NCBI RefSeq assembly: GCF_018383905.1
Contig: NZ_JAGYWA010000007.1
Span: 318,059-382,058 of the forward strand
From: Flavobacterium branchiicola
GTDB taxonomy: Bacteria > Bacteroidota > Bacteroidia > Flavobacteriales > Flavobacteriaceae
Length of the DNA: 64,000 nt
Direction of reading: 5' to 3'
Every line of letters begins with the position of its first letter. The first letter of the stretch is position 1. The translations under genes and the position numbers were made by a program. The notes under the pieces were generated by a model. The model ran no database searches, was not told the DNA's origin, and worked only from the letters and a program-made list of their open reading frames with translations. Below, one piece after another: positions 1 through 64,000 of this stretch.

Positions 1-182
1 TCCAGAAACAAAATATCGGGAAGCTTGTTTTCAGGGTCATTTAAATGATCCATTAATTGCATTCCGTCATGAACAAAATTTACATTAGTCTGTATTTTAA
101 TTTCTTCGAATGCGTCCTTAAAAAAAAGACGATCATCTTCATCATCATCAGCTAATAAAATATATAATGCGTTTTTTTGCAT
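1..182 (-). CDS. Response regulator receiver-domain protein (partial, runs off the window)
   Basis: Only the first 60 codons are in the window; the gene continues past position 1. The translation begins MQKNALYILLADDDEDDRLF and continues to a strand ending DILFLD. This is the start of a CheY-like receiver: an acidic cluster after the first beta strand and the phospho-acceptor Asp at the end of the third strand (visible as the last residue before the edge). It lies 21 nt downstream of an AraC-type regulator on the same strand, so the two are probably co-transcribed. Whether it is a stand-alone receiver or has an output domain cannot be seen. Cytoplasmic signal-transduction protein; the cognate kinase is not in the window. 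Confidence 0.85.
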   Translation of the reverse strand, partial: MQKNALYILLADDDEDDRLFFKDAFEEIKIQTNVNFVHDGMQLMDHLNDPENKLPDILFL

Positions 183-203
183 TTTAGTGTGGTATTTGGG
201 TTT

Positions 204-755
204 TTATTTTAAATTTTCTCTTCGTTTCTTAATTATTCGCTGAAAAGCCGAAGGCGTAATTCCAGTTGTATTTTTAAATTGCGTACTTAAATGGGCAACA
301 CTCGAATAATTGAGTAAAAAAGCAATCTCAGTCAAACTCATTTCATTAATAATAATTAATTGTTTGGCTCTTTCAATTTTCTGTAAAATAATGAAATTTT
401 CAATAGAAGAATAGGTTACTTCCGAAAAAACATTGGACAAATAACCGTAACTGTGATTTAGTTTTTCAGCTAAAAAAACGGAACTTTTGTAATTATTATT
501 GTCCTCCATAAAAACAAGTTCAATAATTGCATCCTTAATTTTTTGTACTAAAACACTTTTTTGATTTTCAACAATCTCAAAACCACAAGGGCTTAGTTTA
601 TTTTTTAAAGCTTCCATGGCATCAGCATCAAGATTATCATTAATCTCAATTTCGCCAAATCCCAGACTAGTAAAATTTACATTATGCTGATCGAGATTGT
701 GTTTTAAGAAAAGTGAACAAATGGTATTGATATCAAACTTTATAAATAGTTTCAT
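204..755 (-). CDS. AraC-family helix-turn-helix transcriptional regulator
   Basis: 183-residue protein with a C-terminal AraC-type double helix-turn-helix (about residues 85-180): the conserved pattern SLTEIAFLLNYSSVAHLSTQFK followed by TGITPSAFQ is clear when read in short pieces (SLTEIAFLLNYSS, then TGITPSAF). The first 80 residues are a short alpha/beta region with no domain I recognise; this compact format with a small N-terminal domain is common in Flavobacteriia. It is the upstream gene of a probable pair with the receiver protein at 1-182. DNA binding is well supported by family; the regulated genes and any ligand are unknown. Confidence 0.85.
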   Translation of the reverse strand: MKLFIKFDINTICSLFLKHNLDQHNVNFTSLGFGEIEINDNLDADAMEALKNKLSPCGFEIVENQKSVLVQKIKDAIIELVFMEDNNNYKSSVFLAEKLNHSYGYLSNVFSEVTYSSIENFIILQKIERAKQLIIINEMSLTEIAFLLNYSSVAHLSTQFKNTTGITPSAFQRIIKKRRENLK

Positions 756-858
756 TTTATAGAAATTTTGTTAAAGATACTTAATTTATTTTTGGTCTTG
801 TGTTGAACGTTTATCTGAAATCGTGAAACAGTAAAAAAGAAATAAAATTTTCAAAAAA

Positions 859-890
859 ATACCGTCTAATATTTTGTTACTAGACGGTAT
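859..890 (-). terminator. Intrinsic terminator of the csbD-like gene
   Basis: A 9-bp inverted repeat (arms 860-868 and 881-889, taccgtcta/tagacggta) is followed on the minus strand by a run of T. It lies 23 nt beyond the stop of the CsbD-like gene. Confidence 0.8.
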
Positions 891-912
891 CTCGGAGTGA
901 GTTGGAAGGTTT

Positions 913-1098
913 TTACAAATCTGATAGGATCTGATGAAATTCTTCTTTGGTTTTACCCAGTTTCTGCTGAAGTCTTCCGTACATCTCGTCTTCTTTTCCT
1001 TCAACAAACATCAAATCATCATCTGTCAGCGTTGCGTATTTTTGTTTTAATTTTCCTTTTAGCTCATTCCAGTTTCCTTTTATCTCGGTCGTATTCAT
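913..1098 (-). CDS. CsbD-family stress-response protein
   Basis: 61-residue hydrophilic protein beginning MNTTEIKGNWNELKGKLKQK, the CsbD family signature (repeated G-x-W/K-G motifs in a small helical bundle). The family is generally linked to general stress; biochemical function is not established. The ATG at 1098 is preferred over the one two codons upstream (1104), because family members begin MNTTEIKG. A good terminator lies downstream. It sits next to dps, another stress gene, on the same strand but 100 nt apart. Confidence 0.85.
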   Translation of the reverse strand: MNTTEIKGNWNELKGKLKQKYATLTDDDLMFVEGKEDEMYGRLQQKLGKTKEEFHQILSDL

Positions 1099-1205
1099 GA
1101 TCATTTCTGTTTGTAGGTTATTGTATTGTAAAATTGCGAATTCTATCCCGAAAACTTGTTACATGAATTTTGTTTAAATTTTCATAATTCGCATTTCTTC
1201 TTTTT

Positions 1206-1679
1206 TTAAACTTGGTAACGTCGTAAGATCCAGGCCATTTTTTCATGTTCCTGTAGTAAACCTGTTACAAAATCGGCAGAACCGGCATCGTTTGTTTCAT
1301 TCTCAAAAACCGGAATGTAATTTCTAAACTCAATTATCAGTTGTTCGTGGTTTTCCAGTAATTCTTCTAGCATGTGCTTTTGTGAAGCATATTCTTTTGG
1401 CGATTCTTTCAGTGTCGAGTTTTCGATAAACTCCTTCATGGTTCCAATTGTTTTTTCGCCAAGCTGACTTATTCTCTCTGCAACTTCGTCAATTTGTGCT
1501 TCCAAAATGCGGTATTGCTCTTCAAACAATTTATGAAGTTCCATAAAACTGTTTCCTGAAATGTTCCAGTGAAATTTTCTGGTTTTTACATAAAGTGTCA
1601 TTTCGTTTGATAAAATCGTGGCTAATATACTTGTACTTTGTTTTAAATTTTTTGTTGATATTCCAATATTTGGGCTCAT
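1206..1679 (-). CDS. dps: Dps-family ferritin-like DNA-binding protein
   Basis: 157-residue four-helix protein of the Dps family, which forms a dodecameric cage, oxidises Fe(II) with peroxide and stores iron, protecting DNA. The intersubunit ferroxidase residues are visible: His in KFHWNISG, His in ELHKLFEE, and Asp/Glu in QIDEVAERI. The ATG at 1679 (MSPNIGIS) is chosen rather than a TTG at 1703, because a TAATTTTG promoter box ends at 1706 and the TTG would lie at or before the transcript start. The position next to csbD and near katA fits oxidative or general stress defence. Confidence 0.92.
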   Translation of the reverse strand: MSPNIGISTKNLKQSTSILATILSNEMTLYVKTRKFHWNISGNSFMELHKLFEEQYRILEAQIDEVAERISQLGEKTIGTMKEFIENSTLKESPKEYASQKHMLEELLENHEQLIIEFRNYIPVFENETNDAGSADFVTGLLQEHEKMAWILRRYQV

Positions 1680-1705
1680 AATTGTTTGATTTTTTGGGTT
1701 CAATT

Positions 1706-1713
1706 CAAAATTA
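1706..1713 (-). promoter_or_regulatory. Promoter -7 box of dps
   Basis: TAATTTTG on the minus strand matches the Bacteroidota -7 consensus TAnnTTTG. It is 26 nt upstream of the chosen ATG and fixes that start. No convincing -33 TTTG at the usual spacing was seen. Confidence 0.6.
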
Positions 1714-1886
1714 GAAAACAGCGACTCGTTTTATCTTACACAATTAATTGAAGATCTTATAGAATTTAATGTTAATTAGATAATTAGATAATTCTGGAAG
1801 CGCTAAACATGAAACATGAAACCTGAAACTTCCCTCCTGAAACAAAAAATATATTTTGTAATTTTACCGCACTATTAAAATACAAT

Positions 1887-2714
1887 ATGACAACACAACA
1901 ACTACACGAACAAATTCTTCAAAAAAAATCATTTTTATGCGTTGGCTTAGATCCTGATCTTACTAAAATGCCGCCACATTTATTAGAAACCGAAGATCCA
2001 ATCTTCGAATTCAATAAAGCGATAATTGATGCAACGCATTATTTAACAGTTGGATACAAACCAAATACGGCATTTTTTGAAGCGTATGGCATAAAAGGAT
2101 GGATGTCTTTGCAAAAGACAATTAATTACATCAACGAAAACTATCCTGAAATGTTCACGATTGCCGATGCAAAACGTGGTGATATCGGAAATACTTCAAG
2201 TATGTATGCAAAAGCGTTTTTTGAAGATTTAAATTTTGATAGTGTTACTGTTGCTCCATATATGGGGAAAGATTCTGTAGAACCATTTTTGGCTTTCGAA
2301 AATAAACATACCATAATGCTGGCTTTAACTTCAAACGAAGGCGCCTTTGATTTCCAGACGTTAACTACAAACGGAAAAGAGCTTTATAAACAAGTTTTGG
2401 AAACATCTAAAACATGGAAAAACAGCGAAAACTTAATGTATGTTGTGGGTGCTACAAAAGCAGAATATTTTGCTGATATCAGAAAAATTGTTCCGGATAG
2501 TTTTTTACTGGTTCCGGGAATTGGAGCTCAGGGCGGAAGCTTGTCTGAAGTGTGTAAGTACGGAATGAATGATAAAATTGGTCTTTTGGTAAATTCCGCC
2601 AGAGCAATTATATATGCATCAAAAGGAACTGATTTTGCTGAAAAAGCAAGAGAAGAAGCTTTGAAAGTGCAACAGGAAATGGAACAGATTATTAGTTTAA
2701 AGTTTCAGGTTTAA
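1887..2714 (+). CDS. pyrF: Orotidine 5'-phosphate decarboxylase
   Basis: 275 residues, the longer type-2 PyrF form common in Bacteroidota and actinobacteria. It catalyses OMP to UMP plus CO2, the last step of de novo pyrimidine synthesis. The active-site Asp-x-Lys-x-x-Asp motif is plain in [11 protein letters not shown], preceded by CVGLDPD at the N-terminus, and the phosphate-binding [10 protein letters not shown] and NSARAI segments are at the C-terminus. The gene stands alone among pyr genes. It is followed by a palindromic repeat that fills the gap to the next gene. Confidence 0.96.
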
Positions 2715-2719
2715 AATTG

Positions 2720-2895
2720 TTTGCCACGAATTTCACGAATTACGCTAATTATTTCACGCAGATTTGAAATGATTTCAGCTGATTAGTGCAGATTTTTTTA
2801 ATCTATGTTAATCCTTTAATCTGTGATAAAAGAGCCAGTAACTTATTTCCAGGAAATTTAAATTGGTGGAAATTGGTGAAATTCGTGGCGAAAAA
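2720..2895. repeat. Long palindromic intergenic repeat (family R1), copy 1
   Basis: Outer arms read ttgccacgaatttcacgaat on the left and the complementary aaattcgtggc at the right end, enclosing text that also pairs in part. The repeat starts 5 nt after the pyrF stop and ends 17 nt before the next ATG. The same family occurs at 6989, 25939 and 56018. Confidence 0.75.
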
Positions 2896-2912
2896 CCTTT
2901 TCAATTAAAAGC

Positions 2913-3713
2913 ATGAAACAACTACAAGATCAATTAGGTACTTTGCATTCTTTTGAGAAAACTCCAAAACGCATTATTTCGCTGGTTCCTTCGCAAACCG
3001 AATTATTATATGATTTAGGTCTGGAAGATAAGATTATCGGAATAACGAAGTTTTGTGTGCATCCGTTTCATTTAAAATCGACTAAAAAGAGTGTTGGCGG
3101 AACCAAGAAAATTCACTTCGAAAAAATAAAGCTTTTAGAGCCGGATATTATCATTTGCAATAAAGAAGAAAATACAGTAGAAATTGTTGAACAGTTAAGT
3201 ACAATTTGTCCGGTTTGGGTTACGAATATTGTTTCTATTGAAGATAACTTTCAGATGATTTCAGACTTCGGACAATTATTCAACTGTAGAACCGAAGCCC
3301 AAAAGTGGAATGATAAATTGGCTTTCGCTTTAAGCGATTTCAAAAAACACATTCAGGATTTTGAAGTAAAAAAAGCAGCTTACTTTATCTGGAAGAATCC
3401 ATACATGGTTGCGGGAAATGATACCTATATAAATGAGTTATTAAAACTGAATCATTTTAAAAATATTTACGAAGATAAAGGTCGCTATCCGGAAATTGAA
3501 CTCAAAAAAATGCGTTTAGAAGGCGATCCTGATCTTGTTTTCCTTTCTTCAGAACCTTATCCGTTTAAAGAAGAAGATGCGTTCGAAATTGGTAGATTTA
3601 CCCATCATGCCAAAACCGTATTTGTAGACGGAGAAATATTCTCCTGGCACGGGAGTAGATTATTAAAGGCTTTTCCTTATTTTAAATTACTACATGAAAG
3701 ACTTAAGAGTTAG
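2913..3713 (+). CDS. BtuF-like helical-backbone metal/cobalamin-binding protein without a signal peptide
   Basis: 266 residues with the fold of class III periplasmic binding proteins (BtuF/FhuD): N-terminal lobe with RIISLVPSQTELLYDLG, the central long-helix region, and a C-terminal lobe ending HGSRLLKAF. Proteins of this type deliver cobalamin, haem or siderophores to ABC importers. Here the ORF starts MKQLQDQLGTLHSFEKTPKR with no signal peptide or lipobox, and no permease or ATPase gene is adjacent. Either it acts in the cytoplasm or its start is mis-assigned, but no upstream in-frame start is available past the repeat. The ligand is unknown. Confidence 0.75.
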   Translation: MKQLQDQLGTLHSFEKTPKRIISLVPSQTELLYDLGLEDKIIGITKFCVHPFHLKSTKKSVGGTKKIHFEKIKLLEPDIIICNKEENTVEIVEQLSTICPVWVTNIVSIEDNFQMISDFGQLFNCRTEAQKWNDKLAFALSDFKKHIQDFEVKKAAYFIWKNPYMVAGNDTYINELLKLNHFKNIYEDKGRYPEIELKKMRLEGDPDLVFLSSEPYPFKEEDAFEIGRFTHHAKTVFVDGEIFSWHGSRLLKAFPYFKLLHERLKS

Positions 3714-4019
3714 TTTTTTTGTTTCAGGTTTCAAGTTTCAAGTTTGATTTATAGTACGTTGTTTTAACCGCAAAGCACGCTTAGGTTTACGCAAAGTTCG
3801 CAAAGTTTTATTTATAAAGCTTTGCGAACTTTGCGCTTTCTACCAGGTGTTATTGTGAAAAAAACTTTGCGTGCTTTGCAGTTAATTATGCTCAAAGTAA
3901 AGCAACTTGAAACTTTAAACCTGAAACAAAAATAAATGTAAACTTTGCGATTAATTATGCTCGAAGTAAAGCAAACCTGAAACTTGAAACCTGAAACAAA
4001 AAGAACAAAATACTAAAAA
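3714..4019. repeat. Intergenic repeats after the BtuF-like gene
   Basis: This part of the 594-nt gap before katA holds tracts of gtttcaggtttcaag and its complement (family R2, at 3719-3746, 3899-3925, 3975-4000). It also holds a large imperfect palindrome of ttacgcaaagttcgcaaag and its complement around 3768-3890. I see no ORF with coding character here. Confidence 0.6.
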
Positions 4020-4023
4020 AAAA

Positions 4024-4053
4024 GAATGCCGGCATCTCGAAGACGCCGGCATC
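4024..4053 (-). terminator. GC-rich minus-strand intrinsic terminator
   Basis: Stem arms atgccggc (4026-4033) and gccggcat (4045-4052), extended by tct/aga inside. On the minus strand it is followed by a run of nine T, so it would terminate leftward transcription although no annotated gene lies to its right on that strand. It implies a short leftward transcript starting near the katA promoter. Confidence 0.65.
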
Positions 4054-4055
4054 AT

Positions 4056-4115
4056 TTAACTAACCAAAACCAAAATAATAAATAACCAGTTTATTACATT
4101 ACAAATGTCCGACAT
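4056..4115 (-). CDS. Possible 19-residue peptide ahead of the orphan terminator
   Basis: An ATG at 4115 opens a 20-codon frame ending TAA at 4056, directly before the GC-rich terminator. The peptide starts MSDICN and is hydrophobic in its second half (WLFIILVLV). There is no family evidence and a frame this short can arise by chance. It is listed because frame, hairpin and T-run are arranged like a tiny transcription unit. Equally, the transcript could be a non-coding RNA. Confidence 0.25.
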   Translation of the reverse strand: MSDICNVINWLFIILVLVS

Positions 4116-4276
4116 ATATGGAAGTATTGCTGTTAAGGTTTTGTTATTACTTTGTTGACCATAAGTTAAGATTTGTCAAATCGCCTTTTTGAGCTTTCTG
4201 CAACGTTAAATAATTTTTAGCTATTAAAATATAATAACAATCAATTTTGTTTATTAATATGATAAAGATAAGTTTG

Positions 4277-4284
4277 TATATTTG
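4277..4284 (+). promoter_or_regulatory. Promoter -7 box of katA
   Basis: TATATTTG matches TAnnTTTG and lies 23 nt before the katA ATG. A TTTG lies upstream at 4246-4249, but the 27-nt gap is longer than usual. Confidence 0.6.
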
Positions 4285-4307
4285 ATAAAACATTAAATAT
4301 CAGCAAT

Positions 4308-5801
4308 ATGGAATCAAACAAAAAATTAACAACTGCAACAGGAACTCCAGTTCCGGACAATCAAAACATTCAAACAGCTGGCCCTCGCGGACCTGTTTTA
4401 TTACAAGATTTTTGGTTTTTAGAAAAGATGGCGCATTTTGACCGTGAAGTAATTCCGGAAAGAAGAATGCATGCTAAAGGTTCTGGTGCGTACGGAACTT
4501 TTACAGTCACTCATGATATAAAAAAATATACCAAAGCAGATATTTTTTCGGAAATTGGTAAGAAAACCGAAATGTTTGTACGTTTTTCAACCGTTGCCGG
4601 AGAAAGAGGCGCTGCAGATGCAGAAAGAGATATTCGTGGGTTTGCCATGAAATTCTATACTAACGAAGGAAATTGGGATTTGGTAGGAAATAATACTCCG
4701 GTATTCTTTTTCCGTGACCCAATGAAATTTCCTGATTTGAACCATGCCGTAAAACGTGATCCAAAAACCAATTTAAGAAGTGCTGATAACAATTGGGATT
4801 TTTGGACATTATTGCCCGAAGCATTACATCAGGTAACTATTGTAATGAGTGACAGAGGTATTCCGAAAACTTACCGACAAATGCACGGTTTCGGAAGTCA
4901 TACATTTAGTTTTATTAATGCTCAAAATGAAAGACATTGGGTAAAATTCCATTTGGTTTCACAACAGGGAATCGAAAATTTATCTGATGAAGAAGCTGCT
5001 AAATTAGTAGGAGGAGACAGAGAAAGTCACCAAAGAGATTTATTTAATGCGATTGAAGAAGGTAATTTCCCAAAATGGAAAATGTTTGTTCAGATCATGT
5101 CAGAAGAACAGGCTAAAACGTATCGTTTCCATCCTTTCGATTTAACTAAAGTTTGGTTAAAAGGCGATTTTCCACTAATTCCTGTTGGAGAATTTGAATT
5201 GAATAAAAATCCTGAAAACTATTTCGCAGAAGTAGAACAAGCTGCGTTTAACCCGGCTCATGTTCCTCCCGGAATTGGTTTTTCACCAGATAAAATGCTT
5301 CAGGGACGTTTGTTCTCTTACGGAGATGCTCACCGTTACCGTTTAGGAGTAAACAATTATCAAATTCCGGTAAACTCTGCAAGATGTCCATATAACAGTT
5401 TCCACAGAGACGGAGCAATGCGTGTTGACGGAAATTATGGAGGAAGAAAACACTACGAACCAAATAGTTTTGGAGAATGGCAGGATCAACCGGAAACAAA
5501 AGAACCACCATTGGCAATTTACGGAGATGCGTATGCGCATAATTTTAGAGAAGACGATAGTGATTACTTTACACAACCGGGATTGTTGTTCCGTTTATTA
5601 ACTGACGAGAAGAAACAACTTTTGTTTAAAAATACCGCCGGACAAGTAGGAGGAGCTCAGAAATTTATTCAGGTACGTCACATTAGAAATTGCTATCAGG
5701 CTGATCCTGCGTATGGAGAAGGAGTTGCAAATGCTCTGGGACTGACAATGGATGAGGTAAATAGCTTTGATGATCCTAGATTGGCAATTAGAGCGAGATA
5801 G
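4308..5801 (+). CDS. katA: Clade 3 monofunctional haem catalase
   Basis: 497 residues, the usual size of a small-subunit catalase that dismutates hydrogen peroxide. The catalytic His region is present ([12 protein letters not shown]), as are [12 protein letters not shown] with the distal Asn region [10 protein letters not shown], and the proximal haem-ligand motif [14 protein letters not shown] with its Tyr. The C-terminus ends cleanly without a flavodoxin-like extension, so it is not a large-subunit HPII type. It has its own TAnnTTTG box and is followed by inverted repeats that separate it from the convergent purU. Cytoplasmic peroxide defence, with dps close by. Confidence 0.96.
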
Positions 5802-5814
5802 GTTTTTTTTTAAG

Positions 5815-6106
5815 TTGCTAAGGTTCTAAGGTTCTGAGATGCTAAGATTTTATGCTCAAAGCTTTACAGATTAATAAAAGTAAACCCTACAGGTTTTAAA
5901 ACCTGTAGGGTTTGTTGTTTTAAGAAAACAACTCATTCCGTAGGAATGTTTGATCGGTAGAAAATTGAATTTGAATTACGGATAGACGTTCCATAGGAAC
6001 GTTTGATAATGATCGCAAATGAATAAACCCGACAGGTTTTTAAAACCTGTCGGGTTTATCAATAAGAGAAAACGTAGAATCTTAGTACCTTAGAACCTCA
6101 GAACCT
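5815..6106. repeat. Nested palindromes between katA and purU
   Basis: Outer inverted arms (ggttctaaggttctgagatg near 5821 and its complement near 6075-6105) enclose two R3 hairpins. These are accctacaggtttt/aaaacctgtagggt at 5885-5915 and aacccgacaggttt/aaacctgtcgggtt at 6026-6057. Between them are two 'cgttccataggaacg'-type blocks around 5937-6010. The convergent genes make a termination role likely. Confidence 0.65.
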
Positions 6107-6961
6107 TTATGAAAAAACCACCGTCTTATTACTATACACCATTGTTTTTCGTTCAGAATGCAGTTTAATGGCTCTGGCTAAAACAATACGCTCCAGGTCA
6201 CGGCCTTTCATGATGAAATCTTCAACAGAATGAATATGCGAAACCCTTGCAATATCTTGTTCAATAATTGGTCCTTCGTCTAATTCTTCGGTAACGTAGT
6301 GGCTTGTGGCACCAATGATTTTTACTCCTCGTTTAAAAGCCGAATGATAAGGTTTTGCACCCGGAAATGCAGGCAAAAACGAATGATGAATATTAATGAT
6401 TCTATTCTGGTAAAGACTAATTAAATTTGGTGTAATGATTTGCATATAGCGCGCCAGAACAATAAAATTGATGTCATATTTTTTTAATAACTCAACTTGT
6501 TTGGCTTCGCCTTCTTCTTTATTGTCTTTTGTAAAAGGAACACAGTGATATGGAATGTTAAAACGTTCTGCAACACCTCTTAAATCATTATGATTGCTTA
6601 TAATAACCGGAATTTCAACATTTAGTTCTCCGGCACTATAGCGACCCAAAATATCAAATAAACAGTGATCGTACTTAGATACAAACAAAGCCATTTTTGG
6701 TTTTTGTTCCTGATTGTATAAATTCCAGGACATACCAAAATCAGTTGCGATGGTTTGATCAAAATCAGCTTTTAATCCGTCAATTGTAGTTTTCGGATTG
6801 GTTAGTTCACATTCCAATCGCATAAAAAATACATTTTGCTCCACATCAACATGCTGATCAATGTAAGTAATATTTCCTTCTACTTTAGCAATAAAAGTAG
6901 TCACTGCGGCAATAATTCCTTTTTGATCCTTACAGTGAATTAATATGGTAATTTTTTGCAT
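6107..6961 (-). CDS. purU: Formyltetrahydrofolate deformylase
   Basis: 284 residues: an N-terminal ACT domain (about residues 3-80, ITILIHCKDQKGIIAAVT) and a C-terminal formyltransferase-type hydrolase domain. The catalytic residues of the family can be read in NIHHSFLPAFPGAKPY (Asn, His) and the Asp in ELDEGPII. It hydrolyses 10-formyl-THF to THF and formate, balancing one-carbon units and supplying formate for purine synthesis. No other folate gene is adjacent. The start codon is 28 nt from an R1 palindrome, which occupies the upstream region. Confidence 0.95.
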   Translation of the reverse strand: MQKITILIHCKDQKGIIAAVTTFIAKVEGNITYIDQHVDVEQNVFFMRLECELTNPKTTIDGLKADFDQTIATDFGMSWNLYNQEQKPKMALFVSKYDHCLFDILGRYSAGELNVEIPVIISNHNDLRGVAERFNIPYHCVPFTKDNKEEGEAKQVELLKKYDINFIVLARYMQIITPNLISLYQNRIINIHHSFLPAFPGAKPYHSAFKRGVKIIGATSHYVTEELDEGPIIEQDIARVSHIHSVEDFIMKGRDLERIVLARAIKLHSERKTMVYSNKTVVFS

Positions 6962-6988
6962 TTTTCTTCTTTTTTTGGTTTTAAAAAG

Positions 6989-7055
6989 TTGCCACTAATT
7001 TCGCAAATCTACACGAATTTAATTTGTGGAAATTAGTGAAATTTGTGGCAAAAAA
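6989..7055. repeat. R1 palindromic repeat, copy 2
   Basis: Short R1 copy: ttgccactaatttc on the left, gaaatttgtggcaa on the right, about 35 nt of loop. It sits 28 nt upstream of purU. A 'cttagtacctcagaacct' tract of the katA/purU outer-arm type follows at 7100-7125. Confidence 0.7.
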
Positions 7056-7135
7056 TCTTCATATGGTTAATCTGCTTAATCGTCAAGACACAAGTTTTAA
7101 GATCTTAGTACCTCAGAACCTGTACAACTAAAAAT

Positions 7136-7855
7136 CTATTTTCCATCCTGCATTGCAAAAACACTTTTCAATAAAGGCGTTGTTCTTGCGCTGATGTTGT
7201 TACGGATATCTTTTTCTTCAACAGCAATCATTTTAAAAACACCAGTTAAAGCCTGATTGGTTGTGTAATCAGTCAAATCCGGGTTTACTTTTTTAACCAA
7301 CGGGATGGTGTTGTATTTATTAATAATTTTTGTCCAGACTACATCGGCACCCACTTTTGCGAACGAATTTTTAATCACCGGATTAAATTTTCCGTATAAA
7401 GCAGTTGTCGTACTATTTTGTAAATAGCTTGTTGCTGCACTGTCATTTCCTAATAAAATATTTTTAGCGTCAGTAAACGACATATTCTTTACTGCCGATA
7501 CAAATATTGGAGTTGCTTCTTTTACTGCATCTTCGGCAGCACGATTTAGCATTTTAACGCCTTCGTCTGCAAGCGAACTCAAACCAACTTTTCTTAAAGT
7601 AGCATCTACTTTTTGTAATTCTGCAGGCATTAAAATTTTTACAGCTTCATTTTTGTAAAAACCGTCTACCGCAGTTAATTTACTCACTTGTTGTGTAATT
7701 CCTTTATTTAAAGCTTCTTTTAATCCGGCCGAAATATCAACGCCGCCCACTCCGGGAATCTGAGACGCGATTTGTGGTAACTGATTTAATGTTTGTTGCA
7801 TTTCTGCACAACAAGTAAGCGAAAACATAAGGGCTAATAGTAAAATCTTTTTCAT
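7136..7855 (-). CDS. DUF4197-family envelope (lipo)protein
   Basis: 239 residues with an N-terminal signal and a possible lipobox (MFSLTCC, Cys at 15 or 16). The body matches the DUF4197 pattern: GLKEALNKGITQQV near residue 65, the MPAELQKV segment, and a late YTTNQALTGVFKMIA motif. It is helical and probably sits in the periplasm or the inner leaflet of the outer membrane. Function is unknown for the whole family. It appears monocistronic, with repeats on both sides. Confidence 0.75.
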   Translation of the reverse strand: MKKILLLALMFSLTCCAEMQQTLNQLPQIASQIPGVGGVDISAGLKEALNKGITQQVSKLTAVDGFYKNEAVKILMPAELQKVDATLRKVGLSSLADEGVKMLNRAAEDAVKEATPIFVSAVKNMSFTDAKNILLGNDSAATSYLQNSTTTALYGKFNPVIKNSFAKVGADVVWTKIINKYNTIPLVKKVNPDLTDYTTNQALTGVFKMIAVEEKDIRNNISARTTPLLKSVFAMQDGK

Positions 7856-7955
7856 TTGGGGGTTTTATTTAAGTTTCAAAAATACTACTTATTCAAAAAC
7901 AACGCCACAATTTTATTTAAGGAGCAGAAAGATTTTGTTTCATAATTAACATTGG

Positions 7956-8021
7956 TCCCGCTATACACTTCAATCTTTTGCTAAAAAAAGCAAAAGGATT
8001 TCCATTGCTATCGGGGCTAAA
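7956..8021. repeat. Flavobacterial hairpin repeat
   Basis: A block opening tcccgctatacacttcaatc and closing ccattgctatcggggctaa surrounds the hairpin aatcttttgct/agcaaaaggatt (7970-8000). I recognise this sequence type as a frequent intergenic repeat in flavobacterial genomes; its function is unknown. Confidence 0.55.
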
Positions 8022-8066
8022 CCACAATATTTCTGTTTTTCAGGTAATTAACGGGGTTGTTAAATA

Positions 8067-8101
8067 AAAAAAGAGATTCAACATAATTGAATCTCTTTTA
8101 G
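8067..8101 (-). terminator. Intrinsic terminator of the 8126-9385 gene
   Basis: Arms aaaagagattca (8069-8080) and tgaatctctttt (8088-8099), with T/A runs on both sides. Confidence 0.75.
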
Positions 8102-8125
8102 TTTTTTGCAGAAAAGCGGTGTAAA

Positions 8126-9385
8126 TTATTTTTTTATTTCAAATTTACCATCTTTCTCACAGTATATTTCTTTTGCATTTGATTCGTATTTTTTAAAACA
8201 TGAATCGGCAGTTTTTTCTACCAGAATAAAAGCATTGTTATAAGAGATAAATCTCAATTCAAGACCTTTATCAGTTACAATAGTAGTTTTCGCATCAACA
8301 ACCACAAAATCAACTTCACCGTTATCTTTATAAAGCCAAACCCTAGATTGCGTAGGATCATTTGATTTTAAAATGCTTCCTTCTTCACGATTAGCAAAAC
8401 GATCTGTTTTTAATTTTCCTGTAAGTGTGTTTCCGTTTTGAGTAACACTTCCATTAATGTAAATATAATAAGCAGAATCGAATGTTGGGTTTTCAACTTT
8501 AGCCGGGAAATCCTTTTGATTTACTACTGTCAAACTCGTAATATTAGCTTTTGCTTCATCTGGCCACATACTCATCATTCCAGCACCTTGTTTTGCTGTT
8601 TCAAGATATTCTAATGCTTTATCAAAATTTAAAGCAAACATTTCTGTTAAAGCCAAATTCAAGTAAATAACTTTATTGTACTCTTTTGGTTTTAATTTTT
8701 TGTATTCCTTACCTACATAACCTAAATAGAATTTTTCTAAATCAGTTAAATAAGACTGATCTAAAGAATTAGTTGCTATTTTGTTTAAGAACTCATCTGT
8801 TTTGGTATTAAATTCTGCCAGTTCAGGAAATTCCTCTACTTTTTCAAATAAACCATAATTTAAAGCAAATTCTTTTTCGTTTTCTAATATGTTATTAAGC
8901 TTAAGGTAATTATAGCCTATATTGTTCAAATCATTTGCTAAATTTTGAGTTGGTTTAACGTTGGTATAAGTAGGCGAATATAATTTTGCATTTAACCCTG
9001 AATCATATATAATTTCATTGTTTTTGCCTAACACTAAATATTTAAAATCTCCAGCTAAAAGGTAAGTTCCATTATCAGCTCTTTTATAAGCTGGCCCTTT
9101 AAACCCCATTAAAACTCTTACATCCGGATTTGCAGCATCTTTTTTACTGTAATCTTCAATAGTGTTTTTTGTAACATTTTGTTCAAAAGTCTTGGTGTTT
9201 TTGTCGGCAAAACTTGCTTCCCAGGTATCATCACCCTGAATGATAATGTTGTACGTTTTGATGTTTTTGAAAAAATCTGATTTCGGAATGCTAATCTTAA
9301 CTTTCTTCTTGTTTGTATCAGTTTTTTGTGCAAAAGAAGTACTGCTAAGTGCAATCGCTAATAGGAGTAATGTAATTTTTCTCAT
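8126..9385 (-). CDS. Secreted protein of unknown function
   Basis: 419 residues from the ATG at 9385 (MRKITLLLLAIALSSTSFAQ, a clean Sec signal peptide cleaved after Ala-Gln). A longer reading from 9412 would put nine residues before the signal and would start upstream of the TATTTTTG promoter box, so it is rejected. The mature part has an N-terminal beta-rich region (residues about 30-130), a helical middle with tetratricopeptide-like spacing (LNLALTEMFALNFDKALEYLETA), and a beta-rich C-terminal segment. I do not recognise the family. Periplasm or outer membrane is likely. It has its own promoter and terminator. Confidence 0.75.
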   Translation of the reverse strand: MRKITLLLLAIALSSTSFAQKTDTNKKKVKISIPKSDFFKNIKTYNIIIQGDDTWEASFADKNTKTFEQNVTKNTIEDYSKKDAANPDVRVLMGFKGPAYKRADNGTYLLAGDFKYLVLGKNNEIIYDSGLNAKLYSPTYTNVKPTQNLANDLNNIGYNYLKLNNILENEKEFALNYGLFEKVEEFPELAEFNTKTDEFLNKIATNSLDQSYLTDLEKFYLGYVGKEYKKLKPKEYNKVIYLNLALTEMFALNFDKALEYLETAKQGAGMMSMWPDEAKANITSLTVVNQKDFPAKVENPTFDSAYYIYINGSVTQNGNTLTGKLKTDRFANREEGSILKSNDPTQSRVWLYKDNGEVDFVVVDAKTTIVTDKGLELRFISYNNAFILVEKTADSCFKKYESNAKEIYCEKDGKFEIKK

Positions 9386-9399
9386 AAATTTATTTTTGC

Positions 9400-9407
9400 C
9401 AAAAATA
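9400..9407 (-). promoter_or_regulatory. Promoter -7 box of the 8126-9385 gene
   Basis: TATTTTTG on the minus strand, 14 nt before the chosen ATG, with a TTG 21 nt further upstream. It implies a very short leader and decides the start codon. Confidence 0.5.
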
Positions 9408-9583
9408 TCCAAATTACAATTAAAAATACAAGTAAAAGGATGAATTTATTGTAAAAAAAATAGTTTCATAACACCATAAAAACGGCAGTTTGAAACTATT
9501 TTTAATATTCTGATTTTAAAGGCAAACTGTTTTAGAAAAAAGATTTAAAAGCTTTCAAAAATATACTTTTAATAAATTTTCAT

Positions 9584-10147
9584 TTACGGCCACGACATTC
9601 GTATAGTATAATCCCAATATGTTTTACTGGATAAGTAGGTAGGTTTCTTTTCTTTTATTAAGATGTTATTCTGATCAAATAATTTTACTCTGATGATTTT
9701 TTCGTTACTGTCATCTTTCATATTGATGTTTCCTTCGGCGGCATCAATCAATTTCTTTTTTTTAAGATATAAGTCTGGTTTTTCAATTATGTATTCGGTA
9801 GCAGCTTCTCCGTTTAGTTTTATAGTACAGCCAATAAGTTTTCCGTTACTATCAAGTGATTCAATTCTTTTCAGATTATCTTTCTCATAATAATACAATT
9901 CAAAAGCAATGTTGCAAAGTCCGGGTTTTACATTATGATTAAATAATCGAAAACGGAGCACTTGTTTTTTTGCGTTTGTAAATTCGATAAAGCCAGTTCC
10001 TTTTGCGTCAACGTTTTTATATAAGACGACCGCTGGTTTTGAAAATGATGTGATTCTGTTTGTAAATGTATTATAGTTATCATGGCTTTGTGCTGCCAGA
10101 AATAAGCTTTGAAAAAACAAAAAACAGGAAAAAGTAAATAATCTCAT
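9584..10147 (-). CDS. Secreted hypothetical protein
   Basis: 187 residues with an N-terminal signal peptide (MRLFTFSCFLFFQSLFLAAQS, cleavage near Ala-Gln). The mature protein is beta-rich with many Lys/Asn and no Cys pairs, repeats or motifs that I recognise. It follows the Coa1-like membrane gene by 31 nt on the same strand, so the two may be co-transcribed. Periplasmic or surface location is inferred from the signal only. Confidence 0.6.
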   Translation of the reverse strand: MRLFTFSCFLFFQSLFLAAQSHDNYNTFTNRITSFSKPAVVLYKNVDAKGTGFIEFTNAKKQVLRFRLFNHNVKPGLCNIAFELYYYEKDNLKRIESLDSNGKLIGCTIKLNGEAATEYIIEKPDLYLKKKKLIDAAEGNINMKDDSNEKIIRVKLFDQNNILIKEKKPTYLSSKTYWDYTIRMSWP

Positions 10148-10178
10148 GTATACTATTTTATGATCGATTCGGTGAGAA

Positions 10179-10601
10179 TTACTTCTGCAATAAATCTATT
10201 TCTTCCTGAGTTTTTTCAATATACACCTTCATTTCGTTGTATTTCCATTTTCCTCTTTTTTCGGCAACAACAAACAATGTAGCTTTTCCTTTAGGACCTT
10301 TCAGCGGAATTTCAAGATTACAATCTCCCGAATTATTGGAGGTACTTATGCTGCCGGAAACTACTCCGTCAGTTTCAATTGGGTTTCCAAGTTTTTCGAT
10401 CAGAATTGTGTTGTGCTTAACCGCAATCATAGATTCCTTAAAAACATCAGAGTTTTCCATCATTGAGGTAACGCCAAAAAATATTCCGGCTATAAACAAT
10501 CCAAAAAGTACAAGCAGGCTTAAACATCCGGTTGGAACAAACCATTTCCAGTTTCTGTCCCACCAGCTTTTTCTTTGAATCAATTCGTTCGAATCTTCCA
10601 T
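10179..10601 (-). CDS. Coa1/Tim21-like single-pass membrane protein
   Basis: 140 residues: a short cytoplasmic N-terminus with SWWDRNWKW, one membrane segment at about residues 21-45 (FVPTGCLSLLVLFGLFIAG), and an external domain. The external domain has the Coa1-type pattern: an LGNPIETDGVVSGS segment followed by GPKGKATLFVVAEKRGKW. In mitochondria Coa1 domains take part in cytochrome oxidase assembly. Bacterial members are widespread and uncharacterised, so the role here is unknown. It is the first gene of a probable pair with the secreted protein at 9584. Confidence 0.7.
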   Translation of the reverse strand: MEDSNELIQRKSWWDRNWKWFVPTGCLSLLVLFGLFIAGIFFGVTSMMENSDVFKESMIAVKHNTILIEKLGNPIETDGVVSGSISTSNNSGDCNLEIPLKGPKGKATLFVVAEKRGKWKYNEMKVYIEKTQEEIDLLQK

Positions 10602-10667
10602 ATTTATTTTTTTAGTAAGCTAAAATATGGAATTTAATGCAATTTGGTTTACAAATTTAATTTTAGA

Positions 10668-11036
10668 TTATACTTGTTGTAAACAGCTTAAATCATAAAA
10701 ATCGTATGCATCTGCATTATAGGTCGGATTGTTTTTATTTAAAGATTCTAACATCGTAAATGTATAATCTTTTCCGCCTCTTAGTAAGAAGTAAAATGAT
10801 TTGATAATATAAAGTGGCGCAAGAGGAAACACACGCAAACTTAGCGTGAAATTGGTAAAAAAATGTTTTAATGCGTATTTTATTGGTCTTTCTTCCGGAC
10901 GTACGAAGTATACATTTGAAGTTTTAATTTTATTAACCACACCTTTTAAGTAAGGGAATTTTACAAATTTTCCGCCTTGCTGAATTAAAACATTAATTTC
11001 AAAAATAGTAAGTCCGTCTATGTTATTTGTTTTCAT
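10668..11036 (-). CDS. Conserved hypothetical protein, 122 residues
   Basis: No family that I recognise. The translation reads as a real protein: balanced composition, an N-terminal mixed region (residues 1-50, GLTIFEINVLIQQGGKFVKF) and a central hydrophobic stretch, SLRVFPLAPLYIIKSFYFLLR (residues about 72-92), that could be one membrane-associated helix. The gene lies 67 nt upstream of the Coa1-like gene on the same strand. Its own start is an ATG preceded by AT-rich sequence. No function proposed. Confidence 0.5.
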   Translation of the reverse strand: MKTNNIDGLTIFEINVLIQQGGKFVKFPYLKGVVNKIKTSNVYFVRPEERPIKYALKHFFTNFTLSLRVFPLAPLYIIKSFYFLLRGGKDYTFTMLESLNKNNPTYNADAYDFYDLSCLQQV

Positions 11037-11168
11037 TTTGATTTTATTTTTAAGATTATAAATAGTGGTATTAAATACAATGCAAATTTCAGGCAGTTTT
11101 TATTTTTAAATAAGACATAAAGGATTTAAAATTAATAATTTAAGGTATTTTTTAGTTTTGATAAAAAA

Positions 11169-11201
11169 AAATCGGAAGCCTAATAAATAAGCTTCCGATT
11201 A
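11169..11201 (-). terminator. Intrinsic terminator of the L,D-transpeptidase gene
   Basis: Arms aatcggaagc (11170-11179) and gcttccgatt (11191-11200), followed on the minus strand by eight T. Confidence 0.85.
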
Positions 11202-11220
11202 GATTAATTCAGACTTTAAA

Positions 11221-12792
11221 TTAATTTGCCACTATAGGTTCCTGAGGAGAAGGTAAAACATTAAGTTCATTATCTTTCTCGTAAATATCCTGATAAAAAC
11301 CAATTTCGCCCTTATCATTTACCCAAGAGGTAAAATAGGTAATATAGATTGGAACTTTTTTAGATAGTTTAAAACTGTTTTCGGTTTTTCCCGCCATTGC
11401 TTTATCAATTTTTTCAGATGTCCATTCCGGATAATCTTTAAGCATGGCAATGGCTAATTCTTTGGCCATTTTTACATTTACACAACCATGACTAAAAGTT
11501 CTTTTTTCAAAATCAAATAAGGTTTTAGATGGCGTATCGTGCATGTAAATATCATCAGGATTTGGAAACATAAATTTTACAAGTCCCAAGGAGTTTTCTG
11601 GACCCGGTTTTTGTCTTACCTGACCGTTTACCATTTCCATATTATGATCGGCAAGATAATTGGGGTCGGCAGCGATTTTCAATTTCAATTCGTTATCTAC
11701 AATACTTTGCGGCACGGTCCAGTAAGGGCTGAAAACAATTCGGTCGATCTCGGCATTAAAAATGGTTGTTTTGGTTAATGGTGATCCAACAAAAACACTT
11801 GATGTTAAAACCACTTTTCCGTTTTTGACATAATACAATTCATACGATGGAACATTTACCAAAACATACTCGTCGCTGTTTACAATCAATGACGAAATAG
11901 AACGACATCTTTCCATATTAAGCGTTAGTGTTTTTACTTTATCAGCAATCGGAATATTCATTTCTTTAATATGTTCTTCAGCAAGAATGTAGTTGGGTTT
12001 AAAACCATTACGCACTTTGTATTTCATTACAGCATCCATCAATTCGCGATCGTAGACATCGCTTTTTGAGTCGTGTTTTAAATCTCCCAATAAATACAAA
12101 CGCGTTCTAACTTGAGAAATAGTATTTGAAACCGCATCCGGACGTAACTCTTTATACGGAGTTTCGGTTACAATTGGTTTCCATTTATTAGATCGGTCTA
12201 ATTTTTTATATTGTTTTAAAACGCCTTGTAATTTATAATATTGGTCAAAAAGGTCTTTATCATCTTTTACGGTTGTTGCAGACGCTTCTTCAATCGTGCT
12301 GTAATTCAGAAAATCTTTCAGCATCGCATCATAAGACAATTTTTTAGAATCTGAATTGCTTTTTTTGGTATATACAATATATAAGGAACTCAAAAGCATA
12401 TCAGCATCCGTTTTAGAAAGTTTGGTTTCTGAGGAATCAAAAAGCTGGTCAATTTCTTTTTGATACGGAATAGTCAGATTATCTGTTTTTTTTGCTTTTT
12501 CGTATAGAACAGAAGCAAATTCGTTAATCTGGCCTTCATCATACCAAATTGTTCCAAACGATCTGCTTTTATATAATGACAACACATCAGATTTGTATTT
12601 TTTTAGATCAGAATATCTTCTGAAGAAGTCATTTAAAATTGTGTTGCTAACTTTAGTTTCTGAATCATTAAAATTTGCAAATGCATTTTTTGTAATTAAA
12701 GTCTTTTTATCGCTTTCGTTCTTCTCAAAAGAAACCATTGTAAAGCTAAGAACCAAAATTATACTTAGGGAATATAGAGTTTTCATTTTCAT
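11221..12792 (-). CDS. YcbB-type L,D-transpeptidase
   Basis: 523 residues with a signal peptide, an N-terminal helical scaffold, a peptidoglycan-binding-like region (about 225-280, TRLYLLGDL...MDAVMKYKVRNG) and a C-terminal YkuD catalytic domain. The catalytic motif SHGCVNV places the nucleophile at Cys437, with the companion His in YMHDTPSK. Such enzymes make 3-3 cross-links in peptidoglycan or attach proteins to it, and resist most beta-lactams except carbapenems. The alternative ATG two codons in (12786) is equally possible. It is divergent from icmF across a 292-nt gap. Periplasmic, probably membrane-anchored by its signal. Confidence 0.9.
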   Translation of the reverse strand: MKMKTLYSLSIILVLSFTMVSFEKNESDKKTLITKNAFANFNDSETKVSNTILNDFFRRYSDLKKYKSDVLSLYKSRSFGTIWYDEGQINEFASVLYEKAKKTDNLTIPYQKEIDQLFDSSETKLSKTDADMLLSSLYIVYTKKSNSDSKKLSYDAMLKDFLNYSTIEEASATTVKDDKDLFDQYYKLQGVLKQYKKLDRSNKWKPIVTETPYKELRPDAVSNTISQVRTRLYLLGDLKHDSKSDVYDRELMDAVMKYKVRNGFKPNYILAEEHIKEMNIPIADKVKTLTLNMERCRSISSLIVNSDEYVLVNVPSYELYYVKNGKVVLTSSVFVGSPLTKTTIFNAEIDRIVFSPYWTVPQSIVDNELKLKIAADPNYLADHNMEMVNGQVRQKPGPENSLGLVKFMFPNPDDIYMHDTPSKTLFDFEKRTFSHGCVNVKMAKELAIAMLKDYPEWTSEKIDKAMAGKTENSFKLSKKVPIYITYFTSWVNDKGEIGFYQDIYEKDNELNVLPSPQEPIVAN

Positions 12793-13084
12793 TTTAATTT
12801 TTACGTTACTACTTTTAGATTGGAGCGTTTTGGTAAAAATTTGGGGTTTTTCTACAATGCTAAATTACTATCAGAAACAGCAAAAAGTGTTTCCAGATTT
12901 TGTCTAAATGTTGCGAAATTGCCATGTCTTTAAGGTTTCTTTAACTTAGATCAATTTGTTTCAGAATTTGTTGCTTCGGGTTGCTAAAAAAACATTTCAT
13001 TTTTTTGTTAACATAAAGCTATTACGATGATCAAATATTAAAAAATTTTGTAAATTGCCCTCCTAAAATTATCATATTCATAAA

Positions 13085-16000
13085 ATGGAACAACAAATAC
13101 CATATATTCCTAAAAATAAAGTAAGAATTGTCACAGCTGCTTCACTTTTTGACGGACATGATGCCGCAATTAATATTATGCGCCGTATTATTCAGTCAAC
13201 AGGAGTCGAGGTAATTCACCTTGGGCATGACCGTAGTGTAGAAGAAGTGGTAAATACCGCGATACAGGAAGATGCCAATGCTATTGCTATGACATCGTAC
13301 CAGGGCGGGCACAATGAATACTTTAAATATATGTATGATTTGCTACGCGAAAAAGGAGCGGGGCATATCAAGATTTTTGGTGGAGGAGGCGGAGTAATTC
13401 TGCCAAGCGAAATATCAGAATTACACGAATATGGTATTACCAGAATTTATTCTCCGGATGATGGACGTTCTTTAGGTCTTCAGGGAATGATTAATGATTT
13501 GGTTCAAAGAGCCGATTTCCCAATTGGAGATCAGTTAAACGGAGAAATCGATCATATCGAAAATAAAATTCCAACAGCAATTGCACGTTTAATTTCGGCG
13601 GCAGAAAACTTCCCTGAAATTGCAAAACCTGTTTTTGATAAAATTCACGAAAGCAACGCTACGTCTAAAATTCCGGTTTTGGGAATTACAGGAACGGGCG
13701 GAGCAGGAAAATCTTCTTTGGTTGACGAATTGGTTCGTCGCTTTTTAATTGATTTCCCGGAAAAAACAATCGGATTAATTTCTGTCGATCCTTCAAAAAG
13801 AAAAACCGGAGGCGCACTTTTAGGAGACAGAATCCGTATGAATGCCATAAATAATCCTCGTGTATATATGCGCTCGCTGGCAACACGTCAGTCAAATTTG
13901 GCTTTATCTAAATATGTAGCCGAAGCGATTCAGGTTCTAAAAGCCGCAAAATACGATTTGATTATTTTGGAAACTTCAGGAATTGGTCAGTCTGATACTG
14001 AAATTATGGATCATTCTGATGTTTCTTTATATGTAATGACACCAGAATTTGGAGCTGCAACACAATTGGAGAAAATCGACATGCTTGATTTTGCCGATTT
14101 AGTAGCTTTAAATAAATTTGATAAACGCGGTGCGCTTGATGCGATTCGTGATGTAAAAAAACAATATCAGCGCAACCATAATTTATGGGATAAAAACCCT
14201 GATGAAATGCCGGTTTTCGGAACGATTGCTTCGCAGTTTAACGATCCAGGAATGAACACGCTTTATAAAGCGATTATGGATAAAGTGGTAGAAAAAACGG
14301 CTTCAGATTTGAAATCGACTTTTGAAATCACTAAGGAAATGAGCGAGAAAATCTTCGTGATTCCGCCCCACAGAACACGTTATTTATCTGAAATTGCAGA
14401 AAATAACAGAAGTTATGATGAAATGGCAATTTCGCAGCAAAAAGTAGCGCAGAAATTATACGGAATTTTCAAAACCATAGAATCGGTTTCCGGAAAAGTT
14501 CCACAAATTACAAAAGCAGGAATTGACGATTCTACAGTGTTGCCAGGCGGAATCGCTGAACACGATGAAAACAGAATATTCCTAAACCTTTTACTAAATC
14601 AATTCGATAAAGTAAAAATGGATTTAGATCCTTACAATTGGGAAATTATCCTGAATTGGGATGAAAAAGTTGCCAAATATAAAAATCCGGTTTATAGCTT
14701 TAAGGTTCGTGATAAAGAAATTAAAATCGCGACACATTCTGAAAGTTTATCGCATTTACAAATCCCAAAAATTGCTTTGCCTAAATATGAAGGCTGGGGC
14801 GATATCCTGCGTTGGAATCTACAGGAAAATGTTCCCGGAGAATTTCCTTTCGCATCTGGATTGTATCCGTTTAAGCGTGAAGGCGAAGATCCGTCGAGAA
14901 TGTTTGCGGGCGAGGGCGGACCAGAAAGAACCAACAAACGTTTTCATTATGTAAGTGCTGGAATGCCGGCAAAACGTCTTTCGACAGCTTTTGACAGTGT
15001 AACTTTGTACGGAAACGATCCAGATTTGCGTCCGGATATTTACGGAAAAATTGGAAATGCAGGAGTTTCGATTTGTTGTCTTGACGATGCTAAAAAACTA
15101 TATTCAGGTTTCGATTTAGTTCATGCTTTGACTTCGGTAAGTATGACGATTAATGGGCCTGCGCCAATGTTGTTAGGTTTCTTTATGAATGCGGCAATCG
15201 ATCAACAATGCGAATTGTACATCAAAGCCAATGATTTAGAAAAAGAAGTTGAGGCTAAAATCAACAAAATATATAAGGAAAAAGGAATCGAAAGACCAAA
15301 ATACCAAGGCGATTTGCCAGACGGAAATAATGGTTTAGGATTAATGCTTTTGGGTGTTACCGGAGATCAGGTTTTACCTTTGGAAGTTTATAACGAAATA
15401 AAAGTAAAAACGTTATCACAAGTTCGTGGAACGGTTCAGGCGGATATTTTAAAAGAAGATCAGGCGCAAAATACCTGTATTTTCTCAACTGAATTTGCGT
15501 TGCGATTAATGGGTGACGTTCAGGAATATTTTATTACCAAAAACGTTCGTAATTTCTATTCGGTTTCGATTTCAGGATATCATATTGCCGAGGCGGGAGC
15601 AAACCCAATTACGCAATTGGCATTTACGCTTTCTAATGGTTTCACTTACGTGGAATATTATTTGAGCCGTGGAATGAACATCAATGATTTTGGACCAAAC
15701 TTATCTTTCTTCTTCTCTAACGGAGTTGATCCGGAATATTCTGTAATTGGTCGTGTGGCACGTAAAATCTGGTCAAAAGCCCTGAAAAACAAATACGGAG
15801 CCAACGAAAGAGCACAAATGCTTAAATATCATATTCAGACCTCAGGACGTTCGTTGCACGCGCAGGAAATTGATTTTAACGATATCAGAACGACTTTACA
15901 GGCTTTGTATGCAATTTATGACAACTGTAATTCATTGCATACCAACGCTTACGACGAAGCAATTACAACACCAACAGAAGAATCTGTACGTCGTGCCATG

Positions 16001-16525
16001 GCGATTCAGTTGATTATTAATAAAGAATTAGGTCTAGCCAAAAACGAAAACCCAATTCAGGGTTCTTTCATTATCGAAGAATTGACTGATTTGGTTGAAG
16101 CAGCCGTTTTACAAGAATTCGACAGAATCACAGAAAGAGGCGGAGTTCTTGGTGCAATGGAAACGATGTACCAAAGATCTAAAATTCAGGAAGAAAGTTT
16201 GTATTACGAAACCCTAAAACACAACGGAGATTTCCCAATTGTGGGTGTAAATACTTTCCTGAGTTCAAAAGGTTCGCCAACGGTAATTCCGGCTGAGGTT
16301 ATTCGTGCAACTGAAGAAGAAAAACAATATCAAATTACAATGCTCGACAACCTGCATAATTTCCACGAAGCAAAAGTAAATGAGCATTTAAATAAACTAC
16401 AGGAAGCAGCAATTAAAAACGAAAACTTATTCGATTATTTAATGGAAGCGACAAAGGTTTGTTCTTTAGGTCAGATTACTTCGGCGTTGTTTGAAGTTGG
16501 CGGGCAGTATAGAAGGAATATGTAG
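13085..16525 (+). CDS. icmF: Fused isobutyryl-CoA mutase IcmF (B12 domain, G-protein chaperone, mutase)
   Basis: 1146 residues in three parts. Residues 10-140 are the cobalamin-binding domain, with the base-off motif FDGHDAA (Asp23-x-His25) and a GGGGG loop near 99-103. Residues about 195-420 are a MeaB-type GTPase with P-loop GTGGAGKSS (203-211) and NKFDKRG specificity segment. The rest is the acyl-CoA mutase barrel, with [25 protein letters not shown] and [13 protein letters not shown]. It interconverts isobutyryl-CoA and n-butyryl-CoA (some members act on pivalyl- or isovaleryl-CoA) and carries its own reactivating chaperone. No adenosyltransferase or B12 riboswitch was found nearby. Confidence 0.95.
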
Positions 16526-16547
16526 GATTTAGTTTGTATAATTTTTT

Positions 16548-16584
16548 AAAAACGCATTTGGTTAATTTAACTAAATGCGTTTTT
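16548..16584 (+). terminator. Intrinsic terminator of icmF
   Basis: Arms aaaacgcatttggttaa (16549-16565) and ttaactaaatgcgtttt (16567-16583), with one G-T pair, followed by T-rich sequence. Confidence 0.8.
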
Positions 16585-16692
16585 TATTTGAAAAAATATT
16601 CGATGCTACTTTAGAAGACTCTATCAAATTAAAGTTATATTTTCGTTTTTAGGAAAACCTTCAAAATCTAACTAAATAGCCAAATTAAAAAT

Positions 16693-18576
16693 ATGAAAAT
16701 AAAGAAAGTGAATTTAAATGAAGAAGTCACATCCAAATTAGGTCTACAGCCAATCTTAATGGATCGTTTAGGAGATGTTGTATTGATAGCAGGAAAAAAT
16801 GGTTCAGGAAAAAGTAGAACGTTAAAATTAATTAAGGAAGAAGTTAATAATGTTCCAAATGCACTGCGACAGCGAGTTACTTCGCAAATTATTAAACGAA
16901 GGCAAGATGCAATAATAAGAGAAGAGAAAAACGTAATAAAAGATTTCAGTGCAACAACACAGGATGAAAGAAAAACAATAATTAAAAATTATGAGAGAGA
17001 TATTGAGGACCAAAAAGATATTTTGAAAAAGGCAACTTATTTTTCTCTTTATCCTGAAAAAGAAGATAATGTATTAGTTGATTTTGTGCCTCAAACTTTA
17101 AATCTTGTCGACAGTTTTACTATTACTCCACAACAACGTGATGGTCATGCGAAATTAATTTATAATGTAGGTATGAATCACGTTTCGCTTGGAGCCATTT
17201 CTGCAATAGAAAAGATTCAAAGAAATTTTGTAGAAGCAAGCGTGCCAGACGATTCGAATGTGAGTGAAGAAGAGAGAAAAGAAATATTACTTCAGTATGA
17301 AAAATTAAAAAGCTACATAAAATTATTTCTGAATACAGATTTAAAAAGAACTAAAGAAGGCTATCCTGAAATTTTTGGCAAACGTATTGGTGAAGCAAAC
17401 CTTTCGAATGGTCAAATAATTCTGTTACAATTTTGTATGGCACTTTATGCGCAAGAAGTTAATCTAGAAAATGTGGTCATATTTATGGATGAGCCTGAAA
17501 ATCACTTGCATCCAGCAGCTTTAATTGAAGTTCTTGATAAAATTATTCCTCATATCAAAAATGGACAGTTATGGATTGCAACACACTCAATTAATGTCCT
17601 AGCTCACTTCGATCCTTCATGTATTTGGTATATTGATGAAGGAAAAATTTCTTATTCGGGAGATATTCCTGAAACTGTTTTGAAAGGACTGCTAGGAAAT
17701 GAAGAAGAAATCGAGAAATTGTCTCATTTTTTATCTTTACCTGCTCAGATGGGAAGTAATAAGTTTGCGTATGAAAGTTTGTTTTATCCTGAAGTATTAA
17801 TAACTGGATCAAAAGATCCTCAAGTTGCACAAATTCACGAAATAATAAAAGATCGAGCAACCAAAGGTGAAAAACTTAAAGTTTTAGATTTTGGGATTGG
17901 AAAAGGAAGATTGCTTTCTACTATATATGAGAATGAAAGGTTAAGAAATTCAGAAATCACTGAGTGGTTGGATTTTTATGGATACGATAAATTTGAAGAA
18001 AATAAAAAGATTTGTAGAAAAGTATTTGAAGATATTTATGATAGTTCAGATGATAGATACTTTAATGAAGTGACTAAAATGCTATCCTCACATGATGAAA
18101 AAACATTCGACATAATTGTGATGTGTAATGTATTTCATGAAGTTGACCCTAACGAGTGGCTTAATTTGTTCAATTCTGTAACCTCTCCGTTTAAACTTCT
18201 TAAGGATGATGGGTATTTGTTAATTGTTGAAGATCAGTTTTTGGCCATTGGAGAAAAAGCTCATGCAAAAGGATTTTTAGTTTATGATGAACTTGAGTTC
18301 AAAAAATTATTCAAAATTACTGCTGTTGATAATTATAAATCTAATGATTATAGAGGTGACGGGAGGTTAAAGTCACATCATATTCCTAAAAATTGTATAA
18401 ATCGTATTGATTCTTCTTCAAAAAAAGAATCACTTGAAGTATTGTTACAAAATTCTAAAGATAAAATTAAAGATATTAGAAGAAACGCTTCTCCAACATT
18501 TAAAAATGGAAAGCGCCATGGTTTTTGGTCACAACAGTTAGCAAATGCTTCACTTGCATTAGAGGAATTAAGTTAA
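16693..18576 (+). CDS. ABC/AAA-type ATPase fused to a SAM-dependent methyltransferase
   Basis: 627 residues in two domains. Residues 1-345 form an SMC/ABC-like ATPase: P-loop GKNGSGKS (34-41), a coiled-coil insertion (about 60-115), signature LSNGQ (237-241), Walker B IFMDEPENHLHP (263-274) and H-switch ATHS (296-299). This is the arrangement seen in stand-alone OLD/RecF-like ATPases of defence systems. Residues 390-545 form a class I methyltransferase with SAM motif LDFGIGKG (398-405) and post-I IIVMCNVFHEVDP; the last 80 residues are Lys-rich. A hand-counted 60-nt line is 13 G/C of 60, against 24 of 60 in icmF, suggesting foreign origin. It appears monocistronic; substrate unknown. Confidence 0.8.
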   Translation: MKIKKVNLNEEVTSKLGLQPILMDRLGDVVLIAGKNGSGKSRTLKLIKEEVNNVPNALRQRVTSQIIKRRQDAIIREEKNVIKDFSATTQDERKTIIKNYERDIEDQKDILKKATYFSLYPEKEDNVLVDFVPQTLNLVDSFTITPQQRDGHAKLIYNVGMNHVSLGAISAIEKIQRNFVEASVPDDSNVSEEERKEILLQYEKLKSYIKLFLNTDLKRTKEGYPEIFGKRIGEANLSNGQIILLQFCMALYAQEVNLENVVIFMDEPENHLHPAALIEVLDKIIPHIKNGQLWIATHSINVLAHFDPSCIWYIDEGKISYSGDIPETVLKGLLGNEEEIEKLSHFLSLPAQMGSNKFAYESLFYPEVLITGSKDPQVAQIHEIIKDRATKGEKLKVLDFGIGKGRLLSTIYENERLRNSEITEWLDFYGYDKFEENKKICRKVFEDIYDSSDDRYFNEVTKMLSSHDEKTFDIIVMCNVFHEVDPNEWLNLFNSVTSPFKLLKDDGYLLIVEDQFLAIGEKAHAKGFLVYDELEFKKLFKITAVDNYKSNDYRGDGRLKSHHIPKNCINRIDSSSKKESLEVLLQNSKDKIKDIRRNASPTFKNGKRHGFWSQQLANASLALEELS

Positions 18577-18635
18577 AGATTCTCCTTTTAACGTTAGCGT
18601 CCAACTCATGAACGCAAAGTTTATCCTCTCCAATT

Positions 18636-18739
18636 TGTCATTTCGACCGAAGGGAGAAATCACATTAGTATTTCTACAAAGATTGGCGATTTGCATTGTC
18701 GATTTCCGAGTGCGATTTCTCCCTTCGGTCGAAATGACA
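18636..18739. repeat. Long palindromic repeat (family R5), copy 1
   Basis: Perfect 25-bp inverted arms at 18636-18660 and 18715-18739 (tgtcatttcgaccgaaggga and complement) around a 54-nt centre. A related copy lies at 20321-20448. Confidence 0.85.
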
Positions 18740-18769
18740 AGATTGTGTGTTTGTTGGGTTGGAATATAA

Positions 18770-19084
18770 TTATTCAACAACCTCTCCAACATATCCCAAA
18801 AACTCCATTTCATCCAAAGGAAAAATAGAAAGAACCGTTTCCAGAACCAAACTCACATCTATAGAATCTTTTTTCTTCTCTTGAACATTATGCATATCAT
18901 TGTCGAGTGCCAGAATGCAGAGTTTTATCATATCGGTAATGAGGCAGCCGAGTTCGAAATAGTTTAAGACTTTGATTTGGGCGATTTGTTTTTGTGAATT
19001 GTCTTCGGCAGGTTTTAGCATTGTGAAATACAAAGCAGTTAATTCTTTTAGACGATCTAGGTTTTTAGTTTCGTTAGTTTCCAT
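18770..19084 (-). CDS. Small hypothetical protein next to the ATPase-methyltransferase
   Basis: 104 residues, helical and hydrophilic, with no signal peptide. It contains an amphipathic first helix (LDRLKELTALYFTMLKP), a Cys-containing middle (GCLITDMIKLCIL) and an acidic end. I do not recognise a family. It is transcribed towards the ATPase-methyltransferase gene and separated from it by an R5 palindrome, and it is divergent from the XRE regulator at 19288. The composition reads as coding, but confidence in function is nil. Confidence 0.5.
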   Translation of the reverse strand: METNETKNLDRLKELTALYFTMLKPAEDNSQKQIAQIKVLNYFELGCLITDMIKLCILALDNDMHNVQEKKKDSIDVSLVLETVLSIFPLDEMEFLGYVGEVVE

Positions 19085-19287
19085 AAGGCATATATTTATT
19101 TGGTGTTAGATAATTGTTTTACAATTTGACTTTTACAATATAATTATAAGAAAAATTGTACTTTTGTTTTGTTCGGCGAAGGAAGAAATAGATTGTATCG
19201 TACCGAACCGTTTTGGTTGGTATTGAACCGATCAAATAAGTTTTTTACTTGTTGAGGTTTCTAACACTTAATTATTATCTTTGAATT

Positions 19288-19701
19288 ATGAGCACACTAA
19301 CAAAACCAAATCATATAGGGCGAAAAATAAGCCGTATTCGTGAACTTCGTGATATGAAGCAGGAAGCTTTGGCGCAGGCTTTAGGCATTAGTCAACAAAC
19401 AATTTCGGCTATTGAAAACAGCGAAACTATTGAAGAAGATAGACTTAGTGAAATAGCAAAAGCACTTGGTGTAACAGCAGAAGCAATTAAAAACTTTTCA
19501 GAAGAAGGAATGATTAACTATTTCAATACTTTTAATGAAGTTGTAAATGATAGTCATTTTGGAAATAATAACAATTGCACATTCAATCCATTAGATAAAT
19601 TAATGGAAGCTGTAGAAGAAAATAAAAAGCTTTATGAACGTTTGCTTCAGACGGAAAAAGACAAAAATGAATATTTGGAGAAATTGCTCAATCAGAAATA
19701 G
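19288..19701 (+). CDS. XRE-family transcriptional regulator
   Basis: 137 residues: an N-terminal Cro/C1-type helix-turn-helix (residues about 13-68, ISRIRELRDMKQEALAQAL, then ISQQTISAIE) and a C-terminal coiled-coil tail (about 108-135) suited to dimerisation. Soluble DNA-binding protein. The long upstream gap (19085-19287) shared with the divergent 104-residue protein is where its operator would lie, but no clear inverted repeat was found there. It may regulate that neighbour, itself, or the ATPase-methyltransferase; this is inference from position only. Confidence 0.85.
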   Translation: MSTLTKPNHIGRKISRIRELRDMKQEALAQALGISQQTISAIENSETIEEDRLSEIAKALGVTAEAIKNFSEEGMINYFNTFNEVVNDSHFGNNNNCTFNPLDKLMEAVEENKKLYERLLQTEKDKNEYLEKLLNQK

Positions 19702-19714
19702 TAATTGAAAAAAA

Positions 19715-19750
19715 AAAGAAAAGCATTCGTGTTGACGAATGCTTTTCTTA
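19715..19750. terminator. Bidirectional terminator between XRE and GNAT genes
   Basis: Perfect 15-bp arms aagaaaagcattcgt (19716-19730) and acgaatgcttttctt (19735-19749), with A and T runs outside. It serves two convergent genes. Confidence 0.85.
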
Positions 19751-19751
19751 T

Positions 19752-20243
19752 TTAATTCTCATCCATTTCGCTTATGTCACAACGCATAGTTGTCGATATT
19801 GGTGCAAATCCCACCTTTTTATACGCGTTGACTGCCGCTTCATTTTCAGAATAAACCTGTAATCTAACTTCGGTTATTCCTTGAGATCGAACCCATTTTT
19901 TAAGTTCGTTAATTAATAGTTTAATGAGACCTTTTCCTCTAAATTCTGGATCAACGTACATAAAACCAAGATATCCGTATAGTTCATGTATCTGATAGGG
20001 CAGAGCAGTTCGAATTTGGCCATATCCGCAACCAATAATCTGATTGTTAAAGTCTACAACCAAAACTTCGCTCTTGCTGTCTAAAATAAGCTCCTGTATA
20101 TCATAATAAAAAATCTCACCCTCTTTTAATGTTGGGTCGTAGGGTCTTTCTGCATTTACTAAAAATTGTAGAAATTCGGCAAGTTTTGGTAAATCTGTAT
20201 TTACAGCTCGCCTGATTGATATATCTTTTATGTTTTCGTTCAT
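19752..20243 (-). CDS. GNAT-family N-acetyltransferase
   Basis: 163 residues with the GNAT fold: the acetyl-CoA-binding motif A is EFRGKGLIKLLINEL (R/Q-x-x-G-x-G/A form) at about residues 98-112, preceded by the beta strand LGFMYVDP, and the C-terminal motif NEAAVNAYKKVGF follows. Such enzymes transfer acetyl from acetyl-CoA to an amine; the substrate cannot be deduced. Cytoplasmic. It converges on the XRE gene with a shared terminator. Confidence 0.88.
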   Translation of the reverse strand: MNENIKDISIRRAVNTDLPKLAEFLQFLVNAERPYDPTLKEGEIFYYDIQELILDSKSEVLVVDFNNQIIGCGYGQIRTALPYQIHELYGYLGFMYVDPEFRGKGLIKLLINELKKWVRSQGITEVRLQVYSENEAAVNAYKKVGFAPISTTMRCDISEMDEN

Positions 20244-20320
20244 ATTTCAAATATATAGAAAATAAATTTTCTTTGCTAATGCGAGTGTTTTGTTTGTGAG
20301 CCCAGAATTTACGGCCAGTT

Positions 20321-20448
20321 TGTCATTTCGACGTAAGTAGAAATCGCACTAGAATTTCGACAAAGATTGGCGATATGCTGTGTCGAGTTTCGTGTGCGAT
20401 TTGCTTCGCCTATTCGCTATCGCTCGGGTCTCCTCCGTCGAAATGACA
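20321..20448. repeat. R5 palindromic repeat, copy 2, with an inserted 28-nt block
   Basis: Begins tgtcatttcgacg and ends cgtcgaaatgaca, related to copy 1 in arms and centre. Positions 20403-20430 hold a block (gcttcgcctattcgctatcg and on to ctcgggtc) absent from copy 1. It occurs with 27 of 28 identical bases inside the R1 repeat at 25997-26024. Confidence 0.75.
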
Positions 20449-20465
20449 AATATTGTCTGTATTAT

Positions 20466-20651
20466 TTAAAAGTTCCATAGGAACGAATCATATTGTAGAG
20501 ATGGATTTTAATCCGTCCAACGCATAGTTTGTCGTCAATCTTTGTGGAGTTTCTTGCGAAGATTCTTCGTTCCTCAGAATGACAATATTGTGTGTGTTTT
20601 AAAAGTTCAGTAGGAACGAATCATATTGTAGGGATGGATTTTAATCCGTCC
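20466..20651. repeat. Two direct repeats of about 50 nt (family R7)
   Basis: Copies at 20466-20518 and 20597-20651. Both run from aaaagttc through ataggaacgaatcatattg-like text to ttttaatccgtcc. The text between them carries a degraded R5-like arm ending gaatgacaata near 20585. Together with R5 copy 2 they fill the 476-nt gap between the GNAT and the TPR protein; no gene is seen there. Confidence 0.65.
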
Positions 20652-20664
20652 TAAATCAGAAATA

Positions 20665-20694
20665 GAAAAACCTCTCAGAAATGAGAGGTTTTTT
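20665..20694 (-). terminator. Intrinsic terminator of the TPR-type gene
   Basis: Arms aaaaacctctca (20666-20677) and tgagaggttttt (20682-20693), with T-run on either strand. Confidence 0.85.
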
Positions 20695-20719
20695 ATGTTT
20701 TACGAGGTTTTCAAATAGA

Positions 20720-21106
20720 TCAAACCTTCTTTTTTATTATTGTTTTGTTTTTGCGTTTGAGCTTTTCGATAATGGCGTCGGCTTTTTCGTTTTGGCAGAT
20801 AAAACGTAACGATTCTGCATAACGATAATAATATATCGGTTCGAGATCTGAAGTCATGTCAAAAAGTTCGCCGTACCACGTTGCCGCTTTTTCGAGTTTA
20901 TCTTCAGAGTAAAACGAGTTTCCTAATTTCTGAAACAGGTCAATAGATTTGTAGCCTTTTGCAGCAACTCTTTCGTAAATTTTGGTTACATCGACATAAG
21001 CGTATTTGTCGCTTACTTTATCTGTTATAAAAACTTTTTCAGTTTGTGCCGCAACACGAAATGAAAAAACAATCAATACGACTAAAAAAACGAGTTGTTT
21101 CTGCAT
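20720..21106 (-). CDS. Truncated homologue of the TPR region of T9SS-associated OmpA-family proteins
   Basis: 128 residues: signal peptide (MQKQLVFLVVLIVFSFRVAAQ) followed by a single TPR-like unit, YERVAAKGYKSIDLFQKLGNSF then WYGELFDMTSDLEPIYYYRYAESL. In flavobacteria this wording is typical of the N-terminal 150 residues of roughly 600-residue OmpA-type proteins encoded beside PorP/SprF-like genes. Here the protein stops in a Lys-rich tail (KKKV) with no WD40/PD40 or OmpA domain and no PorP/SprF gene nearby. It is either a remnant or a stand-alone TPR protein. Periplasmic location inferred from the signal. Confidence 0.7.
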   Translation of the reverse strand: MQKQLVFLVVLIVFSFRVAAQTEKVFITDKVSDKYAYVDVTKIYERVAAKGYKSIDLFQKLGNSFYSEDKLEKAATWYGELFDMTSDLEPIYYYRYAESLRFICQNEKADAIIEKLKRKNKTIIKKKV

Positions 21107-21408
21107 AAATATTTAGTTTAGAAGAATGGTTTTTATTAGTTGTTTTTGGTAGGGTTAATCTCTTAAATTTTGTTTGTTATTTTTGAGGCGTGTAGTAAGT
21201 TTTGTTTTGCAAATATATCTAAATCAATAACATAGCATGTAATTAAGCAGTGTTTTTTTTGATTTTATCGATAATTTAAGTCAATTATAAAAAATAACTT
21301 ACATTATGTCTTAGATTTTTCTGTAAGCTGAAAAAACGTTTAATAATCGTGCTTTCACCTTTATATGAATTATATACTATAACTTTATATTTATACTATT
21401 TTTTCATC

Positions 21409-21855
21409 ATGACAACACAATATTATCTAAATCGAATAAAAAAATCGCCTCCACAACAGAACATAAAATATTCTGATCTAGTTGATTTGGAAAATATTGC
21501 TTTTGAAATTTCCCAAAATGATACAGAAATCAGTTTTACTCTCAATACATTTTTTCAGGGATCAGAAAATAAAACAACTACAATAAATACTGAAATCGTA
21601 AACTTATTTGCAAAGTATTCGGGTTTAGTTTTTCTGGACGAAAAAGAAACGGGAAACATTTGTTTTGCAAACAGCGATGAGGTGCGGGCAGAATACAGAC
21701 AAAGTTTTACCCTTTTTGATTTTCTGGATTATATATATGCTTTTGTACATTCTTCTCTTTACAGAGAATCTCGGGAAATACTGATTCCATCAGAAACAAT
21801 TCTTTTTTGGCAAATGGTAAAAATAGGTTTTGCTCTAAGAAAAGAAATCAAGTAA
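21409..21855 (+). CDS. Orphan homologue of the C-terminal segment of type ISP restriction-modification enzymes
   Basis: 148 residues from the ATG at 21409 (MTTQYYLN); a 20-residue upstream extension from 21349 is Tyr/Leu-rich and unlikely. Features resembling the end of type ISP/IIG restriction enzymes: TINTEIVNLFAKYSGLVFLDEKE, read as INTEIVNLFA and LVFLDEKE, then DFLDYIYAFVHSSLYRE and a final FWQMVKIGFALRKE. In full enzymes this stretch follows the target-recognition domain. No helicase, methyltransferase or nuclease part is present here. The protein could be a relic or a small domain with its own role. A strong terminator follows. Confidence 0.6.
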   Translation: MTTQYYLNRIKKSPPQQNIKYSDLVDLENIAFEISQNDTEISFTLNTFFQGSENKTTTINTEIVNLFAKYSGLVFLDEKETGNICFANSDEVRAEYRQSFTLFDFLDYIYAFVHSSLYRESREILIPSETILFWQMVKIGFALRKEIK

Positions 21856-21859
21856 ACAA

Positions 21860-21896
21860 AAAAAAGCAGCTCCTGGAACGAGCTGCTTTTTAATCT
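21860..21896. terminator. Terminator between convergent genes
   Basis: Arms aaaaagcagctc (21861-21872) and gagctgcttttt (21880-21891), between the orphan ISP-like gene and the convergent secreted protein. Confidence 0.85.
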
Positions 21897-21918
21897 TTTT
21901 TTGGGGACAAAAAGGATG

Positions 21919-22296
21919 TTAACGACGGAAAGAAGGACTTTGGTTTACACTTTCGTCAAGCTTTACCGTTTTTACTTTTTTAGCAGCAACTTTAATTTCG
22001 TGTTTCGCAATTTTTTCATTTGCTTTAACCTCCAAAACGTAAGTTCCGGCAGGTAAATCCTCCAGACTTATTGTTTTTGAAATTTCAAGTTTGTTTGCTG
22101 CAGAATCACCCGCATAAAGTAAATTGTGGTTTTGATCGTAGATTGAAAAAGAAGAGTTGTCTACTGTAAAGCTTTCAACTTTTCCGTTTCCGGTTTTTAT
22201 ATTTAAAATATAATCCCCTTTTCCATCAATGGCATAGGTAAATAATGTCGCTAAAAAAAAGGCAGCAACTAACCCGGTCTTGGTAAATCTTGTCAT
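21919..22296 (-). CDS. Small secreted protein, divergent member of a four-gene paralogue array
   Basis: 125 residues with a signal peptide (GLVAAFFLATLFTYA, cleavage before IDG). The mature part is a short beta-sandwich-like domain: FSIYDQNHNLLYAGD, then SLEDLPAGTYVLEVKAN. It keeps the pattern of the three neighbours, but has a Lys/Arg-rich tail ending SFRR instead of their Ser-rich tail. The pattern 'IyD..gnliY... sLe.lp.GtYvLei' resembles a type IX secretion C-terminal sorting domain standing alone. It lacks the shared upstream element of the other three and is the most divergent copy. Confidence 0.65.
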   Translation of the reverse strand: MTRFTKTGLVAAFFLATLFTYAIDGKGDYILNIKTGNGKVESFTVDNSSFSIYDQNHNLLYAGDSAANKLEISKTISLEDLPAGTYVLEVKANEKIAKHEIKVAAKKVKTVKLDESVNQSPSFRR

Positions 22297-22566
22297 GTTT
22301 TTTTTAAATGTTTATTACTAAATGTGGAACGATTCAAAACTACAAATACAAAATTAATTTTATGCAAAAAAATCGCTTTTTTAGAACGTTAAAATGCTGA
22401 ATTAAAACTATTTCTGTATTTTGTTTACGCTATGTACGTAAATACGGGGCTTGCGGTTTTATTTTTTATTGATTTTTTTAATGCGATAAAAATCAGTTCA
22501 ATAGATTTATTAAGAATAGGTTTCTTAAAATATTTTTCGGGTATTTTTTTGTTCAGTTTAAAGCAA

Positions 22567-22602
22567 AAAAAACAGCTCAATAACCACAAAGAGCTGTTTT
22601 AA
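22567..22602 (-). terminator. Terminator of paralogue 2
   Basis: Arms aaaacagctc (22569-22578) and gagctgtttt (22591-22600). The same hairpin core follows paralogues 3 and 4. Confidence 0.8.
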
Positions 22603-22665
22603 AACAATCACGTTTTTACTTTACTAACTATCTAACCTTATACTCTTATGAAAAGTATAACTTTT

Positions 22666-23076
22666 TTAGCGTACTGCTACGCTGGTATTTTTAGCAGAAA
22701 ATCCTGCTTTATAAACTGATGAAACTGCTTTTGATGATAAAACCGAAGTTTCGTCATTTATGTTGATTTCATATCTTACTTTTTTTGCACTGTCTTCAAT
22801 TTCTAAGAAATAAATTCCTTGCGGAAATTCTTCTAAACTAAAAGATCTTAATATTCCGTCTTTACCTGAAGCAGTTTCAGAGTAAATTAAATTTCCCTGT
22901 TTGTCATAGATAGAAAGGTTGGCTTTTTTGGTCTGATTAAGAGCGAACGTAATCAGTTTTCCATTTCCTTTTAATACATGAAGGTTTAACTCATCAATTT
23001 TTCCGTCAATCGCATAACTGCTGATTCCTGTGAAAAGTATTACGCATACTAAACTCAATTTTAAAATCTTTTTCAT
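22666..23076 (-). CDS. Small secreted protein, paralogue 2 of the array
   Basis: 136 residues: signal peptide (MKKILKLSLVCVILFTGISSYA, cleavage before IDG) and a single beta-sandwich-like domain containing KGNGKLITFALNQ, LSIYDKQGNLIYSE, SFSLEEFPQGIYFLEIED and VRYEI. The tail is rich in Ser/Lys/Val and ends SVAVR. Nearly every motif is shared with paralogues 3 and 4. Secretion is inferred; the resemblance to type IX sorting domains is in the 'G.Yflei' edge strand. The gene has its own promoter (23116-23149), upstream element and terminator, so it is a complete duplicated unit. Function unknown. Confidence 0.75.
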   Translation of the reverse strand: MKKILKLSLVCVILFTGISSYAIDGKIDELNLHVLKGNGKLITFALNQTKKANLSIYDKQGNLIYSETASGKDGILRSFSLEEFPQGIYFLEIEDSAKKVRYEININDETSVLSSKAVSSVYKAGFSAKNTSVAVR

Positions 23077-23115
23077 AACTGTTAGTTTTTAAATTATTAG
23101 TTTAATTCTCTGATG

Positions 23116-23149
23116 CTAAATTACTCTGGAATGTGTGTTATTTTAACAA
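23116..23149 (-). promoter_or_regulatory. Conserved promoter of paralogue 2
   Basis: On the minus strand TTG (23147-23149), 23 nt, then TAATTTAG (23116-23123). The same two boxes with the same 23-nt spacing precede paralogues 3 and 4. Confidence 0.6.
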
Positions 23150-23167
23150 CTGTATTTGCCAATTTCT

Positions 23168-23216
23168 ATGCTGTATTCTCATTTACGAAAGCGTTATAGG
23201 TTAAAATTTGAATTAT
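23168..23216. promoter_or_regulatory. Shared upstream element, copy A
   Basis: 49-nt block reading atgctgtattctcatttacg at its left end with the core cgttataggttaaaattt. Copies B (23922), C (24705) and D (24974) are near-identical. This one starts 92 nt upstream of the paralogue 2 ATG. Confidence 0.75.
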
Positions 23217-23360
23217 TTTAAACGTTTTAGTTAATTTGATTATTATTTTTCAACGTTTTTAAAAGGACGAAATTTTACGATTTGCTAACTTTTATCTTCT
23301 TTTTTGTACTTGATTTCTAAGGTTTTGTAAAGTAGGTTTTATCAAAAAGTAAAGCACAAA

Positions 23361-23393
23361 AAAAACAGCTCATTTTTGCCAAGAGCTGTTTCT
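23361..23393 (-). terminator. Terminator of paralogue 3
   Basis: Arms aaacagctc (23363-23371) and gagctgttt (23383-23391). Confidence 0.75.
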
Positions 23394-23425
23394 TAAAATT
23401 GTAAAATTTATTTTTCGGTATACTT

Positions 23426-23830
23426 TTAGCGAACTGCTACGCTGTTGTTTTTTGCAAATTCAGTTTTATAAACAGACGAAATCGCTTTTGATGATAAAGT
23501 GGTTTGTTCATCAGTAATTGTAATTTCGTGTCTCACTTTCTTTACACTATCTTCAGCTTCCAGATAATACGTTCCCGCAGGAAACTCTTCCAGGCTAAAA
23601 GTTCTCAAAATTCCATCTTTACCTGAAGCACTTTCAGAATAAATTAGAGTACCATCTTTGTCGTAAATTGCCAGACTGGCTTTTGTTACCTGGTTAATCG
23701 CAAAAGTAATTAGCTTTCCGTCACTTTTAATTACATGAAGATTAAAATCTCCATTACCACCAATTGCATAAGTACTTAAACCTGATAAAAGCACTGCGCA
23801 TACTAAACTTAGTTTTGAAATCTTTTTCAT
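23426..23830 (-). CDS. Small secreted protein, paralogue 3 of the array
   Basis: 134 residues, the closest relative of paralogue 2. Signal peptide MKKISKLSLVCAVLLSGLSTYA, then IGGNGDFNLHVIKSDGKLI, LAIYDKDGTLIYSESASGKDG, FSLEEFPAGTYYLEAEDS and a Ser/Lys-rich tail ending NNSVAVR. The unit of element, promoter, gene and terminator repeats that of its neighbours with about 750-nt periodicity, which points to tandem duplication. Mature domain of about 110 residues; no catalytic residues evident. Surface or periplasmic structural or binding role is possible but not shown. Confidence 0.75.
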   Translation of the reverse strand: MKKISKLSLVCAVLLSGLSTYAIGGNGDFNLHVIKSDGKLITFAINQVTKASLAIYDKDGTLIYSESASGKDGILRTFSLEEFPAGTYYLEAEDSVKKVRHEITITDEQTTLSSKAISSVYKTEFAKNNSVAVR

Positions 23831-23869
23831 AGCATTAGTTTTTAAATTAATAGTTCTAATTCTCTGATG

Positions 23870-23903
23870 CTAAATTAGTTATGATATGTCTGTAAATGCA
23901 CAA
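23870..23903 (-). promoter_or_regulatory. Conserved promoter of paralogue 3
   Basis: Minus-strand TTG (23901-23903), 23-nt gap, TAATTTAG (23870-23877), as for paralogues 2 and 4. Confidence 0.6.
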
Positions 23904-23921
23904 CTCTATTTTCTGATTTCG

Positions 23922-23970
23922 ATGCTGTATTCTCATTTACGAAACCGTTATAGGTTAAAATTTGAATTAT
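23922..23970. promoter_or_regulatory. Shared upstream element, copy B
   Basis: Differs from copy A by a single base over most of its length (acgaaaccg against acgaaagcg). Starts 92 nt upstream of the paralogue 3 ATG. Confidence 0.75.
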
Positions 23971-24099
23971 GTTTATCGTTTTTGTTAATTCGGTAATTAT
24001 TTTTCAAAAAGAGACAAAGGGTCAGAGTAACAAAGTAGCATAGGTTTTTGTGGAACTTGAAACTTAAAACCTTAAACCTGAAACAAAAAATAAGGCATA

Positions 24100-24136
24100 A
24101 AAAAAACAGCCCAATAACCACAAAGAGCTGTTTTTA
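24100..24136 (-). terminator. Terminator of paralogue 4
   Basis: Arms aaaaacagc (24102-24110) and the complementary gctgttttt (24127-24135). The internal text ccaataaccacaaag is also found in the terminator of paralogue 2. Confidence 0.75.
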
Positions 24137-24245
24137 AAACTTACGTTTTTAACTTTACTAACTATCTAACCTCATTTTTATACTGTATGAGAGTATAAAC
24201 TTTTATAGTGTTTGAGTACACTTATATTTTGTTGCAGTGATCTGC

Positions 24246-24614
24246 TTACTTAATAGTAGAAGAAAGTGCTTTTGTTGACAAATTTGTAGTTTGACCAGAA
24301 ACAGTAATTTCATGTCTTGCTTTTTTAAAGTTGTCTTCAATTTCTAAGAAGTAAGTTCCTTGTGGAAATTCTTCTAAGCTAAAAGTTCTAAGGATACCCT
24401 CTTTACCAGAAGCATTCTCAGTATAAATTAAATTACCATCTTTATCAACAATACTGATACTTGCTTTTTGTACCTGATTCATTGCGAATGTAATTTGTTT
24501 TCCGTTTGTTTTTAAAACGTGAAAATTAAAAGAGTTATCTCCATCTATTGCATAAGAGCTTAAACCTGATAAAAGCACTGCACATACTAAACTTAATTTT
24601 AAAATCTTTTTCAT
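24246..24614 (-). CDS. Small secreted protein, paralogue 4 of the array
   Basis: 122 residues. Signal peptide MKKILKLSLVCAVLLSGLSSYA and IDGDNSFNFHVLKTNGKQI, then ISIVDKDGNLIYTENASGKEG, FSLEEFPQGTYFLEIEDN and RHEITVSG. It ends at SSTIK, 12 residues shorter than paralogues 2 and 3. It is the copy nearest the AraC regulator and is transcribed away from it; the 447-nt gap between them carries two copies (C and D) of the shared element. Function unknown; same inference as the other members. Confidence 0.75.
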   Translation of the reverse strand: MKKILKLSLVCAVLLSGLSSYAIDGDNSFNFHVLKTNGKQITFAMNQVQKASISIVDKDGNLIYTENASGKEGILRTFSLEEFPQGTYFLEIEDNFKKARHEITVSGQTTNLSTKALSSTIK

Positions 24615-24652
24615 ATTCGTTGTGTTTAAATTTTTAGTTCATTTTTCTGATG

Positions 24653-24686
24653 CTAAATTACTTCGGTAGTTGCTTTTTTTGCACAA
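24653..24686 (-). promoter_or_regulatory. Conserved promoter of paralogue 4
   Basis: Minus-strand TTG (24684-24686), 23-nt gap, TAATTTAG (24653-24660). Confidence 0.6.
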
Positions 24687-24704
24687 CTCTATTTTCCTAT
24701 TTAT

Positions 24705-24753
24705 ATGCTGTATTCTCATTTGCGAAACCGTTATAGGTTAAAATTTAAATTAT
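24705..24753. promoter_or_regulatory. Shared upstream element, copy C
   Basis: Same 49-nt block as A and B (tgctgtattctcatttgcg, then cgttataggttaaaattt). Starts 91 nt upstream of the paralogue 4 ATG. Confidence 0.75.
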
Positions 24754-24973
24754 TTTTATTGTTTTTGTTAATTCAGTTATTATTATTTAGTGTTTTGCTT
24801 AAAATTGAATTTTGTTAAAAAATCTATTTTTCTTACATAAATACTATATTGGTATAATTGTATTGTTTAAAATGTGATATGTTAAATAAAATACGGTTAA
24901 AAAAACGGGTCTTTTAAAAAACTATCATTTTGCTTAAAATTCCATAGTTGTAAAATGCTGATTTTATGCAAAA

Positions 24974-25013
24974 TTCTCAATTACGAAACCGTTATAGGTT
25001 AAAATTTAAATTA
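24974..25013. promoter_or_regulatory. Shared upstream element, copy D, ahead of the AraC gene
   Basis: Contains ttctcaattacgaaaccgtt and then ataggttaaaatttaaatta, as in copy C. It ends 48 nt before the AraC ATG at 25062. Relative to that gene it faces the opposite way from copies A-C relative to theirs. Confidence 0.7.
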
Positions 25014-25061
25014 TTTTAGGCGATTTTGTTAAATTTGCTATTATTTTTTAAAGATATTAAC

Positions 25062-25934
25062 ATGAAGACAATTGCCCCAGCTCTTGAAGTGATATCAAAC
25101 TCATACGGAAGTTCTTTTACCTACACCAAACATGCCGAAAAGACCAATAGTAAGGCCCATTTATGGCATTATCATCCAGAAATTGAGTTGGTTTATATAA
25201 ATGGAGGCGCGGGGAAAAGACAAATAGGAAGCCATGTTTCTTATTATACCAATGGAGATTTGATTTTAATAGGTTCCAATTTGCCGCATTGTGGTTTTAC
25301 AAATGAACAAACAGGAAACAAAGGTGAAACTGTTATTCATATTAAACCGGAATTTTTGGGCAATGATTTTTTTGTTGCTCCCGAAATGAGAAAGGTTCAG
25401 AGCATTTTTAGTCAGTCAAAAGGCGGAATTGCTTTTAATGGTGAAACTAAAAAACAGATAGGCAAAAAAATCGAAATGATGGAACATCAGCTTCCGTTTG
25501 AACGTTTGCTGACACTTTTGAGTATTTTAGACGAATTAGATTCTTCTGAGGATTATACGGTTTTAAATGCCGACGGTTTTTCTTTGGAATTGCAAACACA
25601 GGATAGCGATCGTATGAATGTGGTTTTTAATTTTGTTAAAGATCATTTTCAGGAATCTATTGCCATAGACGAAGTATCGAGTCTGGTTAGTATGACTACG
25701 CCATCGTTCTGTCGTTATTTTAAGAAAATTTCAAACAAAACGTTTACGGAGTTTGTAAATGAATATCGTTTGGTACATGCTTCAAAACTTTTGGCAGAAA
25801 AACAAATCAGTATAAACGAAGTGTGTTATGAAAGCGGCTTTAATAATTTCAGTCACTTTAGTAAATCCTTCAAACAATACACAGGTAAAAGTGCCTCGCA
25901 ATATCGTCTGGAGCATAAAATTATAATTAGCTAA
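25062..25934 (+). CDS. AraC-family regulator with cupin-type sensing domain
   Basis: 290 residues from the ATG at 25062 (MKTIAPALEV); an upstream in-frame start at 25026 would add 12 hydrophobic residues and lies almost against the control element. Residues 15-120 form a cupin sensor (LWHYHPEIELVYI, GDLILIGSNLPHCG). Residues about 190-285 are the AraC DNA-binding domain (two HTHs; FCRYFKKISNKTF, then ISINEVCYESGFNNFSHFSKSF read in parts). Ligand probably small and sugar-like by family, but unknown. It shares an upstream element with the adjacent secreted paralogues, so it may control both them and itself. Confidence 0.88.
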   Translation: MKTIAPALEVISNSYGSSFTYTKHAEKTNSKAHLWHYHPEIELVYINGGAGKRQIGSHVSYYTNGDLILIGSNLPHCGFTNEQTGNKGETVIHIKPEFLGNDFFVAPEMRKVQSIFSQSKGGIAFNGETKKQIGKKIEMMEHQLPFERLLTLLSILDELDSSEDYTVLNADGFSLELQTQDSDRMNVVFNFVKDHFQESIAIDEVSSLVSMTTPSFCRYFKKISNKTFTEFVNEYRLVHASKLLAEKQISINEVCYESGFNNFSHFSKSFKQYTGKSASQYRLEHKIIIS

Positions 25935-25938
25935 TATT

Positions 25939-26360
25939 TTTTTGCCACGAATTACACGAATTAGCACGAATTTAATTAGTGGAAATTGGTGTAATTGCTT
26001 CGCCTGTTCGCTATCGCTCGGGTCATGGTAAATAAATTTACCACAGTAATAATAATCCATAAAATCCTTTTAATCTGTGGCAAAAAAAATATCGCCACAA
26101 ATTAAAAGTATTTTATGGATTTTTTTTATCCTGCTTTGCGCAAATTATTACTTAAAAAATTCGTGCTAATTAGTGTAATTCGCGGCAGAAAATTTAGCGA
26201 TGTAATAATAATCCATAAAATCCTTTTAATCTGTGGCAAAAAAAATATCGCCACAGATTAAAAGGATTTTTTTTATCCTGCTTTGCGCAAATCATTACTT
26301 AAAAAATTCGTGACAATTAGTGTAATTTGTGGCATAAAATTTAGCAATGCAATAATAATC
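25939..26360. repeat. R1 palindromic repeats, copy 3, with an internal tandem duplication
   Basis: Begins tttgccacgaattacacgaa 5 nt after the AraC stop. A unit starting gtaataataatccataaaat recurs at 26046 and 26202 and begins again (degraded) at 26349, a period of about 150 nt. The 28-nt block also found at 20403 sits at 25997-26024. The gap to the esterase gene (541 nt) contains nothing else that I can call coding. Confidence 0.75.
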
Positions 26361-26475
26361 CTTAATATAGGAGGCAAAAAAAAACATAAGTCCGATTAGT
26401 AAAAGCTAGTCGGATTTTTCATATAATTTATTTTGAAAAAGTTATATTTACATTCCTTAATCAGAAAAAAATAAA

Positions 26476-27345
26476 ATGAAAAAACTAAAAATTCTTATTT
26501 CTGCTTTTTTAATCTGCATGTCAACCTTGACATACGCAGCAAAAGTAGATACTTTACAAGTTGCCAGTACTGCTATGGGCAAAACCTACAAGGCAGCGGT
26601 TGTTTTGCCTAATTCTTATTCTAAAAGTAAATCTAAATTTCCGGTTATGTATTTATTGCATGGCGCGTACGGACATTTTGGAGACTGGCTAAAAAATACA
26701 CCCAACAAAAAATTAGTTCAGAATTTATCAGATCAGTATAATATAATTATTGTAATGCCAGAAGGCGAGACTTTTAGTTTTTATCTGGACAGTCCTGTAA
26801 ATAAAGAAAGTCAGTTTGAGACTTTTATAACAAAGGAAGTAGTGGAGAAAGTAGATAAAACATATAGAACGATTAATAATAAAAGTGGGAGAGTGATAAC
26901 CGGACTTTCTATGGGCGGACACGGAGCGCTATATTTATCTGCCAAACATCCTGACTTGTTTTGCGCGGCAGGAAGTATGAGCGGAGCAGTAGATATGAGT
27001 GTAATGCTTAATCGTGAAAACTCGGCACAAGTGGTTAAATTAATGCAGCCGGTTTTTGGAGACAAAAGCGGAAGTTCTGAAATGTACGAGCAATATGCTG
27101 TAATCAACATGCTTGACAGAATAAAAGCAAACAAATTACCGTTGATTATAGATTGTGGTGTAGATGATTTTTTAATAGAACCAAACAGAGAGTTACACCG
27201 TAGATTAGTATACAATAAAGTAGAGCACGATTATACAGAACGTCCTGGTGCCCATACATGGGATTACTGGGAAAATTCACTGCCCTATCATGTTTTATTT
27301 TTTAATAAAATATTGCTTAAAAATCAGACTGTTGTAAAAAAATAA
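26476..27345 (+). CDS. Secreted alpha/beta-hydrolase esterase (esterase D / antigen 85 type)
   Basis: 289 residues with a signal peptide (MKKLKILISAFLICMSTLTYA). The core shows the esterase fold: FPVMYLLHGAYGHFGDW (oxyanion region), the nucleophile elbow GLSMGGHGALY with Ser near residue 148, an acid in DCGVDDFL, and His in GAHTWDYW. Close families include S-formylglutathione hydrolase-like and feruloyl-type esterases. Export suggests an extracellular or periplasmic substrate, perhaps acylated polysaccharide. It is followed by a lipoprotein gene 85 nt away. Confidence 0.88.
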   Translation: MKKLKILISAFLICMSTLTYAAKVDTLQVASTAMGKTYKAAVVLPNSYSKSKSKFPVMYLLHGAYGHFGDWLKNTPNKKLVQNLSDQYNIIIVMPEGETFSFYLDSPVNKESQFETFITKEVVEKVDKTYRTINNKSGRVITGLSMGGHGALYLSAKHPDLFCAAGSMSGAVDMSVMLNRENSAQVVKLMQPVFGDKSGSSEMYEQYAVINMLDRIKANKLPLIIDCGVDDFLIEPNRELHRRLVYNKVEHDYTERPGAHTWDYWENSLPYHVLFFNKILLKNQTVVKK

Positions 27346-27430
27346 CTAGAAACTTTAATCAAAAACCGCTTTAACACAATTTTTGGTTTGGTTTTTGGAT
27401 TACCTTTATAAATCTTAAAAATTAAAAATT

Positions 27431-27961
27431 ATGAAAAAGATACTTACCTTATTCGCAGTTGTTGGATTAATCGCATTTTCAAGTTGCGAAGGACCAGAAG
27501 GGCCTCCGGGAATTCCAGGAGAAGATGGATTAATTGCTGAAGTTTTTGAGCTGCAAAATGTGAATTTTGATTTTAATAATGCAGACGGTTATAATATCTA
27601 TAGAAAATTGACGCCTAATATTTTTAATTCTGATGTCATTTTGATTTATAGATTGGCTGGAACTGTTAATTCAACAACTCCAATTTGGCAACAAATTCCA
27701 AGAACGCTTTATCCAGAACAAGGAGAGTTAGATTATGATTTTGATTTCAGTAAAGAAGATTTCACAATTTACGCTGGAGGAACTTATGATTTGGCTTTAA
27801 CGCCTGAGTTTATTAGAAATCAAACATTTAGAATTGTAATTGTACCTGGAGCTTTCTCATCAACAACTGGTAAATCTGTTAATAAAGAAGATTACTCAGA
27901 TTATAATGAGGTTATTAAGAAGTACAATATTGACGATAGTAAAGTAAAAGTGCTGAACTAA
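27431..27961 (+). CDS. Lipoprotein with a short collagen-like motif
   Basis: 176 residues. The lipobox AFSSC gives an acylated Cys at about residue 19, immediately followed by a collagen-like run, GPEGPPGIPGEDG. The rest is a beta-rich globular domain of about 140 residues with no motif I recognise. Lipoproteins of this layout (acylated Cys, Gly-x-x spacer, beta domain) are common in Flavobacterium and of unknown function. Outer-membrane anchoring is likely. A bidirectional terminator separates it from the convergent TerC gene. Confidence 0.75.
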   Translation: MKKILTLFAVVGLIAFSSCEGPEGPPGIPGEDGLIAEVFELQNVNFDFNNADGYNIYRKLTPNIFNSDVILIYRLAGTVNSTTPIWQQIPRTLYPEQGELDYDFDFSKEDFTIYAGGTYDLALTPEFIRNQTFRIVIVPGAFSSTTGKSVNKEDYSDYNEVIKKYNIDDSKVKVLN

Positions 27962-27985
27962 ATTTGATTTAATAATCAATAAACA

Positions 27986-28019
27986 TAAAAAAAGGAAATC
28001 GTAAGATTTCCTTTTTTTA
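27986..28019. terminator. Bidirectional terminator between the lipoprotein and TerC genes
   Basis: Perfect 14-bp arms, aaaaaaaggaaatc (27987-28000) and gatttccttttttt (28005-28018), separated by a 4-nt loop. Confidence 0.85.
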
Positions 28020-28039
28020 TGTTTATATGTTTCGAAATA

Positions 28040-29014
28040 TTATTTTTCGTGAGAATCAGAATCTGTTAGTACTTTTTCTTCTCCAAATTTCAGCGAAACC
28101 AGAATACCAACTAAAAGCGATAAAGCGATAAATCCTAAAGAAGCCCATTCCGGTACATGAATCCAATCGTGCAGTAGCATTTTTAATCCTACAAAAGCTA
28201 AAATAGCAACTAAACTGTATTCTAAATAACTGAATTTAGCCAGCATATTTGCAAGGAAGAAATACATAGAACGTAATCCTAGAATAGCAAAAATATTAGA
28301 ACTAAATACTAAAAACGGATCTGAGGTAATAGCCAGAATTGCCGGAACGCTATCTACAGCAAAAAGAACGTCCATAACTTCAATTACAATAAGAGCTACA
28401 AATAATGGAGTAGCCGCTTTTTTTGCCGTTTTTGTACTAATGAAAAATTTCTCTCCATCCATTTCAGAGGTAATAGGCATAATTTTTCCTAGTGCTTTAT
28501 AAACGAATGAATCTTTTGGATGAAAATCTTCGTCTTCGCCAGAGAACAACATTTTTAGAGCAGTAAAAATTAAGAATACACCAAATACATAGGTAGTCCA
28601 GGTGAATTTATTGATTAACATTACACCGAAGAAAATCATCAGACCACGGAAAACAATGGCTCCTAAAATTCCCCAGAATAAAACGCGGTGCTGGTATTTT
28701 TGTGGAATTTTGAATGAAGCAAAAATAATAGCGATCACAAATATATTGTCGACACTTAAGGATAATTCAATTAAATAACCTGTAATAAACTTCATTGAAG
28801 CTACGGCAGGCTTAAGGTTGTCAGGGTTTGCGATATAATCTGTAGTGTAAAGCCAGTAAATAACTCCAGAGAATAAAAAAGATAAAGTAACCCAAATCAA
28901 AGTCCATTTGCTGGCTTCTTTGGTACTAATGATGTGTGGTGTTTTGTTAAAGACGCCTAAGTCTAAAGCGAGAATAAAAACTACAGCAAGTAAAAAGAGA
29001 ATCCAGACTATCAT
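28040..29014 (-). CDS. TerC/Alx-family integral membrane protein
   Basis: 324 residues with about nine membrane segments. The family hallmarks are SVDNIFVIAIIF in the third segment and DVLFAVDSVPAILAIT later, each with a buried Asp. TerC proteins were named for tellurite resistance. Several are now linked to manganese efflux or to metal supply during secretion. The cytoplasmic loop between segments carries FSGEDEDFHPKDSF. It has its own TATCTTTG promoter box; a metal riboswitch was looked for in the 17-nt leader and there is no room for one. Confidence 0.9.
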   Translation of the reverse strand: MIVWILFLLAVVFILALDLGVFNKTPHIISTKEASKWTLIWVTLSFLFSGVIYWLYTTDYIANPDNLKPAVASMKFITGYLIELSLSVDNIFVIAIIFASFKIPQKYQHRVLFWGILGAIVFRGLMIFFGVMLINKFTWTTYVFGVFLIFTALKMLFSGEDEDFHPKDSFVYKALGKIMPITSEMDGEKFFISTKTAKKAATPLFVALIVIEVMDVLFAVDSVPAILAITSDPFLVFSSNIFAILGLRSMYFFLANMLAKFSYLEYSLVAILAFVGLKMLLHDWIHVPEWASLGFIALSLLVGILVSLKFGEEKVLTDSDSHEK

Positions 29015-29037
29015 AATGATTTATTTTAAATGATTTA

Positions 29038-29045
29038 CAAAGATA
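29038..29045 (-). promoter_or_regulatory. Promoter -7 box of terC
   Basis: TATCTTTG on the minus strand, 23 nt upstream of the ATG. Confidence 0.6.
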
Positions 29046-29099
29046 AGTTTTGAAGTTTAACTTAAAAATTAATTATTAGAAAATTACTTTCAAATTGTT

Positions 29100-29132
29100 A
29101 AACCCGACAGGTTTTAAAAACCTGTCGGGTTT
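29100..29132. repeat. R3 hairpin repeat
   Basis: Arms aaacccgacaggttt and aaacctgtcgggttt in a 33-nt palindrome between terC and glnII. Same family as 5885, 6026 and 43741. Confidence 0.8.
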
Positions 29133-29152
29133 GGTATGAAGAAATGTGGTAA

Positions 29153-29187
29153 AAAAAAAGTGCCGGTAATAAAACCGACACTTTTAG
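29153..29187 (-). terminator. Intrinsic terminator of glnII
   Basis: Arms aaaagtgccggt and accgacactttt with one mismatch, followed on the minus strand by a T-run. Confidence 0.75.
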
Positions 29188-29207
29188 AATATATTTTAAG
29201 CTTTGAA

Positions 29208-30224
29208 TTATAGCGCTGAGTTAACAGTTTTGATAATTCTAGCAGCGATTTTGTATGGATCTCCGTTTGAAGCTGGTCTTCTGTCTTCCAACCATCCTTT
29301 CCATCCTTTTTGAACAGTCATTAAAGGAATTCTGATAGAACATCCTCTGTCTGAAACTCCATAAGAGAAATCGTGAATAGAAGCAGTTTCGTGTTTACCA
29401 GTTAAACGTTGGTCATTGTAAGCTCCGTAAACAGCAATGTGCTCAGCAGTAACAGGACGGAAAGCCTCACAAATTCTTTCGTAAGTTGCCTGGTCTCCAC
29501 ATGTTCTTAATACTTCGTTAGAGAAGTTAGCGTGCATTCCAGAACCATTCCAGTCAGTATCTCCTAGAGGTTTTGGGTGATATTCAATATAGTAACCATA
29601 TTTCTCAGTTAAACGGTCTAATAGGTAACGCGCAACCCAGATTTCGTCTCCGGCTTTTTTAGCACCTTTAGCAAATAATTGGAATTCCCATTGTCCGCAA
29701 GCAACCTCTTGGTTGATTCCTTCAAAGTTGATTCCTGCAGCGATACATAAATCAGCATGCTCTTCAACTAATTTTCTACCGTGTGTATTTTTTCCACCTA
29801 CTGAACAGTAGTACATCCCTTGTGGAGCAGGGTATCCTCCAACTGGGAAACCAAGTGGAAGTTGAGTTTTAGTATCCATGATGAAATACTCTTGTTCGAA
29901 ACCAAACCAAAAATCTTCATTATCATCATCAATTGTAGCTCTACCGTTAGAAGGGTGTGGAGTTCCGTCTGCATACATAACTTCAGACATTACCAACCAT
30001 CCGTTGATACGAGTTGGATCCGGATAAATTGCAACAGGTACTAAAAGACAGTCAGAAGAACCACCTTCAGCTTGTTTAGTTGATGAACCATCAAATGACC
30101 AGTTTCCAAGTTCTTCTAATGTTCCTTTGAAATTTTCGTGCTCTTCAACTTTAGTTTTACTTCTAAGATTTTGAGTTGGCTCATATCCGTCTAACCAAAT
30201 GTACTCTAACTTAATTTTAGCCAT
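29208..30224 (-). CDS. glnII: Glutamine synthetase, type II (eukaryote-like)
   Basis: 338 residues, the short GSII form. It makes glutamine from glutamate, ammonia and ATP. Motifs: beta-grasp domain opening KLEYIWLDG, NWSFDGSST, the ATP/glutamate-binding EQEYF, NFEGINQEVACGQWEFQ and DWNGSGMHANFS. GSII is decameric and lacks the adenylylation loop of type I enzymes. It is divergently oriented to the type III enzyme 428 nt away, and both have an identical TATATTTG promoter box. No type I glnA or P-II gene is in the window. Confidence 0.96.
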   Translation of the reverse strand: MAKIKLEYIWLDGYEPTQNLRSKTKVEEHENFKGTLEELGNWSFDGSSTKQAEGGSSDCLLVPVAIYPDPTRINGWLVMSEVMYADGTPHPSNGRATIDDDNEDFWFGFEQEYFIMDTKTQLPLGFPVGGYPAPQGMYYCSVGGKNTHGRKLVEEHADLCIAAGINFEGINQEVACGQWEFQLFAKGAKKAGDEIWVARYLLDRLTEKYGYYIEYHPKPLGDTDWNGSGMHANFSNEVLRTCGDQATYERICEAFRPVTAEHIAVYGAYNDQRLTGKHETASIHDFSYGVSDRGCSIRIPLMTVQKGWKGWLEDRRPASNGDPYKIAARIIKTVNSAL

Positions 30225-30262
30225 AATAATATAAATTAATTTTTTTGTTTTTTTCGTTGGGT

Positions 30263-30270
30263 CAAATATA
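30263..30270 (-). promoter_or_regulatory. Promoter -7 box of glnII
   Basis: TATATTTG on the minus strand, 38 nt upstream of the ATG. Confidence 0.6.
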
Positions 30271-30595
30271 GATTTATTTTTTTAGTCCTAAAAATTAGGG
30301 GGCTATTTTGTTTAGTGAAGTATAATTTTTTAGATAAGCGCAATTTTGGGAGGGGTATATTTCAAAAAAAGCATTTTTATTTACCATAAAAAAACAAATT
30401 CGTAATAATTACGGCACTTTTTTGAGTTTCTGAGTTAAGGAATTATGAAAAAATGTTTATTTAATCAATATTACCGCACAGTTTTGTTATATTTCTTTGC
30501 TTTGAATTCATTATTCTTTGTAAAAAGCGCTTTCCTTTGAAAAATCAGTGACTAAAATTCTGTAATTTATATTCAGAATAGGCTTTTTTATTGTC

Positions 30596-30603
30596 TATAT
30601 TTG
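30596..30603 (+). promoter_or_regulatory. Promoter -7 box of glnN
   Basis: TATATTTG, 49 nt upstream of the ATG; identical to the glnII box. Confidence 0.6.
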
Positions 30604-30652
30604 TTCCTCATTTTTCGATTGAAAATTATTACGAATTTAAAATATACATACC

Positions 30653-32842
30653 ATGTCAACATTACGTTTCCAGGCTTTACAACAAGCTTCTAACAGAAAA
30701 CCGGTGCATTTTGAAGAAATAGACCGAAAATCAAATCTTTTCGGATCGAATGTGTTTAATGAAAAAGCAATGAAGCAGTATTTAACTTCAGATGCTTTTA
30801 AAGGAGTGAGAGATGCTATTCAGCATGGAACTAAAATAGAAAGAAAACTGGCAGATTATATTGCCATGGGAATGAAAGAATGGGCTTTGGCCAAAGGTGT
30901 TACACATTATACACACTGGTTTCAGCCGCTTACAGGAACAACAGCAGAAAAACATGATGCTTTTTTTGAAGTTTCTTATGATGGAAGTGATCCGGTAGAG
31001 AAATTTGGCGGAGCACAATTGGTACAACAAGAGCCGGATGCATCAAGTTTCCCGAACGGTGGTATCAGAAATACTTTTGAAGCCAGAGGTTATACTGCCT
31101 GGGATCCAACTTCTCCAGCCTTTATATATGGAACAACTTTATGTATTCCGACCGTATTCATTGCGTACACGGGAGAAGCATTAGACAATAAAATACCTTT
31201 ATTAAGAGCGTTATCAGCAATTGATGAAGCGGCTACCGAAGTTTGTAAATACTTTGATAAAAACGTAAAAAAGGTAACAGCAACTTTAGGTTGGGAGCAG
31301 GAATATTTCCTGATTGATAAAGCTTTGGCAAACTCTCGTCCCGATTTAATGATGACCGGAAGAACCTTATTAGGACATACTTCTGCAAAAGGACAACAAT
31401 TAGACGATCATTATTTTGGATCTATCCCAACTCGTGCGCTTACTTATATGAGAGATTTAGAGCAGGAATGTATGCTTTTGGGAATTCCTGTAAAAACACG
31501 TCATAACGAGGTAGCACCAAATCAGTTTGAATTAGCTCCAATTTTTGAAGAAACCAATTTGGCAGTTGACCATAACTCTTTATTAATGGATGTAATGCAG
31601 CGAGTTGCAGAGCGTCATGACTTTAAAGTATTATTTCATGAAAAGCCATTTAAAGGAGTAAACGGTTCAGGAAAACATAATAACTGGTCATTAGCAACAG
31701 ATACCGGAGTTAACTTATTAAGTCCGAGCAAAACGCCAATGAGCAATTTACAGTTTTTGACTTTCTTTATCAATACGATTAAAGCGGTAAATGATAATGA
31801 AACTTTATTAAGAGCTTCTATTGCTACGGCAAGTAATGATCACAGACTTGGAGCTAATGAAGCGCCACCTGCGATTATGTCGGTTTTTATTGGAGCACAA
31901 TTAACTAAAGTTTTATCTGAATTAGAAAGCGTAACAACAGGAAAACTTTCTCCGGAAGAAAAAACAGATCTTAAACTGAATGTCGTTGGAAAAATTCCGG
32001 ACGTATTATTAGACAATACAGATCGTAACAGAACTTCTCCATTTGCCTTTACAGGAAATAAATTTGAGTTTAGAGCTGTGGGTTCAAATTCAAACTGTTC
32101 CAATTCAATGACAACGCTTAATGCTATTGTAGCAAAGCAGTTAATGGATTTTAAAATTGAAGTGGAAAATCTGATTGATTCTAAAGACATGAAAAAAGAT
32201 GATGCCATCTTTAATGTTTTAAGAGAATACATCAAACAATCTAAAAAGATTCTTTTTGAAGGTGACGGTTACAGCGAAGCATGGGAAAAAGAAGCTGCAA
32301 AAAGAGGTTTAAGTAATTTTAAAACCACACCTGAAGCTATAAAAGCTAAAGTTTCTAAACAAGCATTAGATTTATTTGCTGAATTAGGCATCTTTAATCA
32401 TGTGGAAGCCGAAGCACGTTACGAAATTGAATTGGAAGAATACACTAAAAAAATCCAGATTGAGGGAAGGGTTTTAGGAGATATTGCAAGAAACCATGTA
32501 ATTCCGACCGCAATTCGTTACCAAAATACATTAATTGAAAATGTAAAAGGATTAAAAGAAATCTTCGGAAAAGAATTTGAAACCATTGCAAAAGAACAAA
32601 TCGCTTTAATTAAAGAGATCTCAGGTCATATTGAGGGAATAAATTCTAAAGTATTGGCAATGACAAATGAAAGGAAAAAAGCAAATCAGTTAACAGATGC
32701 GCAAAAAATGGCCGAAGCATATTGCAATACAGTTAAACCATATTTTGAAGACATTAGAAATCATTGTGATAAATTAGAATTATTAGTAGATGATGAAAGC
32801 TGGACTTTGACCAAATACAGAGAGTTATTGTTTACAAAGTAA
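30653..32842 (+). CDS. glnN: Glutamine synthetase, type III
   Basis: 729 residues, the usual length of GSIII (GlnN), a dodecameric class typical of Bacteroidota and cyanobacteria. Recognised by FGSNVFNEKAMKQYL near the start, GTKIERKLADYIAMGMKEWA, WEQEYFLID, KTRHNEVAPNQFELAP and FHEKPFKGVNGSGKHNNWS. It has extra N- and C-terminal regions relative to GSI/II. Same reaction as the neighbouring GSII. The pair suggests two isoenzymes used under different nitrogen states; which signal selects them cannot be read from the sequence. A strong terminator follows. Confidence 0.96.
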   Translation: MSTLRFQALQQASNRKPVHFEEIDRKSNLFGSNVFNEKAMKQYLTSDAFKGVRDAIQHGTKIERKLADYIAMGMKEWALAKGVTHYTHWFQPLTGTTAEKHDAFFEVSYDGSDPVEKFGGAQLVQQEPDASSFPNGGIRNTFEARGYTAWDPTSPAFIYGTTLCIPTVFIAYTGEALDNKIPLLRALSAIDEAATEVCKYFDKNVKKVTATLGWEQEYFLIDKALANSRPDLMMTGRTLLGHTSAKGQQLDDHYFGSIPTRALTYMRDLEQECMLLGIPVKTRHNEVAPNQFELAPIFEETNLAVDHNSLLMDVMQRVAERHDFKVLFHEKPFKGVNGSGKHNNWSLATDTGVNLLSPSKTPMSNLQFLTFFINTIKAVNDNETLLRASIATASNDHRLGANEAPPAIMSVFIGAQLTKVLSELESVTTGKLSPEEKTDLKLNVVGKIPDVLLDNTDRNRTSPFAFTGNKFEFRAVGSNSNCSNSMTTLNAIVAKQLMDFKIEVENLIDSKDMKKDDAIFNVLREYIKQSKKILFEGDGYSEAWEKEAAKRGLSNFKTTPEAIKAKVSKQALDLFAELGIFNHVEAEARYEIELEEYTKKIQIEGRVLGDIARNHVIPTAIRYQNTLIENVKGLKEIFGKEFETIAKEQIALIKEISGHIEGINSKVLAMTNERKKANQLTDAQKMAEAYCNTVKPYFEDIRNHCDKLELLVDDESWTLTKYRELLFTK

Positions 32843-32861
32843 TCTTTATTAAACAATTTGT

Positions 32862-32894
32862 TAAAGCCTGTCTCAAAAAGACAGGCTTTTTTTG
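32862..32894 (+). terminator. Intrinsic terminator of glnN
   Basis: Arms aaagcctgtc (32863-32872) and gacaggcttt (32880-32889), followed by a T-run. Confidence 0.9.
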
Positions 32895-33237
32895 TGATTA
32901 TGTTAAAATAAGTGTTCAGGAGATCCATTTTTAACATCAGATTGGCTTAAAATGTAAAGTAATTGTAATAAGTCGCTTTTTTCTTACTAACAAAAAAATC
33001 AAATGTGGCAGTTTGTCGACATAGTTTCGCACTTCATCGAAAAGATATTAAGATCTTGTAAAATAGGTATTTATACCTGATTTGATTTTCTGGAAGTTTT
33101 CTAATTTTGGATATGAAATAAGAAAATAAATAGTTTTTTCTCTTTCTTTTTTCACACTTTCAAGACCCAGATTTTCCCTCCCAAATTGCACAGCCTACAT
33201 AATAATTTGTATTAATAACCAATTAAATATATTTATT
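32895..33237. other. Upstream region and leader of the curli operon
   Basis: 343 nt without a gene. The promoter pair at 33081-33109 implies a leader of about 120 nt before csgA. The leader is pyrimidine-rich (33130-33190) with no clear hairpin; the text before the promoter is AT-rich and holds no motif I recognise. Confidence 0.5.
33081..33109 (+). promoter_or_regulatory. Curli operon promoter
   Basis: TTTG (33081-33084), 17 nt, TAATTTTG (33102-33109). This is the most complete Bacteroidota-type promoter in the window. Confidence 0.75.
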
Positions 33238-33858
33238 ATGAAAAAAGTAATTTTAAGCATCTCCGCGATGCTGTTTGCAGGAGCAGCCTTTGCTCAAGCT
33301 AATGTAAGTGATGTAGACCAATTAGGTTTATTAAATGGAGCTTTGGTTGTTCAGGTTGGAGAACAAAACGTTTCAGATGTTGATCAGATCGGTATTTTAA
33401 ATATTGCTGTTGTAGGGCAATATGGGGAAGACAATGATTCTCAAATTCTTCAAATAGGAGCAGGAAATCTTGCTGTTGTAACACAAGTCGGAGATGGCAA
33501 TGATTCAAATATTGCTCAAGGGTTATTTGGTAATCAAGCTTATGTAACTCAATTTGGTACAGACAACAATTCTGATGTATTCCAATTAGGTCTTGGAAAT
33601 TATTCTACTACTTTCCAATTAGGCTGGGATAATAATTCAACTACAATTCAGTTAGGGGCTGACAATATTGCAAGCACTGAGCAATATGGACTGTTCAATA
33701 ATGCAATTACTTTCCAATTGGGTTGGGATAACATGTCTAGTATTGAGCAATTTGGAGCTGGTAACTTCGCAGCTACAGCTCAATTTGGAAATGCACACAA
33801 CAGTACAGTTACACAAACTGGATTCCTAAATGGAAGTGTTGTAATCCAATCAAACTAA
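33238..33858 (+). CDS. csgA: Curlin-repeat amyloid subunit (CsgA-like)
   Basis: 206 residues. Signal peptide MKKVILSISAMLFAGAAFAQ, then about eight 22-residue curlin repeats of the form N-x-S/A-x-x-x-Q-x-G-x-x-N-x-A-x-x-x-Q-x-G (for example NVSDVDQLGLLNGALVVQVG). CsgA is secreted unfolded through CsgG and polymerises into curli amyloid fibres on the cell surface. The repeats vary at alternate positions, with Trp-containing turns (LGWDN) in the middle. First gene of the operon; a weak terminator separates it from csgB. Confidence 0.93.
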   Translation: MKKVILSISAMLFAGAAFAQANVSDVDQLGLLNGALVVQVGEQNVSDVDQIGILNIAVVGQYGEDNDSQILQIGAGNLAVVTQVGDGNDSNIAQGLFGNQAYVTQFGTDNNSDVFQLGLGNYSTTFQLGWDNNSTTIQLGADNIASTEQYGLFNNAITFQLGWDNMSSIEQFGAGNFAATAQFGNAHNSTVTQTGFLNGSVVIQSN

Positions 33859-33869
33859 AAAATAAACCA

Positions 33870-33911
33870 AGAAAAGGAAGAGCCTAATTTATTACGTTCT
33901 TCCTTTTTTTA
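33870..33911 (+). terminator. Attenuating hairpin between csgA and csgB
   Basis: Arms aaaaggaaga (33872-33881) and the complementary tcttcctttt, followed by seven T. It would lower read-through so that the major subunit is made in excess; this is inference from position. Confidence 0.65.
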
Positions 33912-33923
33912 TCATTAAAAGTT

Positions 33924-34400
33924 ATGAAACATCTAGCCACTTTTATTTCTTGTATAATCAGCGGGATTATGTTCTCTCAGTCTATTGAGATGAATAGGAG
34001 TGACTATGTAAAAATGAATGCAATAAACAATCAAAATCAGACAGTAGATCAATATCTTAAAAGTAGAAATATTGTTACTGTAACTCAAATTGGTAACTAC
34101 AATCAAGCCAATTTAACCATCATAAGCAACAATGCTTATGTAACCGCTCAGCAAACCGGTAATAATAATTACATGGAAGTCTACAAAAAAGCTGACGAAA
34201 TTAATGAATCCTACACGCAAACAGGCAATAACAATTATATAAGCGATTATTCAATGTACACCAGAGGAGTCGCTTCAATGTCAATAAATCAGGACGGCAA
34301 TAATTTATCGGTCATAAGTTCCGGTTCAAATTCAATATCAAAAGATTTAATAATTAATCAAACAGGAAACTCGGGCACAATTTACGTATTCAATCGCTAG
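33924..34400 (+). CDS. csgB: CsgB-like minor curlin / nucleator
   Basis: 158 residues with a signal peptide (MKHLATFISCIISGIMFSQS). Curlin-type repeats are sparser than in CsgA: VTVTQIGNYNQANLTI, AYVTAQQTGNNNYMEV, ESYTQTGNNNYISDY, INQDGNNLSVIS and LIINQTGNSGTIYVF. The lower repeat regularity and position behind csgA point to the nucleator role of CsgB, which anchors and starts fibre growth. The stop is 4 nt before the csgE start, so translation may be coupled. The csgB name rests on position and repeat type. Confidence 0.8.
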   Translation: MKHLATFISCIISGIMFSQSIEMNRSDYVKMNAINNQNQTVDQYLKSRNIVTVTQIGNYNQANLTIISNNAYVTAQQTGNNNYMEVYKKADEINESYTQTGNNNYISDYSMYTRGVASMSINQDGNNLSVISSGSNSISKDLIINQTGNSGTIYVFNR

Positions 34401-34404
34401 TATC

Positions 34405-35139
34405 ATGAAAAGATATTTAAACATACTGATTGTTGTTTTGGCTATTTTTTTTTCTGAATCTGTGCTTTCGCAGGCAGTTTATAAAGAAGTAAAAGCAAAA
34501 ATTGAAGTAAAAGAGATTGAAAATTTACTTTTTATTACGGGAACTGTTGAGAATTTAAAATCAGAGTTTAAAAATATATCGTACAAGTTAACTGTATTCA
34601 AAAAAAATAAAACAAATTCTAATAAATCAAATAATGCTCAGGACGGAAGGGTGACATTAGAACCCATCCAAAAAGTTGAACTTTCTAAAACACAAGTCAA
34701 CTTTACCAAAGAAGATGAGGTTATCATACTATTATTGATTTATGACGAAAGTAATACCATAATTGGCAAAGACAGGGTTGTTTTTGGAGAAGATACAGAA
34801 AAGGATACAGGTAAATCGGTTCCTGTTGATGGAATCGAAATGGTAGGTATTGTTGCTAATGATACTAAGACAAAATTAGGAAATGATTATTACGACATGT
34901 TCTATGCGCAATATTCTAAACTAAAAATACATACCACAAAAATTGTAACAGTTCAGGAAGAATTGACTTTTGGCAGAACAACCAAAATTACAATTCTGGT
35001 TGACAACGATATAGTTGAGGAGTTTATTTCTCGTCCAGATGAAGATTTTTTAAAATATATGGCAGAATCTGCAGCTTCTAATGCTTTTAAATATTTTAAA
35101 AATCTGGAAAAACAGAATAAAATACTCACTCAATATTGA
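34405..35139 (+). CDS. csgE: CsgE with an N-terminal CsgH-like domain
   Basis: 244 residues. After the signal (MKRYLNILIVVLAIFFSESVLSQ) come two parts. Residues about 27-130 resemble the CsgC/CsgH curli-inhibitor fold: LLFITGTVENLKSEFKNISY, KLTVFKKNKTNSN, GRVTLEPIQKVELSK and VIILLLIYDE. Residues about 145-235 match CsgE (EMVGIVANDTKTKLGNDYYD, FYAQYSKL, TVQEELTFGR, EFISRPDEDFL). E. coli CsgE is about 130 residues and has only the second part. CsgE gates CsgG from the periplasm; a fused inhibitor domain could hold subunits unfolded at the pore. The first domain call is inference. Confidence 0.82.
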   Translation: MKRYLNILIVVLAIFFSESVLSQAVYKEVKAKIEVKEIENLLFITGTVENLKSEFKNISYKLTVFKKNKTNSNKSNNAQDGRVTLEPIQKVELSKTQVNFTKEDEVIILLLIYDESNTIIGKDRVVFGEDTEKDTGKSVPVDGIEMVGIVANDTKTKLGNDYYDMFYAQYSKLKIHTTKIVTVQEELTFGRTTKITILVDNDIVEEFISRPDEDFLKYMAESAASNAFKYFKNLEKQNKILTQY

Positions 35140-35205
35140 TATTGAGAAATGATTTTTTCAGGGAACAAGTTTGCTTTTTAACGTAGGAATTAAAATAACT
35201 TAGAT

Positions 35206-35679
35206 ATGAAAACTATAGCTTTACTCGTATGCCTATTGGGCTTTACGGCAGTGTCGACCGCGCAGGATCTTGCGTATAAGCCTGCTAATCCAAACTTTGG
35301 AGGTGACACTTTTAATTATCCCTGGCTACTTAGTTCTGCACAGGCACAAAATGACTATAAAGAAGATACAACCAGTGGTTATAAACAACAAACAGATTTG
35401 GAAAGATTCAAAAGTAATCTGAACAATCAATTACTTAACCGGCTTTCTAATTCGTTATTTACTGATCAGTTTGGTAACGGAACGGGCACAGGAACCGGGA
35501 CCGGTAATGGAACTGGCAACGGAACAGGAAATGGTAACGGTAATGGAACATTAGCCCCGGGAACGTATGTTTTTGGAACATTATCAGTTGATATTTATAA
35601 TTCTAATTTAGGATTAGTGGTTGATATTTTGGATATAGAAACTGGTGAGCAAACACAAGTAATTCTTCCGGGACAATAA
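35206..35679 (+). CDS. csgF: CsgF with a Gly-Thr/Gly-Asn-rich linker
   Basis: 157 residues. Signal peptide, then the CsgF hallmark AYKPANPNFGGDTFNYPWLL with SSAQAQND just after it. Residues about 90-115 are a low-complexity run of GTG/GNG units encoded by a 6-nt DNA repeat, and a short beta domain ends the protein (YVFGTLSVDIYNS). CsgF binds the outer face of the CsgG pore and couples export to nucleation by CsgB. The Gly-rich run is probably a flexible spacer between pore-binding and distal parts. Confidence 0.9.
   Translation: MKTIALLVCLLGFTAVSTAQDLAYKPANPNFGGDTFNYPWLLSSAQAQNDYKEDTTSGYKQQTDLERFKSNLNNQLLNRLSNSLFTDQFGNGTGTGTGTGNGTGNGTGNGNGNGTLAPGTYVFGTLSVDIYNSNLGLVVDILDIETGEQTQVILPGQ
35474..35550 (+). 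repeat. Short tandem repeat inside csgF
   Basis: About twelve degenerate 6-nt units of ggaacn/ggtaay type coding for GT/GN dipeptides. Such a tract may expand or contract in steps of two residues without breaking the frame. Confidence 0.8.
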
Positions 35680-35737
35680 ATCTTTAGATTGTCTATTTAA
35701 AAATGTAAGGTTCATGTTTTACTGTAAATAAATAATT

Positions 35738-37111
35738 ATGAATAAAAGTCCCCTTTTTCTATTTCTAATAACTTGCCTCTTCTCAGGATGTGGAGCTTAT
35801 TTCAATCAACCTGTCGGGGTTCAGAAAGCAGTATTTGGAGAAAACACTCCTGCAACTGCCGCATTAGTAGAAATGCCAAAACCAAAAGAGCAAATTGTAG
35901 TAGGTGTGTATAAATTTAAAGACCAGACAGGGCAATATAAAGCTACTGAATTGGGAAGTACATTTAGTACAGCGGTAACACAAGGTGCAACTTCAATTTT
36001 AATTAAAGCCTTAGAAGATTCCAAATGGTTCGTACCCATTGAACGTGAAAATTTAGGAAACTTACTAAACGAACGAAACATCATTCGCTCCACACGTCAG
36101 GAATATGCAGCAAAGACAGAACCAAACGAAGCGGTTTTGACTCCACTTTTGTTTGCCGGAGTATTACTTGAAGGAGGAATTATTTCTTACGATACCAATA
36201 TTATCACAGGAGGTTTTGGAGCCCGATATTTTGGAGCCGGAGGTTCTACACGCTACAGACAAGATAGAGTAACGGTATATTTAAGATTGGTTTCGACTTC
36301 AAATGGGAAAATCTTAAATACGGTATATGTATCCAAAACAATTCTGTCACAAAGTATAGATGCAAGTTTATTTCGATATGTAAATCTAAACCGACTTTTA
36401 GAGGTTGAAACCGGATTTACAAGAAATGAACCAATTCAGTTAGCAGTAACAGAAGCAATCGAAAAAGCTGTTGAAGGTTTAATTGTAGACGGTATCAAAG
36501 ATAAAATTTGGGAAGTAAATGCACCTCAAAATCAAGTTGATGCTTTTGTTGCCGAATATGATAAAGAGAAAAGTGAAGCCGATTTAGCGCAGCTTTACAA
36601 CAGAAACTTAAGCGAAAGAAGAGGTCGTTTTGGAATTGAACTTACTGGAGGTGCAACATATATGCAGGGCGATTACAAAAATCCGATTGCTGAGCCAATG
36701 GCCAGAGGAGCAGCCAAATTCTTTTTTACACCGGGATTTGCCCTTAGTGGTTCGACAAATGTTTTCAAACTGGGAAATAAAGGAGAAGATGATTTTGGGT
36801 ACACTACTTTAGATATGAACCTCGAATTTTTGATTCTGCCGCAAGATACTTTTACGCCTTATATTTTTGGAGGAACAGGTGTAGGGTTTAATTCCAAATT
36901 TGAAAATGTACACAGTAAAGTCCAATTTGGAGCAGGTCTGGAATACCTCGTCACGAGTCAATTTGGCGTTAAATTATACGGAGAATACAATGTAAATTTT
37001 ACCGATAATATAGATTATAATATTGCAGGAGTCAGGGATGACTACTACTGGAGATTTGGATTAGGAATGACCTATTATTTTCCTAAAGCTATTAAGTACA
37101 AAAAGAAATAA
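35738..37111 (+). CDS. csgG: CsgG pore lipoprotein with a C-terminal barrel-like extension
   Basis: 457 residues, against about 277 in E. coli. The lipobox LFSGC gives acylated Cys18. The CsgG core spans residues about 28-260: VVGVYKFKDQTGQYK, the WFVPIERENLGNLLNERNIIR segment in parts, a GGIISYDTN transmembrane hairpin region, and VYLRLVSTSNGKIL. CsgG forms the nonameric secretion channel of curli. Residues about 295-457 add alternating beta strands (GIELTGGATYMQGDY, YIFGGTGVGF, WRFGLGMTYYF), ending in an aromatic strand as in small outer-membrane barrels. Extension role unknown; it could anchor or gate the pore. Confidence 0.9.
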   Translation: MNKSPLFLFLITCLFSGCGAYFNQPVGVQKAVFGENTPATAALVEMPKPKEQIVVGVYKFKDQTGQYKATELGSTFSTAVTQGATSILIKALEDSKWFVPIERENLGNLLNERNIIRSTRQEYAAKTEPNEAVLTPLLFAGVLLEGGIISYDTNIITGGFGARYFGAGGSTRYRQDRVTVYLRLVSTSNGKILNTVYVSKTILSQSIDASLFRYVNLNRLLEVETGFTRNEPIQLAVTEAIEKAVEGLIVDGIKDKIWEVNAPQNQVDAFVAEYDKEKSEADLAQLYNRNLSERRGRFGIELTGGATYMQGDYKNPIAEPMARGAAKFFFTPGFALSGSTNVFKLGNKGEDDFGYTTLDMNLEFLILPQDTFTPYIFGGTGVGFNSKFENVHSKVQFGAGLEYLVTSQFGVKLYGEYNVNFTDNIDYNIAGVRDDYYWRFGLGMTYYFPKAIKYKKK

Positions 37112-37182
37112 AGGGGCTGTCAATAAAACGTCAGTTTTTCAAAGTGATCAAAGGATTAAATTCAATATAAAATATGTCTCAA

Positions 37183-38661
37183 ATGAAAATAGGATTAAAA
37201 ATTTTGATGTGCCTTCTTTTTTTAATTTCATGTAGCGAAGAGCAGGCCGATGAAACAGGAACAGGATCAGTAAAAGGAAGAGTAGTAGATGCCCGAACAT
37301 TCGCGCCCATAGAAAATGCCCGCGTTTTGTCGAGCCCTACATCGAGTACTGTATTCTCAGATAAAGATGGGTATTTTGTAATGGAAAAAATACCAGTAGG
37401 AAAATATTCTTTTCAGGCTCAGAAAGATGGTTTTATTGCCAGATTTCAACCTGCAACAATTGAAAAAGATCTGACAACAGAGATTATTTTTGAATTAGAA
37501 GTCTCAACCGCAAACAATAAACCGCCAGATATTCCGGTATTAACTGCACCTTTAAATAATGCTACGGGACAAGCGTTGGCATTAAACTTAACATGGACAG
37601 CGACCGATCAGGAATCAGATCCTTTAACTTATACTGTTACCGTGAAAAATGGTACAACAGATGAAGTTAAAACGTATGCTGACCTTAAAACAACAACATT
37701 GGCCATTTCAGGTTTAAATTACAGCACCAAGTATTTTTGGCAGGTTTCGGTTAGCGATGGTATTAATAAACCAATAAATAGTGTAACCAATTCGTTTTCT
37801 ACACTGGCATTTCCAAATCCGAGATATTTGTACGTTAAGAAAATTAAAAACAATAATGTTATTTATACGGCTGATGAAGCAGGAAACGAGTTGCAAATGA
37901 CATCTGCTGAGGTAAATAGTTACAGACCAAGAAAAAATCTAAGTATCAACAGAATTGCTTACATCAGTACAGATGGTTCTGTCAATCAAATTTTCAGTAT
38001 GAATCCAGACGGAACAGATATTCAAAAAATAACCAATTTTGTACCAATTGCAGGATTTAATATGGATCACGTTAACTACTGTTGGAGTGCCAACGGAGCC
38101 CAGATTATCTATCCTAATTTTGACAAACTCTATCGTATAAATGCTGATGGTTCAGGTTTAATACAGTTGTATAAAACGCCAACAGGCAAGTTTATCTCAG
38201 AATGCGACTGGAGTCAGGACGGATCTCAAATGGTACTGAAAGTAAACGATGTCAATGGATATAATGTCGAGATCTATGTAATAAGTGCAGCCGGAGATTT
38301 CTTGTATCAGGTACTTTCTGGAGTAACAGGAGCGGCGAGCGGTATAAACATTTCACTTGACAACAGTAAAATTGTGTATACGCACGATGCTTCAGGATTT
38401 GAAAACGCCGATTACAGAAGAATGGATTCCAGAATATACATTTACACCGTTGCAACCAATACCTCGGCAGAATTACAAAGTCAAAAAGATAACGGATTCA
38501 ATGATTTAGATGTTAAATTCTCTCCAAATGAGGCTCAGGTTATATTTGTGAATACATCCAACGATGGTTTATCTGCTAAAAATATCCTGACTGCTAATAT
38601 AAGTGATAGCTCCACTAGGACAACATTATTCCAGAATGCTTATATGCCGGATTGGAAATAA
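37183..38661 (+). CDS. Curli-operon lipoprotein with carboxypeptidase-like, FN3-like and TolB/WD40-like domains
   Basis: 492 residues from the ATG at 37183 (an ATG at 37174 is also possible). Lipobox LLFLISC. Domains: a carboxypeptidase-regulatory-like beta sandwich (about 30-110, GSVKGRVVDARTFAPIENA), a fibronectin III-like domain (about 118-205, ending YFWQVSVSDG), and a TolB-type beta propeller (about 215-490) with repeats of IFSMNPDGTDIQKIT, LYRINADGSGLIQ and IYVISAAGDF form. It follows csgG by about 70 nt and precedes the operon terminator. It has no counterpart in the E. coli curli system. Probably surface-exposed and binds cell-wall or fibre material. Confidence 0.8.
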   Translation: MKIGLKILMCLLFLISCSEEQADETGTGSVKGRVVDARTFAPIENARVLSSPTSSTVFSDKDGYFVMEKIPVGKYSFQAQKDGFIARFQPATIEKDLTTEIIFELEVSTANNKPPDIPVLTAPLNNATGQALALNLTWTATDQESDPLTYTVTVKNGTTDEVKTYADLKTTTLAISGLNYSTKYFWQVSVSDGINKPINSVTNSFSTLAFPNPRYLYVKKIKNNNVIYTADEAGNELQMTSAEVNSYRPRKNLSINRIAYISTDGSVNQIFSMNPDGTDIQKITNFVPIAGFNMDHVNYCWSANGAQIIYPNFDKLYRINADGSGLIQLYKTPTGKFISECDWSQDGSQMVLKVNDVNGYNVEIYVISAAGDFLYQVLSGVTGAASGINISLDNSKIVYTHDASGFENADYRRMDSRIYIYTVATNTSAELQSQKDNGFNDLDVKFSPNEAQVIFVNTSNDGLSAKNILTANISDSSTRTTLFQNAYMPDWK

Positions 38662-38698
38662 TTTTAAAAAGATAAAATGTTTAATAACAATTTAGTTG

Positions 38699-38738
38699 AA
38701 AAAATTCGATAGCATTCTAAATACTATCGAATTTTTTT
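38699..38738 (+). terminator. Terminator of the curli operon
   Basis: Arms aaaaattcgatag (38700-38712) and ctatcgaattttt (38724-38736), ending in a T-run. Confidence 0.85.
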
Positions 38739-38781
38739 GTGAATCAAACTTTGGAATAACCCCAGAATTAAAAAAAGGGAT

Positions 38782-38789
38782 TATCTTTG
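38782..38789 (+). promoter_or_regulatory. Promoter -7 box of purM
   Basis: TATCTTTG, 26 nt before the ATG at 38816. It rules out the longer ORF starting at 38696. Confidence 0.6.
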
Positions 38790-38815
38790 CACCACATCAA
38801 CACAAACTAATTTTC

Positions 38816-39994
38816 ATGAGTTCAGATTCTAGCAAAAGATATGCACAAAGAGGTGTTTCGGCATCAAAAGAAGACGTACATAACGCTATTAAAAATATAG
38901 ACAAAGGTTTATTTCCGCAGGCATTCTGTAAAATTGTTCCTGATTATTTAACTCAGGACAACGATCACTGCCTTATTATGCATGCAGACGGAGCGGGTAC
39001 AAAATCATCTTTGGCTTATATGTACTGGAAAGAAACCGGAGATATTTCGGTTTGGAAAGGTATCGCTCAGGATGCTTTAATCATGAATATTGATGATTTA
39101 TTATGTGTTGGAGCAACAGATAATATTTTACTTTCTTCTACAATTGGAAGAAATAAAAACTTAATTCCTGCTGAGGTTATTTCTGCAATCATCAACGGAA
39201 CTGAAGAATTAATCAACGAATTAAAATCTTTTGGAGTTACCATTCATTCAACTGGTGGAGAAACTGCAGATGTTGGAGACGTTGTTCGTACTATTATCGT
39301 AGACTCAACTGTAACGGCACGTATGAAACGCAGCGATGTTGTGGATAATGCCAATATCAAAGCCGGTGACGTAATTGTTGGTTTGGCTTCTTTTGGTCAG
39401 GCAACTTACGAAAAAGGATATAATGGCGGAATGGGTAGTAACGGATTAACATCGGCACGTCATGATGTTTTCGGAAAATATCTGGCTAAAAAATATCCTG
39501 AAAGTTATGATGCATTAGTACCGGAAGAATTAATTTATTCAGGTCAGGTTAATTTAACAGATGAAGTAGAAAACAGTCCAATCAATGCCGGACAATTGGT
39601 ACTTTCTCCAACAAGAACCTACGCTCCAATTATCAAGAAAATTTTAGATAAATATACACCGGAAGATATTCACGGAATGGTGCACTGTAGTGGAGGCGCA
39701 CAAACTAAGATTTTGCACTTCGTTCAGAACTTACATATTATAAAAGACAATTTATTTCCAGTTCCGCCATTGTTCAAGTTAATTCAGGAACAATCAAAAA
39801 CAGACTGGAAAGAAATGTATCAGGTATTCAACTGCGGTCACCGTATGGAAATTTATGTTCCCGAAAGTATCGCTCAGGATATTATCGAAATTTCAAAATC
39901 ATTCAATGTTGATGCACAAATCGTAGGTAGAGTAGAAGCTTCAGATGCTAAAAAGCTGACAATCTCTAGCGAATACGGAACATTTGAATATTAA
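38816..39994 (+). CDS. purM: Phosphoribosylformylglycinamidine cyclo-ligase (AIR synthetase)
   Basis: 392 residues of the Bacteroidota AIR synthase type: RYAQRGVSASKEDVHNAI at the N-terminus, the ATP-binding CLIMHADGAGTKSSLAY, IAQDALIMNIDDLLCVGAT, STGGETADVGDV and HGMVHCSGGAQTK. It closes formylglycinamidine ribotide to aminoimidazole ribotide with ATP in purine synthesis. The ATG at 38816 is used; a 40-residue extension from 38696 would run through the curli terminator and the promoter box. It is a separate transcription unit from curli. A perfect hairpin follows. Confidence 0.93.
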   Translation: MSSDSSKRYAQRGVSASKEDVHNAIKNIDKGLFPQAFCKIVPDYLTQDNDHCLIMHADGAGTKSSLAYMYWKETGDISVWKGIAQDALIMNIDDLLCVGATDNILLSSTIGRNKNLIPAEVISAIINGTEELINELKSFGVTIHSTGGETADVGDVVRTIIVDSTVTARMKRSDVVDNANIKAGDVIVGLASFGQATYEKGYNGGMGSNGLTSARHDVFGKYLAKKYPESYDALVPEELIYSGQVNLTDEVENSPINAGQLVLSPTRTYAPIIKKILDKYTPEDIHGMVHCSGGAQTKILHFVQNLHIIKDNLFPVPPLFKLIQEQSKTDWKEMYQVFNCGHRMEIYVPESIAQDIIEISKSFNVDAQIVGRVEASDAKKLTISSEYGTFEY

Positions 39995-40003
39995 AAATAT
40001 ACT

Positions 40004-40069
40004 AACCATATAAGGGATATAAGTTCATTTTAGTAAAAAACTTATTGAACTTATATCCCTTATATGGTT
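40004..40069 (+). terminator. Perfect 24-bp hairpin after purM
   Basis: Arms 40004-40027 and 40046-40069 are exact complements (aaccatataagggatataag and onward) around an 18-nt loop. It is followed by taaaaa rather than a long T-run, so it may protect the message end as well as terminate. Confidence 0.7.
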
Positions 40070-40085
40070 TAAAAACACTTACATT

Positions 40086-40442
40086 ATGTACGAACTACTT
40101 TTTTGGAGATATTTAGAAGAAATTTACCTGAACAATCAGGAAGTTTGCGATGCCCTTATTGAAAAAGAAGAAGTCGAAGGATTAGCCATTCTTCCCGTTG
40201 ATGTAATCATTAACCGAATTAATTCGGTATTCTCAAAATGGGAAAGAGTAGACGAAAACAGCTGGAAAAATAAAGATGGAAAAGGCGCTTTTCAGGTTAT
40301 TACAACGCCACAAAGTGTAAAAATTGACTGTTACGGAACTGAAGGAAAAACCATGAATCAACTAGTTTCTTTAATGGAAGAATTTAAATGTCCGCTTTAC
40401 GATCCGCAAGTTCCTGCACGTTATGATGAAATGAGTGAATAG
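40086..40442 (+). CDS. Conserved hypothetical protein, 118 residues
   Basis: No signal peptide and no family I recognise. The sequence is acidic and reads as one alpha/beta domain: MYELLFWRYLEEIYLNN, a central SKWERVDENSWKNKDGKGAFQ and a C-terminal segment FKCPLYDPQVPARYDEMSE. It lies 16 nt downstream of the purM hairpin on the same strand, so read-through expression is possible. No function proposed. Confidence 0.6.
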   Translation: MYELLFWRYLEEIYLNNQEVCDALIEKEEVEGLAILPVDVIINRINSVFSKWERVDENSWKNKDGKGAFQVITTPQSVKIDCYGTEGKTMNQLVSLMEEFKCPLYDPQVPARYDEMSE

Positions 40443-40534
40443 GTTTTTTGTTTGAAGTTTCAAGTTTCAGGTTTTTGTTCATACAGTTTTGGAATTTGGT
40501 CCCGAAGTTTCGGGATAAAAATTGGAATTTAAAT

Positions 40535-41158
40535 TTACCCGTTTTTCAATATCAAATCCTGTTCTTTTCTTATTCTTACGACCAACTGATCGATATACGT
40601 TTTTATTTTCTGCGGAAGCGTATTCCAGTTTGCGTCTTTTTTAAAACTTATGCAAAAATCTAAGTCACATTCTACAGCGCGAATCACGTATTTTTTATTC
40701 TTATAAACGGTAATAATTTTTATACGTCTAATCTCATTGTATTCCGTTCTTGATCCGTATACAATTACAGGATCAACATAACCGTCGTTATCAAGATCTT
40801 TTGTATTGCAATATTTTGTCCAGAACCAAATATTAGTTTCTTTAGGGTCAGAATCTTCAAGGAAGTCATTAATTTTCCATTTTTCCAGAAAACCACCGTG
40901 ATCATTTATGACACAAACCGCCTGAATTTTAGTATTTAAAGTATCCTTCTTCGAAATACTTTTTTGATTTTCGCCCAAAACCAATTCATAAACACCTCCT
41001 TTATCGCTAAACTCAAAAGCTCTGTAAATGGGAAATTCAATAAGGGCAGTAAGTTCTCTTTCTGAAATTTCTTGTTTGGTTAATCGGGTGCTTTCTGTTT
41101 TTTGAGAAAAAATAAAAGAAGAATAAAAAGAAAGTAGAATTAAAATATATTTTTTCAT
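40535..41158 (-). CDS. Secreted protein of the M949_RS01915-like family
   Basis: 207 residues with a signal peptide (MKKYILILLSFYSSFIFSQ). The central motif KDLDNDGYVDPVIVYGS is typical of a flavobacterial family annotated from Riemerella as M949_RS01915, reported as linked to surface polysaccharide biosynthesis. An Asp-rich loop of this form could bind calcium, as in integrin-like repeats. Two Cys near the middle and C-terminus could pair. The link to polysaccharide is by family name only; no polysaccharide locus is in the window. Converges on the 118-residue gene. Confidence 0.65.
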   Translation of the reverse strand: MKKYILILLSFYSSFIFSQKTESTRLTKQEISERELTALIEFPIYRAFEFSDKGGVYELVLGENQKSISKKDTLNTKIQAVCVINDHGGFLEKWKINDFLEDSDPKETNIWFWTKYCNTKDLDNDGYVDPVIVYGSRTEYNEIRRIKIITVYKNKKYVIRAVECDLDFCISFKKDANWNTLPQKIKTYIDQLVVRIRKEQDLILKNG

Positions 41159-41329
41159 GGTTGGCTTTATACTTTTAATACATCAAAGATATTTAAAACC
41201 TTTTGGCATCTGCTAATTTTATGTTTTTTAAAAACAGATTTTATTGTATTTTTCTGCATTATAAAGACCGAATATCAATTTTTAGATAAATTCGTTCAGT
41301 CTCAAACAAACCGTAAGAAAAACGATAAA

Positions 41330-43669
41330 ATGACTATAATAAACTCCAGAAAATTTCTTTTAGGAATATCAGTTTTGATGTTCAGTTTAACCAATACCGT
41401 AATTGGACAAAAGAAAGCAATTGAAAAACGAAACCTCATTCAGTACGTAGACCCAATGATTGGAACTGCCAAAATGGGGCATACGTATCCGGGCGCAACA
41501 GTACCTTTTGGGAGTGTACAATTAAGCCCCGAAACAGATACAATTGCTTATAGCTTAAACGGGAAATATAATGGAGACGTTTATAAATACTGCGCCGGAT
41601 ATCAATACGAAGATAAAACAATCGTAGGTTTCAGTCATACGCATTTCAGCGGTACAGGGCATTCTGATTTAGGTGATTTTTTAATAATGCCTACAACAGG
41701 AAAACTGCAATTAAATCCCGGTGTGGCATCAAAACCTTTTTCAGGTTACAGATCGGCATTTTCTCATGCAACAGAAAAAGCAGAGCCCGCTTATTACAGT
41801 GTACTTTTGGAAGATCATAATATCAAAGCCGAGCTTACTGCAACAACCCGTGTAGGAATGCATCAATATACTTTTCCAAAGTCTGATGAAGCTCATATTA
41901 TATTAGATCTAACTTCCGGGATTTATAATTACGATAAAAAGAATGTATGGACTTTCGTGCGTATAGAAAATGATACTTTAATTACTGGTTACAGACAAAC
42001 TAATGGATGGGCGAGAACCCGAACGGTCTATTTTGCGATGTCTTTTAGTAAACCCATTAAAAGCTACGGACAAGCTGCACAGGATAAAAGTGTTTACAGA
42101 GGCTTTTGGGGAAGATTTGATCAGACTAAAAATTTCCCCGAAATGGCTGGTCAGAACCTAAAACTGTTCTTTAATTTTAATACTGAAGAAGGAGAGAAAA
42201 TCAAAATAAAAATGGCTTTGTCACCAGTAAGTTCAGCTGGAGCATTAGAAAACATGAAAAAAGAAGTTCCGGGCTGGGATTTCGAAAAAGTAAAAAAACA
42301 AAGTCAGGAAGTCTGGAATAATGAACTGAATAAAATTCAGATAGAAGCCATTCAGAAAGAGGATTATGTGAATTTTTACACGGCAATGTATCATGCATTT
42401 TTAGGGCCGACAGAATACATGGATTTGGATGGCAATTACAAAGGTTTGGATATGAATGTTCACAAAGCTCAAAACTTTAAAAACTATACCAGTTACTCGC
42501 TTTGGGATACGTATCGCGCTTTGCATCCTTTTTTTAATATTGTGCAGCCAACCAGAAATGGAGATATGGTAAGTTCAATGCTGGCACATTCAGAACAAAG
42601 TGTTCATAAAATGCTGCCAATCTGGTCGCATTATGCCAATGAAAACTGGTGCATGATTGGTTATCATTCTGTTTCGGTAGTGGCAGATGCAATTGTAAAA
42701 GGAAATGTAAATTTTGATGCCGAAAAAGCGCTTCAGATGTGTGTGAACACAGCAAAAGTTTCGTATTACGACGGACTGGAATATTATATGAAAATGGGTT
42801 ATGTTCCCGAGGATAAAAATGGTTCATCGGTGTCTAAAACTTTAGAATATGCTTATGATGACTGGGCTATTGCTCAGGTTGCTAAGAAATTAGGCAAGAC
42901 TGATATTTATAATGAATTCATCGAAAGATCTAAAAATTATAAAAATGTGTATGATGAGAAAACCGGATTCATGCGCCCAAAATTAAATGACGGAACTTTC
43001 AAAAAAGAGTTTGATCCGCTGGATACACACGGTCAGGGTTTTATTGAAGGGAATTCCTGGAATTACAGTTTGTATGTTCCGCAAGATCCAGCTGAAATGA
43101 TTAAAATGATGGGAGGAAATGATAAATTCAATGTTCGTTTGGATTCTCTATTTAACATGCATTTGCCGGATAAGTATTTTGAAAATACAGAAGATATTAC
43201 CAGAGAGGGAATTATTGGAAATTACGTGCATGGAAACGAACCTTCGCATCATGTGGTTTATTTGTACAATTGGACCAATTCGCCGTGGAAAGCTCAGGAT
43301 AAAATTAGAATGATCCTGAAAAAGATGTATCGCAACGGAGCAGATGGTTTAGGAGGAAATGACGATTTCGGACAAATGAGTGCCTGGTACATTTTTAGTA
43401 GTTTAGGATTTTATCCAGTTGCTCCGGGCTCTGATGAATATGCTTTGGGTAGCCCGCTTGTAAAAAATGCAGTTTTCAATTTAGAAAACGAAAAGAAATT
43501 TGAAGTTGAAACAGTAAATCAATCCGATAAAAATGTGTTTGTTTCTAAAGTACTTTTAAATGGCAAACAATTAGATAAACCTTTTCTGAAACATTCGGAT
43601 GTTATGAATGGAGGAAAAATCACTTTTTATATGAGTAATAAACCAAATAAAAAGAATTACCAGGATTAA
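41330..43669 (+). CDS. GH92 family glycosidase (alpha-mannosidase type)
   Basis: 779 residues. Signal peptide (MTIINSRKFLLGISVLMFSLTNTVIGQ), then a GH92 enzyme: NLIQYVDPMIGTAKMGHTYPG, VGFSHTHFSGTGHSDLGDF, YSLWDTYRALHPFF and a C-terminal catalytic (alpha/alpha)6 domain with GNEPSHHVVYLYNW and GGNDDFGQMSAW. GH92 members are calcium-dependent exo-acting alpha-1,2/1,3/1,4/1,6-mannosidases used by Bacteroidota to trim glycans. No SusC/SusD pair or other glycosidase is adjacent, so it is not part of a visible utilisation locus. Periplasmic or surface enzyme. Confidence 0.95.
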   Translation: MTIINSRKFLLGISVLMFSLTNTVIGQKKAIEKRNLIQYVDPMIGTAKMGHTYPGATVPFGSVQLSPETDTIAYSLNGKYNGDVYKYCAGYQYEDKTIVGFSHTHFSGTGHSDLGDFLIMPTTGKLQLNPGVASKPFSGYRSAFSHATEKAEPAYYSVLLEDHNIKAELTATTRVGMHQYTFPKSDEAHIILDLTSGIYNYDKKNVWTFVRIENDTLITGYRQTNGWARTRTVYFAMSFSKPIKSYGQAAQDKSVYRGFWGRFDQTKNFPEMAGQNLKLFFNFNTEEGEKIKIKMALSPVSSAGALENMKKEVPGWDFEKVKKQSQEVWNNELNKIQIEAIQKEDYVNFYTAMYHAFLGPTEYMDLDGNYKGLDMNVHKAQNFKNYTSYSLWDTYRALHPFFNIVQPTRNGDMVSSMLAHSEQSVHKMLPIWSHYANENWCMIGYHSVSVVADAIVKGNVNFDAEKALQMCVNTAKVSYYDGLEYYMKMGYVPEDKNGSSVSKTLEYAYDDWAIAQVAKKLGKTDIYNEFIERSKNYKNVYDEKTGFMRPKLNDGTFKKEFDPLDTHGQGFIEGNSWNYSLYVPQDPAEMIKMMGGNDKFNVRLDSLFNMHLPDKYFENTEDITREGIIGNYVHGNEPSHHVVYLYNWTNSPWKAQDKIRMILKKMYRNGADGLGGNDDFGQMSAWYIFSSLGFYPVAPGSDEYALGSPLVKNAVFNLENEKKFEVETVNQSDKNVFVSKVLLNGKQLDKPFLKHSDVMNGGKITFYMSNKPNKKNYQD

Positions 43670-43740
43670 AAATATTGCACACGGATTGAACGGATAAAAC
43701 AGGTTTACGCAGTTTTTTGTTTTATTTTGCCAGACGTTCA

Positions 43741-43771
43741 GACCTGACAGGTTTTTAAAACCTGTCAGGTC
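43741..43771. repeat. R3 hairpin repeat
   Basis: Arms gacctgacaggttt (43741-43754) and aaacctgtcaggtc (43758-43771), in the gap after the GH92 gene. A partial R1 arm (aattcgtggcgg) follows near 43843-43856. Confidence 0.8.
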
Positions 43772-43904
43772 TTATTTTGTTAAAGAACCACAACTTAGCT
43801 CAGTCTGGTAAAGAACAATATTAAAATTCGGGAAAATTTGTGCAATTCGTGGCGGAACAACAAAAAAACTTTACGAAATTTGCACTCTAATAAAGGAAAC
43901 AACT

Positions 43905-44348
43905 ATGAAAATAAATCTAAAATCAGGAATTGATAAATTGCTTTTCGGAATGAAGCAAAACGATGTAACGGCTGCTTTAGGAAAACCTGATAAAAATTAT
44001 ATAGACGAAGATGATAATGTGATTTTTGTGTACAATGCACATAAAATCAGATTGACATTCTATCAGGAAGAAGATATGAAATTAGGTTATTTAGTAGCTT
44101 CAAGCAATGATTTAGAAGTTTTTGGCTTCAAGTTAATCGGAAGAAAAATTGCTGATGTAAAGAAAGATTTAGCAACTAAAGGAATTACAAAATACAATCA
44201 GGAGACATTTGATACTTTTGAGAATTATTTCAACGAAGACAACTGGTTTATCCTTCAGACTGAATTTGATGAGGTAGTGAAGTTTGAAATTGGTGCTATT
44301 ATCAACGACAAAGATGAATTTGACTGGAAATTTCCGGTGAAGAAATAA
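43905..44348 (+). CDS. Conserved hypothetical protein, SmpA/BamE-like fold possible
   Basis: 147 residues, no signal peptide. The opening GIDKLLFGMKQNDVTAALGKP followed by an FVYNAHKIRLTFYQ strand has the helix-helix-strand wording ('G-M-x-x-x-x-V-x-x-x-L-G-x-P') of SmpA/OmlA-type domains; a second half, FGFKLIGRKIADVKKDLA, repeats it weakly. Without a signal or lipobox it should be cytoplasmic, so a BamE role is unlikely. Function unknown. Confidence 0.55.
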   Translation: MKINLKSGIDKLLFGMKQNDVTAALGKPDKNYIDEDDNVIFVYNAHKIRLTFYQEEDMKLGYLVASSNDLEVFGFKLIGRKIADVKKDLATKGITKYNQETFDTFENYFNEDNWFILQTEFDEVVKFEIGAIINDKDEFDWKFPVKK

Positions 44349-44360
44349 TCAAACGTAAAA

Positions 44361-44482
44361 ATCTTTGTCAAAGTTTCAAACTTTGACAAAGATCAAAACA
44401 AAAAGTTTGTCAGACTGAGCGAAGTCGAAGTCATATAAAGCGAATCACATTGCGGGACTTCGACTTCGCTCAGCCTGACATC
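44361..44482. repeat. Two palindromes between convergent genes
   Basis: First, a perfect 16-bp palindrome with 1-nt centre, atctttgtcaaagttt (44362-44377) and complement (44379-44394). Then 25-bp arms at 44408-44432 and 44456-44480 (tgtcagactgagcgaagtcg and complement, one mismatch), a repeat type resembling R5. Confidence 0.8.
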
Positions 44483-44489
44483 AGATTAC

Positions 44490-44523
44490 AAAAAAAACCG
44501 ACAATCACTTGTCGGTTTTTTTG
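44490..44523 (-). terminator. Terminator of the M61 peptidase gene
   Basis: Arms aaaaaaaccgaca (44491-44503) and tgtcggttttttt (44510-44522). Confidence 0.85.
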
Positions 44524-44542
44524 CTTTCAGAGTTAAAAGAGA

Positions 44543-46402
44543 TTACCCTTTCAACCATGCATTTTTAAGTTTTTCTTTTGTAGCGTCTGTAGCTTTAAAA
44601 GTTTCAGATTCTTCGTATGGTAACTTTACAGTTCCTTTTATCGTTTCTTCTTTAGTACCACGTTTAATTTTTACTGTAATAGGATCGTTTTCTTTCCAGT
44701 TTTCGCTTTCAGTAATTAAATCATAGATGTTTTCTAGAGAATAGGCTTTGTTGTTGATTGCCAAAATTTTATCTCCACCTTTTATATTTAAGTTTTTGAA
44801 AAAATCATTTGGTTCGATGTCAGAACGAACAGCAATTTCTTTCGTTTGTTTGTCAACAGTGATAAAAGGAGTTTGTCCTTTTAAGAATATCGGACCTGGC
44901 TTTTTTTCTGTTGCTTTTGCTACACCAACTTTAGCTAAATAAAAATCGTAAGGAATTGGAGTAGTTCCTGCTACATATTTGTCTAGAAATTCACCCACTT
45001 CCGGATAAGTCAATGATGTAATTTTAGCAAAAAGCTCATTATCATTAAATGGCTTTTCAATACCATATTCATTAGATAATTTATGCATTAAATCAAGAAT
45101 TCCTCTTTCTCCATTGCTTTTTTCTCTAATGATAATGTCAATACACATACCAATTAAAGCACCTTTTTGATATACATTTAAGTATTGATCTTTATAAGGT
45201 TGTACTAAAACGTTAGCACTCATTTTAGTAAATGACATCGTATCGTCTAAACTTTTTGCCTGCTCAATTTTATCAGCGATACGAGTGTAAAACTCACCTT
45301 CGTTAATTAATCCCTGATTGATCTGGAAGAGGTTTGCAAAATATTCTGTTACACCTTCATACATCCATAAATGCTCAGACATTTTTGGCGCATTGTAATC
45401 AAAAAACTGAATTTCTTTTGAGTGAATCGTTAATGGTGTTACAATATGGAAGAATTCATGAGAAACAACATCCTTCATTGATTCTACTAATTTCTCTTTT
45501 GGCATTGATTCCGGTAATACAACCGTTGTTGCAGTAGGATGTTCTAAAGCTCCAAAACCATGTGCATCATCTTTTGCCATACTTGACAAGTATAGTAAAA
45601 CAGAATATTTTTTAGTTGAATTTACTGGTCCTAAAAAGTTTTTCTGAGCCGTCATCATTGTTTTCATTTCCGGCGTAATACTTTCTGCTGTAAATTTTCC
45701 TGTTGGAGAATAAACGGCAATTAAAATATCCATTCCGTTAACGTTGAAAGTAGTGTAATCCGGTTTAGAATACATAATTGGGTTTTCAACCAAAACAGCA
45801 TAACGAGGAGTTGTAAAAACATCGCTTGTTTTGCTTGCATCTTCATCTGTCATAGATGTAGCACCCCAAAGTGTTTCAGGATGTGTAATGGTAACTTTAT
45901 AAGGAACATCTAGTTTATCTTGAAAATAACCTACAAAACCATGCGTATTAACCATGAAGTTTTCTCCTGCTTTAATATTAGTACCTGCCGGAGAAAATAC
46001 GTCATCATTACCAAAACCGGTTCCTTTTTCAGTATCAAAAGTATCTCCGGTTAAATAAGTAATCTTTTTTAACGTTTTTGCATTAGAAATAGACCATGAA
46101 TTATCGTCAATTCTTTTTACCGTTAATGCATTTCCTTTAGCATCAAAAGCTTTGAAATCATCAGAATATTTACCGTAATTATCGGTAGAATAAGTTCCCG
46201 GAACTGTTTTAGGAATACTATAAATAACTTCGTCAGTTTTAATAGCAGGCGGAGTAACCGTTACCAAAACTTTATCGTCTTTTACATCAACAAGATTGAT
46301 GTTAACGTCTACAATATTGCTTTTTGCAGTGCCGCCGGTACTACCTGTTTTACAACTCCAAAGCGTTACAGCCAGAGCTAAGGTGTAAATTATTTTTTTC
46401 AT
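44543..46402 (-). CDS. M61-family metallopeptidase lipoprotein with PDZ domain
   Basis: 619 residues. The lipobox TLWSC gives an acylated Cys near residue 16. An N-terminal beta domain (about 30-200) precedes a gluzincin catalytic domain with the zinc motif VSHEFFHIVTP, the second Glu in MYEGVTEYFANLF, then a PDZ-like domain near the end (GGDKILAINNKAY). M61 enzymes are glycyl aminopeptidase-like. Envelope-anchored, probably periplasmic or on the outer membrane, degrading peptides. It stands alone, with its own terminator. Confidence 0.92.
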   Translation of the reverse strand: MKKIIYTLALAVTLWSCKTGSTGGTAKSNIVDVNINLVDVKDDKVLVTVTPPAIKTDEVIYSIPKTVPGTYSTDNYGKYSDDFKAFDAKGNALTVKRIDDNSWSISNAKTLKKITYLTGDTFDTEKGTGFGNDDVFSPAGTNIKAGENFMVNTHGFVGYFQDKLDVPYKVTITHPETLWGATSMTDEDASKTSDVFTTPRYAVLVENPIMYSKPDYTTFNVNGMDILIAVYSPTGKFTAESITPEMKTMMTAQKNFLGPVNSTKKYSVLLYLSSMAKDDAHGFGALEHPTATTVVLPESMPKEKLVESMKDVVSHEFFHIVTPLTIHSKEIQFFDYNAPKMSEHLWMYEGVTEYFANLFQINQGLINEGEFYTRIADKIEQAKSLDDTMSFTKMSANVLVQPYKDQYLNVYQKGALIGMCIDIIIREKSNGERGILDLMHKLSNEYGIEKPFNDNELFAKITSLTYPEVGEFLDKYVAGTTPIPYDFYLAKVGVAKATEKKPGPIFLKGQTPFITVDKQTKEIAVRSDIEPNDFFKNLNIKGGDKILAINNKAYSLENIYDLITESENWKENDPITVKIKRGTKEETIKGTVKLPYEESETFKATDATKEKLKNAWLKG

Positions 46403-46474
46403 TTGCGTAAGTTTAGTTTTGTGTATATGACTAGATAAATAAGAAATTGTTACAAATTAGTTTAAAATAAAAAA

Positions 46475-46495
46475 AACTCCTGAATTTCAGGAGCT
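46475..46495 (-). terminator. Terminator of the DUF2805 gene
   Basis: Arms ctcctgaa (46477-46484) and ttcaggag (46486-46493); T-rich on the minus strand. Confidence 0.7.
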
Positions 46496-46500
46496 TTATT

Positions 46501-46779
46501 TTAGTCAAATTTGTTCTTAATGTAATATTTACCATCCAGATCTTCATCAAAATCATCAATTTTAACTGGTTTTGGTTTTGGTTTATTTGCAAGAGCCTTC
46601 TTTTTCCACATTTCAAATTTTTCAAGAGGCATTTTCTTCTTCAAAATTTCCAGTACTTCTTTTTCTGCCAATCCAAATTCTTTCTTAATGATCTCAAATG
46701 GATTTTTTTCTTCTAAAGCTAACGAAACAAGTTTTTCGGTTTGTTCCCAATTCAATTCTTTGCGGTTACTCTTTTTCAT
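46501..46779 (-). CDS. DUF2805 (TIGR03643-type) protein
   Basis: 92 residues, highly charged. The conserved core is a small helix-turn-helix-like region: LNWEQTEKLVSLALEEKNPF, then FGLAEKEVLEILKKKMPLEKFEMWKKK, read as FGLAEKEVLEIL and FEMWKKK. Members are about 90 residues long and occur widely in Bacteroidota and cyanobacteria; role unknown. The HTH-like layout suggests nucleic-acid binding but this is not established. Monocistronic. Confidence 0.8.
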   Translation of the reverse strand: MKKSNRKELNWEQTEKLVSLALEEKNPFEIIKKEFGLAEKEVLEILKKKMPLEKFEMWKKKALANKPKPKPVKIDDFDEDLDGKYYIKNKFD

Positions 46780-46899
46780 CTCGTGAAAATTAATTCAAAA
46801 TAGAGGTTAATGATTAATAGATTGATTTTCATTTTATATATCAATATTAATAAAAAAAATAATTAGTTGGTACGCTCAATGATATTTTTTTTACTGATT

Positions 46900-47727
46900 T
46901 TAACTGTTTTTTTTCGATCTCGATTTTTGAAACGGAATTTGTAATAAATTCTGTAATTTATTGTGTTCCTCGGGTTTCATATGCGTATCAACCCCATAAA
47001 TAAGCTGTTCTTTTGGTAAAGTTGTAAAAGTGCCAAATAAACGATCCCATACCGAAAAAATGTTTCCGTAATTACTGTCTGTATAAGGCAACATATAATG
47101 GTGATGCACTTTATGCATATTGGGAGAGACAATAAAATAACTTAGCCAAACATCCAGTTTTGCAGGAAGCGAAATATTGGCATGATTAAATTGTGAACCT
47201 ATTACTGATAAAGACTGATAAAGGAACACCATCCACATCGGACTTCCCACTATTAAAACGCCCAAAGTGGTAAATATAAATCGAATAACACTTTCGCCCG
47301 GATGATGTCGGTTTGCGGTCGTAGTATCAATCCAGGTATCGGTATGATGTATAAGATGAAAGCGCCATAAAAATTTTATTTTATGTTGTACAAAATGGGC
47401 CAGATAAGCGCCAATTAAATCCAGTAAAAGTAAGCCAATTATAGTATAAAGCCAGATGGGTAATTCGGGAAGCCATTGCAGTATGCCGAAATTGTTTTCA
47501 GTGGTCCAGGCTGCGGTTTTAATTAAGATAAATGCCAGAATAAAGTTGACTATTATAGTTGTAATAGTAAAGAAAATATTAATACCCGCATGATGCCATT
47601 TGCGATACTGCATCTGAAAAAGCGGAAACGTATTTTCAATCAACCAAAAAAGGGTAATTCCTCCAATCAAAATCAAGCTTCTATGAGTTGACGGAATCGT
47701 GCTGAAATAATTAATAACTTCATTCAT
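46900..47727 (-). CDS. Sterol desaturase / fatty acid hydroxylase-family membrane enzyme
   Basis: 275 residues with about four membrane segments and the eight-histidine di-iron motif of the superfamily: HFVQH, HLIHHTD and HKVHHHYMLPY, plus RHHPGES. Members hydroxylate or desaturate lipids using O2. Substrates in flavobacteria could be fatty acids, carotenoids or hopanoids, but the sequence alone does not say. C-terminus basic (SRSKKNS). Gene stands alone between DUF2805 and the GlsB-like gene. Confidence 0.9.
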   Translation of the reverse strand: MNEVINYFSTIPSTHRSLILIGGITLFWLIENTFPLFQMQYRKWHHAGINIFFTITTIIVNFILAFILIKTAAWTTENNFGILQWLPELPIWLYTIIGLLLLDLIGAYLAHFVQHKIKFLWRFHLIHHTDTWIDTTTANRHHPGESVIRFIFTTLGVLIVGSPMWMVFLYQSLSVIGSQFNHANISLPAKLDVWLSYFIVSPNMHKVHHHYMLPYTDSNYGNIFSVWDRLFGTFTTLPKEQLIYGVDTHMKPEEHNKLQNLLQIPFQKSRSKKNS

Positions 47728-47847
47728 AATTAAGCAATGTATTTACTCAAATGTAATGAAATTGATGTAATAACGATATTGTTTTAGTGGAATTAATATT
47801 AATGAAGTGATTTTTTAAAAGAATCTGTTTTGTGATATAGTACAAAA

Positions 47848-47892
47848 AAAAAGAGAAAAAAGAGGTCTTTAGGACTTCTTTTTTCTCTTTAT
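47848..47892 (-). terminator. Terminator of the GlsB-like gene
   Basis: Arms 47850-47867 and 47873-47890 (aaagagaaaaaagaggtc and complement with one G-T pair). Confidence 0.8.
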
Positions 47893-47928
47893 ATATTCTG
47901 ATAGGTGATTTAATTTATGCTAATACCT

Positions 47929-48171
47929 TTAGGCTTTTTTGATCAGGCTGATGATGAATAATAAAATCCAGGCACCTCCTGCAGCAATTAAAATTTGCCA
48001 AAGAAGCCCGCCGCCTCCAATACCAAGCTTTCCGGCAAGCCATCCGCCAAAAAATCCGCCGATGATTCCAACAATAATATTACCAATGAGTCCAAAACCT
48101 GCGCCTTTCCAAATTTGTCCGGCTAACCATCCTGAAACTGCACCAATAAGTAAGAAATATAAAAAATCCAT
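47929..48171 (-). CDS. GlsB/YeaQ/YmgE-family small membrane protein
   Basis: 80 residues, three Gly-rich hydrophobic segments with GWLAGQIWKGAGFGLIGN, the signature of the 'transglycosylase-associated' family (the name is historical; enzymatic activity is not shown). Usually induced by stress. Last gene of a three-gene set with aqpZ and a DoxX-like gene (gaps 41 and 33 nt). Confidence 0.9.
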   Translation of the reverse strand: MDFLYFLLIGAVSGWLAGQIWKGAGFGLIGNIIVGIIGGFFGGWLAGKLGIGGGGLLWQILIAAGGAWILLFIISLIKKA

Positions 48172-48212
48172 ATTTTAGTTTTTAATGTTAATGCTTGATT
48201 TGAGTTGTATGA

Positions 48213-48920
48213 TTAAGCTTCGTCGTGATTTTGTAATAGATTTTTATAAATAAATCCGGCGACTATAGCTCCCAAAATTGGTGCAACCCAAAACAACCAA
48301 ACCTGAGATAATGGTTCTCCACCAACAAAAATAGCCTGAGAAAGTGATCTAGCAGGATTAACTGAAGTATTGGTAATTGGAATACTGATTAAGTGAATTA
48401 AAGTTAAAGCTAAACCAATTGCAATCCCGGCAAATCTGCCATTTGCAAATTTGTCTGTAGCGCCCAAGATAACTAAAAGGAAAAACAATGTCAATACAAA
48501 TTCGGCAATAAAAGCAGATTGTAAAGAATAACCGTCAGGAGAAAAAGCACCAAAACCATTTGATGCAAAAGCACCCGCTTTTGTATTGTCAATTACAAAT
48601 CCGGCTTTGCCTGATGCAATCGTATACAAGGTACCTGCAGCAGCAATCGCACCTACACATTGCGCAACAATGTACGGAATTAGTTCTTTTGCCGAAAATC
48701 TTCCGCCAGCCCATAAACCAAACGAAACCGCCGGATTAAAATGTCCTCCTGAAATATGTCCTACAGCATAAGCCATTGTTAAAACAGTTAAACCAAATGC
48801 AAGGGCAACACCTGCAAACCCAATTCCCAGATCAGGAATTCCAGCTGCAAAAAGTGCACTTCCACAACCTCCAAAAACTAACCAATAAGTTCCAAAAAAC
48901 TCTGCAAATAATTTTTTCAT
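48213..48920 (-). CDS. aqpZ: Aquaporin Z
   Basis: 235 residues, six membrane helices plus two half-helices carrying the NPA motifs [11 protein letters not shown] (first) and [10 protein letters not shown] (second). The selectivity-filter Arg follows the second NPA and a conserved Thr/Cys pattern ([12 protein letters not shown]) favours a water channel over a glycerol facilitator. Middle gene of the DoxX-like/aqpZ/GlsB-like set, which looks like an osmotic or membrane-stress unit. Confidence 0.95.
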
Positions 48921-48953
48921 AATTAAATAATTTTAGATTAATAGATTTGATTG

Positions 48954-49310
48954 TTAACAGGTATATTGATATGCCCAGAAAATCAAAACAAATTGTAAGG
49001 GCAAACGTACAAATAAAATCCAATTTGGTAAACCAAAACTCGCTTTTTTATTTTGAAACATATAAATGTTTGCAGGAAATACAGCAATTAAAAGCGCTAT
49101 AATTCCCCATGCGGCAAAAGTTTTTGTAGCAGGAAGCAAAAGGAGGGCACCCAATAGTATTTCGGCTCCTCCGCTTAGATTATTTATTAACTTGGGATTC
49201 TTAAATTGAGGCGGAATGATTTTAAAATACATTCCGGGTTTTCTAAAATGATTGATACCGGCAAGGATATATAAAAAAGCCATTAAATATAAATGCCAGA
49301 GTAGATTCAT
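48954..49310 (-). CDS. DoxX-like membrane protein
   Basis: 118 residues with four membrane helices, the size and layout of small DoxX-family proteins: AGINHFRKPGMYFKIIPP, read as AGINHFRKP, then GGAEILLGALLLLPATK. DoxX-type proteins have been linked to thiosulfate:quinone oxidation or redox stress in a few bacteria, but most have no known role. It starts the probable operon with aqpZ and the GlsB-like gene. Confidence 0.8.
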   Translation of the reverse strand: MNLLWHLYLMAFLYILAGINHFRKPGMYFKIIPPQFKNPKLINNLSGGAEILLGALLLLPATKTFAAWGIIALLIAVFPANIYMFQNKKASFGLPNWILFVRLPLQFVLIFWAYQYTC

Positions 49311-49397
49311 GATATCTTGTTGTTTATCACGAATTTATAAAAAAATTAACAATTATTACATTACAAGAGCTTTTTTTTTAGCACTCTGCAAAAAGTA

Positions 49398-50297
49398 CTA
49401 TTTTTTAGTCTTAAAATTGATGTTCATAATAATGATGGCAAGAATGATTAAAACAATTCCAACCCATTGTAAAAAGATAACTTTTTCATTCAAAAGGACG
49501 TAGGCCATAGTAACAGAAACGGGAAGTTCCAGCGCAGATACAATACTTCCTAAGCCAATTCCGGTTAACGGAAAACCAGCATTCATAAGCATAGGAGGGA
49601 TTATGGTTCCAAATAAAGACAGAACAATTCCCCATTTAAGGAAGATTTCCAGATTAAAAGTTTCGGTTTGAGTAGCCAGAGCAAACGAAAATACAATTAC
49701 AGCCCCGCCAAGAAGCATATATAGGCTTCGCTGTGCTGATGAAATTTCGGTCGCAACACGATTTGCGGTAAACATGGTTGTGGTAAATGATGACGCTGCA
49801 CAAAGACCCCAGGCAATTCCTCGCCAGTCCAGTTTAAAATCGGCATTGATTAAGTTTGTTGCTAAAACAGTTCCTATAAGTACTATAAAAACGGCAAAAA
49901 CTTTTTGTTTTGAAGGCAGTTTTTTTTCCAGAATCATTTCAAGTAAAACCCCCATCCATACAGTTTGCATTAATAAAACGATTCCAATTGAAACGGGAAT
50001 ATATTTTACCGCCAGATAATAAAACAAACTTGTCATTCCCAATGAAGTTCCGGCAAGCATTAATTGGAAGATGTTTTTTGAGGTGGCTTTTTTTACCGCT
50101 TTATCTTTATTTTTTATTTTTTGAAAGGCATTGATCAATAAAATTCCAAGAATACCTAAAACAAATTGAGAGGTGGTTACTTCGGCAGTAGTATATCCTT
50201 CACCATAGGCCATTTTTACAAAAGTGGCTAACATTCCGAAAGTTGTAGCTCCTAAAGCAACTAAAAATACTCCTTTTAATACGTTGTTTTGTGACAT
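49398..50297 (-). CDS. EamA/DMT-family drug/metabolite transporter
   Basis: 299 residues, ten predicted membrane segments as two repeats of five (EamA domains). The first half contains LGATTFGMLATFVKMAYGEGYT and the second ends PVSVTMAYVLLNEKVIFLQWVG, read as short pieces GATTFGML and AYVLLNEKV. Such permeases export or import small metabolites (amino acids, purines, sugars); substrate unknown. It stands alone with no terminator seen immediately downstream (an A/T-rich 87 nt separates it from the DoxX-like start). Confidence 0.88.
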   Translation of the reverse strand: MSQNNVLKGVFLVALGATTFGMLATFVKMAYGEGYTTAEVTTSQFVLGILGILLINAFQKIKNKDKAVKKATSKNIFQLMLAGTSLGMTSLFYYLAVKYIPVSIGIVLLMQTVWMGVLLEMILEKKLPSKQKVFAVFIVLIGTVLATNLINADFKLDWRGIAWGLCAASSFTTTMFTANRVATEISSAQRSLYMLLGGAVIVFSFALATQTETFNLEIFLKWGIVLSLFGTIIPPMLMNAGFPLTGIGLGSIVSALELPVSVTMAYVLLNEKVIFLQWVGIVLIILAIIIMNINFKTKK

Positions 50298-50455
50298 TGG
50301 AAATTCCTGTTTTAAAAATTAAGGCTGGCAAAGGTAAGGTATTTTGTTTAAGATTCAGCAGAAAATCAACGCAAACGTTATTATTGCTGTCGTTTTCGAG
50401 TGTAAAATTGCTTGATATTTTGAGGATTTAATAGAAAACAGAATTGGTTGAATAA

Positions 50456-50500
50456 AAAAAGAAAGCCATCAAAAATTGCTAATTGATGGCTTTCTTTTTA
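50456..50500 (-). terminator. Terminator of the gldI/immunophilin operon
   Basis: 16-bp arms aaaagaaagccatcaa (50457-50472) and ttgatggctttctttt (50483-50498). Confidence 0.9.
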
Positions 50501-50520
50501 TTTAAAATAATCAGTATAAA

Positions 50521-51651
50521 TTACTTATTCGGCTGATTTTTATAAGTTTCAATTTCAAAAATCAAAGTAGCGTTTGGTGGAATTACACCTCCGGCACCTT
50601 TTTCTCCGTAAGCTAAATTTGAAGGTAAAAAGAAAGTTGCTTTCTCTCCGTCAGTCATCATATCTAACGCTTCAAGAAAACCAGGAATCATTCCGTCTTT
50701 TTTACCCACTGTAAAAGGAAAAGCTTTGTAGCCGCCTTGAGCATCTCTGCTTGCATCGTATTTACCGTAAGCTTTTGCGACACTTGCCATGCTGCTGTCA
50801 AAAAGAGTTCCGTCTTCAAAATAACCAGCATAATGAAAGTAAATTGCAGATCCTTCAGCATCTTTTACGCCAGTTCCTTTTTGTGTAATTACATATTTTA
50901 AACCAGAAGCAGTTGTGGTTGCTTTTGCTTTATTTGCTGTAAAAGAAGCAGCTTTTTGTGTTACTACTTTTTGAGCTTCCAATTTTTTTGCCTCTCCTTT
51001 TTTAGCATCGTCAGTAATCACTTTTAAAGCATCAAATTTTTTAGCAGCTGCACCTTTACGGGTAATTGTAATTTTTGTCATGATATCCCCCTGAACAATT
51101 TTATTTACATTGTCCATTCCAGATACCACATGTCCAAAAATGGTGTGTTTTCCGTTTAACCACGGAGTTTCTTTATGAGTAATAAAAAATTGACTTCCGT
51201 TTGTACCTGGACCTGAATTTGCCATAGCAAGAATTCCGCCTTTATCAAATTTTAATTCTTCAGTGAATTCATCTTTAAATGCATAACCAGGATCTCCTGA
51301 ACCATTTCCTTCCGGATCACCTCCCTGAATCATGAAATCATTAATAACTCTGTGAAATTTTAATCCGTCATAAAATGGCTTTCCTTTAAGTCTTTCCACT
51401 TTTACATTAGGATTTTTTCCTTCTGCCAATAAAATAAAGTTGGCTACGGTAACAGGTGCTTTTACATATTCTAAAGAAAGAACGATGTCACCTTTTGTAG
51501 TTGCAATAGTAGCAAAAATACCATCATTTGGATCTGCTTTTGCAACCGTTTTTGTTGTTGCTGCCGCCTTTGGTTTTGCTACAGGTTTTTTTGTTTGTGC
51601 CTGTAGGTTTGCAACAGCAAGGCAAAATAAAAATAAAAATTTAAACTTCAT
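50521..51651 (-). CDS. Dual-domain peptidyl-prolyl isomerase (cyclophilin-FKBP fusion), copy 2
   Basis: 376 residues. Signal peptide (MKFKFLFLFCLAVANLQAQ) and a basic Ala/Lys-rich linker. Then a cyclophilin domain (about 45-205: FHRVINDFMIQGGDPEGNGSG in parts, MANSGPGTNGSQFFIT, PWLNGKHTIFG) and an FKBP domain (about 250-375: YFHYAGYFEDGTLFDSS, IPGFLEALDMM, LAYGEKGAGGVIPP). Both are complete with the main active-site residues. It is the last gene of the operon. It is soluble periplasmic by signal type (no lipobox), unlike copy 1. Helps fold or mature exported proteins. Confidence 0.93.
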   Translation of the reverse strand: MKFKFLFLFCLAVANLQAQTKKPVAKPKAAATTKTVAKADPNDGIFATIATTKGDIVLSLEYVKAPVTVANFILLAEGKNPNVKVERLKGKPFYDGLKFHRVINDFMIQGGDPEGNGSGDPGYAFKDEFTEELKFDKGGILAMANSGPGTNGSQFFITHKETPWLNGKHTIFGHVVSGMDNVNKIVQGDIMTKITITRKGAAAKKFDALKVITDDAKKGEAKKLEAQKVVTQKAASFTANKAKATTTASGLKYVITQKGTGVKDAEGSAIYFHYAGYFEDGTLFDSSMASVAKAYGKYDASRDAQGGYKAFPFTVGKKDGMIPGFLEALDMMTDGEKATFFLPSNLAYGEKGAGGVIPPNATLIFEIETYKNQPNK

Positions 51652-51684
51652 TTTGTTTAGAATTTAAGTTTATGTTAGAATGTA

Positions 51685-52761
51685 CTATTGTGGTTTTTCT
51701 AATAATTGAATCTCGAAAATGATATTTGCATTTGGCGGAATTACGCCTCCTGCACCAGTTGCTCCGTAAGCCAGATGAGATGGAATAAAAAGAACTGCTT
51801 TGTCTCCAAATGAAAGCTGCTCAATTCCTTCAATAAATCCGGGAATCAAACCGTCTTTTTTTCCTGCCTGAAATGGAATTGGCTGATAACCGTGTTGTTC
51901 TGCTCTTGCCGAATCATATTTTCCGAATGCTTTTGCAACATCTTCTACACTTGCATCAAATAATGTTCCGTCTTCAAGGAATCCTGCGTAGTGAATGTAA
52001 ACCTGAGTTCCGATTGCAGGTTTTTTACCTGAACCTTTTTCTGTAATTACATATTCTAATCCCGAATTAGTTTTGGTTGCTTTAGCTTTCAAAGCCGCAT
52101 AATAAGCTACTTTTTCTTTTTGAGCTCCTGCATATTTACCTTTTTCTTTTGCAATATCTGAGAAGTAATCGTGAAATACTTTTACCGCATCAAACTTTTT
52201 AGCTGCTTCACCATTTCTGATAATAGTTACAGAAACAATAGTATCACCTTGTTTTACCTGATTTACAACTTCTTGTCCTTTTTCAACCACACGACCAAAA
52301 ATAGTATGTTTTCCATCTAACCATGGCGTTTCAACATGCGTGATGAAAAATTGGCTGCTGTTTGTTCCGGGACCATTGTTTGCCATTGCCAAAACTCCCG
52401 CTTTATCAAATCTTAAATCTGTAATTTCGTCTTTAAATTTGTATCCTGTATCACCAGAACCAGTTCCTTCCGGATCTCCGGTCTGAATCATGAAATCTTC
52501 GATAACTCTATGAAATTTTAAACCATCATAGAATGGTTTACCTTTAAGATATTCTTTTGTTACAAATTCGTTTTTACCTTCTGCAAGAGTTACAAAATTT
52601 GCTACTGTAACAGGCGCTTTTTTATAATCTAATTCAACGATAATATGTCCTTTGTTAGTTTCTATATCGGCGTATAAACCATCAGGTAAATTGCTGTGTT
52701 CGTCTTTACAGGAATAAAATGAGGTTACGGCTAATAGTAATAATAAAATACTCTTTTTCAT
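51685..52761 (-). CDS. Dual-domain peptidyl-prolyl isomerase (cyclophilin-FKBP fusion), copy 1, lipoprotein
   Basis: 358 residues, same domain order as copy 2: cyclophilin (about 30-185, FHRVIEDFMIQTGDPEGTGSG in parts, MANNGPGTNSSQFFIT) and FKBP (about 230-357, IHYAGFLEDGTLFDAS, LAYGATGAGGVIPP). The lipobox TSFYSC makes it a lipoprotein. So the operon has one membrane-anchored and one soluble version of the same two-domain enzyme. Gaps to its neighbours are 15 and 33 nt. Confidence 0.93.
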   Translation of the reverse strand: MKKSILLLLLAVTSFYSCKDEHSNLPDGLYADIETNKGHIIVELDYKKAPVTVANFVTLAEGKNEFVTKEYLKGKPFYDGLKFHRVIEDFMIQTGDPEGTGSGDTGYKFKDEITDLRFDKAGVLAMANNGPGTNSSQFFITHVETPWLDGKHTIFGRVVEKGQEVVNQVKQGDTIVSVTIIRNGEAAKKFDAVKVFHDYFSDIAKEKGKYAGAQKEKVAYYAALKAKATKTNSGLEYVITEKGSGKKPAIGTQVYIHYAGFLEDGTLFDASVEDVAKAFGKYDSARAEQHGYQPIPFQAGKKDGLIPGFIEGIEQLSFGDKAVLFIPSHLAYGATGAGGVIPPNANIIFEIQLLEKPQ

Positions 52762-52776
52762 TTTTAAAATGTTTTT

Positions 52777-53466
52777 TTAAGGGTTTATTGTATCTTTTTT
52801 CGGTTGAGCAGCAGGTTTTACAGCAGCAGGTTTAGGTGTTGCCGGTTTTGGTGTTTGTCCTGCCGGAGTCTGAGTTGTTGCTGCTTGACCTGCAGACACA
52901 GCTGTTTTTGGAGCAGTAGGATCCGGAACAAAATTTCGAAGCGTCACTGTACAAATTAAAGACTGGTTTGTTCCAATCTTGTTATTATCTCCATGGTATC
53001 CATAAGCGATATGCGACGGAAACAAGAAGGTAACTGTTTCATTTTTATGCATCAATTTGATTCCGTCTCTCAGACCCATCATAATATCCTGTTTATCTAC
53101 AGCATACGTTTGAGGACCAAGTTCGGTTTCTGAGTAAATAACTTTACCGTTGATATCTTTTATTTCTAAGTTGAAATAAGCAATATCACCTTTTCTTGGT
53201 GTTTGGGTTTCGTTTAGATTTCGCTCATCATAAGAAAACCAATATCCTTTTCTGGTAGCATAATATTTTACCTTAGGATTATTTTTTATGATTTTTTTGA
53301 TGACACTTTCTTCGTTGGCTACTAATTTCTTATTACGATCCGCCGATTTTTTCATGAAAGTACCCGAAGTTCTCGAAAGTGGTCTTCTCGCTTCTTCATG
53401 ATGCTTGCAACTCACTAATAAAACAGCAAAAAGAAAACTGCAAATGCTTAGTTTTAAGTAATTCAT
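52777..53466 (-). CDS. gldI: GldI, gliding-motility FKBP lipoprotein
   Basis: 229 residues. Lipobox LLVSC with acylated Cys20, then a basic segment (RRPLSRTSGTFMKKSADRNKK) and a single FKBP domain (about 80-185, ETELGPQTYAVDKQDIMMGLRDG in parts, FLFPSHIAYGYHGDNN). A Pro/Ala/Lys tail (QTPAGQTPKPATPKP) ends the protein. GldI is needed for gliding in Flavobacterium, probably for folding motility/T9SS envelope proteins. It lies 6 nt from the DHH gene upstream and 15 nt from the next isomerase. Confidence 0.93.
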   Translation of the reverse strand: MNYLKLSICSFLFAVLLVSCKHHEEARRPLSRTSGTFMKKSADRNKKLVANEESVIKKIIKNNPKVKYYATRKGYWFSYDERNLNETQTPRKGDIAYFNLEIKDINGKVIYSETELGPQTYAVDKQDIMMGLRDGIKLMHKNETVTFLFPSHIAYGYHGDNNKIGTNQSLICTVTLRNFVPDPTAPKTAVSAGQAATTQTPAGQTPKPATPKPAAVKPAAQPKKDTINP

Positions 53467-53472
53467 ATTCGG

Positions 53473-54477
53473 TTATATTTTTAGTTTAGATACTAAATCT
53501 TCAAATTTATTTAATGTTTCTTCCATCGATAAATCCGATTTTCCACCAGCCGCATTGCTATGTCCTCCGCCATTAAAATGATCTCTCGCAAATTGATTTA
53601 CATCAAATCCGCCTTGAGAACGGAAAGATATCTTGATGATTTTCTCGTCTTTATTTTCGATAAAAATAGCAGTAAAAACAATACCTTTTATACTTAATCC
53701 ATAATTTACAATTCCTTCGGTATCACCTTTTACATAATCGAAAGAATCCAATTCAGCTTGCGTAAGTGATGTATACGATGTTTTATGCTCTTCCTGCACT
53801 TTCATATTCTGTAAAGCGCGACCTAATAACTGAAGACGGCTGTACGAACTATTGTCAAATAACAGAACGGGAATTTGAGTATTTTCAACCCCTAAATCAA
53901 TCAATTCTGCAATAATGCGGTGTGTGTTTCCTGTAGTTCCCGGAAAACGGAATGAACCTGAATCGGTCAAAATTCCGGTATAAATACAAGTTGCGATTGT
54001 TTTATCAATATCTTCTTTTTTGTTTAAAAAAGTGATAAAGTTATAAACCATTTCACAAGTTGATCCGTAAGAAGTATCAGAGTACGTATATGCCGCATAA
54101 TCATCAGGTTTTTGGTGATGATCGATCATGATAAACGGAGCTGTTAGCTTTGCTAAAGTATGCTCCATTTCGCCCGTACGATGAAAAGCGTTAAAGTCAA
54201 GTGTAAAAATTAACTCGGCTTGTTCTAATATTTTTGTGCAGTTTTCAGTGTCTTTTTCAAATATTTTTACCGTTTCAGAACCCGGAAGCCAGGCAAGGAA
54301 ATCAGGAAAATCATTTGGCGCAATCACTGTTGGCTGATGATTATTTTTTAATAAAAAATGGTATAAACCTAAGGTAGAACCCATGGCATCGCCATCTGGA
54401 CCTCGGTGCGGAATTATTGCAATCTTCTTTGGGGTAGCAAGCAACAATTGTATTGCCTGTATATCTTGTATTTTCAT
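53473..54477 (-). CDS. DHH-family phosphoesterase (NrnA-like)
   Basis: 334 residues. DHH domain with IIPHRGPDGDAMGST, DHHQKPDDY and TDSGSFRFPGTT, then DHHA1 domain with FRSQGGFDVNQFARDHFNGGGHSNAAGG, read as FNGGGHSNAAGG. Matches bifunctional oligoribonuclease/pAp phosphatase (NrnA) proteins that degrade nanoRNAs and recycle 3'-phosphoadenosine 5'-phosphate. First gene of the four-gene operon with gldI; the functional reason for this coupling is not obvious. Cytoplasmic, metal-dependent. Confidence 0.9.
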   Translation of the reverse strand: MKIQDIQAIQLLLATPKKIAIIPHRGPDGDAMGSTLGLYHFLLKNNHQPTVIAPNDFPDFLAWLPGSETVKIFEKDTENCTKILEQAELIFTLDFNAFHRTGEMEHTLAKLTAPFIMIDHHQKPDDYAAYTYSDTSYGSTCEMVYNFITFLNKKEDIDKTIATCIYTGILTDSGSFRFPGTTGNTHRIIAELIDLGVENTQIPVLLFDNSSYSRLQLLGRALQNMKVQEEHKTSYTSLTQAELDSFDYVKGDTEGIVNYGLSIKGIVFTAIFIENKDEKIIKISFRSQGGFDVNQFARDHFNGGGHSNAAGGKSDLSMEETLNKFEDLVSKLKI

Positions 54478-54602
54478 AGTGTGCGAATTTACATTTTTTT
54501 AATGTAATGTTGAAATCATTTTACAGATTAACACACTTTTAGGTAATGGATATTTTAAGTTATGAAATAGGAGTTATAAGTTGTTATAAAGCAGTATGTA
54601 AT

Positions 54603-54770
54603 TTGAGTTTATTTTGATGCTGAATTTGTACACGGATGAAACGGATTCGCTTTCGCGAAAGCGCTCATTTGAACGGATTTTAATCCATTGAAATTTGGAA
54701 TTTTAAAAATTTGGAATTTAAGATTTGGAATTTCAAAAATTGGAATTTAGCCTTTAAAAATTAGAATTTA
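54603..54770. repeat. Degenerate tandem repeats and a 16-nt palindrome
   Basis: Contains the self-complementary cgctttcgcgaaagcg at 54648-54663, flanked by acggatt text. From 54690 comes a run of ttggaattt-type units (about 9-14 nt), ending inside the ClC 3' end. Position between the DHH start and the ClC stop (54478-54753). Confidence 0.65.
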
Positions 54771-55998
54771 ACCTCTGATATAATTTATGTTTTGAGCCTT
54801 TAACAATCTGAGATTTATAAATTCCAACAGAACCTGAAGAAAAATAAGCAATTACGCAGGCAAGTGCAATGAAAATTCCGGGTTGAATGCCGAATAATTC
54901 CATTCCCATAATAGTACAGGCGATAGGAGTATGTGTTGCACCCGAGAATACTGCAACGAATCCTAAACCAGCCAAAAGTGCAATTGGCATTGGAATAATT
55001 AAAGACAAGGCACTTCCTAAAGTGGCGCCTACAAAAAATAAAGGAGTAACTTCTCCGCCTTTAAAACCGGCTCCTAAAGTAAATCCGGTAAAAAGGATTT
55101 TAAGTAAAAAATCATACCATTCGTTTGGAGTAGAAAAGGAATCTACAATTACTGGAACTCCAAGTCCGGAGAATTTGGTGAATCCGAAACCGGCAATCGC
55201 TATGGCTAGAATAACTCCGCCAATAGCCGGACGAAGCGGTGGATATTTAATGCTTTTTGAGAATAATGAACTCCAAAAATGAGTACTTCTGGCAAATAAT
55301 AAAGCAGCAAAACCAGATAATAATCCGATAATTATAGTGTAGAATAAAGTGCTGAAACTGATTTCCGGAACAACAGGAATGTTGTAATGGGTATGTTTTA
55401 TTTTCCAAAATTCTACCGTAAAATAGGCTGCATAAGCCACTAAAAAAGAAAGAACGATACTTTTGAAATTGATTTTACTAAAATATAAAACCTCCAAAGC
55501 AAAAATAGCGCCTGCCAGAGGTGTCCCGAAAACGGAAGCAAAACCCGCACTGATTCCGAGAATAATTAAAATTTTACGTTCTGAATTATCTAATTTGAAA
55601 AGTTTTGTGAATTGATCGGCGATTGCGCCTCCCATTTGAACCGCGGTTCCTTCACGTCCTGCAGATCCTCCGAATAAATGAGTCAATAAAGTTCCTAAAA
55701 GAACCAAAGGTGCCATTTTAAACGGAATTACTTTTTTCGGATTCTCATATTCTTCAAGTAAAAGATTATTTCCTTTCATGACAGATTGTCCCCAGTAATA
55801 ATAACTTAGTCCAACCAGAAATCCACCAATAGGTAAAAGCCAGATAATCCAGTTGTACTGAATTCTAAATTGTGTAACCCATTCTAAAGCAATCAGAAAA
55901 AATGCAGATGCAGATCCTGAAAGCACACCAATTAAAGCGCAAATAAGAATCCATTTAGGAATATCAAGAAGAAGTTGTTTTGGATTTTGGGAAGTCAT
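54754..55998 (-). CDS. ClC-family chloride channel or chloride/proton antiporter
   Basis: 414 residues from the ATG at 55998 (MTSQNPK). The longer frame to 56043 would start inside the R1 repeat and is rejected. About ten membrane segments. The anion-binding motifs GGSAGREGTAVQMGG and an earlier SGSASAFF are seen; the proton-glutamate position in GREGT is present, hinting at an antiporter. No cytoplasmic CBS domains at the C-terminus. Same strand as ridA, with an R1 palindrome filling the gap. Confidence 0.9.
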   Translation of the reverse strand: MTSQNPKQLLLDIPKWILICALIGVLSGSASAFFLIALEWVTQFRIQYNWIIWLLPIGGFLVGLSYYYWGQSVMKGNNLLLEEYENPKKVIPFKMAPLVLLGTLLTHLFGGSAGREGTAVQMGGAIADQFTKLFKLDNSERKILIILGISAGFASVFGTPLAGAIFALEVLYFSKINFKSIVLSFLVAYAAYFTVEFWKIKHTHYNIPVVPEISFSTLFYTIIIGLLSGFAALLFARSTHFWSSLFSKSIKYPPLRPAIGGVILAIAIAGFGFTKFSGLGVPVIVDSFSTPNEWYDFLLKILFTGFTLGAGFKGGEVTPLFFVGATLGSALSLIIPMPIALLAGLGFVAVFSGATHTPIACTIMGMELFGIQPGIFIALACVIAYFSSGSVGIYKSQIVKGSKHKLYQRLNSNF

Positions 55999-56017
55999 TA
56001 AATATGCGGGACTTTTT

Positions 56018-56142
56018 TTGCCACGAATTTCACGAATTTTCACGAATTAATGTGTTTTTAATTAAAGGATTTAAAAGAAATCCGTTTAAATCCTTTAATC
56101 TGTGGCAAAGTAATTAGTGTAAGTAGTGTAATTCGTGGCTAA
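56018..56142. repeat. R1 palindromic repeat, copy 4
   Basis: Left arm ttgccacgaatttcac, right arm gtaattcgtggctaa. It begins 19 nt upstream of the ClC ATG and ends 6 nt from the ridA stop. Confidence 0.8.
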
Positions 56143-56148
56143 AATATA

Positions 56149-56532
56149 TTATTGAATCACAGCTGTAAATTCAATTTCAACCAAATATTCAGGTGCAACT
56201 AATTTACTGATTTCATAAAAACCTGTAGTTGGTTTTACATCTTTAAAAAAAGCAGAATGCGCTCTTGCAACATCTTCAAAAGTAGTAATATCGGTAGTGA
56301 AAATACGGGTTCTGATGACGTCTTTCATTCCAACGTTTAAGTCTTCCAGAACTTTTTCTACACGTTCCAAAATATTATAAGTCTGAGCATAAGCGTCATC
56401 TGCTTTTACTTTTTCGCCATCAACAATTGCCACTGTGCCGGAAACTTCGATAATATTGCCAATTCTTACCGCGCGGCAATATCCCATTTTGTCTTCCCAC
56501 GGTGATCCTGTCAAGATGTTTTCTCTTTTCAT
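56149..56532 (-). CDS. ridA: RidA-family reactive intermediate/imine deaminase
   Basis: 127 residues, the YjgF/YER057c/UK114 fold. The family Arg is in DVIRTRIFTTD and the Glu/Tyr near the end in LVAPEYLVEIEFTAV. RidA hydrolyses reactive 2-aminoacrylate-type enamines released by PLP enzymes; some members have other roles. Trimeric and cytoplasmic by family. It precedes the ClC gene on the same strand, with an R1 hairpin between them. Confidence 0.9.
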   Translation of the reverse strand: MKRENILTGSPWEDKMGYCRAVRIGNIIEVSGTVAIVDGEKVKADDAYAQTYNILERVEKVLEDLNVGMKDVIRTRIFTTDITTFEDVARAHSAFFKDVKPTTGFYEISKLVAPEYLVEIEFTAVIQ

Positions 56533-56689
56533 TTTTTTCTGTTTTTTGAATCTGTGTACTCTTTAATTAAAACAAATTCAGGTTAGTTAAATACGCCGCA
56601 ATTTATGAAATATGCCGGTCAAAATGAGCTGAATTTGCTTGAAATCAATGTGTAAAATGCTCTTTTTTGTGATATTTTGACTGTCAGTT

Positions 56690-56995
56690 TTATTCCGTAA
56701 AATGTTGTTCGAAAAGACGAAGTTTATTTTGTGTCGAAGTTAAATCTTGCTGCAAAGCCTCAATTTTATTCAATAAATGAGCAATGGCATCAATTCCTTC
56801 CATGTTAATTTTCAGGTCATAATGAAGACGAATCATTTTCTCTACAGCAGGCAATTGTTTCGGATGAAAATATAGCTCTTCTTCCTGCGAAATAATTTCT
56901 ATCAGACCGTAATTATTCAATTCCGTTATAAAAGTATTTTCAATTTCGTGATACAGGCAAAACTGTTTTATGAGGATTAAGTTTTTACTATTCAT
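56690..56995 (-). CDS. cbpM: CbpM-type modulator of CbpA
   Basis: 101 residues, MerR-like helical protein: an N-terminal half with [19 protein letters not shown], a middle [21 protein letters not shown] and a C-terminal coiled-coil. CbpM inhibits the CbpA co-chaperone through its J-domain. Its start overlaps the last 8 nt of cbpA, the usual cbpA-cbpM arrangement, so the pair is translationally coupled. Soluble. Confidence 0.88.
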
Positions 56996-57905
56996 GATTT
57001 CTTATTTTAGCTAATTCTTGAAATAATTCTTTCTCTTTTTGGGATAATTTAGTTGGGATTTTTAGGTTGTAGGTAATGTACAAATCACCAAACTGATTTT
57101 CTTTTTTGTAAACCGGAAAGCCTTTTCCTTTCAGTTTAACTTTTGTTCCGGTTTGGGTTTCTGCCGGAACTTTAATTTTTACTTTCCCGTCAAAAGTGTT
57201 TACATATATCTCTCCACCTAAAACTGCGGTGTATAAATCCAGGTCAACATCGGCATATAAATTATTGCCTTCACGTTTAAAGTCGGAACTATTGGCAATG
57301 GTAAATGTGATGTACAAATCGCCATTAGGACCACCATTGGCTCCAGGCCCGCCATGTCCCGGAATTTTTATGATTTGTCCGTTTTCAACTCCTGCCGGAA
57401 TAGTGATTCGGATATTTTTGCCGTTTACCGTTAAGCTTTGTTTATGTGTGGTATAGGCTGATGCTAAATCTAACTGTAATTCGGCATTAAAATCCTGCCC
57501 TCTGTATTTCGACTGGCCTCGGCTGCTTCGCCCGGAACCGTACATAGAATTGAAAAAATCTGAAAAATCTCCGCCTCCAAAATCACTTTCCGAAAAATCA
57601 GAATACGTTTGACCACCTTGCTGTTGTCTAGAATATTGCTGCTGATTTGGATCGTAACCGGCTTTTTCAAATTCATCAGCATGTTTCCAGTCTTTTCCGT
57701 ACTTATCGTATTTTTTACGGTTCTCAGGATTACTCAAAACCTCGTTTGCCTCATTTATTTCCTTAAACTTTTGCTCCGCTTCTTTATCGTTCGGGTTTAG
57801 GTCGGGATGGTACTTTCTGGCAAGTTTTCGATACGCTTTTTTGATTTCAGCCTCAGTTGCGTTTTTTGTAACGTCTAATGTTTTATAGTAGTCGATATAA
57901 TCCAT
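56988..57905 (-). CDS. cbpA: CbpA-type DnaJ homologue (J-domain co-chaperone)
   Basis: 305 residues. J-domain at residues 2-70 with the HPD tripeptide in [10 protein letters not shown] Gly/Gln/Ser-rich stretch (about 85-130, [17 protein letters not shown]) follows, then a C-terminal substrate domain without the Cys-rich zinc finger, ending LAKIRNHE. That layout is the type II DnaJ/CbpA form. Stimulates DnaK and binds unfolded protein. No heat-shock promoter recognised. First gene of the pair with cbpM. Confidence 0.92.
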
Positions 57906-58209
57906 TTTGTCAAATTTTTTATAAACGTAAATTAAAACACTGAATTTAAGAATAAGTTACTAACTGTCAAAGAAAAGCAGTTGTTTTATAACAAAATATT
58001 TGGAAAATAACGCTGAAATATTAGTGTGATACTATTTGATTTTAGTGAAGTATTTACATTTTTGGCAGGTTTTTTGTATCCAAAAATTTGCCTAATTTAT
58101 TGTTATAAAAACCTTAAAGTTAAAGTGACTAAGTAAATTATGCTATTTTTGCTTTGCTATACTATTTATTTTATAAAATTATAAAAGCCGATTCGATAAA
58201 ACTTTTTCA
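57906..58209. other. Divergent region between cbpA and a secreted protein gene
   Basis: 304 nt, AT-rich. It holds a TATTTTTG promoter box at 58144-58151 for the rightward gene; no clear box for cbpA and no strong hairpin was found. Confidence 0.5.
58144..58151 (+). promoter_or_regulatory. Promoter -7 box of the 58210 gene
   Basis: TATTTTTG, 58 nt before the ATG. Confidence 0.45.
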
Positions 58210-58923
58210 ATGAAGCACATTTTATTTTTCATATTATTTTTTACTGCTGTAACGGTATCAGCCCAAACTGAATTTAGTACTAAATACAAGAGTATTCCTG
58301 CTCCAAAGTTTAGTGCAAAACCTAAAAAGACACCCATTCCTCAGGTAAAAGACCCGCAGGCTGATAATTTGGATATTCCGGCTATAAAAACACCAAATGT
58401 TTACGACAATACAAGCATAACTCCTAAATCAAAGTTTCAGATTGGTGAAGAAAAAAGTAAATTCACAATGTCAACCGAAACTGAGTTTGCAAACCCAGGA
58501 GACCGATATGTGGCAAAAATGGAAAAAGATTTAGATAAAGCCTTAAAAGATGCCGGTTTAAGAGAAGGCAGAGGAACACTTGTCAAGAAAAATATTTCGT
58601 TAGGAGATTTCAAAACCAAGTCACAATATTTTATAGTGAAATTTCGTGATTTTGGTGCAATCGATGGCGATTTGGTAAAAGTCTCTAACAACGATTATGT
58701 AATAAGAGATCAGATATTTTTAGATTCTAATTTTAAAGATGTAAAAATAAATCTATCTGACGGATTTAATAAATTAGATTTCGAAGCCTTGAATATTGGC
58801 TCATTGGGAGGGAATACTGCCGAAATACAAGTTTACGACGACAAAGGTCAATTGATTACAAATGATTACTGGGATAATCTTGCCGCAGGATTTAAGGCAT
58901 CTATTATTGTGACGAAAGAGTAG
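58210..58923 (+). CDS. Secreted hypothetical protein
   Basis: 237 residues. Signal peptide MKHILFFILFFTAVTVSAQ; Lys/Pro-rich segment (residues about 30-60, PAPKFSAKPKKTPIPQVKDP), then a beta-rich C-terminal half with SLGDFKTKSQYFIVKFRDFG and SLGGNTAEIQVYDDKGQLI. I do not recognise the family. Periplasmic or surface location inferred. A long inverted repeat of 'aaaggttcaaag' type separates it from the convergent lipoprotein gene. Confidence 0.65.
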   Translation: MKHILFFILFFTAVTVSAQTEFSTKYKSIPAPKFSAKPKKTPIPQVKDPQADNLDIPAIKTPNVYDNTSITPKSKFQIGEEKSKFTMSTETEFANPGDRYVAKMEKDLDKALKDAGLREGRGTLVKKNISLGDFKTKSQYFIVKFRDFGAIDGDLVKVSNNDYVIRDQIFLDSNFKDVKINLSDGFNKLDFEALNIGSLGGNTAEIQVYDDKGQLITNDYWDNLAAGFKASIIVTKE

Positions 58924-58943
58924 CGCGCTTTTCGCGCCAGGTG

Positions 58944-59009
58944 CAAAGTAACAAAGGTTCAAAGCGACAAAGTTTTTACACTTCGTTTCTTTGAACCTTT
59001 GTCACTTTG
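58944..59009. terminator. Inverted repeat between convergent genes
   Basis: 21-bp arms 58944-58964 and 58989-59009 (caaagtaacaaaggttcaaa and complement, one mismatch). A related single-copy tract (ggttcaaaggtacataggtt) occurs near 59613-59690. Confidence 0.7.
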
Positions 59010-59026
59010 TTTCTTTGGAACTTAGA

Positions 59027-59554
59027 TCAAAATGGATCTGCAGTCACTCTAAACTTCATATCTGCTTTTACAGTTACATCTTTCGTCAAGGTTTCTTTTA
59101 AAGTTACTTTAGTTCTTATTTTGTAACTATCAGCTTTAATGTATTGATCCAGTTTTTTATCGGTACAAATCAAATCGATTGTATTGGTTGTTGCATTAAT
59201 ATTATCCTGATACGCCAATTCAATTTCATCAGAATCTGTAGTTGAAATGTATAAATGAACCGATTTTAAAAACGTAAAAGTTTTATCTGAAGGTTCTGTA
59301 ATTGCTAGTTGAAGCGATCTTAGCTTCACATCTTTTACCAGACTGGCTTTTGTTTTATTGTTTTCAAACTGAGCTGATGAATTTGTTGTCACTTCAGGAG
59401 TAACAATCTCTGATGGTAAATTAATTGGGGAAGTGCTTTGAATTTTGATTGAAGTTTCATTTGAAATAGTAAAGGTCAATAAATCATCTACAGCATCACA
59501 AGAACTTAAAAATAAAGATAAAAAAAGAGAAAGGGCAATTAATTTTGATTTCAT
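59027..59554 (-). CDS. Hypothetical lipoprotein
   Basis: 175 residues. Lipobox LFLSSC with Cys19, then a beta-rich domain of alternating polar and hydrophobic residues with many Thr/Asp (TFTISNETSIKIQSTSP, TFLKSVHLYISTTDSDEIEL). No family recognised. Likely anchored in the outer membrane. It converges on the secreted gene at 58210, and guaA is divergent from it. Confidence 0.7.
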   Translation of the reverse strand: MKSKLIALSLFLSLFLSSCDAVDDLLTFTISNETSIKIQSTSPINLPSEIVTPEVTTNSSAQFENNKTKASLVKDVKLRSLQLAITEPSDKTFTFLKSVHLYISTTDSDEIELAYQDNINATTNTIDLICTDKKLDQYIKADSYKIRTKVTLKETLTKDVTVKADMKFRVTADPF

Positions 59555-59708
59555 AAAAAAGAGGTTTTCTCGTAGATACGAGATTTTGTTTGGTTTGGAT
59601 TTTTCTATTTGAGGTTCAAAGGTACATAGGTTCTAAGTAACAAAGAATTTTTAGTGTTAAATTTAAACTTTGAACCTTTGAAGCTCTGAACCTTTGTGCC
59701 TAAAAATT

Positions 59709-59745
59709 GGAACAATGAAAAAAAAATACATTTTTTCATTGTTCC
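59709..59745. repeat. Perfect 15-bp inverted repeat upstream of guaA
   Basis: Arms ggaacaatgaaaaaa (59709-59723) and ttttttcattgttcc (59731-59745), 7-nt loop. No gene ends on either side within reach (the lipoprotein gene starts at 59554 on the minus strand). So it may be an operator or remnant, not a terminator. Confidence 0.6.
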
Positions 59746-59771
59746 GATTTTTCATTTTCGAATATAAAAAG

Positions 59772-59779
59772 TACTTTTG
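59772..59779 (+). promoter_or_regulatory. Possible guaA promoter -7 box adjoining the ATG
   Basis: TACTTTTG, 3 nt before the guaA ATG. If it is the true -7 box the message would be leaderless. Confidence 0.4.
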
Positions 59780-59782
59780 CGC

Positions 59783-61312
59783 ATGCAACACAACGTACTT
59801 ATTTTAGATTTCGGATCGCAATATACTCAGCTTATTGCGCGTAGAGTTCGCGAATTAAATATATTCTGCGAAATTTTCCCTTACAATCACATTCCAAGTG
59901 ATTTATCAAGTTATAAAGCCGTAATTTTAGGAGGAAGCCCTTTTTCTGTTAGAGGAGAAGATGCACCACATCCTGATTTATCACAAATTAGAGGTAAAAT
60001 GCCTTTACTTGCTGTTTGTTACGGAGCACAATATTTAGCACACTTTAGCGGTGGAGAAGTTGCTGCTTCTAATACAAGAGAATACGGAAGAGCAAATTTA
60101 TCTTACATTAAAGAAGGTGAAACTTTCTTTGAAGGAGTTTCAGAAAACAGTCAGGTTTGGATGAGCCATAGCGATAGTATCAAAGCGCTTCCAACAAATG
60201 CTGTAAAATTAGCAAGCACGCATGATGTAGAATTCGCAGCTTACAAAATTGAAGGCGAAACTACTTATGCAATTCAATACCATCCAGAAGTTTACCATTC
60301 AACTGACGGAGCAAAAATGTTAGAGAACTTTTTAGTAAAAATTGCTGAAGTTCCTCAAAACTTTACACCAAACGCTTTCGTAGAAGAAATGGTGGCAGAA
60401 TTGAAAGAGAAACTAGGAGACGATAAAGTGGTTCTTGGTTTATCTGGAGGAGTAGATTCTACTGTAGCTGCCGTTTTACTAAACAAAGCAATCGGTAAAA
60501 ATTTATATTGCATCTTCGTAAATAACGGTTTACTTCGTAAAAACGAATTCCAAAATGTATTAGATCAATACAAAGGAATGGGATTGAATGTAAAAGGTGT
60601 TGACGCCGGAGATCGTTTTCTTGGCGAATTAGCGGGAATTAGTGATCCTGAAACAAAACGTAAAACTATCGGACGTGTATTTATCGAAGTTTTTGATGAT
60701 GAATCACACTTATTAGAAGACGTAAAATGGTTGGCACAAGGAACAATTTATCCTGACGTAATCGAGTCGGTTTCTGTAAAAGGACCATCGGCTACGATTA
60801 AATCACATCACAATGTTGGTGGATTGCCAGACTACATGAAATTAAAAATTGTAGAGCCACTTAGAATGCTTTTTAAAGATGAAGTAAGAAGAGTTGGAGC
60901 TTCATTAGGAATAGATCCTGAATTATTGGGAAGACACCCTTTCCCGGGACCAGGATTATCAATCAGAATTTTAGGAGATATTACTCCGGAGAAAGTGCAA
61001 ATTTTACAAGATGTAGATTCTGTTTTCATCGAAGGGTTAAAATCTTGGGGATTATACGATAAAGTTTGGCAGGCCGGAGCAATTTTGCTTCCTGTAAACA
61101 GTGTTGGTGTTATGGGCGATGAGCGTACGTACGAAAAAGTAGTAGCACTTAGAGCTGTAGAATCTACAGACGGTATGACGGCTGACTGGGTTCATTTACC
61201 TTACGATTTCTTGATGAAAGTGTCAAATGACATTATCAATAAAGTAAAAGGCGTGAATCGTGTAGTTTACGATATTAGTTCAAAACCACCTGCAACAATT
61301 GAGTGGGAATAA
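59783..61312 (+). CDS. guaA: GMP synthase (glutamine-hydrolysing)
   Basis: 509 residues from the ATG at 59783 ([17 protein letters not shown]). Class I glutamine amidotransferase domain with nucleophile Cys in [10 protein letters not shown] and His-x-Glu in YHPEVYHS. Then comes the ATP-pyrophosphatase domain with the P-loop-like [15 protein letters not shown], and a dimerisation domain ending [11 protein letters not shown]. It converts XMP to GMP. Start chosen over an upstream TTG (59777) because family members begin [12 protein letters not shown] strong terminator follows. No guaB adjacent. Confidence 0.97.
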
Positions 61313-61334
61313 TTTCGATTATCACTTCATAAAA

Positions 61335-61372
61335 TAAAAAAAATGCCCATTCTATAATGGGCATTTTTTTGT
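61335..61372 (+). terminator. Intrinsic terminator of guaA
   Basis: Arms aaaaaaatgcccatt (61337-61351) and aatgggcattttttt (61356-61370), 4-nt loop. Confidence 0.92.
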
Positions 61373-61471
61373 TTCTATAAGAGAGAACGATATTTTAGCA
61401 GAGAAAAATATTTTATGTTCTAAGTTGTAACAAAGATTTAGGTAAGGGTAGTGCTATTTTTAAAATTAAGT

Positions 61472-61479
61472 TACATTTG
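61472..61479 (+). promoter_or_regulatory. Promoter -7 box of the LysM gene
   Basis: TACATTTG, 30 nt before the ATG. Confidence 0.5.
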
Positions 61480-61509
61480 TAATGCCCTAATATTTTAAAC
61501 CTACTATTT

Positions 61510-63426
61510 ATGAGAGAACTTTTAACGATTTCTCTTGTGTTTGTTTTGTCTTTTAACAAAATAACTGCACAAGATTCAATTATTGAGCACAAGATTCAAA
61601 AAGGAGAAACCGCTTATTTTATTGCCCAAAAATATAAGGTTTCTGTAGATGAGATTTACAAACTCAACCCCGAATCGCAAAGTGGAATCAAAGACAATCA
61701 AATAATTAAGATTCCGGTTCACTCTTCAGAAAAGCAAAAACAAGAACAGCAAATTACTCATGTTGTTGGCGCAAAAGAAACCCTTTACGGTTTGTCTAAG
61801 CAATACAATGTTTCTGTTGAAAGCATTCAGGAAGCAAACAAAGAGATTCTTGCAAACGGACTCCAAATCGGGCAGGAATTAGTTATTCCGCAAAATGTTT
61901 CAAATCCTGCTAAAACAGAAAATGTTACTTCTTCAAAATTAACACATTTGGTAATTGCCAAAGAATCTTTATTCAGTATTGCCAGGCAATATAATGTTTC
62001 GGTTCAGGATTTAGAAAACTTAAATAAAGATTTATTGCAAAACGGATTGCAAATTGGACAAACGATTGCTATTCCAAACAAAAGAAAAACGCTGGACGGA
62101 AGAGTTCGCGTGATCAATCAGGAAACTATTTTTCATGTGGTAGAGCCAAAGGAAACTAAATTTTCGATTGCCAAAAAATACGAAATCTCGATCGAGCAGT
62201 TAGAATCTCAAAACCCTGAAATTGTAAATGGTTTGGTTGTTGGAAATAAATTAGCCATTAATACCAAAGAAATTAAACCTGTCAACGAAAGCGAAGAATT
62301 AATGATGGCTTTGGCAGAAAAACAAGTTGTAGTTGAGAAAACAAAAGCAAAAACAGTTGAGCTGGAGGATTTAAAAGACCGATTGGTGATTCAGAAAGAA
62401 ATGAATCAGAAGATTATCAAAATCAATGATCTGAAAGTAAATCTGAATGATATGAATGGTTCTAAAGAAAATTCGGTTGAAAAATTGCGATTGGTTTTAG
62501 AGGCGAATAAGAATGTTCAGGATATTTTGATGGCTAAATTAGATTCGTTGGTTAATACGATGAATAATGATTTAGTGGAATTAAAGCGAATGGATATTTT
62601 GAATGTTGATGAATCTAAACGTCTGGAAAAACAATCATCTGAAAGTATCGGAAAAACAAGTGAATTATCTTCTCAATTAAAAAAAGAACTGGCTGAAAAC
62701 CGAAAAGCGTATGCCGGTTTGATGAATAAAGTAGAGAAAATTGCCGTTGAAGAAAATCAGGAATACAAGAAGAAAATCCGCGAAAGCGAAAAGAATAACA
62801 ATGTTGCTTCGATACAACAACGCCTTTCTTTAGAAGAAATTAAACGCTATAAAATTGAGCAGGAGCAAGGTGATGCACAAAATCAGTTGTTAATTGCTAA
62901 AATTGATTCATTAGATATTCAGAAAAAAATTGAAGTAAAAAGACACATTAGCAAGGCTTCTTATTATAGTATGGAAGCCAGAAAATTTGATGATAAACTA
63001 GCTTTGGTTAAACTGAAAAAGTATCAGGATGAAGCGATTAAAAAACAAAGCAAAACAAATTCTGCCGAGGCTTCAAAAATAGTTTCATTAGAAGAAATGA
63101 AGCGCGAATTAGAACAAAACCCTCTCAAGAAGGATAAAACAGTAAAGGTTGAAGTTTTTGATAATCTTAAAGAAGTTTCAAATGGGTATTACTTAGTTTT
63201 AGGTATATTTACAGACGCAACATTGCGCGATAAGTGTATTATGAAACTTATTGATTCTGGTGATTTTAACGCTAGCTTCTTTTTCAATATTAACAGTCTT
63301 TCGTATTATGTTTACTCAGATAAGTTCCAAAACATGGAAGAAGTTTTATATAAATGCAAGAAAAAAGAGGAAGATGAGTTATATAAAGAGATTGTTATCG
63401 CAAAAGTTGAAATTGATCTTAGATAA
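61510..63426 (+). CDS. LysM-repeat envelope protein with coiled coil and SPOR-like end
   Basis: 638 residues. Signal peptide (MRELLTISLVFVLSFNKITAQ) and four LysM domains at about residues 24-68, 78-125, 140-190 and 205-250, of the form HKIQKGETAYFIAQKYKVSVDEIYKLNP, read as KGETAYFIAQKYKVS. A long coiled coil follows (about 260-540, Lys/Glu-rich), and a C-terminal SPOR-like segment (NGYYLVLGIFTDATLRDKCI, then YYVYSDKFQNMEEVLYKCKK). LysM and SPOR both bind peptidoglycan. Probably tethers or organises envelope structures. A second LysM protein follows at 63523. Confidence 0.88.
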   Translation: MRELLTISLVFVLSFNKITAQDSIIEHKIQKGETAYFIAQKYKVSVDEIYKLNPESQSGIKDNQIIKIPVHSSEKQKQEQQITHVVGAKETLYGLSKQYNVSVESIQEANKEILANGLQIGQELVIPQNVSNPAKTENVTSSKLTHLVIAKESLFSIARQYNVSVQDLENLNKDLLQNGLQIGQTIAIPNKRKTLDGRVRVINQETIFHVVEPKETKFSIAKKYEISIEQLESQNPEIVNGLVVGNKLAINTKEIKPVNESEELMMALAEKQVVVEKTKAKTVELEDLKDRLVIQKEMNQKIIKINDLKVNLNDMNGSKENSVEKLRLVLEANKNVQDILMAKLDSLVNTMNNDLVELKRMDILNVDESKRLEKQSSESIGKTSELSSQLKKELAENRKAYAGLMNKVEKIAVEENQEYKKKIRESEKNNNVASIQQRLSLEEIKRYKIEQEQGDAQNQLLIAKIDSLDIQKKIEVKRHISKASYYSMEARKFDDKLALVKLKKYQDEAIKKQSKTNSAEASKIVSLEEMKRELEQNPLKKDKTVKVEVFDNLKEVSNGYYLVLGIFTDATLRDKCIMKLIDSGDFNASFFFNINSLSYYVYSDKFQNMEEVLYKCKKKEEDELYKEIVIAKVEIDLR

Positions 63427-63522
63427 TAATTTGCATCGAATTAACATATGGCGCGAATCTTGCTTTGAGTAGAATTTAGTACCTTGTTAGAAATTAAAAA
63501 TTAAATTGTTTTAAGCCTTATT

Positions 63523-64000
63523 ATGAAATATTATTCAACATTATTGTTTCTCGTTTTTTTTGTAACCTGTTCTGCTTTTTCGCAAGAGAAAGTGGTGAAA
63601 TATACGGTTTCAAGCGGGGAAACAATTAACGAGATTGCAGTAAAATTTAAAGTTACTCCTTATGATATCTATTCTTTGAATCCGGATGCCAGAAGTGGAG
63701 TTAAACCAAATACAGTTTTACTGATTCCGACAAAAACGAATAAAGCTGTGGCCAAAACAGAAACTGCTGCGGTTAAATCGAACGGTAATTCTAAAGAAAT
63801 TATTCATGAGGTTCAGCCAAAAGAGACTTTTTACAGTATTGAACACAAGTACGGAATTTCGGATGCAGCTTTAAAAGCGGCAAATCCTTTTCTGGAAAAA
63901 GACGGCGTACAAATTGGACAAAAATTGGTGATTCCTGCAAAAGGTTCAGCTCCAAAAGCTGCTGCTGCTGCTGCAAGTTCAAAACCTGCTAAAAGTACTT
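63523..64000 (+). CDS. LysM-domain protein (partial, runs off the window)
   Basis: 159 codons are in the window. Signal peptide MKYYSTLLFLVFFVTCSAFSQ, then LysM 1 (about residues 24-68, SSGETINEIAVKFKVTPYDIY) and LysM 2 (about 95-140, QPKETFYSIEHKYGISDAAL), joined by an Ala/Lys/Thr linker. An Ala-rich stretch precedes the edge. The second half is unseen; a peptidase or other catalytic domain could follow. It lies 96 nt behind the first LysM gene, so the two may be co-expressed. Confidence 0.85.
   Translation, partial: MKYYSTLLFLVFFVTCSAFSQEKVVKYTVSSGETINEIAVKFKVTPYDIYSLNPDARSGVKPNTVLLIPTKTNKAVAKTETAAVKSNGNSKEIIHEVQPKETFYSIEHKYGISDAALKAANPFLEKDGVQIGQKLVIPAKGSAPKAAAAAASSKPAKST

What the first reader, a model, noticed from the sequence alone, without database searches (positions are those of the whole stretch)
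16693..18576. Single-gene ATPase-methyltransferase fusion, a candidate defence or modification system
Seen: an SMC/ABC-like ATPase (P-loop GKNGSGKS, signature LSNGQ, Walker B DEPENHLHP, coiled-coil insertion) followed in one ORF by a class I SAM methyltransferase (LDFGIGKG), very AT-rich beside icmF (13/60 against 24/60 G/C in one hand-counted line each). Known: OLD/RecF-like ATPases of this layout act as sensors in several defence systems, usually paired with a separate nuclease or other effector. Inference: here the effector slot is a methyltransferase, with an XRE regulator and an orphan protein close by. I do not know a described system with this fusion.
Basis: partly seen in the sequence, partly recalled or inferred. 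Interest (0 to 1): 0.7.

Follow-up and report, generated by a model that had tools for sequence, protein, structure and literature searches.

The report
Sensor ATPase fused to a methyltransferase
A single bacterial gene joins an ATPase resembling the sensor of known anti-phage systems to a methyl-transferring enzyme; it is rare, has moved between distant bacteria and is carried by phages, so it is probably a one-gene phage-defence protein whose methylated target is unknown.

Summary
In detail: window 16693-18576 (+) encodes one 627-aa protein, an ABC/OLD-type ATPase (about residues 1-340, coiled-coil insertion 57-113) joined to a class I SAM methyltransferase (about 372-567) with an extra C-terminal helical hairpin. 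Both halves occur together in 15 fusions found here (Bacteroidota, Pseudomonadota, Campylobacterota, viral contigs); core ATPase and SAM residues are invariant in the 14 aligned. The gene is sporadic (4 of 199 genomes of the genus, own included), crosses phyla, and relatives are cargo in three phage contexts (two tailed-phage-like, one inovirus) and near a Qat defence operon. The ATPase fold is closest to PtuA (Septu, type I-A retrons). The methyltransferase lacks the DNA amino-methylase motif ([DNS]PP[YFW]; NV[LF]HE[IV] stands there); its best fold matches are small-molecule, lipid and RNA enzymes. The adjacent orphan and XRE genes are a dispersed multi-copy pair that sits beside icmF also in relatives lacking the fusion; yet XRE-type regulators of several kinds do recur near fusion loci. 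Best reading: a PtuA-like sensor that switches a fused methyltransferase effector against phages or rival elements. Function and substrate are untested. A new variant of a known kind; the text searches made found no description.

The parts
16693..18576 (+). ATPase-methyltransferase fusion gene (627 aa)
16693..17739 (+). ATPase half, residues 1-349; fold closest to PtuA
16792..16815 (+). Walker A, GKNGSGKS (34-41)
   Evidence: G34 N36 G37 G39 K40 invariant in 14 of 14
16861..17031 (+). coiled-coil insertion, helices 57-83 and 87-113
   Evidence: predicted model
17401..17415 (+). ABC signature, LSNGQ (237-241)
   Evidence: L237 S238 G240 Q241 invariant in 14 of 14
17488..17514 (+). Walker B, DEPENHLHP (266-274)
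   Evidence: D266 E267 P268 E269 H271 L272 H273 invariant in 14 of 14
17578..17589 (+). H-loop, ATHS (296-299)
   Evidence: T297 H298 S299 invariant in 14 of 14
17740..18573 (+). methyltransferase half, residues 350-627; modelled alone at pLDDT 86.4, pTM 0.86
17884..17910 (+). SAM-binding motif I, LDFGIGKGR (398-406)
   Evidence: L398 G401 G403 G405 R406 invariant in 14 of 14
18127..18159 (+). motif IV position, NVFHEVDPNEW (479-489), in place of [DNS]PP[YFW]
   Evidence: N479 V480 H482 E483 W489 invariant in 14 of 14
18229..18234 (+). invariant E513 D514 at the end of the next strand
18412..18570 (+). C-terminal helical hairpin (574-626) with G606 and N618 invariant and Q614 in at least 13 of 14; outside the aligned range of the 50 rows listed
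16505..16524 (+). 20 bp of icmF 3' end shared with the 24-bp direct repeat that flanks the F. salmonis element
16548..16584 (+). 18-nt inverted repeat followed by T: likely icmF terminator, so the fusion gene is probably its own transcript (inference)
18770..19084 (-). orphan protein (104 aa); probably not part of the system
19288..19701 (+). XRE regulator (137 aa), multi-copy in the genus; probably not part of the system

Best explanation
The gene is a one-gene, probably anti-phage (or anti-mobile-element) protein. Its N-terminal half is an ABC-type ATPase of the PtuA/AriA/OLD kind that acts as sensor and switch, probably as an oligomer. Its C-terminal half is a SAM-dependent methyltransferase in the position where PtuB (HNH), AriB or a Toprim nuclease is found in related systems. 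A phage-derived trigger would relieve ATPase control, and the methyltransferase would then methylate a target, probably not DNA bases (a metabolite, RNA or protein), and block phage growth or arrest the cell. Shown here: the fusion, intact motifs in both halves, purifying selection on both in Flavobacterium, joint inheritance of the halves, PtuA-like fold of the ATPase, absence of DNA-methylase motif IV, sporadic cross-phylum distribution, phage carriage. Inferred: defence role, sensor/effector division of labour, oligomer, target class.
For: ATPase half: top PADLOC match PtuA (E 1.1e-16), then PDC-M01A and AriAB; fold match to PtuA of retrons Ec78/Ec83 and Septu (Z 15.5, rmsd 4.7, 263 aligned; Foldseek E 9.5e-7). 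Both halves look functional: ATPase and SAM residues invariant in 14 of 14; dN/dS (NG86) 0.18-0.24 for the ATPase half and 0.12-0.17 for the methyltransferase half among three Flavobacterium copies (ratios values). Halves stay together: pairwise identities correlate at 0.94 over 91 pairs. Sporadic: 4 of 199 genus genomes, 2 of 395 in the phylum sample, the own genome counted in both. Cross-phylum: Rheinheimera groups with the three Flavobacterium copies in the methyltransferase tree (98/94). Site empty elsewhere: icmF-orphan-XRE without the gene in L051, L052, L054, L059. Mobility: phage tail cluster (L020), inovirus-like set with Zot and integrase (L042), region with a tail-type gene and a repressor (L043); integrase 1.8 kb away in G522 and resolvase plus RepB within 5 kb in L013. 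Defence neighbours: QatA, QatB and QatC 6.5-10 kb away in Pedobacter L010; nSTAND3 NTPase 124 bp upstream in L013.
Against: No phage or toxicity assay. At L008, L009, L011, L012, L014, G124 and G130 I identified no known defence or integration gene near by (few neighbours were profile-searched there), and G124, G130 and L012 sit between housekeeping genes. The viral-contig copies come from a collection of viral contigs, so they show that phages carry the gene, not how often. The methyltransferase fold is generic and could serve metabolism; and a DNA adenine methylase (M.BseCI, 7qw7_A, E 2.3e-6) is row 24 of the Foldseek list for that half, so a DNA target is not excluded by fold. The relative placement of the halves is not predicted (pTM 0.53, linker 342-371 under pLDDT 50), so ATPase control of the methyltransferase is assumed. 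The ATPase-half tree leaves the grouping with Rheinheimera open. No trigger or target is known.
Confidence: 0.5

Rival explanations
1. Phage- or element-borne fitness gene that is not immunity: the fusion modifies a host component to favour the element (host take-over, lysogenic conversion or counter-defence).
For: Carried on phage contigs of different kinds.
Against: By eye I recognised no phage structural genes in the flanks of the chromosomal copies listed (not searched with PHROGs), and the three Flavobacterium copies are under purifying selection; the ATPase kin are defence ATPases.
Confidence: 0.15
2. Modification enzyme of a restriction-like system: the ATPase guides the methyltransferase to mark self DNA.
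For: ATPase plus methyltransferase is the parts list of several modification systems. Of 12 methyltransferase halves, 3 match PADLOC mad2 (best 5.9e-6) and 1 matches MTase_II (0.05); M.BseCI is row 24 of the Foldseek list; the XRE neighbour matches PADLOC mad1 at 1e-4, weaker than ten other models; an HNH-type protein lies 7 kb away in L013 (9.4e-12).
Against: [DNS]PP[YFW] is absent; NV[LF]HE[IV] stands there in the copies shown, with N479 V480 H482 E483 invariant in 14 of 14. No DNA-methylase family is among the nine Pfam families. No restriction partner beside the window gene was recognised.
Confidence: 0.08
3. Ordinary metabolic or RNA-modifying methyltransferase whose ATPase half only couples ATP use or oligomerises.
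For: Fold matches include secondary-metabolite, phospholipid, glycine-sarcosine and METTL6 methyltransferases (METTL6 acting on tRNA is recalled); several copies lie between housekeeping genes.
Against: Sporadic and mobile; among 160 neighbour ORFs within 5 kb of 16 loci no enzyme recurs across lineages; the ATPase half is of defence type.
Confidence: 0.18
4. Two-part system with an XRE-type regulator or antitoxin near by (in the window the XRE gene and perhaps the orphan).
For: The pair is adjacent in the window, F. hibernum and F. salmonis. Small XRE-type genes recur: within 5 kb at 7 of 13 chromosomal loci (window, L006, L007, L009, L010, L012, G522) and at L042 and L043, against about 0.5 of 13 expected from 221 HTH_3 matches in 56 Mb of the same genomes (my arithmetic, thresholds not identical). 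In L007, L009, L042 and L043 one lies upstream on the same strand.
Against: The window's own pair is multi-copy and sits at the same place without the gene in four genomes. The other XRE genes differ in kind, distance, side and strand, and such genes are common on mobile elements, so clustering there is expected without a functional link; no control for that was made.
Confidence: 0.07

Closest known systems
Septu and type I-A retron PtuA-PtuB
   Same: ATPase half has the PtuA fold (Z 15.5 over 263 residues) and PtuA is the best PADLOC match; retron-Eco7 PtuAB depletes tRNA-Tyr, Septu PtuAB was reported to target DNA (PMC11555353, passages seen), so targets of this ATPase kind vary.
   Different: No HNH or reverse transcriptase among the window neighbours scanned; the effector position holds a methyltransferase in the same chain.
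PARIS (AriA/AriB), also as single-gene AriAB
   Same: OLD-type ATPase plus effector, at times one chain (PMC10568477, passages seen); AriAB and AriA among the best PADLOC matches.
   Different: AriB holds a Toprim domain (same passages); here the second domain is a SAM methyltransferase.
OLD nucleases and GajA
   Same: ABC ATPase N-terminal half with a fused effector; GajA matches the ATPase half (E 1e-9).
   Different: No Toprim family among the Pfam matches.
MADS (Mad2, Mad3)
   Same: MAD3 is the best NCBIfam match of the ATPase half (E 2.3e-11); mad2 matches 3 of 12 methyltransferase halves; mad1 matches the XRE neighbour weakly (1e-4).
   Different: 43.5 bits against the MAD3 cut-off of 420. 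Mad2 and Mad3 as separate genes of a multi-gene operon is recalled; the MADS paper was not found.
RloC/PrrC (recalled)
   Same: One-chain ATPase switch plus effector that acts on RNA in the cell.
   Different: Their effector is an anticodon nuclease; not compared by a tool here.

Membership tests
Septu / retron I-A (PtuAB) | PtuA-type ATPase | tested here: met
   PADLOC PtuA 1.1e-16; VIA Z 15.5 to 9nnb_D. Far below the NCBIfam PtuA cut-off (30.1 against 500 bits), so a relative and not the retron Ec78 effector itself.
Septu / retron I-A (PtuAB) | adjacent HNH nuclease PtuB | tested here: not met
   Window neighbours are icmF, an orphan without Pfam match and an XRE gene; no nuclease recurs among 160 neighbour ORFs of 16 loci. 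One HNH-type protein lies 7 kb away in L013.
OLD / Gabija GajA | C-terminal Toprim nuclease domain | tested here: not met
   C-terminal half is Methyltransf_23 with a class I methyltransferase fold.
PARIS | AriB effector, separate or fused | tested here: not met
   The best AriAB stretch lies at 250-304, in the ATPase half; no AriB model among the four families that match any of 12 methyltransferase halves at E 0.1.
DNA N6A/N4C methyltransferase | motif IV [DNS]PP[YFW] | tested here: not met
   NV[LF]HE[IV] at the motif IV position; N479 V480 H482 E483 invariant in 14 of 14.
MADS | MAD3 equivalog-level match | tested here: not met
   43.5 bits against 420.
MADS | the other mad genes beside it | tested here: inconclusive
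   Of three window neighbours scanned only the XRE gene matches a mad model (mad1, 1e-4, weaker than ten others); only selected neighbours of relatives were scanned.
Class I SAM methyltransferase | Rossmann-like core with glycine-rich motif I | tested here: met
   Methyltransf_23 in 12 of 12 members; Z 14.6, rmsd 3.2, 184 aligned to PsoF.
Class I SAM methyltransferase | SAM binding and catalysis | not testable with these tools
   Needs purified protein.
Anti-phage defence gene | protects against phage | not testable with these tools
   Needs plating assays.
Anti-phage defence gene | sporadic, mobile, beside defence or phage genes | tested here: inconclusive
   Sporadic and cross-phylum; phage, integrase or defence neighbours at some loci but none identified at L008, L009, L011, L012, L014, G124 and G130; no control against random genes for defence neighbours.

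The most novel reading that the evidence does not exclude
A one-gene abortive-infection system of a new sort: a PtuA-like ATPase senses infection and unleashes a fused methyltransferase that kills or stalls the cell by methylating an essential molecule other than DNA (for example a tRNA, a cofactor or nucleotide, or a translation protein): methylation as the effector chemistry of immunity, not as a self-mark.
Probability: 0.38. Interest if true: 0.82.

Novelty: new variant of a known kind. Interest (0 to 1): 0.62.

Why it matters
To my knowledge (recalled) the known effectors of PtuA/AriA/OLD-type sensors are nucleases, and methyltransferases in phage defence mostly mark self DNA. A methyltransferase fused in the effector position would add a new effector chemistry to bacterial immunity, in a single compact gene that phages themselves carry. 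It is easy to test: one gene, two well-marked active sites.

Tried and rejected
Composition as a sign of foreign origin: rejected, the gene matches the local background. The adjacent orphan and XRE pair as partners: unlikely, but XRE-type genes in general recur near the loci. DNA methylase: unlikely on motif IV. Known family by sequence: no PADLOC match of the window's methyltransferase half at E 0.1; of 12 halves, 3 match mad2 and 1 each Cas11d, Cas12a and MTase_II; the NCBIfam matches (best CpaM 2.3e-6 and MetW) are far below cut-offs; PDB sequence search best E 0.039.

The methyltransferase half outside the fusion: not found at E 1e-6 in 397 genomes of the family (only the own genome matched; at most 6 candidates per genome scored), nor in 72,556 plasmid records or 50,697 phage records (with the Pedobacter half). 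Whole proteins: plasmids none; phages one ATPase-only stretch covering 15% and none. E. coli genomes: nucleotide search only, none, a weak test. Viral-contig scans with L020 and L004 queries gave only L020 itself and nothing. BFVD fold search: no match with TM over 0.31 to the query among the 50 rows. Rfam: nothing in 12-24 kb. Promoter-like sites no more than in shuffles.

Limits: only 3 candidates per genome were scored, and both hit lists are the same two genomes, so these are not independent samples. The C-terminal hairpin is outside the aligned range of the listed rows; that does not show a new fold. L015-L017, L014 (cut by its contig) and the viral loci other than L019, L020, L042 and L043 (the same contigs appear again as L044, L045, L078-L080) match only part of the protein and were not counted as fusions. 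The all-against-all comparison of neighbours used my simple ORF caller at E 1e-4; its six cross-lineage pairs are five between small XRE-type proteins and one between two large proteins of L011 and L040.

Literature: eight text searches aimed at the fusion or its ATPase class (two of them without any hit) listed nothing whose title or shown start of abstract describes it; the library lacks most subscription papers and preprints. The paper I most wanted, on ABC ATPases in conflict systems, is not held. The MADS paper was not found. How public databases annotate these proteins was not visible to me.

The odds of the regulator rival went from 0.04 to 0.07, of the DNA-modification rival from 0.07 to 0.08, of the metabolic rival from 0.20 to 0.18.
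Full report
What is there. The ORF at 16693-18576 (+) is 627 codons long. Residues 31-303 match Pfam AAA_21 and residues 391-513 Methyltransf_23, both above Pfam's curated cut-offs. AlphaFold2 on the window protein with 10 relatives gives mean pLDDT 80.6 but pTM 0.53, with a poorly predicted linker at 342-371, so two domains of uncertain mutual placement. The methyltransferase half alone is well predicted (pLDDT 86.4, pTM 0.86). An inverted repeat followed by T just after icmF and 167 bp between the genes suggest that the gene is transcribed on its own; this is inference. The composition argument fails: the gene has the G+C of its surroundings, and icmF is the richer one.

Family. In genome contigs 98 stretches matched a pattern and 12 encode a relative; eight of these (L006-L013) are full-length fusions, L014 is cut by its contig end, and L015-L017 match only part of the ATPase half (proteins and contexts). 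L007 is the same contig as the G185 hit, by length and coordinates. Further fusions are in G124 and G130, G522, and viral contigs L020, L042 and L043; a fourth viral contig, L019, has the length and match position of the Rheinheimera contig L008 and is taken as the same. With the window that makes 15 distinct proteins with both halves, one of them (G130) broken by an in-frame stop after codon 179. Hosts named by the records are Flavobacterium, Pedobacter, two Flavobacteriales, Rheinheimera, a Burkholderiaceae and Aliarcobacter; the truncated L014 is from Magnetobacteriaceae.

Conservation. Over 14 fusions (G130 and L014 left out) the invariant positions include the P-loop, ABC signature, Walker B and H-loop residues, and in the methyltransferase half D375 P376 Q377, G401 G403 G405 R406, N479 V480 H482 E483, W489, E513 D514, G520 E521, G527, R558, G606 and N618. 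The identities of the two halves correlate at 0.94 over 91 pairs, so the halves have travelled together. Among the three Flavobacterium copies dN (NG86) is 0.151-0.177 in the ATPase half and 0.046-0.117 in the methyltransferase half, with dS 0.39-0.82: both are under purifying selection, the ATPase half less so. A faster sensor and a slower effector would fit; three sequences are too few to prove it.

Relatives of the halves. The ATPase half matches PtuA best in PADLOC, followed by PDC-M01A and AriAB models (25 of 85 matches shown). By fold it lies closest to PtuA of retrons Ec78/Ec83 and Septu (Z 15.5, rmsd 4.7, 263 aligned residues, 16% identity). The methyltransferase half has many fold relatives at nearly equal Z: PsoF (Z 14.6, rmsd 3.2, 184 aligned), TmtA, CurJ, a glycine-sarcosine methyltransferase and METTL6 (13.7); Foldseek alone also lists a DNA adenine methylase, M.BseCI, in row 24. 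Such lists name the superfamily, not the substrate. The [DNS]PP[YFW] motif of DNA amino-methylases is replaced by NV[LF]HE[IV]. From memory, a His at that place is the general base in COMT-type O-methyltransferases; no call tested this. The C-terminal hairpin (574-626), with conserved G606, Q614 and N618, lies outside the aligned range of the 50 rows listed.

Distribution and mobility. 4 of 199 genomes of the genus have a match at E 1e-20 or better, the own genome included; 2 of 395 in the phylum sample and 2 of 395 in the order sample, the same two genomes, own included (only 3 candidates per genome scored). In four other Flavobacterium genomes icmF is followed directly by the orphan and XRE genes, with no fusion between (L051, L052, L054, L059). 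In F. salmonis the icmF 3' end is an integration site: a 24-bp direct repeat occurs at the end of icmF and again just left of the fusion gene, about 10.4 kb apart by the coordinates, and the stretch between carries two integrase-family genes. The fusion lies just outside that element, so the site is a mobile hot spot, but the gene's own arrival with an element is not shown. In the methyltransferase tree the gammaproteobacterium Rheinheimera groups with the Flavobacterium copies (98/94); the ATPase-half tree leaves this open.

Phage and defence context. L020 carries the gene at the end of a phage tail cluster (tape measure, tail assembly and tail proteins), next to a SRAP gene. L042 carries it some 5 kb from a Zot gene and 8 kb from an integrase, an inovirus-like set. 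L043 carries it 7 kb from a tail-type gene, with a phage-type repressor upstream. The gene in Pedobacter L010 lies 6.5-10 kb from QatA (7.3e-132), QatB and QatC. L013 has an nSTAND3 NTPase 124 bp upstream on the same strand, and RepB and a resolvase downstream. G522 has a tyrosine integrase 1.8 kb away. Against this, I identified no such neighbour at L008, L009, L011, L012, L014, G124 and G130, where few neighbours were profile-searched; G124 sits between dnaK and a serine-dehydratase-like gene and G130 next to uvrB (names recalled from the sequences).

Partners. Among 160 ORFs within 5 kb of 16 loci only six pairs are similar across lineages, five of them between small XRE-type proteins. XRE-type genes lie within 5 kb at 7 of 13 chromosomal loci (window, L006, L007, L009, L010, L012, G522), three of which are the same Flavobacterium site, and also at L042 and L043. 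From 221 HTH_3 matches in about 56 Mb of the 13 genomes I would expect about 0.5 of 13; the thresholds are not identical and no control for mobile regions was made. The kinds, sides and strands differ, so I read this as a mark of mobile regions, possibly of local regulation, and not as a fixed partner. The window's own orphan and XRE pair is a dispersed multi-copy module.

How it probably works. OLD/PtuA/AriA ATPases form oligomers that hold and control an effector (recalled; structures of both are in the lists). Here the effector position is taken by a methyltransferase in the same chain. The simplest reading is a one-gene sensor-effector protein, with the methyltransferase let loose on a target, probably not DNA, when a phage is sensed. 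That PtuAB targets differ between systems (tRNA-Tyr for retron-Eco7, DNA for Septu; PMC11555353, passages seen) shows that this ATPase kind is used with different targets. The defence role rests on mobility, sporadic distribution, phage carriage and ATPase kinship, not on any assay.

Novelty. No listed library match spans both halves (of PADLOC 25 of 85 and of NCBIfam 25 of 40 matches were shown), and the text searches listed no paper whose title or shown abstract start describes the fusion. I saw passages of PMC10853773, PMC12839542, PMC10568477 and PMC11555353; none of those shown mentions such a fusion. Preprints, subscription papers and the key review of ABC ATPases could not be read, so an earlier mention is possible. 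I rate it a new variant of a known kind.

Noticed in passing
window 18770-19701; loci L046-L075: A divergent gene pair, orphan (about 104 aa) and XRE regulator (about 137 aa), is dispersed in many copies: XRE matches in 61 of 199 genus genomes, 18 in the own genome and up to 20 in others (20 is also the scoring limit); the orphan is beside it in 22 of the 30 loci fetched. What the pair does is unknown.
   Followed up: partly
G185:C89, between icmF (149455-152892) and the fusion gene (137012-138937): An element of about 10.4 kb with two integrase-family genes sits in the 3' end of icmF, flanked by a 24-bp direct repeat.
   Followed up: partly
L007:9450-9719, L009:1497-1715, L010:12892-13182, L012:15468-15725, L038:5594-6361, L042:8575-8880, L043:8319-8648: Small XRE-type regulators of several kinds recur within 5 kb of fusion loci, more than the genome-wide density of such genes predicts.
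   Followed up: partly
window 18635-18740: A 45-nt inverted repeat of REP type lies between the fusion gene and the orphan gene; similar sequence is between icmF or the fusion and the orphan in L006, L007, L054 and L059.
   Followed up: no
L040:8737-10704 (G130): A Flavobacterium copy of the fusion has an in-frame stop after codon 179, so the gene is also lost or decaying.
   Followed up: partly
window 21349-21855: The 168-aa protein matches Pfam Type_ISP_C (restriction specificity domain) at E 3.8e-4, below the curated cut-off (20.1 against 25.9 bits).
   Followed up: no
window 21919-23830: Three related small secreted-looking proteins in a row on the minus strand; similar rows stand in L006 and L007.
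   Followed up: no
L020:11848-12639: A SRAP-domain gene (Pfam 1.5e-55) directly follows the fusion gene, on the opposite strand, in a viral contig.
   Followed up: no
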